DNA from: Pelagibacteraceae bacterium AG-464-P07
GTDB taxonomy: Bacteria; Pseudomonadota; Alphaproteobacteria; Pelagibacterales; Pelagibacteraceae
DNA: 64,000 bases
Direction: 5' to 3'
Assembly (NCBI GenBank): GCA_003211695.1
Contig: QCSA01000002.1
Span: 82,590-146,589, forward strand
The notes beneath the pieces are model-generated. The model ran no database searches, was not told where the DNA came from, and saw only the letters and a list, made by a program, of their open reading frames with translations. Below are positions 1 through 64,000 of this stretch, piece by piece. The position numbers and the translations under genes are program-made. The stretch's first letter is position 1. Each line of letters begins with the position of its first letter.

Positions 1-1
1 A

Positions 2-736
2 GCATATCCACCTTGGAATGGAACAAATGCTGCTGGAGAGCTTGAAGGTGCAGAAATAGATTTAGTACGTGATCTTTGTGCAAGAATGAATGCTGAATGT
101 GAACTTGTTGCACAAGATTGGGATGGTATTATCCCAGCTCTGCAAAATGGAAAATATGATGCAATCATGGCCGGAATGTCAATTACAGAAGAAAGAATGC
201 AAGTAATTAACTTTTCACAAGGTTATGCTAATGAGCCAGCATCTTTTTCAGTATTAAAATCATCTTCACTTGCAGCTTTAGGGCACTCAGGCAAGGTAAA
301 CATGGACGCTTTAGATGGTAAATCTAAGAAATTACTTAACTCACTTAAGAAAACTTTAAAAGGAGCTACTGTTGGTGTTCAAGGTTCCACGACGCATGAA
401 AATTTTGTCAAACAAGTTTTGGGTGACTCGGTTACAATGAAATCATATGATACGCAAGAAAATCTCGAGCTAGATTTAAGCGTGGGTAGAATTGATGCAG
501 CATTATCTGATCAAGGTTCTATGGAAAAATTCATGGAGTCCGATAAAGGAAAAAAAATAGTATTTATTGGACCAGGTCTTGGAGGAGGCCCATTTGGTGG
601 AGGAGTTGGAGTTGGTTTACGAAAAAATGATACTGATCTCTTAAAAATGTTTAACAAAGCTATCGATGGGGCTAGAGCCGATGGTACGCTTGCTGAACAT
701 TTTACTAAATGGTTTGGCAAAGATATTTCAATGTAA
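2..736 (+). CDS. Polar amino acid ABC transporter substrate-binding protein (5' end cut by window edge)
   Basis: Frame is open from base 2 (AYPPWNGTNAAGELEGAEIDLVRDLC...) upstream of the listed M; periplasmic binding protein family 3 pattern; followed by two permease genes. Confidence 0.9.
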   Translation, partial: AYPPWNGTNAAGELEGAEIDLVRDLCARMNAECELVAQDWDGIIPALQNGKYDAIMAGMSITEERMQVINFSQGYANEPASFSVLKSSSLAALGHSGKVNMDALDGKSKKLLNSLKKTLKGATVGVQGSTTHENFVKQVLGDSVTMKSYDTQENLELDLSVGRIDAALSDQGSMEKFMESDKGKKIVFIGPGLGGGPFGGGVGVGLRKNDTDLLKMFNKAIDGARADGTLAEHFTKWFGKDISM

Positions 737-771
737 TTGTTTGTTAGTTATAACAATTAATAACAATAAAG

Positions 772-808
772 AAGAGCGGCCATTACATGTGGCTGCTCTT
801 TTTTTTTG
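772..808 (+). terminator. Rho-independent terminator/attenuator-like hairpin between binding protein and permease
   Basis: AGAGCgGCCA-ttacatg-TGGCtGCTCT followed by a long T run. Confidence 0.75.
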
Positions 809-820
809 GGAGTATAGCTT

Positions 821-1528
821 ATGGATTTAGAATTATTAGTTTTAGGAGACGAAGGTTGGGGCGATGAGATGCTTCGGGCAGCTTTAGTAACTCTGATGGT
901 AAGTCTTACGGCAATGGGCATAGGTTTATTCATTTCTATTTTTGGCACACTGTCAAAATTATCAAATAAATTCTATGTAAGATTGATTGCGGATGTATAC
1001 ACAACTATTGTAAGAGGCATTCCAGAATTGCTTGTAATTTACTTATTATTTTTTGGTGGCAGCAATGCTGTCATGAGCGTAGCAAAATTATTTGGCTATC
1101 ATGGCTATATAGAACTTAATGCTTTTGTTATTGGAGCCATTGCTATTGGTGCTATATCAGGAGCTTACTCCACAGAGGTCATTAGGGGAGCTTTTTTAGC
1201 TGTTCCACGAGGCCAGATTGATGCAGCAAAGTCGGTTGGAATGAATAAGTTTGTTATATTTGCTAGAATTCTAATCCCGCAAGTTTTGCGGTACGCGCTG
1301 CCAGGTTTAGGTAATGTTTGGCAACTGACGCTTAAAGACACAGCTCTGATAATGGTTACGGGATTAGTTGAAATTATGAGACAAGCGCATATTGCTTCTG
1401 GTTCCACATACTCACCGTTTACATTTTATATAACTGCCGCATTACTTTACTTAATTTTAACAACTGCTTCTAATACAATTTTCAATAGTGCTGAGAACTG
1501 GGCAAACAAAGGTGTGAGAAGGGCATAG
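821..1528 (+). CDS. Amino acid ABC transporter permease (HisQ-like)
   Basis: Multi-TM protein with EAA-like loop (AVPRGQIDAAKSVGMNKF); downstream of a binding protein. Confidence 0.88.
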   Translation: MDLELLVLGDEGWGDEMLRAALVTLMVSLTAMGIGLFISIFGTLSKLSNKFYVRLIADVYTTIVRGIPELLVIYLLFFGGSNAVMSVAKLFGYHGYIELNAFVIGAIAIGAISGAYSTEVIRGAFLAVPRGQIDAAKSVGMNKFVIFARILIPQVLRYALPGLGNVWQLTLKDTALIMVTGLVEIMRQAHIASGSTYSPFTFYITAALLYLILTTASNTIFNSAENWANKGVRRA

Positions 1529-1530
1529 TT

Positions 1531-2220
1531 ATGAATTATGAGTTAATGATAGAAACTTTCCCTAAACTATTAGTAGGTTTAAACATAACTATTCAACTCG
1601 TTTCAATCTCTTTATTTGTTGGTTTTTGTTTTGCAATAGGTTTAGCATTATTAAGACTATCCAATAATCTGTTTTTGAATTTTTTTGCAAAAACATATGT
1701 TTTTTATTTCAGAGGAACCCCTCTTCTCGTTCAAATCTTTTTAATCTATTATGGGATTGCACAATTTGAATTTATCAGAGAAAGTTTTGTATGGTCTTTT
1801 TTTAAGGAACCTTATTGGTGCGCTATACTTGCCTTAACTCTAAATACCTGCGCCTATAGTTCAGAAATTATTAGGGGAGGTATACAGTCAGTCTCCTTTG
1901 GACAGATTGAATCAGCAAAATCAACAGGTATGAGCGGGTTTTTGCTTTATAGAAGAATAATATTACCCATCGCTTTTCGGCAAGCACTGCCAGCCTATGG
2001 CAATGAAATGATTTTGATGGTCAAGGCGACTTCATTAGTGAGCACAATAACAATAATGGATATAACAGGAATTGCCAGACTAATAATAGCCAAAACTTTC
2101 TCTCCAGTTGAAATTTTTATAGTAGCTGGTTTAATTTATTTGACAATTAATTTTATTGTTACACGGCTAGTTAATTTCTGCGAAATAAAATTAACTCCTT
2201 ACTTGCGACGTGCCAATTAA
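1531..2220 (+). CDS. Amino acid ABC transporter permease (HisM-like)
   Basis: EAA-like loop (SVSFGQIESAKSTGMSGF); tandem with the preceding permease. Confidence 0.88.
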   Translation: MNYELMIETFPKLLVGLNITIQLVSISLFVGFCFAIGLALLRLSNNLFLNFFAKTYVFYFRGTPLLVQIFLIYYGIAQFEFIRESFVWSFFKEPYWCAILALTLNTCAYSSEIIRGGIQSVSFGQIESAKSTGMSGFLLYRRIILPIAFRQALPAYGNEMILMVKATSLVSTITIMDITGIARLIIAKTFSPVEIFIVAGLIYLTINFIVTRLVNFCEIKLTPYLRRAN

Positions 2221-2303
2221 TTTTAGGAATCAAGTGACAAAAAAAAATAAACTATTTAAATTAATGATCAAGTTAACACAAACTATTCAAAATAATCTAA
2301 GAT

Positions 2304-3533
2304 ATGAGTAAAATAGCGGTCATCGGAGCAGGCATCATTGGAGTCTGTATTGCTCATTTTTTAAGAAAGAATGGACATGAAGTAATATTGTATGATCAGA
2401 ATGAACCTGGAACTCAAACATCTTTTGGAAGCGCAGGACTTTTTGCGAATCGTGAGTGTGTTACCGCTAATTCACCTAAGTTGTGGAAGAATTTGCCAGC
2501 TATGTTGCTTAGCAAAAACGGTCCGTTAGTTATTGATTGGCTTTATGTTTTTACACATTTGCCGTGGATATTTAGATTTTTAAGGAATTGTACTACAGCA
2601 AGAGTCGAACACATTGCAAAATCTCTAAGCTCTTTTTCATCCCATGCTAAATTTGCATATGAGGAAATTTTTAATGAAGTAGATGTATCTAAATATATTG
2701 TACACAAGGAACCAATTTATCTTTATGAATCAAAGGAGTTATTCGAAAAAGATCAGTATGCCTTAAATTTAAGAAAAAAATATAATGTTCACTTTGATAT
2801 AATCAATAAAGAGGACATTGCAAAAATGGAACCATCTATAGAGCCTATATATTATAAAGGAATAGTTTTTAAAGGTGAGAGGTTTACAAAATCTCCTATA
2901 CAAATAACTAAAAAAATTTTTGATAATTTCATAAGAAACGGAGGTCATTTCGTTTTAAAAAAGATTGATTCAATTTTTAGAAAGGGTGATTCACTTTTTC
3001 TCAAATGTGATGAACAAGAACATTATGTTGATAAAATTGTTGTTGCAGCGGGTGTATGGTCTAATATTTTAGCACGAACCATTGGTGACAATTTTCCTCT
3101 TGATACCGAACGCGGATATCACATTATATTTGAAAATAACAGCAACTTGCTTGCACACAGTGTGGGCTGGGCTAAAACGGGTTTTTATATGACACCAATG
3201 GATGATGGAATTAGAGCAGCTGGCACAGTTGAAATTGCAGGTTTAAAAAAATCAATGAATAAAAATATGTTAACTATGATTGAAGCAACTGCTCGGAGCA
3301 TTCTACCACAATTAGGAAAAGTTAAAAGTCAATGGATGGGATTTAGACCGACTCTCCCTGATTCATTACCAGTGATTGGTGAGTCACAAAAATGTAAAAA
3401 TGTTTACTATGCTTTTGGTCACCAACATTTAGGACTTTCGTTGGCTGCAGTGACTGGTAAAATGATATGCTCATTAATCGAAAATAAACCTACCAACATT
3501 AACATAGAAGCATTAAGTCCTTATCGATTTTAA
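2304..3533 (+). CDS. FAD-dependent oxidoreductase, D-amino-acid dehydrogenase (DadA)-like
   Basis: N-terminal Rossmann motif KIAVIGAGIIGVCIAHFLRKNGHEV; C-terminal GFRPTLPDSLPVIG...GHQHLGLSLAAVTGK. Confidence 0.85.
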   Translation: MSKIAVIGAGIIGVCIAHFLRKNGHEVILYDQNEPGTQTSFGSAGLFANRECVTANSPKLWKNLPAMLLSKNGPLVIDWLYVFTHLPWIFRFLRNCTTARVEHIAKSLSSFSSHAKFAYEEIFNEVDVSKYIVHKEPIYLYESKELFEKDQYALNLRKKYNVHFDIINKEDIAKMEPSIEPIYYKGIVFKGERFTKSPIQITKKIFDNFIRNGGHFVLKKIDSIFRKGDSLFLKCDEQEHYVDKIVVAAGVWSNILARTIGDNFPLDTERGYHIIFENNSNLLAHSVGWAKTGFYMTPMDDGIRAAGTVEIAGLKKSMNKNMLTMIEATARSILPQLGKVKSQWMGFRPTLPDSLPVIGESQKCKNVYYAFGHQHLGLSLAAVTGKMICSLIENKPTNINIEALSPYRF

Positions 3534-3560
3534 AGAAAAAATTCCTAGTTTAAATGTAGA

Positions 3561-3950
3561 TTAATATTGAGTATATTGCTTAACTTCTTTTATATTTGAA
3601 CCTAAGATTTTATTGATTTCTGATTTAGTTTTTGCTCTTTTATCATTTGTAAAATACACATCTCTTGATAGCTGAATAAATTTGTCTTTAAAATCTGAAT
3701 TTTTTTCACATAATCTAATTTCATCTTCAATTTTCCATAGCTTTTCATTTGTTTCTTTTAAGTTTTTATAGAGAATTTCTATTTCTTTTGAGAAAATAAT
3801 GTTTTTATTTTTTGTTTCATTTAAAGTTTCATATTCTTTTTTAACTTCATTTAATGAAACAAGATCATTAATTTTATTTAATTTTATTTCCAAAATGCTA
3901 AGTTTATCCAAGAGTTCGCCTGCAGATATTTCAGCTAGAATTTTGCTCAT
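3561..3950 (-). CDS. DUF6165-like protein
   Basis: ISAGELLDKLSILEIKL...LWKIEDEIRLCE...RDVYFTNDKRAKTKSEIN pattern. Confidence 0.65.
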   Translation of the reverse strand: MSKILAEISAGELLDKLSILEIKLNKINDLVSLNEVKKEYETLNETKNKNIIFSKEIEILYKNLKETNEKLWKIEDEIRLCEKNSDFKDKFIQLSRDVYFTNDKRAKTKSEINKILGSNIKEVKQYTQY

Positions 3951-3988
3951 TTTGTAATTATAGGTGATATAACATTATCTTATAAATT

Positions 3989-4918
3989 TTGATGTCTAAT
4001 ATATTAATCATAAAACATGGCTCATTAGGAGATATAGCTCAGATTAGTGGTGCGATTCAAGACATAAAAGAAAATCATTCTGAAGATAAAGTATTTATGC
4101 TTACAACATCTCCTTATGAAGAATTATTTCTCAAATGTCCATATATTGATGAAGTTTATATTGATCAAAGATTTTCACGGTTAAATTTATTTTATTTATT
4201 AAAATTGAAACAAATGATATCCAAACTTGGATTAAAAAAAATATACGATCTACAAAACTCATCACGAACATCATTTTACAGAAAATTTTTATTCAATAAA
4301 ATAAAATGGTCTAGCACTGAAACTACACTATCTTCAGGAACTGAAAAAAATGATTTTGACAATGACCCAGTATTAGAGAGGTTTGATTTTCAATTAACCA
4401 ATTCTAACATAATTACTAAACATACACTAAAGCCTAATTTTTCTTGGGCCTGTGAGAATATAGGTGATTTGAAAAAAAAATATGATTTAAAAAAATATAT
4501 TTTGTTATTTCCTTTCTGTTCAATAAATTTACCGCATAAAAAATGGCCATATTACAATGATTTAATTTTACTCATTAATAAAAATAATCCAGAATTTGAA
4601 CTGGTTGTTGCGCCAGGTCCTAATGAAATTGAAGAATCGAAAAAATTAAATGCTCGAGTAATACTTAAAGATAATAAAGCATTAACTGTAACTCAGTTAG
4701 CTGGTTTAATAGATAAGGCTCAGTTTATTATTTCAAATGATACAGGTCCTGCTCACATGGCAGCCCATCTAGGGGCAAAAGGCGTAACTTTGTTTGGGTA
4801 TCATACAACACCAAAAAAAGTAAGCATAGAAACAAATAAATTTAAAGCAATCATTAAAAACAATTTAAAAGAACTATCGGCTGAAGAAGTCTATTCTAAT
4901 ATTTCCAAAGAATTATAA
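3989..4918 (+). CDS. Glycosyltransferase family 9 (heptosyltransferase-like)
   Basis: ILIIKHGSLGDIAQISGAI N-terminus and FIISNDTGPAHMAAHLGAKGVTLFG motif. Confidence 0.85.
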   Translation: MMSNILIIKHGSLGDIAQISGAIQDIKENHSEDKVFMLTTSPYEELFLKCPYIDEVYIDQRFSRLNLFYLLKLKQMISKLGLKKIYDLQNSSRTSFYRKFLFNKIKWSSTETTLSSGTEKNDFDNDPVLERFDFQLTNSNIITKHTLKPNFSWACENIGDLKKKYDLKKYILLFPFCSINLPHKKWPYYNDLILLINKNNPEFELVVAPGPNEIEESKKLNARVILKDNKALTVTQLAGLIDKAQFIISNDTGPAHMAAHLGAKGVTLFGYHTTPKKVSIETNKFKAIIKNNLKELSAEEVYSNISKEL

Positions 4919-6016
4919 TTAGTTTAAAAGCTCAATATATTCTTTAATAATCTTACTCCATTCAAATTGCTTTGAAAATTCTTTGGCATTTTTCCCAAAT
5001 TTTAAATATCTATCTTCTTCAAATATGTTTTTTATGCTTTGATAAATTGAATCAAGATCATTTCCGTTGCAAATTAAGCCAGTTTTATTGTGAATTATTG
5101 CATCTGACGCTCCGCCATCTTTACCACCGATAGAGGGAACTCCATGTTGTCCAGCTTCAATAAAAGCTATCCCAAATCCTTCTACTGATTTTTTATAAAT
5201 AATTGATGGCATAACAAATAAGTGAGATTTTTTTATTAAAGCTGATTTAAGATCAGGACTTATATTATTTATAAAAATAACAATATTTTCTAATTTTAAT
5301 TCCTGGACTAGTTTTTTTAAATTTTTTTCTTCATCTCCACTTCCTATACAAACATATTTTATTTTAGGAAATTTTTCCTTAAGATTTCTAATTGCCATAA
5401 TTGTTTTGTCATGGCCTTTCCTCTTAACAAATCTAGCTACTGTAATTAAACATGGAAATGAATCTTTGAATACATTTTCGGCCGCTTTTATATTATTTTC
5501 ATCAGGTTCTTCATAAAAACTTATTCCAGGGTGAATAACTTTAATTTTATTTTCATCAATTCCATTATTTACTGCTAATCCTTTTGTAAAATTTGAATTG
5601 GATATTATAAAATTCGCTTTTGATATACATTTGATCATTCTTTTATTTATACTTGAATTTATAGGGTGATTTATTTCTTTTGAGTGAATTAAACAAAGTA
5701 TCTTCTTATTTAATAAATATTTTTCATTTAAATATTCTAGACTTTTCCAATGATCAGCAATCAAGGCTTTAATAGATGAATTTTCTTTTAAATAATTATT
5801 TACTAAATTAGCTTTTCTGAATTTTCTAAATAATTTTATTCCAGATACTCTTGTAATATCGTACCGAAACTTTTTATCGTGGGTGTCAGAATTTTTATGT
5901 TTTTCTGCGAAAATTTTAACAGGGCCATAGTTTAATAAAGCAACGGATAATCCTCCCATTAATACTTGCATTCCACCTAATTCGGGCGGGAAATTCCTGG
6001 TGTTAACCAAAAACAT
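4919..6016 (-). CDS. Glycosyltransferase family 4
   Basis: VIHPGISF, ITVARFVKRKGHD, VEGFGIAFIEAGQHGVPSIGGKDGG motifs. Confidence 0.85.
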   Translation of the reverse strand: MFLVNTRNFPPELGGMQVLMGGLSVALLNYGPVKIFAEKHKNSDTHDKKFRYDITRVSGIKLFRKFRKANLVNNYLKENSSIKALIADHWKSLEYLNEKYLLNKKILCLIHSKEINHPINSSINKRMIKCISKANFIISNSNFTKGLAVNNGIDENKIKVIHPGISFYEEPDENNIKAAENVFKDSFPCLITVARFVKRKGHDKTIMAIRNLKEKFPKIKYVCIGSGDEEKNLKKLVQELKLENIVIFINNISPDLKSALIKKSHLFVMPSIIYKKSVEGFGIAFIEAGQHGVPSIGGKDGGASDAIIHNKTGLICNGNDLDSIYQSIKNIFEEDRYLKFGKNAKEFSKQFEWSKIIKEYIELLN

Positions 6017-6570
6017 TAATTAAACCATTTTATACCACAACCCATACTCGGAGTTTGTTTGGCGGGACCTTTTTCTGAAGTTGCTATTAACTTCATAGCA
6101 ATTCTTAGTTCACTATCTCCTGTATTAACAGGCTTATGATTTTTTAATTCTCTAATTCTACCTCTGTATTGCAGTTCTAGATTGTTATTGTAACCAAAAA
6201 AATCTGGTGTACATACTGCGCCGTAATCTTTAGCTACTTTTTGTGATTCATCAATTAGATAAGGAAATGAAAAATTATGCAGTTTTGAAAAAGATATCAT
6301 TTTTTCAAAAGAATCTTCAGGATAATTTTTTACATCATTAGACATTATAGCGGCAGATTTTATACCTTGGCTTTCAAGAAATTTTACATCTTGAACAATT
6401 TCTTTGATTACAGCTTTTACGTATGGACAATGATTGCAAATAAACATAATTAAAGTACCGTTTTCTCCACTTACTTCATTTAGAGATACTTTTTTATTTT
6501 CAATAGATAACAAATTAAAACCTTTTGCTTTTTCTCCAAAATTACAGATAGGTGTTTTTGTTAATGTCAT
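6016..6570 (-). CDS. Thioredoxin-like/redoxin (AhpC/TSA) family protein
   Basis: MFICNHCPYVKAV redox motif, CTPDFFGYN, C-terminal PSMGCGIKWF. Confidence 0.8.
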   Translation of the reverse strand: MTLTKTPICNFGEKAKGFNLLSIENKKVSLNEVSGENGTLIMFICNHCPYVKAVIKEIVQDVKFLESQGIKSAAIMSNDVKNYPEDSFEKMISFSKLHNFSFPYLIDESQKVAKDYGAVCTPDFFGYNNNLELQYRGRIRELKNHKPVNTGDSELRIAMKLIATSEKGPAKQTPSMGCGIKWFN

Positions 6571-6575
6571 TTTAA

Positions 6576-7445
6576 TTATTTTCTTAATCGTTTTATTAAA
6601 CTAGAGGTATCCCAGCGTTCGCCACCCATTTTTTGAATATCACCATAGTATTTATCTACAATTTCAGTTACTGGCAACAATGAATTATTTTTTTTAGCTT
6701 CTTCTAAAGCAAACTTCAAATCTTTTCTCATCCAATTAACAGCAAATCCAAAATCAAATTTATCTTCAATCATAGTTTTGTATCTATTCTCCATTTGCCA
6801 GGATTGAGCTGCTCCTTTTGAAATAACCTCAATCACTTCTTCCATATTTAAACCAGCTTTAATTCCAAAATTTATTCCCTCTGATAAACCTTGAACTAAT
6901 CCAGCTATGCAAATTTGATTTACCATTTTTGCAAGTTGTCCACTCCCAGCTTTACCAAGCAATTTCATTTTTTTACTATAACAGTCAATAATTGGACTTG
7001 CTTTGTCGTAATCTTTTTTATCACCGCCAATCATTACAGTTAGTGCGCCATTTTCAGCTCCTGCTTGGCCTCCCGAAACTGGAGCATCTAAAAAACCAAA
7101 GTTATTTTTTATTGCATAATCATAAATTTCTTTGGCGATAGTAGCGGAAGCAGTTGTGTTATCTACGTAAATGGATCCTTTTTTTATTGATTTAAATATT
7201 CCATTTTCTCCAAAAGTTACCTCTTTTAAATCATTATCGTTTCCAACACATGTAAATATAAAATCAGAATCTCTTGATGCTTCAGCAGGAGTTTCTGCCA
7301 TTTTACCTGAGTAAGTTTTAAGCCATTTCTCAGCTTTAGATTTAGTTCTATTAAATACAGTTACATTATGGCCTGCCTTTGATATATATCCAGCCATAGG
7401 ATATCCCATTACACCAAGACCTATAAAAGAAACTTTACAACTCAT
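6576..7445 (-). CDS. NAD(P)-dependent beta-hydroxyacid dehydrogenase (3-hydroxyisobutyrate dehydrogenase-like)
   Basis: SFIGLGVMGYPMAGYISKAGH; DAPVSGGQAGAENGALTVMIGG; GQLAKMVNQI. Confidence 0.88.
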   Translation of the reverse strand: MSCKVSFIGLGVMGYPMAGYISKAGHNVTVFNRTKSKAEKWLKTYSGKMAETPAEASRDSDFIFTCVGNDNDLKEVTFGENGIFKSIKKGSIYVDNTTASATIAKEIYDYAIKNNFGFLDAPVSGGQAGAENGALTVMIGGDKKDYDKASPIIDCYSKKMKLLGKAGSGQLAKMVNQICIAGLVQGLSEGINFGIKAGLNMEEVIEVISKGAAQSWQMENRYKTMIEDKFDFGFAVNWMRKDLKFALEEAKKNNSLLPVTEIVDKYYGDIQKMGGERWDTSSLIKRLRK

Positions 7446-7453
7446 AATTAATT

Positions 7454-8683
7454 ATGATTATAAATATTATTAGATCAAATTTCAAAATAATTTTTTTTGG
7501 CTTTGTTTTCACTTTTTTTTCATGTGTTGGACAGAGTTTTTTTATAGGGCTATTTAATTCCAATATTAGAGAAGAATTAAATATTTCTCATGGAGAATTT
7601 GGAACCATTTATGGAATTGCCACATTATGTAGTAGCTTAACATTAATTTGGTTAGGAAAAAAAATTGATGATTTAAAGTTAATTAATTATTCTTTTTTAG
7701 TTGTAATTTTTTTAAGCTTTGCAGCGCTTTTTTTTTCGTTTGTTAAGGGAATAATTGTTTTAGCTTTAGGAATATTTTTTTTAAGATTATCAGGCCAAGG
7801 GTTAATGGCCCATACTGCTTCAGTTGGGATTAGCAGATATTTTAATCAAAGTAGGGGCAAAGCATTGAGCTGTGTTTGGATTGGCATGTCTCTTGGAGAG
7901 TTTTTACTACCTGTAATGATAGTTTACTTTTTGTCATTTTTATATTGGAGAAATGTATGGCAAGGAATTGCAGTTATAATTTTATTAATCTTACCAATGT
8001 TTACTTATCTTACCATTAAACACATAAATAAATTTTCTAGAGAAAATAATAATGGAGATCATACAAGCAAAAATATTGATACAGTCAAAAGTTGGACCAG
8101 GAGAGAAGTATTAAAAGATTTAAAGTTTTATTCAATTTTGCCAGCTATGTTAGCATCATCATTTATAATTACTGGTATAGTTATTAATCAAACATTTATT
8201 ATAGAATCCAAGGATTGGGGAAAATTTGCAATTGCTAAATCATTTATGATTTATTCATTACTAACTGTAGTTACTTTATTCCTTTCAGGATTTTTGGTGG
8301 ATAAATTCACTAGCAGAAAAATTTTTCCACTACTAAATATTCCATTGCTTCTAAGTTTAGCGGTATTAGCTATTTTTGATCATCCTTATTCTGCTTTTGT
8401 TTTTATGGGATTTATGGGTATTTCAAACGGATTAACAAATGTTTTGATGTCTTCTTTCTGGGCCGAAATTTATGGTGTAAATTATCTTGGATCTATTAAA
8501 GCTTTAACAGGATCCTTGATGGTTTTTTCAACAGCCTTGGCCACAGCAGTGTTCGGGACTTTGATTGATTTAGGTTATTCCATTGAAAATATTGCTTTTT
8601 TGTGTGCTATTTATACAGCTATGTCAATTTTTATTGTTATAATTTTTCAGAATTCTTACAAACCAACTTTAATTAAAAAATAA
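7454..8683 (+). CDS. MFS transporter
   Basis: About 12 predicted hydrophobic segments, MFS-like loops. Confidence 0.75.
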   Translation: MIINIIRSNFKIIFFGFVFTFFSCVGQSFFIGLFNSNIREELNISHGEFGTIYGIATLCSSLTLIWLGKKIDDLKLINYSFLVVIFLSFAALFFSFVKGIIVLALGIFFLRLSGQGLMAHTASVGISRYFNQSRGKALSCVWIGMSLGEFLLPVMIVYFLSFLYWRNVWQGIAVIILLILPMFTYLTIKHINKFSRENNNGDHTSKNIDTVKSWTRREVLKDLKFYSILPAMLASSFIITGIVINQTFIIESKDWGKFAIAKSFMIYSLLTVVTLFLSGFLVDKFTSRKIFPLLNIPLLLSLAVLAIFDHPYSAFVFMGFMGISNGLTNVLMSSFWAEIYGVNYLGSIKALTGSLMVFSTALATAVFGTLIDLGYSIENIAFLCAIYTAMSIFIVIIFQNSYKPTLIKK

Positions 8684-8724
8684 ACCTTGATTTTTTAGTG
8701 TCCATTTTATATTAGTTCTGGCTC

Positions 8725-9246
8725 ATGGCTAGAATAACTGTTGAAGATTGTATTGATAAGGTTGAAGGTCCTTACGATTTAGTTTTGATTGCTAAAGAAA
8801 GAGCAGTGCAGTTAAATTCTGGTGAACAGCCAAAAGTTGATCCCAAAAATGATAAAAATACAGTTATTGCATTAAAAGAGATTGCGGAAAATAAAGTTTC
8901 AGTAAAAGAGCTAAAGGAATTGGCAATTAATAAGCTAAGAAAACATATTGAACAAGATACAAATGCTTCAGACCAGGATGAATCGGAAGGAGATGATTTT
9001 GCAAATATTTATAAAGGAGAAGTTTCAAAAAGCGGGATTCCTATTTTGCCATCTAAAAGAGCTAGAAAAACTCCTGAAAAAGTAGAAATTTTTAAAGAAA
9101 AAAAGGAAACACCTCAGAAAGAAATACTTGAGAATGAAAGTTTACCTAAGGATAATGAAATTTCATTAGAAGAATTAGCAAATCAAGAAAAAATAGCAGA
9201 AGGTCCGAATGAATTAGATAATTCAGAAACTTCTGATAATAATTAA
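8725..9246 (+). CDS. rpoZ: DNA-directed RNA polymerase omega subunit with long acidic C-terminal tail
   Basis: MARITVEDCIDKVEGPYDLVLIAKERAVQL...KNTVIALKEIAENKVS. Confidence 0.9.
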   Translation: MARITVEDCIDKVEGPYDLVLIAKERAVQLNSGEQPKVDPKNDKNTVIALKEIAENKVSVKELKELAINKLRKHIEQDTNASDQDESEGDDFANIYKGEVSKSGIPILPSKRARKTPEKVEIFKEKKETPQKEILENESLPKDNEISLEELANQEKIAEGPNELDNSETSDNN

Positions 9247-9287
9247 AATAAAATTAAATTAGATAATTTTTTTTAATACTCATTAAA

Positions 9288-10274
9288 ATGATTAAAAAAG
9301 TTTCCGTAGCACCCATGATGGATTGCACAGATCGTCATGATAGATATTTTTTAAGATCTATTAGCAAGAATGTAATGCTGTACACGGACATGATTGTGTC
9401 AGAAGCCATTAAAAGAGGAGATAAAAAAAAATTACTATCATTTAATCTTAAAGAAAAACCCTTGGCACTACAAATTGGTGGATCTTCGCCTAAAATTTTA
9501 GCAGAAGTAGCTAAAATAGGAGAAGATTTTGGTTATGATGAAATTAATTTAAACTTAGGTTGTCCCAGCAAAAAAGTTCAAAAAAACAAATTTGGAGCTT
9601 GTTTAATGAAAGAACCTAATCTTGTTGGCGAATGTATAAATGAGATGAGAAACTCATGTACAATTCCAATCTCGGCTAAAACTAGAATAGGATATAATGA
9701 GATTGAAGACTACGATTTTTTTAAATCTTTTATTGATATAATTAAAAAAGCTGGATCAAATATTTTTATTATCCATGCTAGAAGAGCGATATTAGAAAAA
9801 CTTTCGCCAAAACAAAATCTTAATGTTCCCCCATTAAATTATAATTTTGTTTATGAACTTAAAAAAGATTTTTACCAAGATAGTATTATTTTGAATGGAG
9901 GAGTAAGTTCAACTGATCAGATAAAAGAACATTTAAAGTATGTAGATGGAGTAATGATTGGACGTGCTGTATATCATTCTCCTTATTTTTTAGCTGATGT
10001 TGAAAGAGATATTTTTAGTAACAATAATGTGCCTACAAGAACCGAAGTTATGGAACAAATGATAACTTATATAAAAGAAGAAATAAAAAAAGGAACTAGA
10101 CTTAATCAAATCATGAGACACACCGTTGGTTTATTTCATGGACAAAAAGGTTCAAGTTATTGGAAAAGATATTTAAGTGAGAATATGTGTATTAGAGAAG
10201 CCGATCTACAAAAAGTTAATCATATTATGGATCATATCAAAAATAATAACTTTACCGCTTCTTTGGGTAAATAA
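9288..10274 (+). CDS. dusA: tRNA-dihydrouridine synthase DusA
   Basis: SVAPMMDCTDRHDRYFLRSISKNVMLYTDMI; LNLGCPSKKVQ; C-terminal GQKGSSYWKRYLSE. Confidence 0.9.
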   Translation: MIKKVSVAPMMDCTDRHDRYFLRSISKNVMLYTDMIVSEAIKRGDKKKLLSFNLKEKPLALQIGGSSPKILAEVAKIGEDFGYDEINLNLGCPSKKVQKNKFGACLMKEPNLVGECINEMRNSCTIPISAKTRIGYNEIEDYDFFKSFIDIIKKAGSNIFIIHARRAILEKLSPKQNLNVPPLNYNFVYELKKDFYQDSIILNGGVSSTDQIKEHLKYVDGVMIGRAVYHSPYFLADVERDIFSNNNVPTRTEVMEQMITYIKEEIKKGTRLNQIMRHTVGLFHGQKGSSYWKRYLSENMCIREADLQKVNHIMDHIKNNNFTASLGK

Positions 10275-10275
10275 G

Positions 10276-11109
10276 TTGTTAGAGACACTAGATCAAAATC
10301 AAATTATATTTTTTGCCACTGTTATGGCTTTAACAGCAATTCCCGTTGGTTTTATTGCTGGATTATTTGGAGTTGGTGGAGGATTAATAACGGTGCCTGT
10401 ACTTTTTTATATTTTTAATTCTATGGAATTAGATAGATCATTTATCATGCATTTAGCCGTTGGTACTTCTTTTGCAATTATAATTCCTACCTCATTTATT
10501 TCGACTATGACTCATATGAAATTTAAAGCAGTGGATTTTGATATTGTCAAAAGTTTTGGAGCTTTTGTAGTAATTGGAATTATCATAGGAACTATTTTTG
10601 CTGTAATTTTAAAGACTGCGTATTTAATTCTCTTCTTTTCAGTTTTAACAATGTTGTTTGCTTTTTATTTTTTGACCTCTAAAGAAAAGACAAACAGTGT
10701 ACAACGTAAAATGAATTTGATTTATAAGGTTATTTTGGGTTTTTTATCTGGCTTTTTTATTGCTCCTATGGGAATAGGTGGAGGCTCAATTAATGTTCCT
10801 ATATTGAAAATATTTGGATACTCAATCAATAAAGCTATTGGAAGCTCTGCAGCCATAGGTTTCTTAGTTTCTACAATAGGAGCTTTGTGTTTTGTTATTT
10901 CAGGAAAGTATCTTAATATTGAAGCACCACTAAGTTTTGGATTTGTTAATATTCCAGCATTCTTAATTTTTATACCCATTACAATGCTAATGGCTAAGAT
11001 TGGAGCTATAGCAGTCCATAAAATCAATAGACGAATTATTAACAGACTATTTGGTGTTTTTCTTTTAGTAGTATCTTCTAGTTTGTTTCTTGAATATTTG
11101 AAATTTTAA
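10276..11109 (+). CDS. TauE/SafE-family sulfite exporter-like permease
   Basis: FIAGLFGVGGGLITVPVL and APMGIGGGSINVPIL repeats. TTG at 10276, just after the dusA stop, is a more plausible start than the listed 10177. Confidence 0.85.
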   Translation: MLETLDQNQIIFFATVMALTAIPVGFIAGLFGVGGGLITVPVLFYIFNSMELDRSFIMHLAVGTSFAIIIPTSFISTMTHMKFKAVDFDIVKSFGAFVVIGIIIGTIFAVILKTAYLILFFSVLTMLFAFYFLTSKEKTNSVQRKMNLIYKVILGFLSGFFIAPMGIGGGSINVPILKIFGYSINKAIGSSAAIGFLVSTIGALCFVISGKYLNIEAPLSFGFVNIPAFLIFIPITMLMAKIGAIAVHKINRRIINRLFGVFLLVVSSSLFLEYLKF

Positions 11110-11139
11110 TAATACTTTTAAAAATAATTTTTTAAGAAT

Positions 11140-12600
11140 TTATATTTTTTGATCGTATTCACCAACTTTTCTGGTTGTTTTTAGCAAGTCATCAATAAAA
11201 TTAAATATAGCTTTCATCTCAACTATTGACTGAACACTCTCTGTTACTATTACCAATGAAGGTTTGTTAGATGAAGCTCTAATAAGTCCCCAAGAACCGT
11301 CTTCCAAAGTAAACCTAATACCATTAACAGTTAAAATTTCACTTATAAATTTATCTGTTATTTTAGTTTTTCTCTCGAACAGCTCTTTGAACTTTTTTAT
11401 CATGGTACCTACAACTTTATATTTTTCTTCATCACTACAATAGGGTGCCATAGTAGGACTTTGATATGTTGTAGGTAATTCGTTCATCAAATCTGATATT
11501 TTTTTTGGTTGATTTTTATCAAGTAATTTACATACTTGGATAGCTGATAATATTCCATCATCATAACCCAACCCAATAGGTCTATTAAAAAAAAAATGCC
11601 CACTTTTTTCAAAACCAGCTAGAGACTTTTCTTCTTTTACTTTCCTTTTTATATATGAATGTCCTGTCTTCCAGTAAATTGTTTTACAAGAATTTTTTAT
11701 AAGTACCTCATCAGTTTTAAATAATCCAGTAGATTTAACATCCACTATAAATTTAGAATTTTTATGTTCAATAGATAAATTTCTTGCAATAAGAAGGCCA
11801 ATTTTATCAGAGAATATTTCGTTACCATTTTCATCAACCACACCAACTCTGTCACCATCTCCATCAAAAGCAAAACCTATATTAGCTTGATTTTTTTTAA
11901 CACAATCACTTAATGCACGAAGCATTTTTAAATCTTCTGGATTGGGGTTATATTTTGGAAAGTTATAATCAAGATTACAATCAAGTTCTATTACATCACA
12001 ACCGATATTTCTTATTATTGTTGGAACAAAAATGCCAGCTGTTCCATTTCCACAGGCGACAACCACTTTAATTTTATTTTTAATTTTTTCTTTTGAGAGA
12101 TGTTGTATGTAAATTTCTTTGAAACCATGAATTTTTTTATAAGATCCTTTACCTTCAACAAAATTATTATTTAAAACTATTTCTTTTAAATCTTTCATTT
12201 CTTCTGAAGAGTGAGTTAAGCCTTTATCAATCCCCATTTTTATTCCCGTCCATCCATTTTCATTATGACTCGCTGTGACCATTGCAACCGAATCCGCATT
12301 TAGCTCAAATTGGGAAAAATATGTCATTGGAGACAAGGATAAGCCAATGTCTTCTACATTACATCCAGTTGAAATTAATCCTTCGATCAATTTTTTTTTA
12401 ACTTCTTCGCTATACGATCTGTAGTCATGACCTACAATTACTCTAGGATTTTCTTTTCTAGTTTTTGTTTTTACCTGCGTACCAAATCCTCTACCAACAC
12501 TTGCAATTCCTTCTCCATTTATATCTTTGGGGTATAGCCACCTTGCGTCGTATTCTCTAAACCCTAGAGGATTTATGTGGATAAGTGTTGACTTGTTCAT
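11140..12600 (-). CDS. Phosphomannomutase/phosphoglucomutase
   Basis: FREYDARWLYP, VTASHNENGWTGIK, FAFDGDGDRVGVVD, RASSNKPSLVI. Confidence 0.9.
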   Translation of the reverse strand: MNKSTLIHINPLGFREYDARWLYPKDINGEGIASVGRGFGTQVKTKTRKENPRVIVGHDYRSYSEEVKKKLIEGLISTGCNVEDIGLSLSPMTYFSQFELNADSVAMVTASHNENGWTGIKMGIDKGLTHSSEEMKDLKEIVLNNNFVEGKGSYKKIHGFKEIYIQHLSKEKIKNKIKVVVACGNGTAGIFVPTIIRNIGCDVIELDCNLDYNFPKYNPNPEDLKMLRALSDCVKKNQANIGFAFDGDGDRVGVVDENGNEIFSDKIGLLIARNLSIEHKNSKFIVDVKSTGLFKTDEVLIKNSCKTIYWKTGHSYIKRKVKEEKSLAGFEKSGHFFFNRPIGLGYDDGILSAIQVCKLLDKNQPKKISDLMNELPTTYQSPTMAPYCSDEEKYKVVGTMIKKFKELFERKTKITDKFISEILTVNGIRFTLEDGSWGLIRASSNKPSLVIVTESVQSIVEMKAIFNFIDDLLKTTRKVGEYDQKI

Positions 12601-12690
12601 TTTTTCTTATGTAATATTTTCAATAATTTTACAGTATAATTTTATCTTGATTTATTTTTGTTAATGTTCTATTAATGTTCTATTGATTTA

Positions 12691-12737
12691 GCAATTTATA
12701 TAGTATATTTAGGTATTATACATACAACATATAGTTG
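12691..12737 (+). promoter_or_regulatory. Candidate tandem NrdR boxes upstream of nrdA
   Basis: GCAATTTATATAGTAT (12691-12706) and ATACAACATATAGTTG (12722-12737), 31 bp apart start to start; each resembles the NrdR box consensus acaCwATATATwGtgt. Confidence 0.5.
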
Positions 12738-12772
12738 ATTTTACATAAAGACTTAACAATATTGTTATTTTT

Positions 12773-14692
12773 ATGAATAAAAACCTGTCTTTGGCAATAG
12801 AGAAAGCTGTCCGTAATTTCCCATCAAAACATGAAATTAAAGATCTTGATAAAAGACCGGATCTTTTTTCATTAACACAAGAAACTGAGTTATTTCAAAA
12901 TGATAAGGGTATAACTGTAACAATAGATAGATCCAAAGATTCTAACTTAACTAATTTTGGTAAAGCAACTTTAAGTGATAGGTATTTAGGACTTAACGAA
13001 TCCTTCCAAGATTTATTTGCAAGAGTCGCTAGCACATATGCTGACAACAACTTACATGGACAAAAAATTTATAACTACATCAGTGATTTATGGTTTATGC
13101 CAGCAACTCCAATTTTATCAAACGGCGGCACGACAAGAGGATTGCCCATTTCTTGTTTTTTAAACGAAGCTGGAGATAGTCTTGAAGGAATACTTGATCT
13201 ATGGAGTGAAAATGTTTGGTTAGCTGCTAAAGGTGGTGGCATAGGTAGTTATTGGGGCAATCTCCGATCTATTGGAGAAAAAATTGGAAAAGTTGGTAAA
13301 ACTTCTGGAATTATTCCATTTATAAAGGTGATGGATTCTTTAACGATGGCAATTAGCCAAGGATCTTTAAGGAGAGGTTCGGCAGCCTGTTATTTACCAA
13401 TCGACCATCCAGAAATTGAAGAGTTTATTGAGATGAGAAGACCGACCGGAGGTGATCCAAATAGAAAATCACTAAATTTACATCACGGCATTTTGGTAAG
13501 TGACGCCTTTATGCGTGCAGTAGAAACTGATGATCAGTGGGCTCTAAAGAGTCCAAAAAATGGAATTATTCATACAACTGTTTCTGCAAGAAATTTATGG
13601 ATAAGATTGTTAACAGCTAGAATTGAAACTGGTGAACCATATATTATTTTTATAGATACAGTTAACAGGTTAATTCCACAACACCACAAACTAGCTGGAT
13701 TAAATATAAAAACTTCTAATTTATGTAGCGAAATTACTTTACCAACTGGAATTGATAAGGACGGAAAAGATAGAACAGCAGTTTGTTGTTTATCTTCGCT
13801 CAATTTAGAAAAATATGATGAGTGGAAGGATGATGAAAATTTTATCAAAGATGTGATGAGATTTCTAGATAACGTCCTGACCGACTTTATTGAAAAAGCG
13901 CCTAATTCATTTAAAGATGCTAAGTATTCAGCTATGAGAGAAAGAAGTGTAGGTCTTGGAGTAATGGGTTTGCATTCTTATTTTCAGAAAAATATGATTC
14001 CATTGGAGACTGTAATGAGCAAAGTTTGGAACAACAAAATATTTAAAAATATCAAGGAAAAAGTTGATGATGCATCAAAAATCCTTGCAGAAGAAAAAGG
14101 CCCTTGCCCAGATGCAGCAGAATATGGTTTTAATGAGAGATTTTCTAATAAAACAGCGATTGCCCCAACAGCATCAATTTCAATAATTTGTGGGGGAACA
14201 TCGCCAGGTGTTGAGCCTATTGTTGCAAATAGTTATACGCACAAAACTCTTTCGGGGTCTTACAATGTAAGAAATAGATATTTAGAAAAAATACTAGAAA
14301 AATATGACAAAAATAATGATGAAATTTGGTCTAGCATTACTACCAACCAAGGATCAGTATCACATTTAGATTTTTTAACCAATCTTGAGAAAGATGTATT
14401 CAAAACAGCGTTTGAGCTTGATCAGAAATGGATTGTTGAATTGGGTGCTGATCGTACGCCCTACATTTCTCAGGCACAATCGATTAATATTTTTTTACCA
14501 GCTGACGTTAATAAAAAAGAACTTCATCAAATACATTTTCAAGCATGGAAAAAAGGATTAAAAAGCCTATATTATTGTAGATCAAAATCTATTCAAAGAG
14601 CAGAAAATGTTAATGGTGAATTGTTAGAAATTTACTCAAAAAATGAATCAGGTGAAGAAATAGATTATGACGAGTGTTTATCATGTCAGTAG
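12773..14692 (+). CDS. nrdA: Class I ribonucleotide reductase alpha subunit
   Basis: FMPATPILSNGGT, SNLCSEITLP, IAPTASISIICGGTSPGVEP, C-terminal CLSC. Confidence 0.93.
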   Translation: MNKNLSLAIEKAVRNFPSKHEIKDLDKRPDLFSLTQETELFQNDKGITVTIDRSKDSNLTNFGKATLSDRYLGLNESFQDLFARVASTYADNNLHGQKIYNYISDLWFMPATPILSNGGTTRGLPISCFLNEAGDSLEGILDLWSENVWLAAKGGGIGSYWGNLRSIGEKIGKVGKTSGIIPFIKVMDSLTMAISQGSLRRGSAACYLPIDHPEIEEFIEMRRPTGGDPNRKSLNLHHGILVSDAFMRAVETDDQWALKSPKNGIIHTTVSARNLWIRLLTARIETGEPYIIFIDTVNRLIPQHHKLAGLNIKTSNLCSEITLPTGIDKDGKDRTAVCCLSSLNLEKYDEWKDDENFIKDVMRFLDNVLTDFIEKAPNSFKDAKYSAMRERSVGLGVMGLHSYFQKNMIPLETVMSKVWNNKIFKNIKEKVDDASKILAEEKGPCPDAAEYGFNERFSNKTAIAPTASISIICGGTSPGVEPIVANSYTHKTLSGSYNVRNRYLEKILEKYDKNNDEIWSSITTNQGSVSHLDFLTNLEKDVFKTAFELDQKWIVELGADRTPYISQAQSINIFLPADVNKKELHQIHFQAWKKGLKSLYYCRSKSIQRAENVNGELLEIYSKNESGEEIDYDECLSCQ

Positions 14693-15687
14693 CAAAATTA
14701 TCAAAAGAAACAATAACACCTAATAAAAAAGGACTACTTGTTGGAAATCCTGTTTATAAACCATTCAGATATCCTTGGTGTTATGATGCATGGTTAACTC
14801 AACAACGTATTCATTGGTTACCAGAAGAGGTCCCTTTGGGTGACGACGTTCGAGATTGGCAAAAAAACTTAAATCAATCTGAGAAGAATTTATTAACACA
14901 AATTTTTAGATTTTTTACCCAAGCAGATGTTGAGGTTAATAATTGCTATATCAGGCATTACATGAATGTTTTTAAACCTACTGAAGTTCTAATGATGATG
15001 TCTGCTTTTGCATCCATGGAGACAATTCATATAGCTGCTTATTCACATTTATTAGATACCATAGGGATGCCGGAAGCTGAGTATTCTGCTTTTTTAAAAT
15101 ATAAACAAATGAAAGATAAATATGATTATATGCAGAGTTTTGATATTAAGTCGAATCACAACATTGCAAAAACAATCGCTGTATTTAGTGCATTTACCGA
15201 AGGCTTACAATTATTTGCAAGTTTTGCAATCTTACTAAACTTTCCAAGACAAAATAAAATGAAAGGCATGGGTCAAATTGTTACTTGGTCAGCAAGAGAT
15301 GAAACTTTACATTGTAACTCAATGATAAGATTGTTTAATGAATTTGTAAAAGAAAACCCAGAAATTTGGAATGATAAATTAAAAAAAGAAATCTATGAAG
15401 CTTGTCGTATAATTATATCTCATGAAGATGCATTTATTGATTTAGCTTTTGAGATGGGACCAATAAATGGACTTACACCTAAAGAAATCAAACAATATAT
15501 TAGATGGATTGGAAATAGAAGATTAATACAATTAGGATTAAAACCAATCTATGATGTAGATAAAAATCCTCTCACATGGCTTGATACAATGCTTAATGCA
15601 GTTGAACACATGAATTTTTTTGAGGGAAGATCTACCGAGTATTCAAGAGCATCTACAAAAGGTACTTGGGCCGAAGCTTTTTCCTAA
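14674..15687 (+). CDS. nrdB: Class I ribonucleotide reductase beta subunit
   Basis: ASMETIHIAAYSHLLDTIG, WSARDETLHCNSMIRLFNEF; Tyr retained four residues after the metal-ligand His. Confidence 0.93.
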   Translation: MFIMSVAKLSKETITPNKKGLLVGNPVYKPFRYPWCYDAWLTQQRIHWLPEEVPLGDDVRDWQKNLNQSEKNLLTQIFRFFTQADVEVNNCYIRHYMNVFKPTEVLMMMSAFASMETIHIAAYSHLLDTIGMPEAEYSAFLKYKQMKDKYDYMQSFDIKSNHNIAKTIAVFSAFTEGLQLFASFAILLNFPRQNKMKGMGQIVTWSARDETLHCNSMIRLFNEFVKENPEIWNDKLKKEIYEACRIIISHEDAFIDLAFEMGPINGLTPKEIKQYIRWIGNRRLIQLGLKPIYDVDKNPLTWLDTMLNAVEHMNFFEGRSTEYSRASTKGTWAEAFS

Positions 15688-15695
15688 TTAACAAA

Positions 15696-16820
15696 TTATC
15701 TTTGATTTAAAAGTACCACTTTTCTATGATCACTTCCTTTGTATTTTGAAAGTGGCCTAATCAATTTGTTAGAGGCATATTGCTCTATAATATGTGCTGA
15801 CCATCCAGTAATTCTTGCAATAACAAATATAGGAGTAAAAAAATCTGTATCAAAACCCATTAAATGATAAGTGGGCCCAGTTGGAAAATCCAAATTAGGA
15901 TGAATATTTTTTTTCTCAATCATTTCTTTTTCTATAATTTCACTAATTTTATATAAATTTTTATCTTTTTTAAGTTTAGAAACTTTCAAAAAATATTTTT
16001 TCATAGTTGGAACTCTAGAGTCTCCACTTTTATAAACTCTGTGGCCAAAACCCATTACTACTTGTTTTTTATTTAAATTATCAATTAACCAACTTTTTGC
16101 TTTGTTTGGTGTTTTAATTTTTTTCATCATATTCATGACTTCTTCGTTAGCTCCACCATGCAACGGTCCCTTCAAACTAGCAATAGCTCCTGTTATTGCG
16201 CTATAAATATCAGACAAGCTGCTAGTAATTGTTCTTGCCGTAAATGTAGAAACGTTGAAACTATGTTCAGCATATAAAATTAGAGAAACATCAAATGCTT
16301 TTACAATCTCTTTTTGTGGAATTTTACCAAAACACATGTAAAAAAAATTTTCAGAAAATGATAACTCTTTTTTAGGTTTTATTATCTTTTTACCTTTTCT
16401 GATTCTAAAAAAAGCTGCAATAGCAGTTGGAGTTTTAGCAAAAATTTTCATTATTTTTCTCATATTTGCCTTTGGAGAATTATCGGATGTATCCTTATCT
16501 TCTAAACCCATGACACTAACGATAGTTCTTGAAACATCCATTGGATGAGCTTTTTTTGGTATGTGTTTTATTATTTCTCTCATATTTGTTGTGATATTTC
16601 TATTTTCTTTTTCTTCTTTCTTGAATTTATTAAGTTGAATACCGTTTGGTAGATTTCCATTAAGTATTAGATAAGCAACTTCTTCGAAACTACACATTTC
16701 ACATAAATCTTGGACAGCATAACCTCTATAAGTAAGAGAGTTAATTTCGGGCATTACTTGTGAAATTGTTGTTTCATCAACAACAATACCTAGCAAACCT
16801 TTTTTAATTTCATCAGTCAT
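15696..16820 (-). CDS. Citrate/2-methylcitrate synthase
   Basis: GLLGIVVDETTIS...LTYRGYAVQDL; LKGPLHGGANEEVM; GFGHRVYKSGDSRVP. PrpD-like gene adjacent. Confidence 0.88.
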   Translation of the reverse strand: MTDEIKKGLLGIVVDETTISQVMPEINSLTYRGYAVQDLCEMCSFEEVAYLILNGNLPNGIQLNKFKKEEKENRNITTNMREIIKHIPKKAHPMDVSRTIVSVMGLEDKDTSDNSPKANMRKIMKIFAKTPTAIAAFFRIRKGKKIIKPKKELSFSENFFYMCFGKIPQKEIVKAFDVSLILYAEHSFNVSTFTARTITSSLSDIYSAITGAIASLKGPLHGGANEEVMNMMKKIKTPNKAKSWLIDNLNKKQVVMGFGHRVYKSGDSRVPTMKKYFLKVSKLKKDKNLYKISEIIEKEMIEKKNIHPNLDFPTGPTYHLMGFDTDFFTPIFVIARITGWSAHIIEQYASNKLIRPLSKYKGSDHRKVVLLNQR

Positions 16821-16910
16821 TGTTCATTTATGACAGTCGTTATAACAGATATTGATAATTTTTATCAAAATTATCTCTTTTTTCCGTTACTATTTTTTTA
16901 ACAAAATACA

Positions 16911-18413
16911 TTAAAAAATACCTTTTTTATTATTATTTTTTAATTTTCTTTCATCAACTTCAATATTTAGTTTGTGCAACTCACCAGACTTAATTTTTTT
17001 TAAATTTTGAACATCTTTCAAAAATCTATTACTTTCACTAATTCTAACAATTCCGTTAGTTAAGATTAAAAATTTTTCAATATAATTTACCCTTTTAAAT
17101 GGATGAGAACCATATGTATGTGCGTTTGCCCTCTCTAAAGATTCAATTATTTTTTTTCCATCTTTCATTTTTAAAACTACTTTTGCTCCAAAGGATTTTT
17201 TTTTGGGATCAGGATGATGATATTTTTTTGTCCAAACTTTATTTTCGTGAGTTTCTATTTTATGCCATAACTCAACAGTAGATTTTTGGTGAGATCTTTT
17301 TTTATTATAGGATTTTATATGGTGCCATTTTCCATCTTTTAAGGCTACAGCAAATATATACATGATCGAGTGATCAAGTGTTTCTCGACTTGCATTGGGG
17401 TCATATTTTTGAGGATCATTTGCTCCAGTGCCAATTACATTGTGGGTATGATGGCTTGTGTAAATATCTATTTTTTTTATTTTTGAAAAATCATCGATCT
17501 TTTTATTTAGCTTAATAGCTATATCTATCAAAGCTTGTGCCTGATATTCAGCTGAGTGTTCTTTTGTGTAAGTTTCTAAAATTGCTTTCTTTTGCTCATT
17601 TTTGTTTGGTAGTGGAATTAAGTATCTTGCTTTTTCTCCATCTAATATTTGAGCAATAATGCTATCTTCTCCTTCATAAATAGGACTTGGGGCATCTTCA
17701 CCTCTCATCACTCTATCTATTGCTTCGATCGCAAGTTTCCCAGCATGCGCTGGTGCAAAAGCTTTCCAACTTGATATTGTCCCTTTCCTCGACTGTCTTG
17801 TTGATATTGTTGTGTGTAAAGTCTGTTGTATGCCTTGATATATAATTTCAGTATTTAGCTTTAATAATGAGCCTAATCCAGCAGCTATGCTTGGTCCCAA
17901 ATGTGCAATATGATCAATTTTATGTTTATGTAAACATATGCCTTTTACTAAATTAACTTGAATTTCATAAGCTGAAATTATTCCTCTTAAAAGATTAAAA
18001 CCATTTAAACTTTTTTGTTGAGCAACAGCTAATATAGGAGGAATATTATCACCGGGATGACTGTAATCGGCTGCTAAAAAAGTATCATGAAAATCTAATT
18101 CTCTAACTGCTGTTCCATTAGCCCATGCTGACCATTCACAATTGAACTTTTTTTTTGAAGATATTCCAAAAATTGAAGCACCATTTTTTCTTGGATGCTT
18201 CATCGCCATTTGCCTAGCTGTAATTACAGGCTTTCTGTTTAAAGATGCTATAGCAACAGAGGCATTATCAATTAATCTATTGATAACCATTTCTATTGCT
18301 GACTCATTTAGTGGAGCTTTGTCAGATGCAACTTCAGCTAATTTCCATGCTAATTGATTTTGCTTTTTTAGCTTAATCTTTGATGGATATACTTTTACAA
18401 TAAATTTTTTCAA
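16911..18413 (-). CDS. MmgE/PrpD family 2-methylcitrate dehydratase
   Basis: [49 protein letters not shown]. Confidence 0.88.
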
Positions 18414-18425
18414 TTTTTTTTTTGA

Positions 18426-19025
18426 CTAATTAAAGAGTATAATTATAGCCGTAATAATTAGTAAAACAGCCAAAAAATATTCTATGATTTTTTTTATTTT
18501 GGCATTTTTTATAAGTATTTTTATCGAAGAACCAAATAAAGCCCATAAACAAATTGACGGAAAACATATAAAGGGAGCTGTTAAAGCAACAAAAGTGGTT
18601 GCTAAATAAAAGTTTTCATTTACAGGAAAAAAAGCTGTTGAAGCGGTTAATGCAACAACCCAGGCTTTTGGGTTCATAAATTGAAAAAGCGCAGCTTCAT
18701 ATAACTTTAGAGGCCTGCCTGATTCTTTTTTATGTTCGGAAAAGGATCCAATAATTTTCCAACCTAAATAAAGCAGGTAAAAAAAACATAGCCATTTCAA
18801 ATAATTTTGAACTAATGGATATTTTTGAAATAAATTTCCTAAACCAAAGCAAACAAGAGTGATTTGAATAACATGACCAAAAGGAATACCAATTAAATGT
18901 GGAATAGTTTTTTTAAAACCAAATTTAATTCCAGAGGCGGTAAGCATTGCATTGTTAGGTCCTGGAGTCACAAACATTACAAAATAATAACTTATTAAAG
19001 CAAAAAATAGTTTTAACTCAATCAT
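18426..19025 (-). CDS. LysE family translocator
   Basis: VTPGPNNAMLTASGIKFGFKKTIPHLIGIPFGH. Confidence 0.85.
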   Translation of the reverse strand: MIELKLFFALISYYFVMFVTPGPNNAMLTASGIKFGFKKTIPHLIGIPFGHVIQITLVCFGLGNLFQKYPLVQNYLKWLCFFYLLYLGWKIIGSFSEHKKESGRPLKLYEAALFQFMNPKAWVVALTASTAFFPVNENFYLATTFVALTAPFICFPSICLWALFGSSIKILIKNAKIKKIIEYFLAVLLIITAIIILFN

Positions 19026-19710
19026 TAATATATTTTTGAATTATTTCTTCCAATCCAACAAAATTTTTAATTAAATGATCATAATGAATTTGATCTGGTT
19101 TTTTTTCCGTATAACCATTTTCGATTAATATAAAAGGAATTTTAGCTGCTTTTGCGGCAGTAGAATCTGTTTCACTATCTCCAATCATAATACTTTTTTT
19201 CAAATTTCCACCAATAATTTCGATAGTATTTATTAGATGTCTAGGATCGGGTTTATTGTAATTAAATGTATTACCACCAGCTATGTAGTCAAAAAAATCA
19301 TAAAATTTATTTTTTTTTAAAAGATCTATTGATAAATGTTCTTGCTTATTGGTGCATACAGCCATTGAAATAGAATTTTTCTTGCACCAGTTTAAAAAGC
19401 CCAATACTCCCACCCTTGGTTTGCTTTTGTTATAAATATTTTGACTATAATAATTTATAAATTCTTTTGTCATTTCTTCATTTTCATTTTTGTTTGTTTT
19501 TTTAATTTTTCCAGTTCTTTCAGCTATTTCATGTATTGATTTTTTAATCATTGCTTTTGCTCCTCGACCTGCTAATTTTTTAATGTCGTCTAATTTTTTT
19601 TCTACATAACCAAATTTTTTCATTACGTGATTGTGGGCATTCATTAAATCAGGTGCCGTATCTACTAATGTACCATCTAGATCAAATAAAATTGTTAGTT
19701 TTTGACTCAT
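19018..19710 (-). CDS. HAD-superfamily phosphoglycolate phosphatase-like hydrolase
   Basis: LFDLDGTLVDTAPDLMNAHN; KPDPRHLINTIEIIGG; MIGDSETDSTAAKAA. Confidence 0.87.
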   Translation of the reverse strand: MSQKLTILFDLDGTLVDTAPDLMNAHNHVMKKFGYVEKKLDDIKKLAGRGAKAMIKKSIHEIAERTGKIKKTNKNENEEMTKEFINYYSQNIYNKSKPRVGVLGFLNWCKKNSISMAVCTNKQEHLSIDLLKKNKFYDFFDYIAGGNTFNYNKPDPRHLINTIEIIGGNLKKSIMIGDSETDSTAAKAAKIPFILIENGYTEKKPDQIHYDHLIKNFVGLEEIIQKYIND

Positions 19711-19781
19711 TTTAAAAAGTATTAATAAGAAATATTTTGTGAGTTATTATAATTAATTTAGTATTGTAAAGATAATTTTTC

Positions 19782-20420
19782 ATGAATTCAAAAAATAAAA
19801 AAAATCTTGCATTACAAGAAAAACAAAAGCAAAACAGTATTCGTAATAAATTTATGGCAAATGGAGTAACTTTGGTTGCTCCCGATACAATTTTTTTATC
19901 AGCAAATACAAAGATTGGAAAAAATGTTGTAATCAATCCTTACGTAGTAATTGGTTCAAACGTAAAAATTGGAAATAATGTGGAAATTTTGTCATTCACA
20001 CACATTGAAAGTGCAAAAATTGAAAATAACGTAAAAGTAGGGCCCTTTTCTAGAATTAGACCTGGAACAGTTTTATCCAAAGGGTCAAGAGTCGGCAATT
20101 TTGTAGAAATTAAGAATAGCAAAGTTGGGGCCGAAACAAAGATAAACCATTTGTCTTATGTTGGTGATGCAATAATAGGTAAGTCTGCAAACATAGGAGC
20201 TGGAACAATAACTTGTAATTATGATGGTAAAAGAAAATACAGAACAAAAATTCATAATGAAGCTTTTATCGGTTCCAATTCTTCATTGGTGGCACCCGTG
20301 ACAATTGGAAAACAATCTGTTGTAGGAGCTGGTTCTGTGATAACAAAAAATGTTAGGAAAAGATCCTTAGCCTTAACAAGAGCTAAACAAATTGAGAAAA
20401 AAAATTATAAAAAAAATTAA
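19782..20420 (+). CDS. GlmU-like acetyltransferase, C-terminal (left-handed beta helix) domain only
   Basis: RNKFMANGVTLVAPDTIFLSANTKIGKNV...GPFSRIRPGT...HLSYVGDA.IG..ANIGAGTITCNYDGKRKYRT; no uridyltransferase domain upstream. Confidence 0.85.
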   Translation: MNSKNKKNLALQEKQKQNSIRNKFMANGVTLVAPDTIFLSANTKIGKNVVINPYVVIGSNVKIGNNVEILSFTHIESAKIENNVKVGPFSRIRPGTVLSKGSRVGNFVEIKNSKVGAETKINHLSYVGDAIIGKSANIGAGTITCNYDGKRKYRTKIHNEAFIGSNSSLVAPVTIGKQSVVGAGSVITKNVRKRSLALTRAKQIEKKNYKKN

Positions 20421-20423
20421 TTT

Positions 20424-22241
20424 ATGTGTGGAATAATTGGAATTGCTAGTACCAAACCTGTATCTGGGAATATAATTGAAGCATTAAAAAAACTTGAATA
20501 CAGAGGATACGACTCTGCAGGTCTATCAACCATAGATAATAATGAAATAAATGAAAAAAAATGTTCCGGACGAGTTGATAATCTTGAAAAAATTTTATTT
20601 GAAAATCCATCAAAAGGTAATTTGGGTATTGGTCATGTTAGATGGGCAACACACGGCATTCCTAATAAAATCAATGCTCATCCACACTCATCAGAGGTTG
20701 TATCTGTTGTGCATAATGGAATAATTGAAAATTCAAATTCAATAAAAAATGATTTAATAAAAAAAAATTACCTATTTAAATCACAAACAGACACAGAAGT
20801 AATCACTCTGCTTCTAACAAATTATTTAAAAAATTATGACATCTTAGACTCAGTTCATAAAACTCTAGAAATGCTTGAAGGAAGTTTTGCTCTTGGAATT
20901 ATTTTTAAAAATTTTAAAGATATTGTTGTAGGTGCCAGGAGAGGAAGCCCTTTGGCAGTTGGGTATGGTCATGAAGAAAATTATATTGGTTCTGACTCTT
21001 ATGCTCTTAAATCAATGACAAATAAAATTTCTTATTTGGACGATGGAGAAATTTGTATTTTAACTAGAGACAAAGTCGAGTTTTACAATTCAGAAAAAAA
21101 TAAAATTAATAAAGAAATATTAACTTTATCAAATGATGAAAATAAAACCACCAAAGGTGATTTTAAAGATTTTATGTCTAAAGAAATTAATGAGCAATCG
21201 GTAACATCAAAAACTTGTTTAAAAGAATATATAGATTATTTAAGAAAAGATATTAATTTTTATAATTTTCCTATTAATCCAAATGAAGTAAATAAAATTA
21301 CACTTATAGGATGTGGCACAGCTTATCATTCATGTTTAATAGCAAAATATTTATTTGAAGACCTTACTTCAATTACAGTTGAGGCTGATATTGCATCTGA
21401 ATTTAGATATAGAAAAGTTAAGTTTAAAAAAAATAATTTTTATGTTTTTGTTTCACAATCGGGTGAAACAGCAGATACTTTTGCAGCCTTAGACTTATGT
21501 AAAAAAAATAAAGCAAACACATGTGCAATAGTGAATGTTGTAGAAAGTTCGATTGCCAGAACCGCTGATTTTGTTCTTCCAATTCATGCTGGTCCAGAAA
21601 TTGGAGTTGCGTCAACAAAAGCTTTTATTGGTCAAATGTTGGTTTTGTATTTGTTATCTTTGAAAATCTCTAAAGTTAGAAATGAAATAACAGATCAAAA
21701 TTATACAAAAAGTATAAATGATCTTAATAATTTACCATCATTAATTAAAGAAGTATTAGCAAAAGGAGATGAAATACAAATCATAGCAAAAGATTTTGTT
21801 GACTCAAAAGGAACCATGTTTTTAGGTCGAGGTTTTTCTTATCCAATAGCTTTGGAAGGTGCTTTAAAATTAAAGGAACTTTCATATATTCATGCCGAAG
21901 GTTATCCAGCAGGAGAAATGAAACATGGACCGTTAGCATTAATAGAAGATGGTTTACCAGTTGTGGTTTTGGCTCCAAAAGACAAATATTTTGAAAAAAC
22001 AATTTCAAATATGCAAGAAGTTATTGCTAGAGGTGGTAAAGTGTTTTTGTTTACTGATGATGACAATGAAATTATAAGCGAAAATATTAGATATAAATTT
22101 AATATTCCGAACAGCAATGACCACATAAAACCTTTTCTTTTAACTTTACCGTTACAAATGTTGGCTTATTATGTTGCTTCGTTCAAAAACTGCGATATAG
22201 ACAAACCTAGAAACCTAGCAAAATCGGTCACAGTAGAATAA
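20424..22241 (+). CDS. glmS: Glutamine--fructose-6-phosphate aminotransferase
   Basis: MCGIIGIAS..., LEYRGYDSAGL, GHVRWATHG, SQSGETADTFAAL, C-terminal KPRNLAKSVTVE. Confidence 0.95.
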   Translation: MCGIIGIASTKPVSGNIIEALKKLEYRGYDSAGLSTIDNNEINEKKCSGRVDNLEKILFENPSKGNLGIGHVRWATHGIPNKINAHPHSSEVVSVVHNGIIENSNSIKNDLIKKNYLFKSQTDTEVITLLLTNYLKNYDILDSVHKTLEMLEGSFALGIIFKNFKDIVVGARRGSPLAVGYGHEENYIGSDSYALKSMTNKISYLDDGEICILTRDKVEFYNSEKNKINKEILTLSNDENKTTKGDFKDFMSKEINEQSVTSKTCLKEYIDYLRKDINFYNFPINPNEVNKITLIGCGTAYHSCLIAKYLFEDLTSITVEADIASEFRYRKVKFKKNNFYVFVSQSGETADTFAALDLCKKNKANTCAIVNVVESSIARTADFVLPIHAGPEIGVASTKAFIGQMLVLYLLSLKISKVRNEITDQNYTKSINDLNNLPSLIKEVLAKGDEIQIIAKDFVDSKGTMFLGRGFSYPIALEGALKLKELSYIHAEGYPAGEMKHGPLALIEDGLPVVVLAPKDKYFEKTISNMQEVIARGGKVFLFTDDDNEIISENIRYKFNIPNSNDHIKPFLLTLPLQMLAYYVASFKNCDIDKPRNLAKSVTVE

Positions 22242-22299
22242 GCTTTCGAGCTTAACTGATCTTGGTTTTTTTACTAAATTATCTTATATATACTCAAGG

Positions 22300-23685
22300 T
22301 TGAAAATGAAAAAATGGAAAATAGATAGTTGGAAAAATTATCCAGCAAAACATATTCCGGAATATCCGGATAAAAAAGAACTAAATATGGTTCTTGGGAA
22401 AATTAAAAGTTTTCCTCCTTTGGTATTTGCTGGTGAAACAAGACATTTAAAAGAACAATTAGCAAATGTTGTAGATGGAAAGGCTTTCTTACTTCAATGT
22501 GGAGATTGTGCTGAAAGTTTTGCTGAATTTCATCCTGATAATATTAGAGATACTTTTAAAGTAATTTTGCAGATGTCATTAGTTCTTACTTATTCTGCAT
22601 CATTACCAGTTGTTAAGCTAGGAAGAATTGCGGGACAATTTTCAAAACCTAGAAGTGCACCAACGGAAAAAAAAGATGGTACAGAGTTGCTTAGTTACTT
22701 AGGTGACAATATTAATGGTATAGAATTTAATGAAAGATCAAGAGAACCCGATCCTAAAAGGTTATTTAAAGCTTATTCTCAATCAGCATCTACCTTAAAC
22801 CTTATAAGGGCATTTTCTCATGGTGGTTTTGCAGATTTAAAAATGGTTCATACTTGGAACTTAGGATTTATAAAAAAAAGTCCGCAAGCAAAAAAATTTA
22901 AAGAACTTGAAGATTTAATTGCAGATGCATTAGCTTTTATGGAAGCATGTGGAATTAATTCTGATTTCAATAGAAGATTAAAAACGGTGAATTTTTGGAC
23001 TTCTCATGAAGCACTGTTACTACCTTTTGAAGAGTCTATGACAAGAGTAGACTCTACCACGGGAGAATATCATGATACTTCTGCTCATTTTGTATGGATT
23101 GGCGATAGAACAAGACAACTTAATGGAGGACATGTTGAATTTTGTAGAGGAATCGAAAATCCAATTGGAATAAAATGTGGCCCTACATCTAAGCCAGATG
23201 AAATTATGAGAATTTGTAATGTAATAAATCCAGAAAATGAAAAAGGAAAGATTACATTAATTTCAAGATTTGGGCATGATAATGTAGGAAAGTTTTTGCC
23301 TAAATTAATTAGAGCTGTTAAAAAAGAAGGGTTAAATGTTGTTTGGTCATGTGACCCAATGCATGGTAACACGATTAAGTCAGCTACTGGATTTAAAACC
23401 AGACCTTTTAATAACGTTGTTAAGGAAGTAAAAAATTTTTTTTCTGCTCATCAAGCCGAAGGAAGTTTTGCTGGAGGTCTTCATATAGAGATGACTGGTC
23501 AAAATGTTACAGAATGTACAGGTGGTGCTCAAAAGATATCAGATCAGGATTTATCCCACAGATATCATACTCATTGCGATCCCAGATTAAATGCAAGCCA
23601 AGCACTTGAATTGGCATTTTTGATTTCAGATGAAATTAAAAAAAATTCTCAATATTCTAAGAATATTGCTCAAGCAGCATCTTAA
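22300..23685 (+). CDS. Class II 3-deoxy-7-phosphoheptulonate (DAHP) synthase
   Basis: FLLQCGDCAESF; RIAGQFSKPRS; VWSCDPMHGNTI; GGLHIEMTGQNVTECTGG. Confidence 0.93.
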   Translation: MKMKKWKIDSWKNYPAKHIPEYPDKKELNMVLGKIKSFPPLVFAGETRHLKEQLANVVDGKAFLLQCGDCAESFAEFHPDNIRDTFKVILQMSLVLTYSASLPVVKLGRIAGQFSKPRSAPTEKKDGTELLSYLGDNINGIEFNERSREPDPKRLFKAYSQSASTLNLIRAFSHGGFADLKMVHTWNLGFIKKSPQAKKFKELEDLIADALAFMEACGINSDFNRRLKTVNFWTSHEALLLPFEESMTRVDSTTGEYHDTSAHFVWIGDRTRQLNGGHVEFCRGIENPIGIKCGPTSKPDEIMRICNVINPENEKGKITLISRFGHDNVGKFLPKLIRAVKKEGLNVVWSCDPMHGNTIKSATGFKTRPFNNVVKEVKNFFSAHQAEGSFAGGLHIEMTGQNVTECTGGAQKISDQDLSHRYHTHCDPRLNASQALELAFLISDEIKKNSQYSKNIAQAAS

Positions 23686-23715
23686 TTACTGCATTTAAAT
23701 TTTTAAGATTATAAA

Positions 23716-25071
23716 ATGAAAGAACTCAAAATATTTAATTCTTTAACAAAAAAAAAGGAAAATTTTATTCCAATCAGCAAAGATAGAATAGGAATGTATG
23801 TATGTGGACCTACAGTTTATGACTACCCGCATATTGGTAATGCTAGGCCATTGGTTGTGTTTGATGTTTTATACCGTTTACTAAAAAAAATTTTTGGAAA
23901 TAAAAAGGTTACTTATGTGCGCAATATAACAGATATTGATGATAAAATTATCGAGTCATCAAAAAAAAATAATAAAAGTATTGGAGAGTTAAGCAAAACT
24001 ATTACGACCAGCTTTCATGAAGACTGTAAATATTTAAATTGTTTGAAACCAAGTTTTGAACCTAAAGCCACTGAGCATATTAAAGAAATGGTAGGCATGG
24101 TTGAGAATTTAATAAAAAATAAACATGCTTACGAAAATGAAAAACATGTTTATTTTTCTGTTTCTTCTTTCAAAGAATATGGAAAATTGTCAAATAAAAA
24201 TTCAGAAGAGTTGGTTGCAGGATCTAGGGTTGAAGTTTCTAAATATAAAAAGGATCCACTTGATTTTGTTCTTTGGAAGCCTTCAGAGACAGATGATCCT
24301 GGTTGGGACTCTCCATGGGGCAGAGGCCGACCTGGTTGGCATTTAGAATGCTCTGTTATGAGTGAAAAATTTTTGGGTAAAAAATTTGATATTCATGGCG
24401 GAGGTTTAGATCTCATTTTTCCTCACCACGAAAATGAAATTGCACAATCATGTAGTGCCAACAAGACAGATAATTTTGCAAATTATTGGGTACACAATGG
24501 TTTTGTTACTTTTGATAAGGAAAAGATGTCCAAATCCATTGGAAACATTGTAGGGATTCATAAGCTGAGAGACAATATAAATGGTCAAGTTGTAAGACTG
24601 GCACTTTTAAGTTCACATTACAAACAACCATTAGATTGGAACGAAAAATTAATAATAGAAAGTCAAAACACATTAAATAAATGGTATACCCAATTTGAAA
24701 AAACAGATTCAGTAGAATTTCAAGAAGATATATTAAATCCACTACTAGAAGATCTAAATACACCAGAATATATATCAAAACTGCATTCGTTTTACGAAGA
24801 AGCATCTAAAGGAAATAAATCTTCAAAAGTTAAATTTCTATCTGCTTGTAAGTTAATTGGTTTACTTGAAGAAGATAAAGAGTCCTGGGAAAGCTTTAAA
24901 AAATCTAAAGCCCATGTTGATGAAAACTTTATTAAACAAAAAATTAAAGATAGAAATAAAGCTAGAAAAGAAGGAAATTATAAATTGGCAGATACCATAA
25001 GAAATGAATTGGAAAAGAATGGAGTTATAATTGAAGATAAGCAAGATCAAACAAATTGGAAATATAAATGA
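23716..25071 (+). CDS. cysS: Cysteinyl-tRNA synthetase
   Basis: MYVCGPTVYDYPHIGNARPLVVFD; GGGLDLIFPHHENEIAQS; KMSKSIGN. Confidence 0.95.
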   Translation: MKELKIFNSLTKKKENFIPISKDRIGMYVCGPTVYDYPHIGNARPLVVFDVLYRLLKKIFGNKKVTYVRNITDIDDKIIESSKKNNKSIGELSKTITTSFHEDCKYLNCLKPSFEPKATEHIKEMVGMVENLIKNKHAYENEKHVYFSVSSFKEYGKLSNKNSEELVAGSRVEVSKYKKDPLDFVLWKPSETDDPGWDSPWGRGRPGWHLECSVMSEKFLGKKFDIHGGGLDLIFPHHENEIAQSCSANKTDNFANYWVHNGFVTFDKEKMSKSIGNIVGIHKLRDNINGQVVRLALLSSHYKQPLDWNEKLIIESQNTLNKWYTQFEKTDSVEFQEDILNPLLEDLNTPEYISKLHSFYEEASKGNKSSKVKFLSACKLIGLLEEDKESWESFKKSKAHVDENFIKQKIKDRNKARKEGNYKLADTIRNELEKNGVIIEDKQDQTNWKYK

Positions 25072-26669
25072 GCAAAGAAAAAATATATATTTTTGATACT
25101 ACACTTAGAGATGGTGCGCAAACCGAGGGTGTCAACTTTTCTATTGATGATAAAATTAAGATTGCCAAGACATTATCAGGACTTGGAGTTGACTATTTGG
25201 AAGGTGGATGGCCAGGAGCTAACACTTTGGATACAACTTTTTTTAACAATCCACCTAAATTAACAAATACAACTTTAACTGCTTTTGGTATGACAAAAAG
25301 ATCTGGAAGAAGTGCGGAAAATGATCCTGGGCTTTCTGCCTTGTTAAATTCAAAAGCCCCTGCAATTTGTTTGGTAGGAAAATCATGGGATTTTCATGTT
25401 AATGTAGCCCTAGGCATTACTAACGAAGAAAATTTAGAAAATATTAAAGAATCAGCAAAATTATTCGTTAAAAATAAAAAAGAATTTATGTTTGATGCGG
25501 AGCATTTTTTTGATGGATATAAACGTAATAAGGAGTATGCGTTATCGTGTATTAAAACAGCCTACGATGAGGGAGCAAGATGGATTGTTCTTTGTGATAC
25601 TAATGGTGGAACATTACCACATGAATTAGGTGAAATCGTTTCAAAAGTGGGTAAAGAAATTCCAGGAAAAAATCTTGGAATACATGCTCACAATGATACA
25701 GAAAATGCAGTCGCAAATTCTTTAACAGCAGTTTTGGCTGGCGTACGTCAAGTTCAAGGCACAATTAATGGACTAGGAGAAAGATGTGGAAATGCAAATT
25801 TAATATCTTTAATTCCAACTATCGTATTGAAAAAAACATTTTCTGATCATTTTGAAATAAATATAAATGAAAATAAAATCAAAACTCTGACAGAATGTTC
25901 AAGATTGTTGGATGAAATATTGAATAGAAAATCCAACAGAAGAGCTGCTTACGTAGGACCTTCTGCATTTGCTCATAAAGGAGGACTTCATGTTTCTGCA
26001 GTTTCCAAAGACCCTAAAACATATGAACACATAGATCCGAGTTTAGTTGGAAATATAAGAAATATTATTGTTTCTGATCAAGCTGGCAAATCAAATATAA
26101 TGTCGAGACTAAGCAAATATGGAATTAAAATTGATAAAAATGATCCTAAAATTCAAAATTTACTTAATGAAGTTAAGGAACGAGAATTTGTTGGTTATTC
26201 ATACGATGGTGCTGACGCTTCATTTGAATTATTAGCAAGGCGACTTTTAGGAGAAATACCAAAATATTTAACAATTTCAAAATATGATGTGTCAGTTAAA
26301 AAAGAATCGAAAGATAAAATAAATTCTTTTGCAAAAGCTCACATTTTAGTTGATGGTCAAGAAGTTGTTTGTGAAGGATCAGGAAATGGCCCAGTTAATG
26401 CGCTAGATAATGCAATAAGAACAAATGTCGATAAAGTTGGAAAATATTCTAAATATCTAAAAGATTTGAAATTAATAGATTACAAAGTAAGAATTTTAAA
26501 TACCGGAACTAACGCAACAACAAGAGTTTCTATAGAAAGCACGGATTCATCAGGCAAAAGTTGGTTTACAATAGGAGTATCGGCAAATATTATTGAAGCC
26601 TCGTTCAAAGCGCTAATTGATAGTTTGGATTATAAACTGTACAAAGAAAAAGCTCCTGCCAATAATTAA
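25068..26669 (+). CDS. cimA: Citramalate synthase
   Basis: IFDTTLRDGAQTEGVNFSIDDKI; GINAHNDTE-like GIHAHNDTENAVANSL; C-terminal LeuA dimer-like domain. Confidence 0.92.
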   Translation: MSKEKIYIFDTTLRDGAQTEGVNFSIDDKIKIAKTLSGLGVDYLEGGWPGANTLDTTFFNNPPKLTNTTLTAFGMTKRSGRSAENDPGLSALLNSKAPAICLVGKSWDFHVNVALGITNEENLENIKESAKLFVKNKKEFMFDAEHFFDGYKRNKEYALSCIKTAYDEGARWIVLCDTNGGTLPHELGEIVSKVGKEIPGKNLGIHAHNDTENAVANSLTAVLAGVRQVQGTINGLGERCGNANLISLIPTIVLKKTFSDHFEININENKIKTLTECSRLLDEILNRKSNRRAAYVGPSAFAHKGGLHVSAVSKDPKTYEHIDPSLVGNIRNIIVSDQAGKSNIMSRLSKYGIKIDKNDPKIQNLLNEVKEREFVGYSYDGADASFELLARRLLGEIPKYLTISKYDVSVKKESKDKINSFAKAHILVDGQEVVCEGSGNGPVNALDNAIRTNVDKVGKYSKYLKDLKLIDYKVRILNTGTNATTRVSIESTDSSGKSWFTIGVSANIIEASFKALIDSLDYKLYKEKAPANN

Positions 26670-27385
26670 TGAGTTTTTCAAATGTTCACTTTATATTATT
26701 TAAACCTCAATTGGCAGAAAATATAGGAGCTTGTGCAAGAGCATTAAAAAATTTCAATTTTACTAAATTAAAATTGGTTTCTCCAAAAATTAGCTTTCCA
26801 AATGAAAAGGTTTTTGCAACTAGCGTTGGAGCTAAAGATATAATTAATTCAAGCAAAATATACAGTAATTTTGAGGACGCTATTAAAAATACAAATTGTG
26901 TAATAGCAACATCTTCTAGAATAAGAAAAAAAAATTATAAATATCTTTCAATAAATGAATTAAAAAAAATTGATTTCAACAAAAAAATAGCAGTTATTTT
27001 TGGTCCCGAGGCATCAGGATTAACAAATAATGAACTGAGCTATGCAAATTATGTGATTAAATTACCAACAAATAATAAATTTCAATCATTAAATTTATCT
27101 CATTGCGTAATTTTGCTTTGTTATGAAATATTTAAAATTCTAAATAAAAAAGTTCATAAATTCAACTCAAGATATAACAACAAACTGATCAACAAAAAAG
27201 ATCTAAATAAGTTTGTTAATTTTTTAGTCAATTCATTAGATCAGATTGGATTTTTGCAGCCAGATCACAAGCGCAACAGTATGATAAAAAATATACGCAC
27301 AATTTTTCATAAAATGAATTTATCAGATAAAGAAATGCGAATTTTATTAGGGATAATTGGTTCTTTAAAAGATAGAAAAGGTTGA
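26669..27385 (+). CDS. TrmJ/TrmH-family RNA methyltransferase
   Basis: LFKPQLAENIGACARALKNF; IFGPEASGLTNNEL; SLNLSHCVILLCYE. Confidence 0.88.
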   Translation: MSFSNVHFILFKPQLAENIGACARALKNFNFTKLKLVSPKISFPNEKVFATSVGAKDIINSSKIYSNFEDAIKNTNCVIATSSRIRKKNYKYLSINELKKIDFNKKIAVIFGPEASGLTNNELSYANYVIKLPTNNKFQSLNLSHCVILLCYEIFKILNKKVHKFNSRYNNKLINKKDLNKFVNFLVNSLDQIGFLQPDHKRNSMIKNIRTIFHKMNLSDKEMRILLGIIGSLKDRKG

Positions 27386-27427
27386 TTGACAAACTAGAGG
27401 TAGTGACTATAAATCTTCAAATTAAAA

Positions 27428-28045
27428 ATGACAAAAAGACTTAATTCAAAACATAAAGTTGATAGAAGACTAAAAGTTAATTTATGGGGAAGACCTAAAA
27501 GTCCATTTAATTCAAGAAATACTCCTCCAGGTCAACATGGAAATAAGAGGCATTCTAGGCCATCAGATTATGGAGTTCAGCTACAAGCTAAGCAAAGATT
27601 AAAATCCTATTATGGAAACATAAACGAGAGACAATTTAGAAATTGTTATAGGAAAGCTATAAAGAAAAGGGGTGATACCGTAGAAAATTTGGTTGGATTA
27701 TTAGAAAAGAGACTTGATATAATTGTATACAGAGCAAAGTTTGCTTTAACAGTTTTTTCATCAAGACAATTAATAAATCATGGTCACATCAAAGTAAATG
27801 GAAAAAAAGTTAATATACCGAGTTACCTACTTAAAGAGGAAGACACAATAGAATTGAAGGAAAAATCAAAACAACTAGCGACAGTAGACGTTTCACTTGC
27901 TAGTAAAGAAAGGGATGTTCCAGAGTATTTGGAATTAGATGAAAAGCAAAAAAAGATCAAGTTTGTAAGAACGCCAAAATTTGCTGAAGTTCCTTATCCA
28001 GTTTTGATGGAACCAAATTTAGTAATAGAATATTACTCTAGATAA
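27428..28045 (+). CDS. rpsD: 30S ribosomal protein S4
   Basis: [21 protein letters not shown]-like region; S4 domain [22 protein letters not shown]. Confidence 0.96.
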
Positions 28046-28083
28046 TTAATTAATTTGAAACAAATAGTCTTAATGTGAATTAA

Positions 28084-28419
28084 TTATTTTTTTTTGTAGT
28101 TTATCGATTTTTCAGAAAGTTTTTTTTGAAATTCACCAGACTCATACATTTCTTTTACTATATCGCTACCACCTAAAAATTCTCCTTTAAGGTAAAGTTG
28201 AGGTATCGTAGGCCAATCACTAAATTCTTTTATCCCTTGTCTCAATTCTTCATTTTCCAGAATATTGATACTTTTAAAATTCACCTGTAATATTTTTAAC
28301 ATATTTGAGATTGCCATTGAAAAACCGCATTGAGGAGCATCCGGTGTACCTTTCATAAACAAACATACATCATTCTGTCCAATCTCATTTTTAATTAAAT
28401 TATTTATAGCTTCATTCAT
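28084..28419 (-). CDS. grxD: Monothiol glutaredoxin, Grx4 family
   Basis: CLFMKGTPDAPQCGFSMAISNML; DWPTIPQLYLKGEFLGGSDIVKEMYESGE. Confidence 0.93.
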   Translation of the reverse strand: MNEAINNLIKNEIGQNDVCLFMKGTPDAPQCGFSMAISNMLKILQVNFKSINILENEELRQGIKEFSDWPTIPQLYLKGEFLGGSDIVKEMYESGEFQKKLSEKSINYKKK

Positions 28420-28652
28420 TAGTCTTTTTCTTTTGTTTTTATTGCCAAGGCATGTAGTTCATTCCCCATTTTACCTTTTAAAGCATTATAAACTATTTTG
28501 TGTTGTTCTATTTTACTTTTGCCTTTAAATAAAGATGAAATTATTGTTGCGGAGTAATGATTACCATCTCCTGCTAAATCCTGAATATCTATTATAGCGT
28601 CAGGAATAGCCTTTTTCACTAGATTTTCAATTTCAATTAAATTCATGGCCAT
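28419..28652 (-). CDS. BolA family protein
   Basis: DLAGDGNHYSATIISSLFKGKSKIEQHKIVYNALKG; adjacent to grxD. Confidence 0.9.
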   Translation of the reverse strand: MAMNLIEIENLVKKAIPDAIIDIQDLAGDGNHYSATIISSLFKGKSKIEQHKIVYNALKGKMGNELHALAIKTKEKD

Positions 28653-28673
28653 AATTATTCAATTTTGCACATT

Positions 28674-29966
28674 TCAGTTAAAAACTCTATTAAAAATTAA
28701 ATCAATATTTTTTGTGTGATAGTTTAAATCAAAAATGCTTTCTAATTTTTTATTATCAAAATACCCATAAATTTTTTTGTCACTCTTCAAACTATCCAAT
28801 AGAGAAATATTTTTATTCTGAGCGTTCACTGAATGCTTTTGCACTACTTTATATGAGTATTCTCTTGAAAGACCTTTTTTTGTCAATTCAAGCATTACTC
28901 CTTGTGAAAAAATTAACCCCATAGTTAAATTTAAATTGCTTAACATTTTTTTTGGATAAACATTCATATTCTTTAAAATATTTTTTAGCCTGAAAAGTGC
29001 AAAATCTAATGTAATATTAGAATCTGGCCCAATATTTCTCTCAACACTGGAATGTGAAATATCTCTTTCATGCCATAAAGTGATGTTTTCTAAAGCAGGA
29101 ATAACATAACTTCTTACCAATCTAGAAAGTCCAGTAAGATTTTCACTTAAAATTGGATTTGTTTTATGAGGCATAGCAGAGGAACCTTTTTGATTTTTTG
29201 AGAAAAATTCTTGAACTTCTTGTACTTCAGTCCTTTGCAAGTGCCTTATTTCGGTAGCTATTTTTTCAACAGATCCTGCAATTATTCCCAAAATAGAAAA
29301 ATAATAAGCATATCTGTCCCTAGGTATAATTTGAGAAGAAATAGGTTCATTTTTTAATTTTAATTTTTTGGCAACATACTTTTCAATTCTAGGATCTACA
29401 TTAGCAAAAGTTCCAACAGCACCCGAAATAGCGCATGTTGAAATCTCAGTAATTGCTTGAATTAATCGTTTTCGATTTCTTTTAAACTCTTCATAAAAAT
29501 TTGCTAGCTTTAAACCAAATGTAATCGGTTCAGCGTGTATTCCATGACTCCTTCCAATACAAATAGTAAACTTATGTTTGTTTGCCTGTTTTTTTAAGAC
29601 TTTTAAAATTTCATCGATATCATTTAATAAAATTTTTCCCGATTGAACTAATTGAATATTGAAACAAGTATCCAAAACATCAGAAGAAGTCATTCCTTGA
29701 TGTAAAAATTTACCCTTTGAACCAACTTGTTCTGTTATTGAAGTTAGAAAAGCAATTATTTCGTGCTTAACTTTATCTTCAATTTTATGTATTCTTTTAA
29801 CATTAATCTTAGCTTTAGATCTTATTGTTTTTGCAACACCCTTAGGAATTGAACCAATCTTTTCCATTCCTTCTGCAGCAGCCAATTCAATATCAAGCCA
29901 AATTCTAAATCTATTTTTTTCTTCCCAAATATTGGTTAATTCTTTTCTGGAGTATCTTTTAATCAT
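28674..29966 (-). CDS. purB: Adenylosuccinate lyase
   Basis: GMTSSDVLDTCF; GRSHGIHAEPITFG; GSSAMPHKTNPILSENL. Confidence 0.93.
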   Translation of the reverse strand: MIKRYSRKELTNIWEEKNRFRIWLDIELAAAEGMEKIGSIPKGVAKTIRSKAKINVKRIHKIEDKVKHEIIAFLTSITEQVGSKGKFLHQGMTSSDVLDTCFNIQLVQSGKILLNDIDEILKVLKKQANKHKFTICIGRSHGIHAEPITFGLKLANFYEEFKRNRKRLIQAITEISTCAISGAVGTFANVDPRIEKYVAKKLKLKNEPISSQIIPRDRYAYYFSILGIIAGSVEKIATEIRHLQRTEVQEVQEFFSKNQKGSSAMPHKTNPILSENLTGLSRLVRSYVIPALENITLWHERDISHSSVERNIGPDSNITLDFALFRLKNILKNMNVYPKKMLSNLNLTMGLIFSQGVMLELTKKGLSREYSYKVVQKHSVNAQNKNISLLDSLKSDKKIYGYFDNKKLESIFDLNYHTKNIDLIFNRVFN

Positions 29967-30739
29967 GATAAGTAGGGAGGTTGAGTAAAGTTTTTATCTG
30001 ATTTTGTAAATATTTCAAACCCCTTATCTGTTACACCTACAGTATGTTCAAATTGTGCTGATAAAGTTTTATCTTTTGTAACTGCTGTCCATCCATCATT
30101 AAGGATTTTAATTTCATACTTTCCTTCATTTATCATTGGCTCAATGGTGAAAATCATTCCACATTCTAAACTTATTCCCGAATTTTTTTTTCCATAATGT
30201 AGTACATTTGGTGGTTTATGGAAAATTGTTCCTATTCCATGACCACAAAAATCCCTTACTACAGAGAATCCTTTTGATTCAACATAATCTTGAATTGTTG
30301 CTCCAATGTCACCCAATTTTGTTCCAGGTTTAATTATTGATATTGCTCTCATCATTGATTCATAAGTCGTTGATATAAGATTTTTACTTTTAACAGAAAC
30401 ATCTCCAATACAAAACATTCTACCCGTGTCACCATGATGCTCATCTACGAATGCGGTAACATCAACATTCATAATATCTCCATCTTTGAGTACTTTTTCA
30501 GATGGTATTCCATGACACACGATATGATTTGTTGAAGTACAACATGATTTTGGAAAACCTTTGTAATAAAGTGGGGCAGAATTTCCACCATGATCTTTTA
30601 TATATTCATAACATATTTTATCTAAAAAATTTGTAGTTACACCAGGCTTAATAAATGATGTAAGTTCATCAAGAGTTCTTGCAGCAAGTTTCCCTGCAAT
30701 ATGCATTTTTTCAAATAATTCAGAATCATTTTTTTTCAT
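29963..30739 (-). CDS. map: Type I methionine aminopeptidase
   Basis: NHIVCHGIP; GDIMNVDVTAFVDEHHGDTGRMF; GHGIGTIFHKPPNVLHYG. Confidence 0.94.
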   Translation of the reverse strand: MKKNDSELFEKMHIAGKLAARTLDELTSFIKPGVTTNFLDKICYEYIKDHGGNSAPLYYKGFPKSCCTSTNHIVCHGIPSEKVLKDGDIMNVDVTAFVDEHHGDTGRMFCIGDVSVKSKNLISTTYESMMRAISIIKPGTKLGDIGATIQDYVESKGFSVVRDFCGHGIGTIFHKPPNVLHYGKKNSGISLECGMIFTIEPMINEGKYEIKILNDGWTAVTKDKTLSAQFEHTVGVTDKGFEIFTKSDKNFTQPPYLS

Positions 30740-30745
30740 TTGTAA

Positions 30746-31438
30746 CTATAATATTTTAACAGGTTCATTTACTTTTATCTCTTGAGGACTCAATTTACAA
30801 TTATAGCAGAGTATTTTTACACCTTTTTTTTTAGCCTCAATAAAAGCCCTTTTGTATTCAATATCAATTTTATCAGCAATTTTAAACTGGTAACAATTTT
30901 CCCTTTGAATTAAATATAAAATATAACTTTCGTACCTTTTTTTTTTAGCTTCAAGTAATTTTATTAAATGCTTGGTGCCTCTCGATGTAATAGCATCCGG
31001 AAATTCTGCGACATTTTCTTTTGTTGAAAGTGTAACATTTTTAACCTCCAAAAAAACTTTTCTGTCATGTTTTTTAAGCAGAAAATCAAATCGGGTATTT
31101 GCATCATAAACGGCTTCTGTTTTAATATTTTCGAATTTAGAAAATTCTTTAATCGTTTTATTATTTAATGCTTCAAGAACAATTTTATTGGCAAAAATTG
31201 TGTTTACTCCAACCAAGCTATCTTTGACCTTAATTAATTCTAAAGTGAATTTAAGTTTACGTTTTGGATTGTTAGATTGTGAAATCCATATTTTATTATT
31301 TTTATCTAGCAAACCTAACATGGAACCAGAGTTAGGACAGTGAGCAGTAATTATTTGGTTATTTACTTTAACATCTACGAAAAACCTTTTATATCTTTTG
31401 ATTAAAGTTCCAACTAATAAATTATCTGTAAATTTCAT
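30746..31438 (-). CDS. sfsA: DNA/RNA nuclease SfsA
   Basis: GTLIKRYKRFFVDV; AHCPNSGSMLGLL; FLEVKNVTLS...FPDAITSRGTKHL. Confidence 0.92.
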   Translation of the reverse strand: MKFTDNLLVGTLIKRYKRFFVDVKVNNQIITAHCPNSGSMLGLLDKNNKIWISQSNNPKRKLKFTLELIKVKDSLVGVNTIFANKIVLEALNNKTIKEFSKFENIKTEAVYDANTRFDFLLKKHDRKVFLEVKNVTLSTKENVAEFPDAITSRGTKHLIKLLEAKKKRYESYILYLIQRENCYQFKIADKIDIEYKRAFIEAKKKGVKILCYNCKLSPQEIKVNEPVKIL

Positions 31439-31464
31439 AAAAAAAATATAATATTAATTTCAAG

Positions 31465-32220
31465 ATGAATAACAAATTAAATAAGACAACTTCAGCAATA
31501 ATCATAATTGGAAACGAAATATTATCTGGAAGAACCCAAGAAGTTAATCTTTCATATCTTTCAATCTGGCTTAACAAGTTGGGAGTAAGGGTAGAGGAAG
31601 TCAGAATTATTCCCGATATAGAAAATAAGATTGTTAATTGTGTTAATGAATTAAGGAGAAAATTTAATTATGTTTTTACAACTGGAGGAATTGGACCGAC
31701 TCATGACGATATAACAGCTAAGTCAATATCAAAGTCATTTAATTTAAATTACGAAATGCATCAGGAGGCTTTCAATATTTTAGAAAAATATTATAAACCT
31801 GGAGAATTTAATGAAGGAAGACAGAGAATGGCCATGATGCCTTCAAAAGCAAATTTAATTTATAATCCCACAAGCGGAGCTCCCGGTTTTTCTGTTGAAA
31901 ATGTTTTTTGTTTACCAGGAGTACCTTCAATTCTCCAATCAATGCTAGATGGTCTAAAAAATAAAATCTCTGGGGGAAAACCAATATTAAGCAAAACCAT
32001 TAATTTAAGAACCGTTGAAAGTGAAATTGCTAAACCACTAAAAGAAGTTCAAGAAAATAATATAGATGTTGAAATAGGTAGCTATCCCTTTTTTAAATCA
32101 GGTAAAGTTGGAGTCGCAATAGTTTTAAGGTCTGAAGATGAGTCTAAAATTAGCATTTGCAACAATCAGATTTTAAAAATTATTAATAGCAAAAAAATTA
32201 AGTTAATCGATAAAAATTAA
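31465..32220 (+). CDS. Competence/damage-inducible CinA-like, molybdopterin-binding domain protein
   Basis: IIGNEILSGRTQEVN; TTGGIGPTHDDITAKSI; PTSGAPGFSVENVFCLPGVP. Confidence 0.87.
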   Translation: MNNKLNKTTSAIIIIGNEILSGRTQEVNLSYLSIWLNKLGVRVEEVRIIPDIENKIVNCVNELRRKFNYVFTTGGIGPTHDDITAKSISKSFNLNYEMHQEAFNILEKYYKPGEFNEGRQRMAMMPSKANLIYNPTSGAPGFSVENVFCLPGVPSILQSMLDGLKNKISGGKPILSKTINLRTVESEIAKPLKEVQENNIDVEIGSYPFFKSGKVGVAIVLRSEDESKISICNNQILKIINSKKIKLIDKN

Positions 32221-32223
32221 TCA

Positions 32224-32631
32224 ATGTTATATTTTGCATACGGTAGTAATTTAAACCATGAACGAATGAAAAAAAGATGTAAGGATTCATATTTTATAAA
32301 AACTATAAGTTTGAAAGATTATTCACTTACATTTAGAAGTAAATATAGGACTGCAGATATAGAGAGAGAGAGAAATTCAAAAGTATGGGGTGCCCTGTAT
32401 AGAATTTCAGAATCCGACGAGAAGCAACTTGATTTTTATGAAGATTATCCTATCCTTTATAAAAAAATGTATTTTAATTATTTTAGTAAAAAAATAATGA
32501 CATATATAATGCCAAAAAAAACTCCATTTAGATATCCAGCTACAAAATATCTTAATGTTATCAAACAAGGTTATCAAGATTGTAAACTTGATAAAAAATA
32601 TCTAAATAAAGCATTAAAGTCTTTTTGTTGA
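32224..32631 (+). CDS. Gamma-glutamylcyclotransferase family protein
   Basis: MLYFAYGSNLNHERMKKRC; WGALYRISESDEKQLDFYE. Confidence 0.85.
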   Translation: MLYFAYGSNLNHERMKKRCKDSYFIKTISLKDYSLTFRSKYRTADIERERNSKVWGALYRISESDEKQLDFYEDYPILYKKMYFNYFSKKIMTYIMPKKTPFRYPATKYLNVIKQGYQDCKLDKKYLNKALKSFC

Positions 32632-32676
32632 AATTGTTAGATACACAAAAATTAGTAGACACTTGTTTGGATTTAA

Positions 32677-33870
32677 TCAAATAAAATTTTTTAAAAATAT
32701 TTTATCTAATTGTGATAAAAAAATATCTTTAGAAAAATGTTTATCAAATGCAATCAATCCATTTTTTCTTATTTTATTCCATAAACTTTTACTATTATAT
32801 AATCTCAGAATATGCTTAACAAATTGATCTTCATTTTTCGCAGTTAAACAATCATTTAAGTGCTTTAATCTCATACATTCAGCGGCAACTTCATTTATTA
32901 CACTTGGGATACCGTGTGATAGGTAATTACATACCTTACCATTAATGCCTTTACCAAAATTTAGTGGAGCGATTGCAACTCGACACTCATTTAACACATT
33001 ATAAACATCTTTTACATAACCCACAACATGCACATTTTGAAATTCTAACAATTTAATAATTTCACTAGAAAACCCCGTACCTATTGCAAAGGTTTCTTTA
33101 GAAAACCCCGAACCTACAATTTTTAGATTGATTTTCGAATTATAATTTAAAATTTTTGGAAAAATATTTTTAATAAAATATATCATCGCAATTTTGTTTG
33201 GAGGATGAAACATTGTTCCTATAAACACAATGTCTTTTCTACTTTCAAATTTTTTTTTAGTAACATTTTTTTTATGAGCAATAGTTAACTCATAAGAATT
33301 TATATTGTATTTTTTTAAAATTTTTTTTTCTACTGGACTTACAACGGTTGTTACATCAGAAAGTGAGCAAAACTTTAATTCTTCTTTTTTAATTTTATTT
33401 ATTTTAAATTTTTTTTTAATTCTTTTAATATTAAAAATTGAAGAAAAAAATTTTTGTTTTAAAAATTTTCTTTTCCCCCAAACTGATTGACTATCAAGCC
33501 TTAAGAAATGCAAATCAACAGTGTGAAACCATAGTTTAGCATTTTGGCAATATTTCTTACAAATATTAAAATAGTTCGTTGCCACAGAATGTCTATTGAT
33601 AATGACAAGATCAAAAAGAGATCCATAATTTTTTAAAAAAATTTCTACCGAAATAATCTTTGGTCTGCACAAAACTTTCACGCCAAGTTTTAAAAGATTC
33701 TTAGTATATGGATTTTTATTTATTTGATATGAAAAATTTTCAACAGTAGGTAAAAATTGAACGGCATAATTTTTATTTGTTAAATATATAATTTTATTCA
33801 TTAAATCAATTGAACCTGCGTCTCTTGTTGGATCTGGTGTGACTTCGTCTAAAATTAAAATATTTTTCAT
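32677..33870 (-). CDS. Glycosyltransferase (GT4-like)
   Basis: FIGTMFHPPNKIAMIYFIKNIFP; KIVGSGF; CRVAIAPLNFGKGINGKVCNYLSHGIPSV. Confidence 0.8.
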   Translation of the reverse strand: MKNILILDEVTPDPTRDAGSIDLMNKIIYLTNKNYAVQFLPTVENFSYQINKNPYTKNLLKLGVKVLCRPKIISVEIFLKNYGSLFDLVIINRHSVATNYFNICKKYCQNAKLWFHTVDLHFLRLDSQSVWGKRKFLKQKFFSSIFNIKRIKKKFKINKIKKEELKFCSLSDVTTVVSPVEKKILKKYNINSYELTIAHKKNVTKKKFESRKDIVFIGTMFHPPNKIAMIYFIKNIFPKILNYNSKINLKIVGSGFSKETFAIGTGFSSEIIKLLEFQNVHVVGYVKDVYNVLNECRVAIAPLNFGKGINGKVCNYLSHGIPSVINEVAAECMRLKHLNDCLTAKNEDQFVKHILRLYNSKSLWNKIRKNGLIAFDKHFSKDIFLSQLDKIFLKNFI

Positions 33871-34043
33871 GATTTATATAGTTATTTTATAATTAATCTA
33901 TATAAATTGTTTTTGGTGTTGTGTCTAAAAATAAAATTGATCTAGATATTAGCAGTGGTAAACCAAAAATTTGGTTAATAACTCAATCTAAATTTTCGGA
34001 AAATAAAGAGATAAATTTATGCTATACTATTTGTTTCTAATCA

Positions 34044-34229
34044 ATGAAAACAATTCTACAGTATAATACCTGGGGTGAATTGAATGATTATCTGTCTGAA
34101 CTGACAAACTCAGGAAAACAAAAGCAAGCCGGGGATATTTTTGAAAATCTATGTAAATATTATTTATTAACTGCGCCACATTACAGAAGTAAACCAAAAA
34201 ATGTTTGGTTATTAAAAGAGATAAATTAA
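34044..34229 (+). pseudogene. N-terminal relic of a DEAD/DEAH helicase (Type ISP restriction-like) protein
   Basis: 61 aa: TWGELNDYLSELTNSGKQKQAGDIFENLCKYYLLTAPHYRSKPKNVWLLKEI resembles the N-terminal region of large nuclease-helicases, then stops. Confidence 0.5.
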
Positions 34230-34294
34230 AAAAATTTTACTTATTAGACTTGTTCAATTATAAATATTGCGTAAATACAAGCAAACAAAGGAAT

Positions 34295-34380
34295 GCCCTC
34301 GTGGTGAAATTGGTAGACACAAAGGACTTAAAATCCTTGCCCATTTGGGAGTGCCGGTTCGAGTCCGGCCGAGGGCACCA
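34295..34380 (+). tRNA. tRNA-Leu (anticodon TAA), CCA encoded
   Basis: GCCCTCG...CGAGGGCACCA acceptor pairing; anticodon arm AAGGA-CTTAAAA-TCCTT; long variable arm; GGTTCGAGTCC T-arm. Confidence 0.97.
34360..34380 (+). repeat. Left copy of tRNA-Leu 3'-end direct repeat (putative att)
   Basis: CGAGTCCGGCCGAGGGCACCA; followed by ATATGAAAAAT at 34384-34394. Confidence 0.75.
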
Positions 34381-34433
34381 AAAATATGAAAAATGATTCT
34401 GTAGATGCAAAGGACACCAACAATAGCCTTTAA

Positions 34434-36716
34434 TTAATTTAATTTATTCAAAGATAAATATTTATTATATAATTTTGCAATATTTGGAACAGTGATATTA
34501 CAAGTTCTTAGCTTGTCTTCATCTTTCATAATACTATCAGTTAGACCATCAATTTCAATTTTACCATCTTTCATAATGATAAGTCTTTCTGCATAATTCC
34601 ATGCTAGGTGAATATCATGAGTTATTAATATAATTGTTTTACCTTGTTTTTTAAGTTCTTCTATAATTTTCATTAATTTAGTTATTTCATTTTCATCCAA
34701 AGTATTTGTTGGTTCATCAAAAATAATTACATTAGGGTCAATTGCAAGTATAGATGCAATTGTTAATTTTCTTAAATTTTCAGGAGATAAATTAATAGGA
34801 TTTTGATTTAATTCTAAACCAAATCTTTCACTTTCAAATAAAGTTATTTTATCAATTTGATCTTTTTTAAATTTAAGTTGCTTGGGACCAAATGCTAATT
34901 CTTCTCTCACTGTTGTTGAAAGAATTTGATATGATGGTTCTTGAAATATATATCCTATTTTTATGTTTTTATCTTTAATTACTTTACCTTTTGTAGGTTT
35001 TAACGCATAGCTAAGTACTAAGCTTAATGTCGACTTTCCCGAACCGTTTGCTCCTAGTATTGCAGTTAATTCATTTTTTTTAAAATTTAAATTTATATTA
35101 TTTAAAACATTATTTTTTTTGTCATATGAAAAACAAAGGTTTTCTGTTTGAATAATGTTTTGATTAAGATTTTCACTCTTTTCTCTTTTAGGCAAAATAT
35201 AATCTTTAATATTACTGTTTTTAGATATTAGCTCTTTTAAATTATTTAAATAATATTCAATATTATATAAATTTTTATTAGATGAAAATTTGAAACCTAA
35301 TTCTACTAATAACGGAACTCTTCTTCCTGATTCCTTTAAAATCTTTATAAAATCTCTATCATTTTTATCTATTAATTTTATCGTTTTATCTTTTACTAAA
35401 TATATTTTATCAAATTCAAGAGGATTTAAATTTTGTTCCGATAGCAATGTTGATTGATCCGAGCTAATTTGATTTATGGATTCAATTACCTCTTCTCTTC
35501 CTATAGGATCCAATTGTCCAGTAACTTCATCAAAAATAAGTAATTCTGGCTCGGCAATTAAAGCAGATGCAATCGCAACTCTTTGTTGTTGGCCACCTGA
35601 CAAAGATAAAGTTTTTCTCTGTAAAAAAGTTTCATCTAAACCCACTAATTTTAGAATCTTTAATTTTTGTTCGTTCCATTTTAATTTATCAATTTTTGAC
35701 CTTAAAAGACTTAATTCTAATTCATCATTTATTCTTATTCCAACAAGACCATGTGCGGCACTTGGAAAAACTATTCTTACTATTTGAGATAATTCTCCAA
35801 GAGTTAAATCTTCTGTATTATTTCCAAATATATTAATTGTACCGGTATGTTGACCAATAGTTCTTGAAAATAATCCTCGAGATAAAATTAAAGTACTACT
35901 TTTTCCTGATCCATTTTCTCCAATTAACATTATTTTTTCACCTTTATTAAACTGTAAATTTATATTTTTAAGAACAAAATCATTATCAGATACATCTTTA
36001 CTTAAATCATATGTTGTTGAGGCTTTTAATATTTCAAATTTATTACTATTTTTTGTATTGATAAAAGATTGAGATGTTGAAGTTCCTCCAAGATTATCTA
36101 CAGCTAAACTTTGTTGGTTAATATGACCAATTAATCTAAATATCATAGGAACAGGTATTAATCTTAAACCTTGGATTTTATCTAAAACTGAACCTTCCCA
36201 TTTTATGCCTCTGATAGACATTGATTGCATTAATGTAGTGAATTCCATATTAAGTAAATCTATATATCTTAGAACAATCATTAAATATATTTGACCTTTG
36301 TGAGGAAGTTTTAATGATTTTGAAGTATCAAATAAATCTTCCAAAGAAGTGACAGAAATATAGGCAATTGCGAAAAGTATCATAAAAAATAATCTTAATC
36401 CTAATATGGCACCCGTCTCTAGTCCTCCTTCTGTAAGAGTTAATGGACCAACAACAAAAATAGTTTTTCCTGAATGGTGAATAAAAATATTTCCTATAAA
36501 GCTTAATGTTCCTGCTACAGTGCAAGTTATCAAACCTAATTTATGATATGTTCTTCCTGATAAATATATAATTGTTATAATGGTGCCGGATACAGCAACT
36601 CCTAACCAATTATAAGTAAAAAAAGTACTTGCTAAACTTAATACAACAAAGAAAATAAATCTTGGAAGGGGGGCTAATACCCCCATCCCAAATCTATTTT
36701 TTTGATCTAAACCCAT
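34434..36716 (-). CDS. Single-chain ECF transporter: EcfT fused to two EcfA ATPase domains
   Basis: N-terminal multi-TM T-component (LILRYIDLL...SMSIRG-like), then GENGSGKSS/LSGGQQQRVAIASALIAEPELLIFDE and GANGSGKST/LSPENLRKLTIASILAIDPNVIIFDEPT. Confidence 0.88.
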   Translation of the reverse strand: MGLDQKNRFGMGVLAPLPRFIFFVVLSLASTFFTYNWLGVAVSGTIITIIYLSGRTYHKLGLITCTVAGTLSFIGNIFIHHSGKTIFVVGPLTLTEGGLETGAILGLRLFFMILFAIAYISVTSLEDLFDTSKSLKLPHKGQIYLMIVLRYIDLLNMEFTTLMQSMSIRGIKWEGSVLDKIQGLRLIPVPMIFRLIGHINQQSLAVDNLGGTSTSQSFINTKNSNKFEILKASTTYDLSKDVSDNDFVLKNINLQFNKGEKIMLIGENGSGKSSTLILSRGLFSRTIGQHTGTINIFGNNTEDLTLGELSQIVRIVFPSAAHGLVGIRINDELELSLLRSKIDKLKWNEQKLKILKLVGLDETFLQRKTLSLSGGQQQRVAIASALIAEPELLIFDEVTGQLDPIGREEVIESINQISSDQSTLLSEQNLNPLEFDKIYLVKDKTIKLIDKNDRDFIKILKESGRRVPLLVELGFKFSSNKNLYNIEYYLNNLKELISKNSNIKDYILPKREKSENLNQNIIQTENLCFSYDKKNNVLNNINLNFKKNELTAILGANGSGKSTLSLVLSYALKPTKGKVIKDKNIKIGYIFQEPSYQILSTTVREELAFGPKQLKFKKDQIDKITLFESERFGLELNQNPINLSPENLRKLTIASILAIDPNVIIFDEPTNTLDENEITKLMKIIEELKKQGKTIILITHDIHLAWNYAERLIIMKDGKIEIDGLTDSIMKDEDKLRTCNITVPNIAKLYNKYLSLNKLN

Positions 36717-36737
36717 TCATTATAGTTTTTATAAAAC

Positions 36738-37481
36738 TTAATAGGTTGATAGACCTCTTTTTTTCATTTCGCCTGTTAAAGAGAATAAGACACCAAGTCC
36801 AAGTATACTTGCCACTATGTCTCCCATAGCCCAACCAGGGAAAACTATTGTCCAAGCTGATGCACCCATTTCACCAATGCTGGCCCAAACATAAGCTCCC
36901 ATTGCTGCACTTACTACACTGGCTATTACCACTGCTATTACTGCCTTGAATACGTTTTCATTAAGTTTAAATGCTGAACTAGTTGTTTGTGCTAAAATAT
37001 ACCAACCAACTACACATATTAAACCAGCAATTACTCTTCCCCAAATTCCTAAAGATGGAGCAAGGTAATAACCTGCTACCATTGCAACAATTATAGTTAC
37101 CGCAACTAAAACAGTGCTTTTAACTAAATCTGCACTTTTAGCTTGGCCACTAGACAAGTCTATTTTCATCCATCTAAACAAATAATAAAGTAATAAAGTA
37201 TTTGCGAAAAAAGCAGGAATTGGATTTTGACCAATATTGATAGCGATTGGATTACCTGCCAAAGCGCCACCTATAAAAGTTCCTATAGCGGCTGCTGCCC
37301 ATCCGTATGGTCCAAACCAAATAGCTCCTGTTACCATAAATATACATGGCAACCAAAAGAAGCTTGCCCCAGCTGCTCCTGGAATTGATAAAAGCATTGA
37401 GCATAGATAAGCAGAAGCAACTATAGCGGCTGCCCAAATAGCTGATGCTACAAAAATTCCTGTTCCAGATTTTGTACTCAT
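36738..37481 (-). CDS. Putative ECF transporter S-component (substrate-specificity) membrane protein
   Basis: Six-plus TM segments; directly upstream of the EcfT-A-A' fusion in the same direction. Confidence 0.7.
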   Translation of the reverse strand: MSTKSGTGIFVASAIWAAAIVASAYLCSMLLSIPGAAGASFFWLPCIFMVTGAIWFGPYGWAAAAIGTFIGGALAGNPIAINIGQNPIPAFFANTLLLYYLFRWMKIDLSSGQAKSADLVKSTVLVAVTIIVAMVAGYYLAPSLGIWGRVIAGLICVVGWYILAQTTSSAFKLNENVFKAVIAVVIASVVSAAMGAYVWASIGEMGASAWTIVFPGWAMGDIVASILGLGVLFSLTGEMKKRGLSTY

Positions 37482-37577
37482 ATTTTTACCTCCCCAAGTG
37501 ATTCTTTAAAGGTGAACACTATGCACATTATTAAAAGTATATAAAGAAAGTAATTTGATTCTTAAATTTATTTAAAT

Positions 37578-38321
37578 TTATTTTTTATCTAAGATTTTTT
37601 TTAATTCTCGTAATGGTGGAGTTGCTTCTAACATACCTTTTTCTAGTAAATCCCAGTAAATTCCAGAAGGTCGACTTTTATTCCTGTTTGTGGATAACTT
37701 TTGTTTATTGGTAATTATCCAATCAACTATTATATCAGTTTCGCTTGGTTCAAGTTCAAAATTAACTACTTGTACTTCATGGACCACTGCAACGATGGGT
37801 GTATTCTCATCAACAATTTTTAAATCAGCAAACATTCCCCATTCAAGATCAAAAAAACCATGTCCCTTTCCGAATCTAACTCCATTCTTTGATACCGCAG
37901 AAGCACCAGTTAACATTAAATCTATTTTTCCTAAATTTTTAATTTCCTTTAGGGAGATACTTTTACCAAAATGCTCTAAACCATCCAAGGTACTTGCAAA
38001 AACTTCATTTCCTTTATTTACCATATTTTTTGTGATTAAAATTAATCCCCTATAGATTCCATATGTTGAAACAATTATATCTTTTTCATCTTTAATTGCT
38101 TGTTCCCTTATTGTTGTTAGGCAATTATCAGGGGTAATGAATAATAACTTTGACTCCTTGTATTCTTCACTTTTAATAATTTGATCATGAGCTTTTATAC
38201 TATCTTTAAAATCAGGAATATATTCTTCAAAATTCAAATGAAACCTTGAGTCTGGTAAAGCAACATTTTTTAGCCTTTGCCACACTTTTAAACGTACTTG
38301 CTGTTTGTCTTTTTTATCCAT
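37578..38321 (-). CDS. 5-formyltetrahydrofolate cyclo-ligase-like protein (COG0212 paralog type)
   Basis: KQQVRLKVWQRLKNVALPDSRFHLNFEEYIPDF; GKGHGFFDLEWGMF; VAVVHEVQVV; PSGIYWDLL. Confidence 0.8.
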   Translation of the reverse strand: MDKKDKQQVRLKVWQRLKNVALPDSRFHLNFEEYIPDFKDSIKAHDQIIKSEEYKESKLLFITPDNCLTTIREQAIKDEKDIIVSTYGIYRGLILITKNMVNKGNEVFASTLDGLEHFGKSISLKEIKNLGKIDLMLTGASAVSKNGVRFGKGHGFFDLEWGMFADLKIVDENTPIVAVVHEVQVVNFELEPSETDIIVDWIITNKQKLSTNRNKSRPSGIYWDLLEKGMLEATPPLRELKKILDKK

Positions 38322-38399
38322 AAATTTGTATATTATAAAAATATTAAATATAACTCTATAATATTTTTTGTTACTAATTATAACCGAAAGGAATTAAAC

Positions 38400-39020
38400 A
38401 TGAAAAATCTCATTTATTTTTTAACACTTTTTTTATTTTTTTCTCCAGTTATTGCTAAAGAATTTCGAATTGATTTTAATGAAGAAGGAATGAAGCTCTT
38501 CAAGAAAAAAGGCTTTGGTAAAAAAACTATTTATACCAATGCCAAAGATGATAATGGCTATTATGTAAAAGCTGTGTCGGAATCAGGCGCAACAGGAATT
38601 GGTATCGAAATTGACAACAAAGAGCTTTTAAAAGAAATGCCTTTTTTAAATGTTACATTTAAAATTGAAAAAGATTTTACAAATATTGATCAAACGACTA
38701 AAGATGGTCACGATTGGGCCGCAAGAGTGATGATTGGACATGGTAAAAAAATTGGTTCTAAATTACTGAGTTTGTCCCATTCATCATTTTTGGACGAAGG
38801 GTTTCTTCAACAAAGTCCATGGACAAAAGGCAGTCGCGATTATGTTATCTCGAACGATAAGAGCGGCGAATGGCATACACGTAAAGTTAATGTAAAAGAA
38901 TTGCTTGAAAAAACCCATAATATTTCTTTTACTAATTTTCTTGCTATATTTTCAGATTCTAACAACTCAAAACAAAAAATTGTTGCATATTACCGAGATA
39001 TATATTTTAGCGATAACTAA
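38400..39020 (+). CDS. DUF3047-like exported protein
   Basis: Signal peptide MKNLIYFLTLFLFFSPVIAKEF; DWAARVMIG...WHTRKVNVKELLEK...FLAIFSDSNNSKQKIVAYYRDIYFSD. Start corrected from 38298 to the ATG at 38400. Confidence 0.7.
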   Translation: MKNLIYFLTLFLFFSPVIAKEFRIDFNEEGMKLFKKKGFGKKTIYTNAKDDNGYYVKAVSESGATGIGIEIDNKELLKEMPFLNVTFKIEKDFTNIDQTTKDGHDWAARVMIGHGKKIGSKLLSLSHSSFLDEGFLQQSPWTKGSRDYVISNDKSGEWHTRKVNVKELLEKTHNISFTNFLAIFSDSNNSKQKIVAYYRDIYFSDN

Positions 39021-39022
39021 AG

Positions 39023-39043
39023 CGAGTCCAGCCGAGAGCACCA
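39023..39043 (+). repeat. Right copy of tRNA-Leu 3'-end direct repeat (putative att)
   Basis: CGAGTCCAGCCGAGAGCACCA, 19/21 identical to 34360-34380; followed by ATATGAAAAAT at 39049-39059. Confidence 0.75.
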
Positions 39044-39050
39044 TTATGAT

Positions 39051-39827
39051 ATGAAAAATATAAAACTTCATTTTGTTTTTGATGCAAATGGTAAATTAAG
39101 TAAAAAAAGATTAAAATTATTAAAAAAATTCAAAAATTACTCACCTCAAAAAGCAGATTTGATTACTGTCCTTGGTGGAGATGGATTTATGCTTCAAACA
39201 TTAAAAAAATTAGGAAGGTTTAATAAACCGTTTTATGGAATGAATATGGGAACCTATGGCTTTTTAATGAACAAATTTAAAACCAAAAAATTTGCTCAAA
39301 ATATTGCCAAATCTAAACTAGTAACTATTTCTGCTTTACAAATGATTGCAAAAACTAAAAATAATATTATGAAAAAAGCTATAGCAATAAACGAAATTTC
39401 TATGCTCAGACAGAGTAAACAAACTGCATCACTGCAAATAAAAAATGGAAAAAGACTAATTATGAAAAAACTAACCTCTGATGGAGTACTAGTATCCACT
39501 CCTGCTGGGAGCACGGGTTATAATCTTTCTGTTCATGGCCCCATCTTGTCGTTAAACTCAAAAAAATTAGCAATTACACCTATTAGTCCATTTCGACCAA
39601 GAAGATGGAAAGGAAGCGTAGTATCAGATAGGTCAGTCATAAAGATAAATAATTTGAATATTAACAAAAGACCAGTCAGTGTTGTGGCTGACAACGTTGA
39701 ATTTAGAAATATAAAAAAAGTAAAAATCTATATTAATCGTAAAATCAAATTTAACTTACTTTATGATCCGAAAAATAGCCTTAATAAGAAAATTAAAATA
39801 GAACAAGTAAGAAAAGAAATAAAGTAG
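39051..39827 (+). CDS. nadK: NAD kinase
   Basis: LITVLGGDGFMLQTL; GMNMGTYGFLMN; SDGVLVSTPAGSTGYNLSVHGPIL. Confidence 0.9.
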   Translation: MKNIKLHFVFDANGKLSKKRLKLLKKFKNYSPQKADLITVLGGDGFMLQTLKKLGRFNKPFYGMNMGTYGFLMNKFKTKKFAQNIAKSKLVTISALQMIAKTKNNIMKKAIAINEISMLRQSKQTASLQIKNGKRLIMKKLTSDGVLVSTPAGSTGYNLSVHGPILSLNSKKLAITPISPFRPRRWKGSVVSDRSVIKINNLNINKRPVSVVADNVEFRNIKKVKIYINRKIKFNLLYDPKNSLNKKIKIEQVRKEIK

Positions 39828-39838
39828 AAGTATAATCT

Positions 39839-42265
39839 ATGGAAAAAATAAAATCTCACGCAAAAATTGCAATAATAGGTGGTGGGATTTTAGGCGTTAG
39901 CTTATTATATCATCTTACCAAAGAAGGCTGGAAAGACTTGGTATTAATTGAAAAAGGAGAACTTACTTCTGGTTCTACTTGGCATGCCGCAGGCCAATGT
40001 CCACACATGGTAGGAAGTTATAATTTGGCTAAAGTTCATTTACATTCTACGAATCTTTACAAAAGTCTAGAAAAAGAAACTGGTCAGGCCACTGGATGGC
40101 ACGGATGCGGTAGTTTAAGATTGGCTTACAAACAAGAAGATCTTGATTGGTTTTTTTATGTAAAAGGAATTTTAGATAATGTGGGATCACCTGCGGAGAT
40201 AATTTCTACTAATGAAATTTCAAAAATACATCCTTTTATAAAATTAGATGGAATTATTGGAGGCTTCCATACACCAGAAGACGGGCATACAGATCCAACA
40301 AGTACGACAAATGCAATGGCCAAAGGAGCTAGAAATGGTGGAGCAAAAATATATCGAAACAATCGTGTCATTGACATTAAAGCACGCCCATCGGGAGAAT
40401 GGGAAATTATAACTGAGAGTGGCAATATTGTTTGCGAACATGTTGTTAATGCTGCGGGTAGCTTTTGTTCAGAAGTTAGCCAAATGGTAGGAATAAAAAA
40501 TATACCAAGTATCAATATGATTCATCATTATCTGGTTACTGAAGAGCATCCTGAAATTAAAAAATTAACAAAAGAACTACCTGTTGTAAGAGACCCAATT
40601 TCTTCCTGTTATCTCCGCCAAGAAGGAAAAGGTTTATTAATTGGAATTTACGAAAAAAACTCAAAATGCTGGGCTTTAGATGGAATGGATTGGAAGTTTG
40701 ATATGGAATTATTGGAACCAGAACTTGATAGACTTGAAGAACATTTAAATAAGGGGATGGATAGAATTCCTCAGTTTAAAGATGTAGGGATTAAAAAAAT
40801 AATTTGTGGTCCAATTACCCATACCCCGGATGATAATTTTTTTGCTGGACCAGCTCCTGGATTAAAAAATTTCTGGATGTTCTGTGCTGCAAGTATAGGC
40901 ATAGCCCAAGGTGGAGGTGCTGGGAAATATCTTGCCCAATGGATAACTTACGGTGATGCAGATATAAATATGCTGGAGTTTGAACCAAGAAGATACCTAA
41001 GCTGGATAAATAAAGATTATGCTATTGAGAAATGTAAGGATCAATATAGAAGAATGTATGTAACCGCCTTACCAAATGAAAGTATTGAGGTTGGAAGACC
41101 GATAAAAAAAACACCTATTTATAAAAAATTGAAAGATTTGGGAGCTATTTACCTAGATTCATATGGTTGGGAAAAACCCTGCTGGTTCGCAAAACCTGGA
41201 ATGAGAGAAGAGTACAGTTTTAAACGGTCTAATGCTTTTACTTATGTTCAAAAGGAATGTGAAAATGTTCAAAATAATGTTGGTGTTTTAGATTTAAGTA
41301 CTTTTGCAAAATATGAAATTTCTGGAAAAAATAGCGAATCTTTTTTAGATCGTTTATGTGCAAACAGGATTCCAAAAAAAGAAGGAAGCATTATTCTTAC
41401 CCATATGCTTAATGAAAAAGGACGCATTCAAACGGAATTAACAATAACGCGTTTTCCAAATAACGTTTTTTATGTTCTTTCTTCTACGGCTTCTGAAATT
41501 AGAGATTTTGATTGGTTTAATCTTCATCTTAAAAAAGGAGAGTATGTAAGTATTAAAAATGTTACCCAGGATTATGGAGTGCTTGTTCTAGTAGGACCAA
41601 ATTCGAGAAAAGTATTGTCTCAATTAACTTCTCAAAATTTACATAATAATGATTTTCCTTGGCTTAAAGGTAAAGAAATTTTAATTAACAAAATTCCAGT
41701 GAGAGCACTTAGAGTAAATTATGTTGGCGAATTAGGTTGGGAACTCCATCATTCTATGGATCAAATGGAAACATTATATGATTCAATCTATGAAGTAGGC
41801 AAGAAGGAAAATATAATTAATTTTGGAACTTATGCAGTAAATTCTTTAAGAATGGAAAAAGCATACAGGGGTTGGGGCAGTGAACTTACTGGTGAAATTA
41901 GTTTAGTTGAAGCTGGCATGAGTCGTTTTTTTAATTTGAAGAAAAAAAATAATTTTATTGGGGCCAAAGCCCTTCAAAATAAATCTCAATCCGGAGTTGA
42001 TATTAAAATTGTTTACTTGGAAGTTGATGTGGACAATGCTGATGCGAGAGGTAATGAGCCTGTTTACCATAACAATAAAGTGGTGGGAGTGGTTACTTCA
42101 GGAGGGTATGGATTCAGGACCAAAAAAAGTCTAGCATTCGCTTACGTAAAATCTGATTTAGCTACTGGTGTAAACTTAGAAATTGAAATTCAAGGTCAAA
42201 GAAGAAAAACAAAAATACTCGATAAAGTTGTCTATGATCCGGACAATCAAAAATTAAGGGCCTAA
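39839..42265 (+). CDS. Dimethylglycine/sarcosine dehydrogenase-like FAD oxidoreductase fused to GcvT-like domain
   Basis: IAIIGGGILGVSLLYHL; SGSTWHAAGQCPHMVGSYN; C-terminal GcvT fold with RVNYVGELGWELH and NSLRMEKAYRGWGSELT. Confidence 0.87.
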   Translation: MEKIKSHAKIAIIGGGILGVSLLYHLTKEGWKDLVLIEKGELTSGSTWHAAGQCPHMVGSYNLAKVHLHSTNLYKSLEKETGQATGWHGCGSLRLAYKQEDLDWFFYVKGILDNVGSPAEIISTNEISKIHPFIKLDGIIGGFHTPEDGHTDPTSTTNAMAKGARNGGAKIYRNNRVIDIKARPSGEWEIITESGNIVCEHVVNAAGSFCSEVSQMVGIKNIPSINMIHHYLVTEEHPEIKKLTKELPVVRDPISSCYLRQEGKGLLIGIYEKNSKCWALDGMDWKFDMELLEPELDRLEEHLNKGMDRIPQFKDVGIKKIICGPITHTPDDNFFAGPAPGLKNFWMFCAASIGIAQGGGAGKYLAQWITYGDADINMLEFEPRRYLSWINKDYAIEKCKDQYRRMYVTALPNESIEVGRPIKKTPIYKKLKDLGAIYLDSYGWEKPCWFAKPGMREEYSFKRSNAFTYVQKECENVQNNVGVLDLSTFAKYEISGKNSESFLDRLCANRIPKKEGSIILTHMLNEKGRIQTELTITRFPNNVFYVLSSTASEIRDFDWFNLHLKKGEYVSIKNVTQDYGVLVLVGPNSRKVLSQLTSQNLHNNDFPWLKGKEILINKIPVRALRVNYVGELGWELHHSMDQMETLYDSIYEVGKKENIINFGTYAVNSLRMEKAYRGWGSELTGEISLVEAGMSRFFNLKKKNNFIGAKALQNKSQSGVDIKIVYLEVDVDNADARGNEPVYHNNKVVGVVTSGGYGFRTKKSLAFAYVKSDLATGVNLEIEIQGQRRKTKILDKVVYDPDNQKLRA

Positions 42266-42326
42266 ACGATTTTATCTAGACAACTAAAATGAAATAAAGC
42301 ATATTCTGAATTTCAAAGGGAGATTC

Positions 42327-43517
42327 ATGGCAACAAGAACAAATACGCCTCCAAAACCTCATCTGGGATTTGGCACAAGAATTAGAAAGTCTCCATATTT
42401 TGAATCTACTTTAAAATGGGGCTGCAAAGAATATACCACTTATAATCACATGTATTTTCCTGTTTATTATAATACTCCCGAAGAGGATTTTTGGAGTTTA
42501 GTTAATGATGTTACACTTTGGGATGTTGCTGTAGAACGACAAGTAGAAATTAAAGGACCGGATGCAGCAAAATTTACACAACTATTAACGCCGAGAAATT
42601 TATCAAACTGTCAAGTTGATCAGTGTAAATATGTTTTAAATACAAATTACCAAGGTGGAATTCTTAGTGATCCAATATTGTTAAAATTGGCAGAAGATCA
42701 TTGGTGGTATTCGATTTCGGATAGCGATCTTTTGCTTTGGGCCATGGGTGTTGCTGGAAAAAACAAATATGATATTGAACTTAGGGAACCTGATGTATCT
42801 CCATTGCAAGTTCAGGGACCAAAATCAAGAGATTTGATGAATGGTTTATTTGGATCATGGATTAATGATCTTAAATACTACTGGTTTAAACAAACGGATT
42901 TAGATGGAATACCAGTAGTTGTTTCAAGAACTGGTTGGAGTGGTGAGATTGGTTATGAAGTTTACCTTCGAGATGCAAAGCGTGGTACAGATTTATACGA
43001 AAAGATTATGGCAGCGGGCAAACAGTATAAAATTGCTCCTACTGGACCATCACAAATCAGGAGGGTAGAGGCTGGAATTTTTTCATATTTTCAAGATATG
43101 CGAGTGACAGACAATCCTTTTGAAATAGGCATGGACAGATTAGTTGATCTTGAAATGGAGATAGATTTTGTTGGTAAAGAAGCACTTAAGAAAATTAAAA
43201 AAGAAGGAATTAAAAGAAAATTGGTGGGCATAGAAATTCTTGGAGATCCTATAAGCAAAGTTGTTCCACCACAGTATACACCCGGGTACTTTGTGCCTGA
43301 TCATTGGCCTGTATTTGATGATAAAAAAGAAATTGGCTATGTTACATCAAAGTGTTATTCCCCAAGATTAAAGAAAAATATTGGATATGCTTTTATACCC
43401 ATTGATTATGTAAAAAATGACACAGAGATAGAAATTAGATCTCCTTATGCGAATTTAAAAGCAAAAGTTGTACCATTACCTTTCTTTGATACTAAAAAAA
43501 GAATTCCAATAAAATAA
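42327..43517 (+). CDS. GcvT-family aminomethyltransferase, DmdA-like
   Basis: YTTYNHMYFPVYY...LWDVAVERQVEIKGPDAAKFTQLLTPRNL; SRTGWSGEIGYEVYL; RVEAGIFSYFQDM. Confidence 0.8.
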   Translation: MATRTNTPPKPHLGFGTRIRKSPYFESTLKWGCKEYTTYNHMYFPVYYNTPEEDFWSLVNDVTLWDVAVERQVEIKGPDAAKFTQLLTPRNLSNCQVDQCKYVLNTNYQGGILSDPILLKLAEDHWWYSISDSDLLLWAMGVAGKNKYDIELREPDVSPLQVQGPKSRDLMNGLFGSWINDLKYYWFKQTDLDGIPVVVSRTGWSGEIGYEVYLRDAKRGTDLYEKIMAAGKQYKIAPTGPSQIRRVEAGIFSYFQDMRVTDNPFEIGMDRLVDLEMEIDFVGKEALKKIKKEGIKRKLVGIEILGDPISKVVPPQYTPGYFVPDHWPVFDDKKEIGYVTSKCYSPRLKKNIGYAFIPIDYVKNDTEIEIRSPYANLKAKVVPLPFFDTKKRIPIK

Positions 43518-43552
43518 TCTATGCATTTGAATAAAATCTGTGAGAATCACGG

Positions 43553-44410
43553 ATGAAATTTAGCGATATCCTACTTGCATTGTGCGCACCCTTGCTTTTA
43601 GGTTTTGGTTTTGCGATTGCCAAACCTGCTATGCAGCAGTTTCCACCATTTTTACTAATGGGTTTACGTTTTACCATTGCAGCATTGATTCTAATTTGGT
43701 GGTTTCCCATACCAAAAAAATTACTTAAAGATTTATTTATAGTATCACTTATTGGAGGCACTTTAACTTATGGTTTGGTATATATGGGCTTGGATAGGGT
43801 TGATGCATCTTCCTCAATACTTCTTGTTCATACCGAAGTACCATTTGGAGTAATTATTGCATATTTTTTATTTAAAGAAAGACCAGGAATAAAAAATATA
43901 CTTGGCATAATTATTGCTTTCATAGGACTTTTTATTTTATTGGGTGCTCCCAATCTTGAAGGCAAATTTATTGGTGTTTTGTTATTGCTCTTTGGAGCAT
44001 TTACGTGGTCTTTTGGAATGGTTATGGCAAAACCACTTAGTGAAAAAATTGGAGGATTTGCTGTTACAGCTTGGGTTTGTATATTTACTGGACCAATGTT
44101 GTTATTAGGGTCGTTTATTTTTGATGGTAATACAATTAATTATTTTTTATCTGCAGATTCTAAAGGATGGTTAATAGTTGCTTATCTCAGTTTAATCATG
44201 CAACCTTTAGCATATGGTACTTGGTACCATGTCATTGGACGCAACCCAATTCATAAAGTTATGCCTGTGATGCTTTTGTTGCCTCTTACAGGATTATCAA
44301 CTGCTATTTTTTTACTTGGAGAAGAGCCGACAAAACAAGTATTTATTGGAGGAGCAATTATATTGTTTGGAGTTGGCATGATATTATTTAGTAAAACAAA
44401 AAAAAAATGA
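43553..44410 (+). CDS. DMT/EamA family transporter
   Basis: 10-TM pattern, GFGFAIAKPAMQQFPPFLLMGLRFTIAAL. Confidence 0.83.
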   Translation: MKFSDILLALCAPLLLGFGFAIAKPAMQQFPPFLLMGLRFTIAALILIWWFPIPKKLLKDLFIVSLIGGTLTYGLVYMGLDRVDASSSILLVHTEVPFGVIIAYFLFKERPGIKNILGIIIAFIGLFILLGAPNLEGKFIGVLLLLFGAFTWSFGMVMAKPLSEKIGGFAVTAWVCIFTGPMLLLGSFIFDGNTINYFLSADSKGWLIVAYLSLIMQPLAYGTWYHVIGRNPIHKVMPVMLLLPLTGLSTAIFLLGEEPTKQVFIGGAIILFGVGMILFSKTKKK

Positions 44411-44472
44411 TTGGAGATTTTTTAATGAAGATTGGGTTTATATGATTAGGAACGTTACTTCAAAATTTTTTT

Positions 44473-44751
44473 TTATAATTCCTCTGGTTTACCTTTGGGA
44501 TAAGTAGGTTCAATAATAAATTCTTCCCCTGTATCGTTGTTTTTACATCTTGCCGATAACCAATCGTATTTAAAATTATTCGCAACAACAAAATCATATA
44601 ATACATTGAGTGTATTATTGTCTCGAGTTCTCAAAAGTAACTTTTGTTTGCACTCTTCCATAGTTTTAAAATTATTATCTAATACAAAAGTTTTTTGCGT
44701 ATTCATTGGGTCTTGCCCAATAAGATAAGCCAGTATTATAATTTTAAACAT
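44473..44751 (-). CDS. Small hypothetical protein, possibly exported
   Basis: 92-aa ORF with a hydrophobic N-terminus; no family recognised. Confidence 0.4.
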   Translation of the reverse strand: MFKIIILAYLIGQDPMNTQKTFVLDNNFKTMEECKQKLLLRTRDNNTLNVLYDFVVANNFKYDWLSARCKNNDTGEEFIIEPTYPKGKPEEL

Positions 44752-44827
44752 TATCTTTATTCTTAAACCAATCAGGAATTTTAAGATAAGGTGGTTTTGG
44801 ATATAATCCTATCGTGGTTGTTTTCAT
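44744..44827 (-). pseudogene. MetE-like (methionine synthase II) N-terminal relic
   Basis: Frame not in the ORF track: MKTTTIGLYPKPPYLKIPDWFKNKDNV*; TTTIGxYPKPxYxxxxDWF resembles MetE C-terminal-domain family N-termini. Confidence 0.5.
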
Positions 44828-45296
44828 TTATCAATTGAGAAGTAATTAAATCTCGGTAATCATCAATTTTTTTCATTTTAATATTTGGTATTTTTGCATC
44901 ATCATCATATTTTCTAAGAATTATTGCATCTTTATAAAATTTTAATGAAGTAAAATTTCGAGATTCCTCATCGTCCATTATTCCTCCTTGAAGTACTAAA
45001 CTAATTTTAGAAGGATCTGATAAAATATCATAATATGATTTATTTCGGCAGAGATATCTTTTGGCTTGAACATGTAGTTTAATGGGTTCAGTGACTTCTG
45101 GTTTGAAATAATCTTTTAAAAAACCAAATCCTACTTCTTCATGTTTTCCATCCAATGATTTTAAAACCAATAAATTAGGATCCTCAATAACAAAATGGCC
45201 ATAGTCGTGAAGTAAACAAGCACAAATAAATGATTTGAAAGAGTGTTTTTTTTCTGCCAACATTGCTGTCTGTATCATATGATCAGATATTGTCAC
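44781..45296 (-). pseudogene. PhnZ/TmpB-like HD-domain oxygenase, N-terminally truncated
   Basis: DHMIQTAMLAEKK...CACLLHDYGHF...HEEVGFGFL...HVQAKRYLCRNKSYYDILSDPSKISLVLQGGIMDDEE. Upstream in-frame codons encode FYIGEK, then a stop. Confidence 0.6.
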
Positions 45297-45420
45297 TTTC
45301 TCACCAATATAAAAATTTTTTTAATTTGATAATTATATATTATTTTATCAACTATATGCACGGACAATAGATCCTCGAATTTAATTAATTAGTTTTACCT
45401 CTACAATATGATAATACTTA

Positions 45421-45708
45421 GAAAATAAAAAAGATGAAGCAGAAATCCCATTTGAAACAGAAGATGAAGCAATTAAAATTACCAATGATACAGAATATGG
45501 CCTTGGCAACTATTTACAAACTGAAGATAAAGAAAAGGCAAAAAAAGTTGCAAAAAAATTAAGATCGGGAATTGTTTATATAAATGGAAAAGCCGGAGAC
45601 TCCGGAACACCTTTTGGCGGATATAGACAATCTGGCAATGATCGCGAAGGAGATACTTGGGGACTAGAAGAATACCTAGTGGTAAAAACGATTACTGGTT
45701 GGAAATGA
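45421..45708 (+). pseudogene. Aldehyde dehydrogenase C-terminal relic
   Basis: ATG-less frame: AEIPFETEDEAIKITNDTEYGLGNYLQTEDKEKAKKVAKKLRSGIVYINGKAGDSGTPFGGYRQSGNDREGDTWGLEEYLVVKTITGWK*. Confidence 0.85.
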
Positions 45709-45709
45709 A

Positions 45710-46513
45710 ATGAAAAAAAAAGATAAATTTAAATACTATAAATTTTTAAATTCACTTCCGAAAAAAATTAATAATTTATATTTTAGAAAACTAAGAGGTA
45801 AATTTAAATTAAATAATAAATCTAAAAAGAAAAACGGTTTTGATCCAGTTACAAACATTGACAAAGCTATAGAATTCTTTTTAAGAAAAGAAATTAAAAA
45901 AAAATTTCCTAAAGATGGAATTGTTGGCGAAGAGTTTGAAACAAAAAAATCAAAGAGTGGATTTTCATGGATTATTGATCCCATAGATGGCACAAGATCC
46001 TTTATTATTGATACCCCTACTTGGAGCAATTTAATAAGCATAAATTATAAAAATGTCCCAATTTTTGGTTTAGTTAATTTTCCGATGTTAAAAAAATATT
46101 ATATTACTGGAGCTAAAAAAACTTCTTATTTGGTAGAAAATAATAAATTTAAAAAACTTAAAGTTTTAAAAACTAACACACTTAACAGATCAAAGGTTGC
46201 TGGAAACTTTTTTGGATGGTTGTCTTTAAACGAACAAAAAAAAATTTCAAAATTAACAAGATTAATGAGATACCCTTGTTCTGACGCTCTTAGCTACTGT
46301 CAATTAAGTGAAGGAAAGCTAGATGTGGTTATTCAGTGTTATAATAAAATTTGGGACATACATCCAATGATACCACTCATAGAAAATGCTGGTGGACTTA
46401 TAACAACTTGGGAAGGCAAAGATGCGAGAGTCGGAGGAAGTGTAGTTGCTAGTTCAAATAAAATAATACATAAAAAAATTCTTAAATTGCTTAAGCCAGC
46501 GTTAAAAAAATAA
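45710..46513 (+). CDS. Inositol monophosphatase family protein (histidinol-phosphatase-like)
   Basis: DPVTNIDKAIE; DGIVGEEF; WIIDPIDGTRSFI; WDIHPMIPLIENAGG. Confidence 0.88.
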   Translation: MKKKDKFKYYKFLNSLPKKINNLYFRKLRGKFKLNNKSKKKNGFDPVTNIDKAIEFFLRKEIKKKFPKDGIVGEEFETKKSKSGFSWIIDPIDGTRSFIIDTPTWSNLISINYKNVPIFGLVNFPMLKKYYITGAKKTSYLVENNKFKKLKVLKTNTLNRSKVAGNFFGWLSLNEQKKISKLTRLMRYPCSDALSYCQLSEGKLDVVIQCYNKIWDIHPMIPLIENAGGLITTWEGKDARVGGSVVASSNKIIHKKILKLLKPALKK

Positions 46514-46517
46514 ATTT

Positions 46518-47699
46518 ATGATCAACCGCAATCTGTGGCTATTGGCTTTAAGTCAAGTATTTGGTTTTACAGCTAATATTATTACAGTTTTTTTAAGTGG
46601 AATTGTCGGGTCACAAATTACTTCTATAAAGTCTTTATCAACATTGCCTACAGCTTTATCAGTTGTTGGTACTGCAATTTTTACTATTTTAGCAGCAAAA
46701 ATTATGGGCAAAATAGGCCGAAGGTTAGGTTTTGTTTTTGCAGCTTTAGTTAGTTCAACGACTTGTTTGCTAGCTGCTTTCGCTATCACTCAACAAAACT
46801 TCATTTTATTTTGTATCTCACATTTAATTCTTGGTATGGGGATAGCTTTTGCTCATCAATATCGTTTTGCAGCAGCAGAAAGTGTAGAGAAAGAAAAAGT
46901 ACCAAATGCTATCTCTATTTTAATGTTAGCTGGAATCGTTTCATCCTTTTTAGGTATAACTTTAGCGAATTATACAAAAAATTTTATCCCTGATCATTTA
47001 TATGTTGGCTCTTATCTTTTGCTCGCTGTATTTACTTTTATGCCAGCAATATTTTTAATTTTTTATAAAAATAATGAAAAAACAAAAATAGATTTTAATA
47101 ATAAATATAATGGACGTAGATTATTTGAAATAATTTTTCAACCAAGATTTTTGCAAGCAATAATTGCTGCTGCATTTGCTTATGCTATCATGTCGTTTTT
47201 AATGACTGCTACACCCTTAAGTATGCATGTGATGGAAAAAATGAGTTTAGAAAATACAGGCTTAGTTCTTCAATTTCATCTAGTAGCTATGTTTCTTCCA
47301 TCATTAATTACAGGACATTTAATTAAAAAGTTTGGGCATAGCAATATAATGTATATAGGAGTTTTATTTTTTGTCGTAACAATAATCTTAAGTTTATTTG
47401 AACAAACATTTGCAAATTATATGGTAGCTCTAATATTTTTAGGATTAGGGTGGAATTTTTTATTTATTTCTGGAACTAGTTTAGTTGTTTTAACTTATAA
47501 AGAAGAAGAGAAATTTAGAGCACAAGGAATTAATGATTTGATTGTATTCTCTATAATGGCATTAGCAAGTTTATCGGCAGGAATATTGCTAAGCTTAACT
47601 AGTTGGCAAACTATGAACTTAATATGTATTCCTTTCTTAGCTATTATAGTATTAACTACTTGGAGTGCAGGCAGAATAGAAACTTTAAAAAAAATCTGA
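46518..47699 (+). CDS. MFS transporter
   Basis: 12-TM pattern; KIMGKIGRRLGFVFAAL loop. Confidence 0.83.
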   Translation: MINRNLWLLALSQVFGFTANIITVFLSGIVGSQITSIKSLSTLPTALSVVGTAIFTILAAKIMGKIGRRLGFVFAALVSSTTCLLAAFAITQQNFILFCISHLILGMGIAFAHQYRFAAAESVEKEKVPNAISILMLAGIVSSFLGITLANYTKNFIPDHLYVGSYLLLAVFTFMPAIFLIFYKNNEKTKIDFNNKYNGRRLFEIIFQPRFLQAIIAAAFAYAIMSFLMTATPLSMHVMEKMSLENTGLVLQFHLVAMFLPSLITGHLIKKFGHSNIMYIGVLFFVVTIILSLFEQTFANYMVALIFLGLGWNFLFISGTSLVVLTYKEEEKFRAQGINDLIVFSIMALASLSAGILLSLTSWQTMNLICIPFLAIIVLTTWSAGRIETLKKI

Positions 47700-47732
47700 T
47701 TTTTAATATAAGGATTAAATTTTATTGTAATT

Positions 47733-48380
47733 ATGCCAACACATTTAATTCATAGAGGGTTAGCAAAAAAAAATTTTAAAGAAAATACATTAACTTCATT
47801 TAGATACTGTTTCGAAAAGAAATATGGAGTTGAAACCGATCTTCATTGCACAAAGGATAACAAAATAGTTTGTTTTCATGATTTTAACTTGAATAGAAGA
47901 TTTAAAATTAATAAAAAAATAAAAGATTTAAATTATTTGGATTTAAAAAAAATTAGCAGAAAAAAAAGGGCCGAGATACCTTTGCTTTCTGAGCTTTTAA
48001 AGGCATCAAGAAATAAATTTCCTCTGCTGTTAGAATTGAAACCTATTTTTTCCTCAAAAAACCTAAAAAAATTACTGCATGAAACAAAAAAGTGTAAAAA
48101 CTGTGCATTAATTTCTTTCCAAGAAAAAAATATTTATAATCTAAGTAAGTCAAAGACTAAATTGCCTAAGGGTTTATTGTTTTCTTCAACTGCAAAAATT
48201 AAAACCATTATTTCAAAATCTAAAAAATCCTATATAGATTTTATGATTTTGCATAAAGATTTTTTACAAAATAAAAGCTTATCTATGATAAATAAACCTG
48301 TTTATTATTATCCAATTCTTAACAAAAAAGAATTTATAAAATACAATCAAACAAAAAATTTAGTTTTTGAAAATCTGTAG
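47733..48380 (+). CDS. Glycerophosphodiester phosphodiesterase family protein
   Basis: HRGLAKKNFKENTLTSFRYC...GVETDLHCTKDNKIVCFHD. Confidence 0.85.
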   Translation: MPTHLIHRGLAKKNFKENTLTSFRYCFEKKYGVETDLHCTKDNKIVCFHDFNLNRRFKINKKIKDLNYLDLKKISRKKRAEIPLLSELLKASRNKFPLLLELKPIFSSKNLKKLLHETKKCKNCALISFQEKNIYNLSKSKTKLPKGLLFSSTAKIKTIISKSKKSYIDFMILHKDFLQNKSLSMINKPVYYYPILNKKEFIKYNQTKNLVFENL

Positions 48381-48382
48381 GG

Positions 48383-49510
48383 TTATTTTTTTAAAAAAAT
48401 TAATCTACCAATAATTTCATCTCTATCAATATAATAACCTTGCAGATGTCTATGTCCTGAATTTGTACCAAAGGCAGTTCTGCCGTGCAAAACTCTTCTG
48501 TTATTAAAAGAAAAGATATCTCCTGGGTTAAGCCTGAACTTAATTACAAATTTATCATCATGCAATAAATTACCTAACTTATGATGAGCTTTATAAACCC
48601 TTTCCATCTCACCTGGATGACAGTCTAATGCATCCATTGTAGCAACACTAAACCTAATATCATTATAATCATTATCTTTTGTCAAAGTAATAGCAGGAGC
48701 ATGAAAAATTCTAATTGATTCTTGTGTGTAATCGTTGTCTTTGAATTTAAGAGGTATACTCACTAAAGTTTCAAAAATTTCTTTTTCATTCTTTCTTAAA
48801 TAGTCAGCAACTGCAAAACCATCTACAGCAGAAGATTGGCCTCCCTCAGCAGAATTAATTAAACAATGTAAAAATTGATAGCCTGGAGGTGTTTCAAACC
48901 AAGGTAAATCCATGTGATTTCTTAATGCATGTGCTGTATAAGCGGAGTTATTTGGTTTTGGAATATTAATAACCTCAAAAGGTGTTTTAAAAAAAGTCTC
49001 CCTTATACTGCCTATTCTATTTAAAACTGGGAAAGCAGACTTTTTTTCTATTGGAGCATTTTTAACAATTGCAATTCCATTATGATGAAGAAGCTCAAGC
49101 CATTTTATCAAACCTTTATCGCTATCCATTATTTCGTCGTGTTCTACTTGTACGGTTGAAAGTTTTGAATTGAGTGAATTATCCCATAAATCGTAAGGGG
49201 AAATATATTTTTTTTTGTTATTAATTGTGTAGCAATTTTCTCTAAGCCATTTTTGATCATAATAACTAGTGTGATTTCCTTCATTCCATTCTATTTCTAA
49301 TTTATCTTCTGCGTTGATTTTAAATTGCTTAGGGCTAATATTTGTCGAAACTTCTAATAGATTAAACATTCTATGTCTTGAATCTTTATCCCAAACCGTC
49401 GAACAATTGTCTCTTAGCCACATGAAATTAAAATTACTTTTTTCTCCGTCGTTCCATTCAATATCTAATGAAGAATCATTTGCTGAAACTTTTGAAATAG
49501 TTGTTGTCAT
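48383..49510 (-). CDS. Gamma-butyrobetaine dioxygenase-like 2OG-Fe(II) oxygenase
   Basis: N-terminal DIEWNDGEKSNFNFMWLRDNC; AHALRNHMDLPWFETPPGYQFLHCL; FNNRRVLHGRTAF. Confidence 0.83.
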   Translation of the reverse strand: MTTTISKVSANDSSLDIEWNDGEKSNFNFMWLRDNCSTVWDKDSRHRMFNLLEVSTNISPKQFKINAEDKLEIEWNEGNHTSYYDQKWLRENCYTINNKKKYISPYDLWDNSLNSKLSTVQVEHDEIMDSDKGLIKWLELLHHNGIAIVKNAPIEKKSAFPVLNRIGSIRETFFKTPFEVINIPKPNNSAYTAHALRNHMDLPWFETPPGYQFLHCLINSAEGGQSSAVDGFAVADYLRKNEKEIFETLVSIPLKFKDNDYTQESIRIFHAPAITLTKDNDYNDIRFSVATMDALDCHPGEMERVYKAHHKLGNLLHDDKFVIKFRLNPGDIFSFNNRRVLHGRTAFGTNSGHRHLQGYYIDRDEIIGRLIFLKK

Positions 49511-49590
49511 AAAAAATATAGTTATTTTATTTTACACCAATAATAAATATAAAGAAGATAAAAAATTTGATAAAGGTCATACAAATAATC

Positions 49591-50535
49591 ATGACAAATA
49601 ATAATCCAAAAGGTATTCTTCTTATCTTCATTGGAATGTTCATTGTTTCTTTTCAGGATGCAGCAATGAAATATATTAATAATAGCGTATCTTTGTATGA
49701 AGTTTACTTTATGAGAACTCTCATAAGCTTTATAATTATCTTTTGTTATTTAAAAATAACAAATAAACCAATTATTTTTTCAACTCATTATCCCCTACTT
49801 ACACTTATCCGTGTAATTCTTTTCTTTTTTGGATTTAGCTCTTTTTATATTTCACTAACTTTAATGCCTTTGGCAACGGCTACAGCTTTGTTTTTTGCTA
49901 GCCCTTTTTTAATGACAATATTTGCAATATTTATTTTAAAAGAAGAAGTTGGGCTTCGAAGATGGTTAGCTGTGATAATTGGCTTTATAGGAGTCTATGT
50001 AATATTAAATCCTGACTTTAACAATTTTAATTATCTTAGTTTAACACCAGTTTTTTGTGCATTTTGTTATGCTTTATCAATGATAATTTTAAAAAAAACA
50101 TCTGATAAAGATAATGTTTATTCACAAATGTCTCATTTTTATATTTTTGCAATTGTAATCAGTTTAATATTTTATTTTTATATGGGTGATGGTAAATTTA
50201 ACAACATTGATCATCCTGCTTCCCAGTTTATTTTTCGAAAATGGTTTGATAATTTAGAATTTAGTTTGCTATATATGGTTCTTATAGGTGTAATTGGAGC
50301 TTCTGCATTTCTGTGTATATTCACAGCATACCGAATTGCCTCTCCTGCTGTTGTATCGCCATTTGAGTATTCAATATTAGTTTGGGCTACATTTAATGGA
50401 TGGTTTTTCTTTGATGAAATACCTAATGTTAGAACTTTTGTTGGAATGATTTTAATTGTATGCGGAGGTATTTATATTTTTGTCCGTGAAAAAGCCCAAG
50501 ATCAATCTATCGTTACTGAAAAACCATTAAGGTAA
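49591..50535 (+). CDS. DMT/EamA family transporter
   Basis: 10-TM pattern; start at MTNNNPKG preferred over 49567. Confidence 0.83.
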   Translation: MTNNNPKGILLIFIGMFIVSFQDAAMKYINNSVSLYEVYFMRTLISFIIIFCYLKITNKPIIFSTHYPLLTLIRVILFFFGFSSFYISLTLMPLATATALFFASPFLMTIFAIFILKEEVGLRRWLAVIIGFIGVYVILNPDFNNFNYLSLTPVFCAFCYALSMIILKKTSDKDNVYSQMSHFYIFAIVISLIFYFYMGDGKFNNIDHPASQFIFRKWFDNLEFSLLYMVLIGVIGASAFLCIFTAYRIASPAVVSPFEYSILVWATFNGWFFFDEIPNVRTFVGMILIVCGGIYIFVREKAQDQSIVTEKPLR

Positions 50536-50997
50536 CTATTTCTTTAATTTATTCAAAAGGAATAATTTCTCTGTATTAAATTTAGAGAAATTGGTCTTAA
50601 TAAAATCATCCATAATTTTAATCTTTTCAGGTTCAAATTCAGCAACCTTTCTTTGATTAAGGTCGATATATAATGACAATACCTCAGTTGTCGCGGTTAG
50701 ATATTTTTTTTCTTTATGAAACATCGAAACTCTGTAATGAATTCTTTTTTTATCATGATCAAGATAAGTTAAATGCACTTCCACTTCTTCTCCTAATTTT
50801 ACTTCCTGGTCATAAGTAGTATGAGTCTCTACTGCAAAAGTACTTTTTTTATCATTTTGAGCTGAGTCTCCTCCCATGTTAAATTTAGTTAACATTACCT
50901 CAGCTGCTTTATCAAAAATGAGAATATAGTAAGACAAATTCATATGTCCGTTATAATCAGTCCATTCTTTTATTATTTTTTCTGTTTTTAAAATCAT
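50536..50997 (-). CDS. Hotdog-fold thioesterase (candidate betainyl-CoA thioesterase)
   Basis: WTDYNGHMNLSYYILIFDKAAE hotdog motif; next to BKACE. Confidence 0.78.
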   Translation of the reverse strand: MILKTEKIIKEWTDYNGHMNLSYYILIFDKAAEVMLTKFNMGGDSAQNDKKSTFAVETHTTYDQEVKLGEEVEVHLTYLDHDKKRIHYRVSMFHKEKKYLTATTEVLSLYIDLNQRKVAEFEPEKIKIMDDFIKTNFSKFNTEKLFLLNKLKK

Positions 50998-51030
50998 GTC
51001 TATTTAATATAGTATATTCTCTATAAAAAA

Positions 51031-51918
51031 ATGAACAACAAAGTAATCGTAAGCTGCGCGGTAACAGGCTCAGGAGACACTGCAAAAAAACATCCTGACT
51101 TACCAAAAACTCCTGAACAAATAGCAAAGGCAGCGATTGATGCTGCCAAAGCTGGAGCTGCTATAGCGCATATTCATGTAAGAGAGCCGGATGGAAAACC
51201 TAGTAGAAAAGTAGAATTGTATAAAGAAGTAGTTGATCGAGTGCGTTCAAATGGAACTGATGTTGTTTTAAATTTAACTACAGGTATGGGTGGGGACTTA
51301 CAAATGGGAGAGGGAAAAAACCCTCTCGATGTTGGTCCAAACACTGATATGGCAAACATCATGGAAAGAATTGCTAATGCTGAACAATGTTTACCTGAAA
51401 TTTGTTCTTTGGACTGCGGCTCTTTAAATTTTGGCGATAGCACTATGTTAGTAGTAAATACTCCTAATGATATTCGAAAAGCCGCCAAAAGATTACAAGA
51501 AATTGATGTTAAGCCTGAAATTGAAGCATTTGATTTGGGAAATATGTGGTTTGGTACTCAATTAGTAAAGGAAGGATTAATTAAAGACCCTCCTTGGTTT
51601 CAAATTTGTCTTGGAATACCGTGGGGAGCTCCTGCTACACCATCTGCTATGAAAGCATTTGTTGATATTATGCCTGAAGGAAGCCATTGGTCAGGATTTG
51701 CAATTTCAAGAATGGAAATGCCTTATGTCGCTCAAACAGTACTTCTTGGGGGAAATGTTCGAGTAGGTCTTGAAGATAACCTATATTTAAAAAGAGGAGT
51801 TTTAGCCTCAAATGCTCAATTAGTTGAAAAAGCAATAAGAATTATTACCGACATGGGTGCTACAACGCTCACTCCTAAAGAAACAAGAGAAAAATTGAAA
51901 TTAAAAAAACACAAGTAA
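51031..51918 (+). CDS. BKACE-family beta-keto acid cleavage enzyme (candidate dehydrocarnitine cleavage enzyme)
   Basis: VTGSGDTAKKHPDLPKTPEQIAKAAIDAAKAGAAIAHIHVREPDGKPSR; GGNVRVGLEDNLYL. Confidence 0.9.
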   Translation: MNNKVIVSCAVTGSGDTAKKHPDLPKTPEQIAKAAIDAAKAGAAIAHIHVREPDGKPSRKVELYKEVVDRVRSNGTDVVLNLTTGMGGDLQMGEGKNPLDVGPNTDMANIMERIANAEQCLPEICSLDCGSLNFGDSTMLVVNTPNDIRKAAKRLQEIDVKPEIEAFDLGNMWFGTQLVKEGLIKDPPWFQICLGIPWGAPATPSAMKAFVDIMPEGSHWSGFAISRMEMPYVAQTVLLGGNVRVGLEDNLYLKRGVLASNAQLVEKAIRIITDMGATTLTPKETREKLKLKKHK

Positions 51919-51973
51919 TTTTATTTAGTGCCTAACAAAAATTTTACTAAAGATTTAGATAAGTATTAATCTT

Positions 51974-52963
51974 ATGTTCAAAAAAAAATATTATAACGCA
52001 TTAATTATTGGATCAAATTTCGGCTATAACTCACATTTTAAAGCACTTAAAAAAATTAATATTTTCAACATAGATATATCTAGTCCAAATATAAAAAATA
52101 AAAATATTAAAGATAAAAAAATAAGAAAATTTAGCAACTACAAAGATGCACTAAAAAAAAATCAATATCACATAATAACATGTGCTGTACCACCAAAAAT
52201 TCAAGAAAAAATAATTAAATATATTATTAATAAAAAAATACCTGTTAAATATTTATTTTTTGAAAAGTTATATTCCACTGATGTAAAGTTTTTAAATAGA
52301 TCCTTTAATTATTTTATTAAAAAGAATATTTTAATAAATTTAAATTTTATATTCCCAAAACTTACACATTGGAAAACACTAGTTAAATTGTTAAAAAATG
52401 AAAACGTTAAATTCGTTAGATATAGGTGGCTTTTTAAACAGGCTTTTTTTACTAATTTACAAAAAACATGGAAGATTGATCCAAAGAAAGGTGGTGGTCT
52501 CTATTTTTATTATTTAATACATTTAATTTATAACCTAATAACTTTATTTAAAAAAATTGAAATTCTTGATTTAGTTAAAAGTTGTAATAATAAGTATAAA
52601 CTGATTGATTATTTATTTATTAAATTATTATGTGGAAAAAAAATTCCTTGTGAAATAGAAATATCAAATAATTCAATAAATAATATTCATCAATTAAAAA
52701 TTGGAACAAAAAAGAATACAATTGAATTGATTAGTAAATCTAAAAATTGGACAAATAAATTTATGATAAGAAAAAATATGAAAACTAATCCTAAATTTGA
52801 TAATAAATCATCCAATGAAAGATACATGCTAACCTTAAGAAATATAAAAGAATTACTCAATTATAATTCTACATCAGAAAAACAATATCTTCATAAACTA
52901 TCAACGATAATTACATCTCATAAAATTACTAAAAAAATATCAATGAAAAATGAACGATCATAA
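51974..52963 (+). CDS. Gfo/Idh/MocA-like oxidoreductase (divergent)
   Basis: NALIIGSNFGYNSHFKALKKI; second-domain WKIDPKKGGGLYFYYLIHLIYNL. Confidence 0.6.
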   Translation: MFKKKYYNALIIGSNFGYNSHFKALKKINIFNIDISSPNIKNKNIKDKKIRKFSNYKDALKKNQYHIITCAVPPKIQEKIIKYIINKKIPVKYLFFEKLYSTDVKFLNRSFNYFIKKNILINLNFIFPKLTHWKTLVKLLKNENVKFVRYRWLFKQAFFTNLQKTWKIDPKKGGGLYFYYLIHLIYNLITLFKKIEILDLVKSCNNKYKLIDYLFIKLLCGKKIPCEIEISNNSINNIHQLKIGTKKNTIELISKSKNWTNKFMIRKNMKTNPKFDNKSSNERYMLTLRNIKELLNYNSTSEKQYLHKLSTIITSHKITKKISMKNERS

Positions 52964-54200
52964 CTATAATACCGGTTTTTTAAATTATTGTCAGATATGC
53001 TACTCAAAGGATCTGCTAGAGGTAATGAATTTGGGTTATCAACCACTTGCTGATGATTTAATTAAAGTAAGTGAATTCAATAGAGAATGTATTTATTATC
53101 CAATAAAAATTAATCTATGCAAAAAATGCCGATACTTACAAAATAATTATATTGTTGGGGATAAAATTCTTTATAATAAAGATTACCATTATAGGCCAGG
53201 TATATCAAAATCGGTAGTCGATAATCTCAGTATGCTGGCAAATGAAACAATACGTAACTATGATTTAAAACCAGAAGATTTAGTAGTTGACATTGGTTCC
53301 AACGACGGAACTTTATTATCACAATTTAAATACTTAGGTCATTTTAATTTATTAGGAGTAGAACCGACTGGTACTTATATTTTTCATAAAGACCATAATA
53401 TAAATGTAGTAAATGACTACTTTAATTTAAAATCGTCACAAAAGATTTACTCTAAATATGGAAAAGCGAAAATTATTACCACTACCAATGTTTTTGCTCA
53501 TACAAATAAGCTAGGTGATTTCATCAAAGGAATAAAGAACATTATAAGAAAAGATGGTATTTTTATAATTGAAAATCACTATCTTTTAGATGTCATAAAA
53601 AAAAATCAATTTGATACTTTCTACCATGAACACTTAAGAACTTATTCTTTAAAAAGCTTAATCAGATTGATGAAACTATATGGGTTTTATATTTATGAGG
53701 CAAAAACATCTGATAGGTATGGTGGAAATATTCAAGTTCATTTTACCTTGCAAAAAGTGAACCGCTCTTCGAATGTTAATAAAATTCTTAAGATCGAAAC
53801 AGATTTTGGTTTAGACAATCCAAAAACCTACCTAAAATTTAATTCTAATATAGAAAAAATTAAGATTGAGCTATTTGAGTATTTTAATAAAAATAAATCT
53901 AAATTTATTGTCGGAAAAGCTTTTCCAGCTAGAGCATCAATTATAATTCATTACTTTTCATTTATTAAAGACCATTTACAGTTTATTGCTGAACAACCAA
54001 CATCTCTAAAGATAAAACACTTTGTACCTGGAACAAGCTTAGAAATTAAAAGTAGTAATTTATTATTAAAAAATAAACCAGATATTATGGTAATATTGGC
54101 TTGGCATTTGTTTGATGTTATATCGAAAAAATGGAGACAGAAAGGTTTAAAAAAAACAAGCTTTGTTGCGCCTCTACCAAGATTAAAAATTTATAAATGA
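52950..54200 (+). CDS. NDP-hexose C-methyltransferase-type SAM-dependent methyltransferase
   Basis: CxxC zinc-binding N-terminus (NYCQICYSKDLLEVMNLGYQPLADDL...CKKCRYLQ), VVDIGSNDGTLLSQFKYLG. Confidence 0.85.
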   Translation: MNDHNYNTGFLNYCQICYSKDLLEVMNLGYQPLADDLIKVSEFNRECIYYPIKINLCKKCRYLQNNYIVGDKILYNKDYHYRPGISKSVVDNLSMLANETIRNYDLKPEDLVVDIGSNDGTLLSQFKYLGHFNLLGVEPTGTYIFHKDHNINVVNDYFNLKSSQKIYSKYGKAKIITTTNVFAHTNKLGDFIKGIKNIIRKDGIFIIENHYLLDVIKKNQFDTFYHEHLRTYSLKSLIRLMKLYGFYIYEAKTSDRYGGNIQVHFTLQKVNRSSNVNKILKIETDFGLDNPKTYLKFNSNIEKIKIELFEYFNKNKSKFIVGKAFPARASIIIHYFSFIKDHLQFIAEQPTSLKIKHFVPGTSLEIKSSNLLLKNKPDIMVILAWHLFDVISKKWRQKGLKKTSFVAPLPRLKIYK

Positions 54201-55231
54201 TTGATGCTACAACACATAAAAAAATATTAGAATTTGTAGATAGAAAAATAACAAAACAGTCAAAGATTAAAAATATTTTAATCACTGGTTGTGGAGGATT
54301 TATAGGAAACTATTTAGTATCTGCTCTATTATCAAAGAAATTTAAAGGTTTTTTTAATATTTATGGTTACGATATCATTGCTCCAAAACTTGATGGAATT
54401 GCTGTAAATAAAAATAATTTCTTTTTTAAAAAAGTTGATCTCACAAAAAAAAGAAGTTTTTTTTTAAATAAAAATATTGATCTAATTATTCATTTAGCTG
54501 GTATACCCTCTCCAAAATATTATAAAAGATTTCCACTAAAAACTTTTTACCTTAATTCAGATCTCTGCAAAATTTTATTAGACTTTGCAAAACTTAAAAA
54601 AGCTAGGTTTATTTATTTTAGTTCAAGTGAAATTTATGGAAATCCAGACAATAAAAATATACCTACTTCTGAAAAGTATGAGGGAAGAGTTTCTAGTATA
54701 TCTGATAGATCTTGTTATGATGAGAGTAAAAGGTCGGGAGAGACATACACATATATTTATAATAAAATTTATTCTCTTGATTCAAAAATTATCAGACCAT
54801 TTAATTTTTATGGAAATGGAATGTTAAAAAAAGACAAAAGAGTAATTCCTCAATTTTTTTATGACTTCTTAAAAACAAAAACAATGAACGTTTATAGTAG
54901 TGGTCGTCAAACTAGAACTTATTGTAATATTATCGATGCAATACCAATTATTATCAAAATTTGTTTTTTTGGAAAATATTTTGTTTATAACGTAGGGAAT
55001 GATAAAAATGAACTTAGTGCAAATGACTTATCCAAACAGATTGCTAAGATTTTTGGATTTAAAAAGTATAAAGTAAATAAAATAAGTTATCCGAAAGACT
55101 ATCCATCAACCGAACCTCTAAGAAGGTGCCCAAATATCAATAGGATAAAAAAAGAATTTTCTTATAAAACCAAGATTTCCTTAAGAAAAGGTTTGCTGTT
55201 GTTCAAAAGATATGCGGAAAATAATTTTTAA
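54197..55231 (+). CDS. NAD-dependent epimerase/dehydratase
   Basis: NILITGCGGFIGNYLVSALL; HLAGIPSP; SSSEIYGNP; YDESKRSGE. Confidence 0.87.
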   Translation: MIDATTHKKILEFVDRKITKQSKIKNILITGCGGFIGNYLVSALLSKKFKGFFNIYGYDIIAPKLDGIAVNKNNFFFKKVDLTKKRSFFLNKNIDLIIHLAGIPSPKYYKRFPLKTFYLNSDLCKILLDFAKLKKARFIYFSSSEIYGNPDNKNIPTSEKYEGRVSSISDRSCYDESKRSGETYTYIYNKIYSLDSKIIRPFNFYGNGMLKKDKRVIPQFFYDFLKTKTMNVYSSGRQTRTYCNIIDAIPIIIKICFFGKYFVYNVGNDKNELSANDLSKQIAKIFGFKKYKVNKISYPKDYPSTEPLRRCPNINRIKKEFSYKTKISLRKGLLLFKRYAENNF

Positions 55232-55947
55232 TTTTTTTTGAAAAAAGCAAATACTATTGAGTTAATTATTACCTCTAAACAATACCTAATGGGTGGCAAA
55301 TTAGACACTTGGTTATCATAAACTGTTTGAATTGGAAATTCCTCAATATTCATATTTTTTTTCATTACTCTAAATTGTAGCTGCTGTTCAAAAATCCATT
55401 TATCACTGAGATCATCAAATTTAATTTTTTTAATTTCAGCAATATTGTATCCACGAAAACCACTGAAATATTCTGAAAATTTTCTTCTAAATAATAAATT
55501 AATAAAAATAGTTAAAACTCTATTTGCAAGAAACCGTTTCAAAGGCATATTCTCTTTAACAGATAATAAATTTAAAAATCTTGATCCAAAAACAAGAGCA
55601 TTTGAAGTTAGAAGCTCAGACATGTTATTGATTTGATTAGGAGGATATTGGCCATCTCCATGAATAAATATAATCTTTTCGTAATTATGCTTTATAGCGA
55701 AATTAAATGAAAACTTATAATTGTAACCATAGCCCATATTTTTTTCATTATTAATGATTTCTATATTTTTCGATTTATGTTTTTCAATAAATCTATAAAT
55801 TTCTGAGATTGTATTATCTTTAGAAAAATCATTAATTGTAATTATTGAAGTATCTTGGTGACCTGAAGAATAAATCTTTTCCAAAACATCAAAAATAAAC
55901 TCCCCTACATTATAACAAAAAACGGATATTAATATTTTTTTATTCAT
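55228..55947 (-). CDS. Glycosyltransferase family 2
   Basis: ISVFCYNVGEFI...ITINDFSKDNT...NNEKNMGYGYN...FIHGDGQYPPNQI. Confidence 0.87.
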   Translation of the reverse strand: MNKKILISVFCYNVGEFIFDVLEKIYSSGHQDTSIITINDFSKDNTISEIYRFIEKHKSKNIEIINNEKNMGYGYNYKFSFNFAIKHNYEKIIFIHGDGQYPPNQINNMSELLTSNALVFGSRFLNLLSVKENMPLKRFLANRVLTIFINLLFRRKFSEYFSGFRGYNIAEIKKIKFDDLSDKWIFEQQLQFRVMKKNMNIEEFPIQTVYDNQVSNLPPIRYCLEVIINSIVFAFFKKN

Positions 55948-56057
55948 ACATCTTTCTTGCTAATTAATTTTTTTTCTTGGGAATCTAGAGTGTTTTATCA
56001 TAGTCTTCTACATTATAAGAAATAAATTAAAACAGAAAAAATAACTAAATTCATTTA

Positions 56058-57020
56058 ATGTCTAACATAATTGCAAGGGTAGCAGTAATTGGAACAGGGG
56101 TAATTGGTGCTGGTTGGATTATTAGATGCATCGCACACAATAAAAAAGTTATAGCTTTCGACAAAGATTTTAAATTAAAAAAGAAATTAATTTACGAAAT
56201 TAAACGAACTTGGCCCTATGTTAAAAAATTATTTAACAAAAAAAAACTTAATTTAAAGAATTTTAAATTTGTAGACTCGATAGAAAAAGCTGTTAAAAAC
56301 GCTGATTTTATTCAAGAATGTGCCACGGAAAACTATAGTCTAAAAACAAAACTAATGCACAACATTGGAAAATATGCAAAGCCTAATGCTGTAATTTTAT
56401 CTAGTTCTTCGGGGCTATTACCATCAAGAATTTATTCGAGATGCAAAAATCCAAAAAGAACTATGATTGGCCACCCTTTTAACCCTGTTTATATGCTTCC
56501 AGGAGTGGAAATTGTTCCAGGAAAAAAAACTCAGAAATCATACATTAATAAAGCGAAAAACTTTTATAAGTCAATTTCTATGAGTCCCTTATTGGTAAAA
56601 AAAGAATTGCCTGGATATTTAGCTGATAGATTACAAGAGGCTTTATGGAGAGAAGCATTGCACATTGTAAATGAAGGATATGCAAGTACTGAAGATTTGG
56701 ATAGAGCAATAGAAGACGGTCCAGGTCTCCGATGGTCTTTAATGGGAATCTTTTTAACTTATCATCTTGCTGGAGGAAAAGCTGGAATGAAACATATGCT
56801 CGAACAATTTGGTCCAGCATTGAAATTACCTTGGACAAAATTAAAAGCTCCAGCTCTTTCAAAAAAACTTTCATCAAGAGTAATTGCAGGAACTAGAAAA
56901 CAAGCGCAAGGTAAATCTGTTGAAAAAATTTCAAATATACGTGATGAATATTTAGCTAATTTGCTGAAAATGAGAAAAAAATTTGAAACTAAGCTAAAGT
57001 TAAATGTTCTTCTTCGGTAA
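56058..57020 (+). CDS. L-carnitine 3-dehydrogenase-like (3-hydroxyacyl-CoA dehydrogenase family)
   Basis: VAVIGTGVIGAGWIIRCIAHNKKVIAFD; SSSSGLLPSRI; GHPFNPVYMLPGVEIVPG; EDGPGLRWSLMGIFLTYHLAGG. Confidence 0.85.
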   Translation: MSNIIARVAVIGTGVIGAGWIIRCIAHNKKVIAFDKDFKLKKKLIYEIKRTWPYVKKLFNKKKLNLKNFKFVDSIEKAVKNADFIQECATENYSLKTKLMHNIGKYAKPNAVILSSSSGLLPSRIYSRCKNPKRTMIGHPFNPVYMLPGVEIVPGKKTQKSYINKAKNFYKSISMSPLLVKKELPGYLADRLQEALWREALHIVNEGYASTEDLDRAIEDGPGLRWSLMGIFLTYHLAGGKAGMKHMLEQFGPALKLPWTKLKAPALSKKLSSRVIAGTRKQAQGKSVEKISNIRDEYLANLLKMRKKFETKLKLNVLLR

Positions 57021-57071
57021 TATTTTGATTTCTAAAAAAAACAACTTTATGCTCTAAAAGTAAATTATTAA

Positions 57072-57161
57072 TTATCCTGAAATTTTTTGCGGAAGTACCG
57101 CGTTAAGACTTACTCCATCAATTTCTGCGCCAAGTGCTCCCGATAGCAATTTAACCTGCAT
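57072..57161 (-). pseudogene. TauD/TfdA-family dioxygenase N-terminal relic
   Basis: Frame not in the ORF track: MQVKLLSGALGAEIDGVSLNAVLPQKISG*; LSGALGAEIDGVxL is the TauD/TfdA N-terminal signature. Confidence 0.6.
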
Positions 57162-57244
57162 AATCTAAGCGCAAAGTTATCCCTCTCATAAATATTTGTT
57201 ATCAAAAAATTTATGGTAAAAAATATGAAAGCCTAATTATTTTG

Positions 57245-57287
57245 TCGAAAGATTGTTAAAATTATTAACTATTTTAACAATTTTCGA
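57245..57287 (-). terminator. Long hairpin at the 3' end of the 78-aa gene
   Basis: TCGAAAgATTGTTAAAAT-tattaact-ATTTTAACAATtTTCGA, one mismatch; no clear U tract. Confidence 0.5.
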
Positions 57288-57505
57288 TAAACAAAGATTA
57301 CAGCAAATATAATTATTAAGGCCGCAACCCCTTGATCTCCTATACTGTCCAATAAAGTAATAAGATTTTTTGTTACCTGTGACCCAAAAAAAGCCACATC
57401 AGGTCCGAACAATAATTCAGCAAAAACAGAGACAGCTAGTAAAAGAACACCAAGCTCAACAAACTGTCTTAGGTAATATTTAATTATATTAATCCAATTT
57501 TTCAT
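57269..57505 (-). CDS. Small membrane protein (78 aa), paralog of the 71-aa neighbour
   Basis: Two hydrophobic segments; SD AGGAGGG just upstream. Confidence 0.65.
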   Translation of the reverse strand: MKNWINIIKYYLRQFVELGVLLLAVSVFAELLFGPDVAFFGSQVTKNLITLLDSIGDQGVAALIIIFAVIFVYRKLLK

Positions 57506-57531
57506 TATAAAACCCTCCTAAACATAATTGT

Positions 57532-57567
57532 GCTACCCTATCCTTCTTGGTGTAGGGCTAGGATAGC
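57532..57567 (-). other. Structured intergenic RNA between the two small membrane protein genes
   Basis: Minus-strand RNA GCUAUCCUAGCCCUACACCAAGAAGGAUAGGGUAGC can form CUAUCCU/AGGAUAG or GCUAUCC/GGGUAGC. Confidence 0.45.
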
Positions 57568-57621
57568 ATCAATACAATAATCGTTAGTTTATAAAAAAAA
57601 TAAACAACGAGTTTTGATAAG

Positions 57622-57837
57622 TTACTTATAAAAACCTAAGATTATAATAGCAGCTACTAATCCAACTATTCCTGCATCACCAAGTCCTTGGACTAATCCT
57701 ACTATATTATCTGCTATGCCTCCTACAAATGGAACATTTCCACCTAGAAGAGAAACGACGATTCCTAAACCAAGCAGTGCTATAACTACACTGGTAAGTG
57801 ATCTAACCGTTCCTGTGAAGCCTGCTAACATCTTCAT
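57622..57837 (-). CDS. Small glycine-rich membrane protein (71 aa)
   Basis: Two hydrophobic segments; SD GGGAGGA upstream; aligns with the 78-aa neighbour. Confidence 0.65.
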   Translation of the reverse strand: MKMLAGFTGTVRSLTSVVIALLGLGIVVSLLGGNVPFVGGIADNIVGLVQGLGDAGIVGLVAAIIILGFYK

Positions 57838-58070
57838 AACATCCTCCCTTATTATTTTGACTTTCTAACAGAACTACGAATCGCAATCCATAGTTAATGA
57901 ATCCTTCTACCACACTATATATAGATAACCACAAATAAATAACTAAAATAAGGTAGTAAAATAGAGGTTTTTTAGGATTTTAAAGCTTCTAGTGATTCGG
58001 GAACAATTAACGGGCGTGATTCTTTTATACTGGAATTTAAGTTATAAATTTCTTTCTTAAATATTAATAA

Positions 58071-58412
58071 ATGAATATTACCTACGCTTATATATTTCTT
58101 GCCTTTGCTATAGTTCTTGAAATTACTGGTACTAGTATTGTTAAGGATACGGCAGGTTTTACTAGATGGGTTCCATCAATTATTTGTTTAGCGACTATAT
58201 GCTTTTCTTATTATCTTATGTCTCATGTGGTTAGTTTTATTCCAGTAGGAATAACTTACGCAACTTGGTCTGGATTAGGGATTGCAGCTATAACGATTAT
58301 TGGCATTTTTAAATACAATCAAATTCCAAATATTCCGACAATTATTGGTCTCGTCCTAATTACCGTTGGAGTTATTATTGTTAGTACCATGAATGATATT
58401 GAAGTTCGTTAG
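58071..58412 (+). CDS. SMR family multidrug efflux/quaternary ammonium transporter
   Basis: YAYIFLAFAIVLEITGTSIVKDTAGFTRWVPS; GITYATWSGLGIAAI. Confidence 0.9.
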   Translation: MNITYAYIFLAFAIVLEITGTSIVKDTAGFTRWVPSIICLATICFSYYLMSHVVSFIPVGITYATWSGLGIAAITIIGIFKYNQIPNIPTIIGLVLITVGVIIVSTMNDIEVR

Positions 58413-58468
58413 TAAACCATGAACTTCGGTTATTTAATTATTAGCTTTAATCTTTCTCAAAAAAAATA

Positions 58469-59437
58469 ATGAAAGGAATTGTTCCCAAGATAAATATATC
58501 TGAGTTAATAATTAATGGTTTGAATTCATCTAAATCCAATAAGGTAATTGAACAAATAAAAAAAGCCTGTCTAGATGTTGGTTTTTTTACGATAGTTGGC
58601 CATAGTATTTCAACCAAGTTAATTAATTCTACTTTAATTACCTCTAAAAAATTTTTTAATTTACCTATGTATAAAAAACTAAAAATTGCATCTCAAAGAT
58701 GGAATAAAAAAAATTCTAACATTTACAGGGGTTACTTTCCTAGCTTCGTTAATGGAAAAGAAGGTTTAGATATAGGTGATCCAAATCTAGACAACTCGAT
58801 GACTAAAATTTTATCCAAAGATAAATTTGAATGCTTAAATTTAAAAAAAGTTTTAGATAATAAATCAACATTAACGATAAAAAAATATTTTGATTGTTTA
58901 TTTAGTTTGGGAGAGTTGTTATTTAAATCTATTGTAAAAAGTTTTGAAGCAGATCTGAATATTGTGGATAAAGCCTTTGTAAGACCTAAAACATTAACTA
59001 CATTAAGATTTAATTACTATCCTAAACAAAGAAAACCAGTTGAAATCTCGACACAAGATGGAAAAAAATTAGGATGTGAGACACATGTAGATAGCGGAAT
59101 CATGACAATTCTTTATCAAAATAAAAAAGGAGGATTACAGGTGCAAAATAGGGGTAATCTTAAGTGGTATAATGTTCCCTATAACAAAAATTCTTTCGTA
59201 GTCAATACCGGTTTGGCTCTTCAAATGTTAACGAATGATAAATTTAAAGCAACTAACCATAGGGTTATTATTAATTGTGAGAAAAGAATTTCAATTCCTT
59301 TTTTCTTTGAACCTAATTATGATTTTGTACTCAATCCTGTATTATTAAAAATAAAGAAAAAACCTTTATATAAAATCAATAATTATGAAATATTTTTAGC
59401 TCGATCTCTCAAAAAGTTTATTGAATACAAAAGATAA
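58469..59437 (+). CDS. Isopenicillin N synthase-like 2OG-Fe(II) oxygenase
   Basis: ACLDVGFFTIVGHSIS; ETHVDSGIMTILYQNKKGGLQVQNRG; NTGLALQMLTNDKFKATNHRVI. Confidence 0.87.
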   Translation: MKGIVPKINISELIINGLNSSKSNKVIEQIKKACLDVGFFTIVGHSISTKLINSTLITSKKFFNLPMYKKLKIASQRWNKKNSNIYRGYFPSFVNGKEGLDIGDPNLDNSMTKILSKDKFECLNLKKVLDNKSTLTIKKYFDCLFSLGELLFKSIVKSFEADLNIVDKAFVRPKTLTTLRFNYYPKQRKPVEISTQDGKKLGCETHVDSGIMTILYQNKKGGLQVQNRGNLKWYNVPYNKNSFVVNTGLALQMLTNDKFKATNHRVIINCEKRISIPFFFEPNYDFVLNPVLLKIKKKPLYKINNYEIFLARSLKKFIEYKR

Positions 59438-59497
59438 ATTTTTTACTAAATTTATTTAGTACCTTAATTCGATTTTAAAAGTATAATATATAAATGA

Positions 59498-59860
59498 ATG
59501 TATGAGCTAGCAGCTGATTTAACATTAATTGTTCATTTTGCTTTTATAATATTTGTTGTATTTGGCGCGTTACTATTTATTGTCTCAACAAAAATTATTT
59601 ATGTTCATGTCCCTGCATTAATTTGGGGAATATATTTAGAATTTACACATTCCGTTTGTCCTTTAACTTATCTTGAAAATTGGTTTTTACTAGAAGCTAA
59701 TTTGACAACATATTCTGAAGGTTTTATCCAAAAATACCTAATCCCTTTCGTTTATCCAAAGAACCTGACTGAAGATTTACAGACATATCTAGCAATAGTT
59801 CTTATAGTTACAAATATAATTGTGTATGGATTAATAATTAATAAATCAAAAAAAAAATAA
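59498..59860 (+). CDS. DUF2784-like membrane protein
   Basis: LAADLTLIVHFAFIIFVVFGALL...SVCPLTYLENWF...YSEGFIQKYLIPFVYP. Confidence 0.75.
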   Translation: MYELAADLTLIVHFAFIIFVVFGALLFIVSTKIIYVHVPALIWGIYLEFTHSVCPLTYLENWFLLEANLTTYSEGFIQKYLIPFVYPKNLTEDLQTYLAIVLIVTNIIVYGLIINKSKKK

Positions 59861-59915
59861 CAGCTTTCCTTGGTTAATTTGAAAAGGTTTTAAAAATTAT
59901 AACTTTTTAGCTTAG

Positions 59916-59987
59916 TTATGCGTTGTTCCATATCCACGTAAGAACTATTAAAGCTCCCATAGATATTAACAAAATATCAGCACCCAT
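59916..59987 (-). CDS. Candidate 23-aa membrane microprotein MGADILLISMGALIVLTWIWNNA
   Basis: Complete ATG-TAA ORF; SD AGGAGGG at 59995-60001, 7 nt upstream; single hydrophobic helix. Confidence 0.5.
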   Translation of the reverse strand: MGADILLISMGALIVLTWIWNNA

Positions 59988-60063
59988 AATAAATCCCTCC
60001 TATTAAAATAATCATAAAGTTTAATTAGTTTATAGATTATAATAAAATAAAATCTAGCAATTA

Positions 60064-60123
60064 TTACTGATTAAAGAAATAATAAATTACAGCAACAACT
60101 ATCAATATTTCCCAGCCGCTCAT
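60064..60123 (-). CDS. Candidate 19-aa membrane microprotein MSGWEILIVVAVIYYFFNQ
   Basis: Complete ATG-TAA ORF; SD AAGGAGG just upstream; single hydrophobic helix. Confidence 0.5.
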   Translation of the reverse strand: MSGWEILIVVAVIYYFFNQ

Positions 60124-60195
60124 TAAACCTCCTTATTAATTAACTATATTATATAAAAAACGATCATATTGTCAAAATAATGAAATCCAAATTAA

Positions 60196-60327
60196 GTGTA
60201 TTATTGTGTTTGGTTAGGAATTCATCGTTATAAAGTAATTGATATTTCATTCGGATTTGGCCTAGGTGGATCAGTTAGAACAATTCAATGTAAAATATGT
60301 GGAATTAAGAAAATTAGAAAAGAATAG
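60196..60327 (+). CDS. Candidate 43-aa CxxC mini-protein
   Basis: GTG-start frame: VYYCVWLGIHRYKVIDISFGFGLGGSVRTIQCKICGIKKIRKE*; coding-like composition with CKICG. Confidence 0.35.
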   Translation: MYYCVWLGIHRYKVIDISFGFGLGGSVRTIQCKICGIKKIRKE

Positions 60328-60418
60328 ATTTTTTATTCGCGTCCTACTAGTTTATTAACAGTTTCTTGCAAAAGATGGCGACTTGACGTTAAAGAAATAA
60401 TTTAATGTAATAACGATT

Positions 60419-61270
60419 ATGGGAATCATTATAGATGTATTTCTGCCCTTGGCTTTGGCTTTTATAATGTTTGCATTAGGATTGGGGCTTACAGGAAGTG
60501 ATTTTTTGAGAGTTGTAAAGCAACCTCGTGATTTTTTTGTAGGAGCTTTTTCTCAAATTATTTTGCTTCCAATTATTGCATTTATTCTTGTAAAAATATG
60601 GCCAATTTCACCTGAATTAGCAATTGGAGTAATGATTATTGCTGCAGCTCCAGGTGGTGTTACATCCAATTTATTAACTTCTTTTGCAAAAGGCGATGTG
60701 GCTCTATCAGTATCACTCACAGCAATTATTAGTTTATTGTGCGTTATTACAATTCCATTTGTTGTTTTAACTTCTGCAAGACTATTAGCTGATTCAAGCA
60801 TAACTCAAGATATTTCAGTTATTGGCATGGCACGAGATATGTTTTTAATTGTTACAGTGCCAGTTATATTAGGCATGTTGTTCAGAAGGATTGCTTCTGG
60901 TGTGGCATTATCATTTGAATCAATAGCAAAAAAAATATCAACAGTACTTTTTGTACTTGTTTTATTGGGTGCGATTGCAGCAGAAAGAGAAAATATTGTT
61001 TCTTATTTTGCACAAGCAGGACTGATAACTTTAGTACTTAATGTAGTTATGATGGTTGTAGCATATTTTGTCGCTCAGTCACTTGCCTCAGGAACAGAAC
61101 AAAAAAAATGTATTACAATTGAGTGTGGACTACAAAATGGAACCCTTGCTATATTTGTAGCAACCTCGATTTTTGGTGGAGGCATGTATGTTATACCTGC
61201 AGCAACTTACAGCTTAATAATGTTTGCTACTTCTTTGATATTTGTATCTTTAGTTAGAAAAACTATTTAA
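60419..61270 (+). CDS. Bile acid:sodium symporter (BASS) family transporter
   Basis: FALGLGLTGSDFLRVVKQPRDFFVGAFSQIILLP; AAAPGGVTSNLLTSFAKGDVALSVSLTA; ECGLQNGTLAIF. Confidence 0.88.
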   Translation: MGIIIDVFLPLALAFIMFALGLGLTGSDFLRVVKQPRDFFVGAFSQIILLPIIAFILVKIWPISPELAIGVMIIAAAPGGVTSNLLTSFAKGDVALSVSLTAIISLLCVITIPFVVLTSARLLADSSITQDISVIGMARDMFLIVTVPVILGMLFRRIASGVALSFESIAKKISTVLFVLVLLGAIAAERENIVSYFAQAGLITLVLNVVMMVVAYFVAQSLASGTEQKKCITIECGLQNGTLAIFVATSIFGGGMYVIPAATYSLIMFATSLIFVSLVRKTI

Positions 61271-61428
61271 ACTAAAGCATTTGGACTTCAACCATTCCTA
61301 ATTCCATCAAGATATACATAATATAGTGTATAAGTATTTTTTTTTACTACATATTGGAATATTTTTTTCATAATTGAGTTTTTAAATTTGTTGATGAATC
61401 AAAATTTATGAAACATTATATCAGTATT

Positions 61429-61468
61429 CAAAAGTTGGAAGACTTTTGAGTTTATTGTTAACAATAAA
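61429..61468 (+). promoter_or_regulatory. Two adjacent hairpins in the leader of the AapJ-like gene
   Basis: CAAAAGT-tggaag-ACTTTTG (61429-61448) and the 18-bp perfect palindrome TTTATTGTTAACAATAAA (61451-61468), just before the SD. Confidence 0.5.
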
Positions 61469-61483
61469 TTAGAGGGTATAAAA

Positions 61484-62524
61484 ATGTATAAATACATTAA
61501 ACAACTAACTTCTTTGTTAGCCGTGTTTGTAGTTTTATTTGCATTTGCAAATGAAGCCATGGCAGCAAAGAAATCAAAAACTTTGAAGAACACTATTAAA
61601 AAAGGTTTTGTAAGATGTGGTGTTTCTCAAGGTCTTCCAGGATTTTCTAATGCTGATGCATCTGGAAACTGGACAGGTGTTGACGTTGATGTTTGCAGAG
61701 CTGTAGCTGCTGCAGTACTAGGTGATGCAAGTAAAGTTAAATTTACTCCACTAAGTGCTAAAGAAAGATTTACAGCTTTAACAGCAGGTGAAATCGACAT
61801 TTTATCAAGAAATACTACATGGACTTTGTCTCGTGACGCTGACATTGGTTTAACTTTTGTTGGTGTAAACTTTTACGATGGTCAAGGTTTTATGGTTAGA
61901 AAAGATTCTGGAATTACTTCTACTAGCCAATTTAAAAGTGGTCTTTCTGCTTGTGTAAATATTGGAACTACAACTGAGTTGAATATGAGAGACTTTTTTA
62001 CTTCAAAAGGTATTTCATACGAGCCAGTTGTGTTTGAAAAAGCAGATGAAGTTGTTGCAGCTTACGATTCAGGCAGATGTGATACGTATACAACTGATAA
62101 ATCTGGTTTAGCAGCTCAAAGAACTAAAATGAAAGACCCAGATGCTCATATAGTATTACCTGAAACGATTTCAAAAGAACCTTTGGGTCCTGTTGTTCGT
62201 CAAGGTGATTCAGTTTGGGAAGACATTGTTCGTTGGTCTCTGTACGTTATGATTGAAGCAGAAGAATACGGTATTAATTCTTCAAATGCTAATGCTATGA
62301 AAGCTTCGGAAAATCCACAAATCAAAAGACTTGTTGGTGCTGAAGGTGAATTAGGAGCAGCTTTAGGAATAGGTAATGAGTGGAGCTATAACATAATTAC
62401 ACAAGTTGGTAATTATGGCGAAAGCTACAAACGTAATATCGCAGATACTGGTATATTACCTGATAGAGGTCCTAATCAACTTTGGACAAAAGGTGGTATT
62501 CTTTACGTAGCACCAGCTAGATAA
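61484..62524 (+). CDS. aapJ: General L-amino acid ABC transporter substrate-binding protein (AapJ-like)
   Basis: RCGVSQGLPGFSNADASGNWTGVDVDVCRAVAAAVLGD; TTWTLSRDADIGLTFVGVNFYDGQGFMV. Confidence 0.92.
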   Translation: MYKYIKQLTSLLAVFVVLFAFANEAMAAKKSKTLKNTIKKGFVRCGVSQGLPGFSNADASGNWTGVDVDVCRAVAAAVLGDASKVKFTPLSAKERFTALTAGEIDILSRNTTWTLSRDADIGLTFVGVNFYDGQGFMVRKDSGITSTSQFKSGLSACVNIGTTTELNMRDFFTSKGISYEPVVFEKADEVVAAYDSGRCDTYTTDKSGLAAQRTKMKDPDAHIVLPETISKEPLGPVVRQGDSVWEDIVRWSLYVMIEAEEYGINSSNANAMKASENPQIKRLVGAEGELGAALGIGNEWSYNIITQVGNYGESYKRNIADTGILPDRGPNQLWTKGGILYVAPAR

Positions 62525-62553
62525 TTGTATTTAATTAAATAGTTATTAAAAAA

Positions 62554-62581
62554 GGGCTAGATTTTTCTAGCCCTTTTTTTT
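62554..62581 (+). terminator. Terminator/attenuator-like hairpin between the AapJ-like and permease genes
   Basis: GGGCTAG-atttttt-CTAGCCC-like stem followed by a T run. Confidence 0.75.
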
Positions 62582-62596
62582 ATCTTTAATAATTCA

Positions 62597-63793
62597 ATGG
62601 ATATAAAAAATACAACCAAAGGTTTTACTAATTTTTTCTCTGGAAGTTCAACATTTGGGAAATATTTTCCTCAAACATTAACGGTCTTTGTCATAATATT
62701 TATTTTTGGATATTTTGCTTACAACGCCCAAGTTAATATGGATAACAGAGGTATTGATTTTGGGTTACGTTTTTTAGGTGAGGAAGCATCATTTGATATT
62801 CAATTTTCATTGATAGAGTATAGTGGAGCAAGCTCATATGCGCGAGCATACTTAGTTGGAGTTTTAAATACTATTTTAGTTGCTGTTATAGGAATATTTT
62901 TTGCGACAATTTTAGGTGTTGTTATTGGTATTTCCAGACTATCTTCTAATTATTTAATAGCAAAAGTTGCCGAATGGTACATAGAGATATTTAGAAATAT
63001 ACCATTATTACTACAGTTATTTTTTTGGTATTTTGCTGCACTAAGAGCTTTACCTTTACCCAAAGAAGCAATTAACTTTTTTGACATAGCTTATTTGTCA
63101 GTAAAAGGACTTTATATTCCTAAATTTATTTGGACAAATTTTGATATTTTTTTCTATTCAATAATTGCATCAATAGTTGCAATAATATTTGTATTTAAAT
63201 ATGCAAGAAATCAGCAGGAACAAACCGGAAAACGTATACCGTCTTTTTTAATATCTCTTGGAATTATTGTATTGCTACCACTGTTAACTTTCTTAATAGG
63301 GGGAGTGTCTCTAAGCTTTGAATATCCCCTACTTACGCAATTATCGAAAACTATCTTCAATTACATAGGAGGTGTAGCAATAATTCCTGAATTAATGGCA
63401 TTGGCACTAGCTTTATCTCTATATACAGCCACCTTTATAGCTGAGTGTGTTAGGGCAGGAATAATGGGAGTTACTAAGGGGCAAAAAGAGGCGGCAGCAT
63501 CTATAGGTTTAACACCAGGTCAAATACTTAGGTTGGTTGTAATGCCACAAGCATTGAGGATAATTATTCCACCAACCACCAATCAATACTTGAATTTAAC
63601 GAAGAATTCATCTCTTGCGGCGGCAATTGCATATCCAGACATAGTTTTGGTTTTTGCTGGAACAGCAATGATGCAAACTGGAAGAGCAATTGAAATAGTT
63701 TCTATTACTATGCTGACTTATTTAAGTCTGAGCATTGCAATCTCAATTTTTATGAATTGGTATAACAAAAAAATAGCAATTAAAGAAAAATGA
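62597..63793 (+). CDS. aapQ: General L-amino acid ABC transporter permease (AapQ-like)
   Basis: MDNRGIDFGLRFLGEEASFDI; EIFRNIPLLLQLFFWYF; TKGQKEAAASIGLTPGQILRLVVMPQALRIIIPPTTNQYLNLTKNSSLAAAI. Confidence 0.9.
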   Translation: MDIKNTTKGFTNFFSGSSTFGKYFPQTLTVFVIIFIFGYFAYNAQVNMDNRGIDFGLRFLGEEASFDIQFSLIEYSGASSYARAYLVGVLNTILVAVIGIFFATILGVVIGISRLSSNYLIAKVAEWYIEIFRNIPLLLQLFFWYFAALRALPLPKEAINFFDIAYLSVKGLYIPKFIWTNFDIFFYSIIASIVAIIFVFKYARNQQEQTGKRIPSFLISLGIIVLLPLLTFLIGGVSLSFEYPLLTQLSKTIFNYIGGVAIIPELMALALALSLYTATFIAECVRAGIMGVTKGQKEAAASIGLTPGQILRLVVMPQALRIIIPPTTNQYLNLTKNSSLAAAIAYPDIVLVFAGTAMMQTGRAIEIVSITMLTYLSLSIAISIFMNWYNKKIAIKEK

Positions 63794-64000
63794 TAAAAAC
63801 TCTGAATATTTTAGGTCAACCTAGTAGGGATAAATTAAGTTTATTCGTTTCAGTAGGCATTTCTCTTTTTGCATTGGGAATTATCGATGTAATACTTAGT
63901 TCTTTTTTCGAAATAAATATTACCTCTATCTTACCAAGATGGGTAAATTTTTTTACGCCTATTCTATTTGGTTTTGTTGGACTTCATTATATTAGAATTG
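63790..64000 (+). CDS. Membrane protein start, probable second permease (AapM-like), cut by window end
   Basis: ATGA overlap with the AapQ-like stop; MIKTLNILGQPSRDKLSLFVSVGISLFALGIIDVIL...; assignment mainly from synteny. Confidence 0.5.
   Translation, partial: MIKTLNILGQPSRDKLSLFVSVGISLFALGIIDVILSSFFEINITSILPRWVNFFTPILFGFVGLHYIRI

Follow-up and report, generated by a model that had tools for sequence, protein, structure and literature searches.

A SAR11-specific family of 19-residue single-helix microproteins, very probably carried as mobile-cassette cargo in relatives

KdpF, CydX, AcrZ and MgtS are small single-pass subunits of membrane complexes, and SAR11, a bacterial group that ranks with the most abundant in the ocean, has genomes that are among the most streamlined known. 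The microprotein family described here resembles these subunits in its single helix, its conserved specific residues and its lack of catalytic features, and differs from them in having no sequence match to them, in being shorter, apparently mobile and patchily distributed, and in showing no link to any one operon. Type I toxins of the Ibs, Ldr and Zor groups are also alike in size (about 19 aa), in their one hydrophobic helix, and in their tandem duplications and linkage to mobile elements. Unlike them, the family has no antisense promoter signal and no sequestration of the Shine-Dalgarno (SD) sequence, and it has a conserved N-terminus with an invariant Glu. The insertion of elements at tRNA or tmRNA ends, leaving displaced fragments, is well known (PMC4383910); in Methylophilaceae, tRNA 3'-end repeats mark an additive island, and a different island has tRNA-Ser(gga) at its flank and a tmRNA within it (PMC10872708). 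Compared with such islands (Islander type, tycheposons and Methylophilaceae fGIs), the SAR11 units differ in size, the smallest having 135-136 bp and a single 18-codon gene, and in having no integrase or xerD within them or nearby.

Within the 64-kb stretch of DNA analysed here (the window), which comes from a genome of the SAR11 family Pelagibacteraceae, two unannotated single-helix ORFs of 19 and 23 aa had been predicted in tandem on the minus strand, and we found both in place, each with an ATG, a stop and an SD. The 19-aa gene (MSGWEILIVVAVIYYFFNQ; 60064..60123 with its stop, minus strand) runs from ATG to TAA, has homologues in relatives and carries the SD AAGGAGG (60128..60134, minus strand) at a spacing of 4 nt from the ATG. 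The 23-aa gene (MGADILLISMGALIVLTWIWNNA; 59916..59987 with its stop, minus strand), likewise ATG to TAA, has the SD AGGAGGG (59995..60001, minus strand) at 7 nt. Upstream of the 19-aa gene lies a sigma-70-type promoter (TTGACA-16-TATAAT; 60148..60175, minus strand), the sole 12/12 match in the window, so that the transcript would start about 18 nt ahead of the ATG. Peak 13-residue Kyte-Doolittle means are 2.4 for the 19-aa and 2.7 for the 23-aa peptide, values that agree with the small hydrophobic single helix of type I toxins. The SDs had been called conspicuous, and the counts bear this out: six ATG ORFs of 14-35 aa in the 64 kb have a near-consensus SD, the 19-aa and 23-aa ORFs being the only hydrophobic ones, and 60 Markov shuffles gave on average 2.5 SD micro-ORFs and 0.12 hydrophobic ones (maximum 2), against the two observed. 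Rfam searches of the window returned chance matches only.

Of 147 Pelagibacteraceae genomes, 32 contain the 19-aa protein by a profile search (E<1e-5, profile built from 24 homologues), the next match having an E-value of 0.1, and no matches appeared beyond Pelagibacteraceae in the sampled order and class. Family members are 18-20 aa long with the consensus MSG[WL]EIL-VVAVIY--N. When the genomes of 85,462 species were scanned with a degenerate pattern, 42 loci were returned, among them 38 from Pelagibacteraceae/Pelagibacterales that are without exception freestanding 18-20-aa ORFs with an SD; the remaining four are chance matches within larger unrelated proteins. We found neither frame disruption nor SD loss among the relatives, since SD, start and stop are kept in all 52 distinct homologous CDS. 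A dN/dS comparison, which the original prediction had proposed, gives in-frame pN/pS values of 0.18 in pairs with 80-100% identity, 0.32 at 70-80% and 0.45 at 60-70%, whereas shifting the same DNA to the +1 and +2 frames yields 0.88-1.56. Codons 11-18, free of any constraint from the search patterns, have in-frame values of 0.34-0.64. M1 and E5 are invariant in the 52 CDS, S2, G3, I6, L7, V9 and Y14 nearly so (Y14 in 47 of 52), and the C-terminus is variable. An exact TATAAT lies upstream of 21 of the 52 homologues (6.5 in shuffles), an enrichment of the sense -10 element; these motif counts, like the cassette contexts below, come from loci found by the family search itself and are not an unbiased sample. 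As far as these sequences show it, the family is specific to SAR11 and under purifying selection, and the 19-aa ORF is almost certainly a real translated gene.

For the 23-aa ORF the comparison is narrower and its standing as a translated microprotein less secure, as the sole clear homologue is MWIAYVMAGYIILNWIWNNA in the congener G002 (L013), with the SD AAAAGGAG. There the C-terminus and stop are as in the window, and the flanks are the same: an SBF transporter gene and the convergent DUF2784 gene (PF10861; 59498..59860, plus strand in the window), whose homologues form cassettes at tmRNA in relatives. With SD, C-terminus, stop and synteny kept in the congener, the 23-aa ORF is likely a real translated gene, probably the second cistron on the 19-aa transcript. 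The 23-aa and SBF genes lie about 117 nt apart in G002 and 432 nt apart in the window, and the difference of about 315 nt corresponds to a segment (60005..60380, boundaries approximate) that holds the 19-aa gene and, divergent to it, a zinc-ribbon-like small ORF (C, GIHRY, CxxC; 60196..60327, plus strand) with an uncertain GTG start and a weak phrog_14247 match. G002 has a separate 19-aa homologue elsewhere in its genome. Searched for DNA similarity, the intergenic region yielded mostly AT-rich noise, the exception being a match to the zinc-ribbon ORF in G016. No convincing att-like repeats surround the window segment and no copies of tRNA-Ser or tmRNA 3' ends were found near the gene (56-61.5 kb), so the island signature is absent at the window copy and we infer the mobility of the 19-aa gene from its relatives. 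We take the window copy and the zinc-ribbon ORF divergent to it for an older insertion that no longer has recognisable ends.

Across 59 distinct copies of the 19-aa gene, four neighbourhoods recur. Twenty-six of the 59, including the window and G016, have next to them, head to head and divergent, a gene for some 45 aa (MIKWLYLLFCKVGIHRYEKIDINYSFGPGGSTETIKCKDCGIKKIRKK), the homologue of the zinc-ribbon ORF. In the genus g2, the 19-aa gene sits between tRNA-Ser(GGA), or a decayed 3' end of it, and a convergent 22-aa gene together with a protein that we take to be of the NlpC/P60 type and that has an SH3 domain match, and variable islands separate the tRNA from the 19-aa gene. The empty site is seen in G042, where a single nucleotide separates the tRNA-Ser from the 22-aa gene and the NlpC/P60-type gene. 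Directly 3' of the latter gene in g2, we also noted a further conserved, unannotated 22-23-aa microprotein of the M[HR]WILLGIAIGLIFYLGDKYLF type with an SD (L205, L206, L207, L208, L210, L212, L215, L220 and L221). In the third setting, the 19-aa gene begins 39-47 nt past an intact tRNA-Ser(GGA) (L159, L132 and L135). In the fourth, it stands alone in a 135-136-bp unit between two tmRNA 3'-end copies (L146, L125 and L036, the last without an intact tmRNA in the sequence stretch examined), and a tmRNA 3'-end copy also follows the gene in L122, L130, L155 and L162. An intact tDNA at one end and a displaced fragment at the other are found at tmRNA in L146 and L125 and at tRNA-Ser in G050, G076, G149 and G018. 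Copies of tRNA-Ser of 63-83 nt separate stacked islands in relatives; for example, in G050 the intact tRNA-Ser is followed by copies of 75 and 66 nt at 96-98% identity, with similar arrangements in G076, G149 and G119, and these serial copies we read as the mark of stacked insertions. Taken from this sequence evidence, the 19-aa gene is very probably mobile-cassette cargo in relatives, at the 3' ends of both tRNA-Ser(GGA) and tmRNA.

Extra 23-nt copies of the tmRNA end are present at 17 of 34 tmRNA loci, none in reverse orientation, at spacings of 135-1958 bp (median 505), and L255 has a near-empty site; 30 tmRNA loci of one genus had been picked irrespective of microprotein presence. The intervals mostly hold one or two genes, encoding a protein presumably of the superoxide dismutase type, DUF2784, secreted proteins or single-helix micro-ORFs (METFVFGVIVIGIVLHFFG, MDPATAVVAFIAVIYIAQHFLG and MDPVVTIAALIAFAYLLDSII). 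At L228-L257 (for example L257:1772-3145, L241:1773-1978 and L234:1773-1966, tmRNA strand), mostly single-gene units follow a SAR11 tmRNA, with near-exact copies of the tmRNA 3' end (GGCACCTGGCAACAGAACGCCCC) between them, and several of the units hold further single-helix micro-ORFs (19-22 aa). The motif TGCGTATTGGCGTTAACACTTATTAAT opens the unit after the tmRNA 3'-end copies in L228, L232, L239, L247, L248, L252 and L257 and might belong to a recombination site. G002 has five tandem single-helix ORFs of 17-20 aa, two of them identical, with tRNA-Ser(GGA) on one side and a gyrB-like gene on the other (L222:3330-4342, reverse-complemented). Overall, the tandem arrays at the hotspots of relatives consist of other single-helix genes of 16-22 aa, and such micro-ORF arrays terminate in terminator-like hairpins. 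No integrase was found by the 19-aa genes, and no PF00589 protein on the contig stretches that hold the gene; there is generally one PF00589 protein per genome (two in G071), which is probably Xer. Without a linked tyrosine recombinase, recombination, if still active, would have to rely on a host or phage enzyme. These cassettes might tentatively be united in a SAR11 mobile superfamily of 16-23-residue single-helix microproteins, whose 135-200-bp units recombine at the 3' ends of tRNA-Ser(GGA) and tmRNA with no integrase linked to them and each contribute one interchangeable membrane peptide, all serving a common physiological purpose, for instance phage exclusion or the tuning of transporters; we hold this wider proposal to be doubtful.

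A strong promoter, an SD left open and purifying selection together suggest that the peptide is made constitutively, and from sequence and context we predict an accessory function for it. It would insert into the membrane as one short helix, with the acidic N-terminus outside and the polar or basic C-terminus inside, an orientation suggested by the charge distribution; the hydrophobic stretch, at 12-13 residues, is shorter than one would expect of a full membrane span. Conservation in the SGWEIL face (S2-G3-W/L4-E5-I6-L7) and at Y14 suggests contact with a specific partner rather than bulk membrane disruption, and through these residues the peptide would bind a larger membrane protein and act as its modulatory accessory subunit. 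The genes next to the 19-aa gene differ between genera. We put the chance of such a partner-binding subunit a little short of even. The 23-aa ORF would belong to the class as its second member, either younger or evolving faster, probably on the same transcript. Taken as a whole, our preferred reading, with a probability of roughly 0.55, is that these are genuine protein genes, moved as cargo, for a constitutive single-pass peptide that acts with a larger partner.

The hotspot setting makes a phage-defence or superinfection-exclusion peptide the strongest rival: by altering the inner membrane, a receptor or a translocation protein, it would make phage DNA entry or lysis fail. Patchy accessory distribution, hotspot cargo and tandem arrays of divergent like genes agree with such a role, and a Methylophilaceae defence island with a tRNA-Ser(gga) flank and a tmRNA inside offers a similar setting (PMC10872708). 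However, PADLOC gave no match, a pattern scan of 2.9 million viral contigs found no homologue, and the cassette neighbours (superoxide dismutase-like, DUF2784 and secreted proteins) are not known defence genes, leaving this explanation unlikely. PADLOC, PHROGs and NCBIfam together returned no informative match. An origin in phages was also rejected, as megablast found no match in phages and pattern scans of viral contigs gave zero and two stretches, the two being a 28-aa frame without SD and a longer unrelated protein.

Less probable again is a type I toxin-like peptide in the style of IbsC or ShoB, which would depolarise the membrane, be restrained by an antisense RNA and help its element persist. 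Size, hydrophobicity, tandem duplication and mobile-element linkage all agree with it, and IbsC is also 19 aa long (PMC8309996), but the centre and C-terminus of IbsC are critical and loss of its N-terminus is tolerated (PMC8309996), the reverse of the conserved N-terminus seen here. Moreover, sigma-70-type antisense -10 or -35/-10 motifs across the 52 copies do not exceed shuffled expectation (14 vs 17 and 16 vs 16.7), a count that RNAs encoded in trans or made from non-sigma-70 promoters would escape; an anti-SD is absent from leader and ORF in all 52, the SD core is about 57% unpaired and the fold of leader plus ORF has a z-score of -0.03, so that a 12/12 promoter with an open SD would mean an unrestrained toxin. 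We give very little weight to leader peptides or translated regulatory uORFs governing a downstream gene: a promoter and SD with a short ORF close to the transcript start would suit them, but in the window and most relatives any large gene that comes next is convergent or lies on the opposite strand, it is the amino-acid sequence that is conserved, and the arrays finish in terminator-like hairpins. That the ORFs arose by chance, in intergenic DNA or in a region of non-coding RNA, is as improbable: very short ORFs are frequent by chance, yet hydrophobic SD micro-ORFs are expected at 0.12 per 64 kb and the homologues show frame-specific substitutions, a pattern that rules out chance for the 19-aa ORF.

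We regard the finding of a SAR11-specific microprotein family, mobile-cassette cargo in relatives, as real. Despite its streamlining, SAR11 retains 18-codon genes with strong expression signals at several integration sites, and these cassette genes thus offer a testable case for the lower size bound of a selected, horizontally moved gene. The protein class is overlooked by annotation owing to size cut-offs and the lack of a Pfam or NCBIfam model; our comparison with these curated profiles covered 20-aa family members and the 23-aa ORF and gave no match except an insignificant one to DUF4748 (E 0.03). Large smORF catalogues take ORFs from 30 nt (PMC11364881) and may therefore hold sequences of the 19-aa type unnamed. 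The literature that we searched held no publication on such cassettes or microproteins in SAR11, an absence that is not proof.

The original prediction had further grouped the two microproteins with a pair of ORFs near 57 kb as four small ORFs of the same style. This pair, a 71-aa (c9; 57622..57837, minus strand) and a 78-aa (c8; 57269..57505, minus strand) conserved membrane protein, belongs to a separate multi-helix family, with two or three predicted helices, 70-90% (71-aa) and 69-82% (78-aa) identity of homologues to the window copies, and no Pfam, NCBIfam or PHROGs match. AlphaFold models are weak (pLDDT 71 and 65, respectively). About 31 of 147 genomes have both genes, always near each other, and the 71-aa protein is tRNA-Ser hotspot cargo in relatives. 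Seven of the 147 genomes have both the pair and the 19-aa gene, against a chance expectation of 6.7, and a four-gene operon was therefore rejected. What stands of the grouping is the hotspot shared in other genomes: the pair occupies the same tRNA-Ser hotspot as the 19-aa gene in g2, which is why the two lie side by side in G005, G092 and G137. No 78-aa homologue was found in viral contigs; in one contig of the viral collection (L225:40-165), 42 N-terminal residues of a 71-aa-family protein run on into unrelated sequence, either a chimera or a recombination junction.
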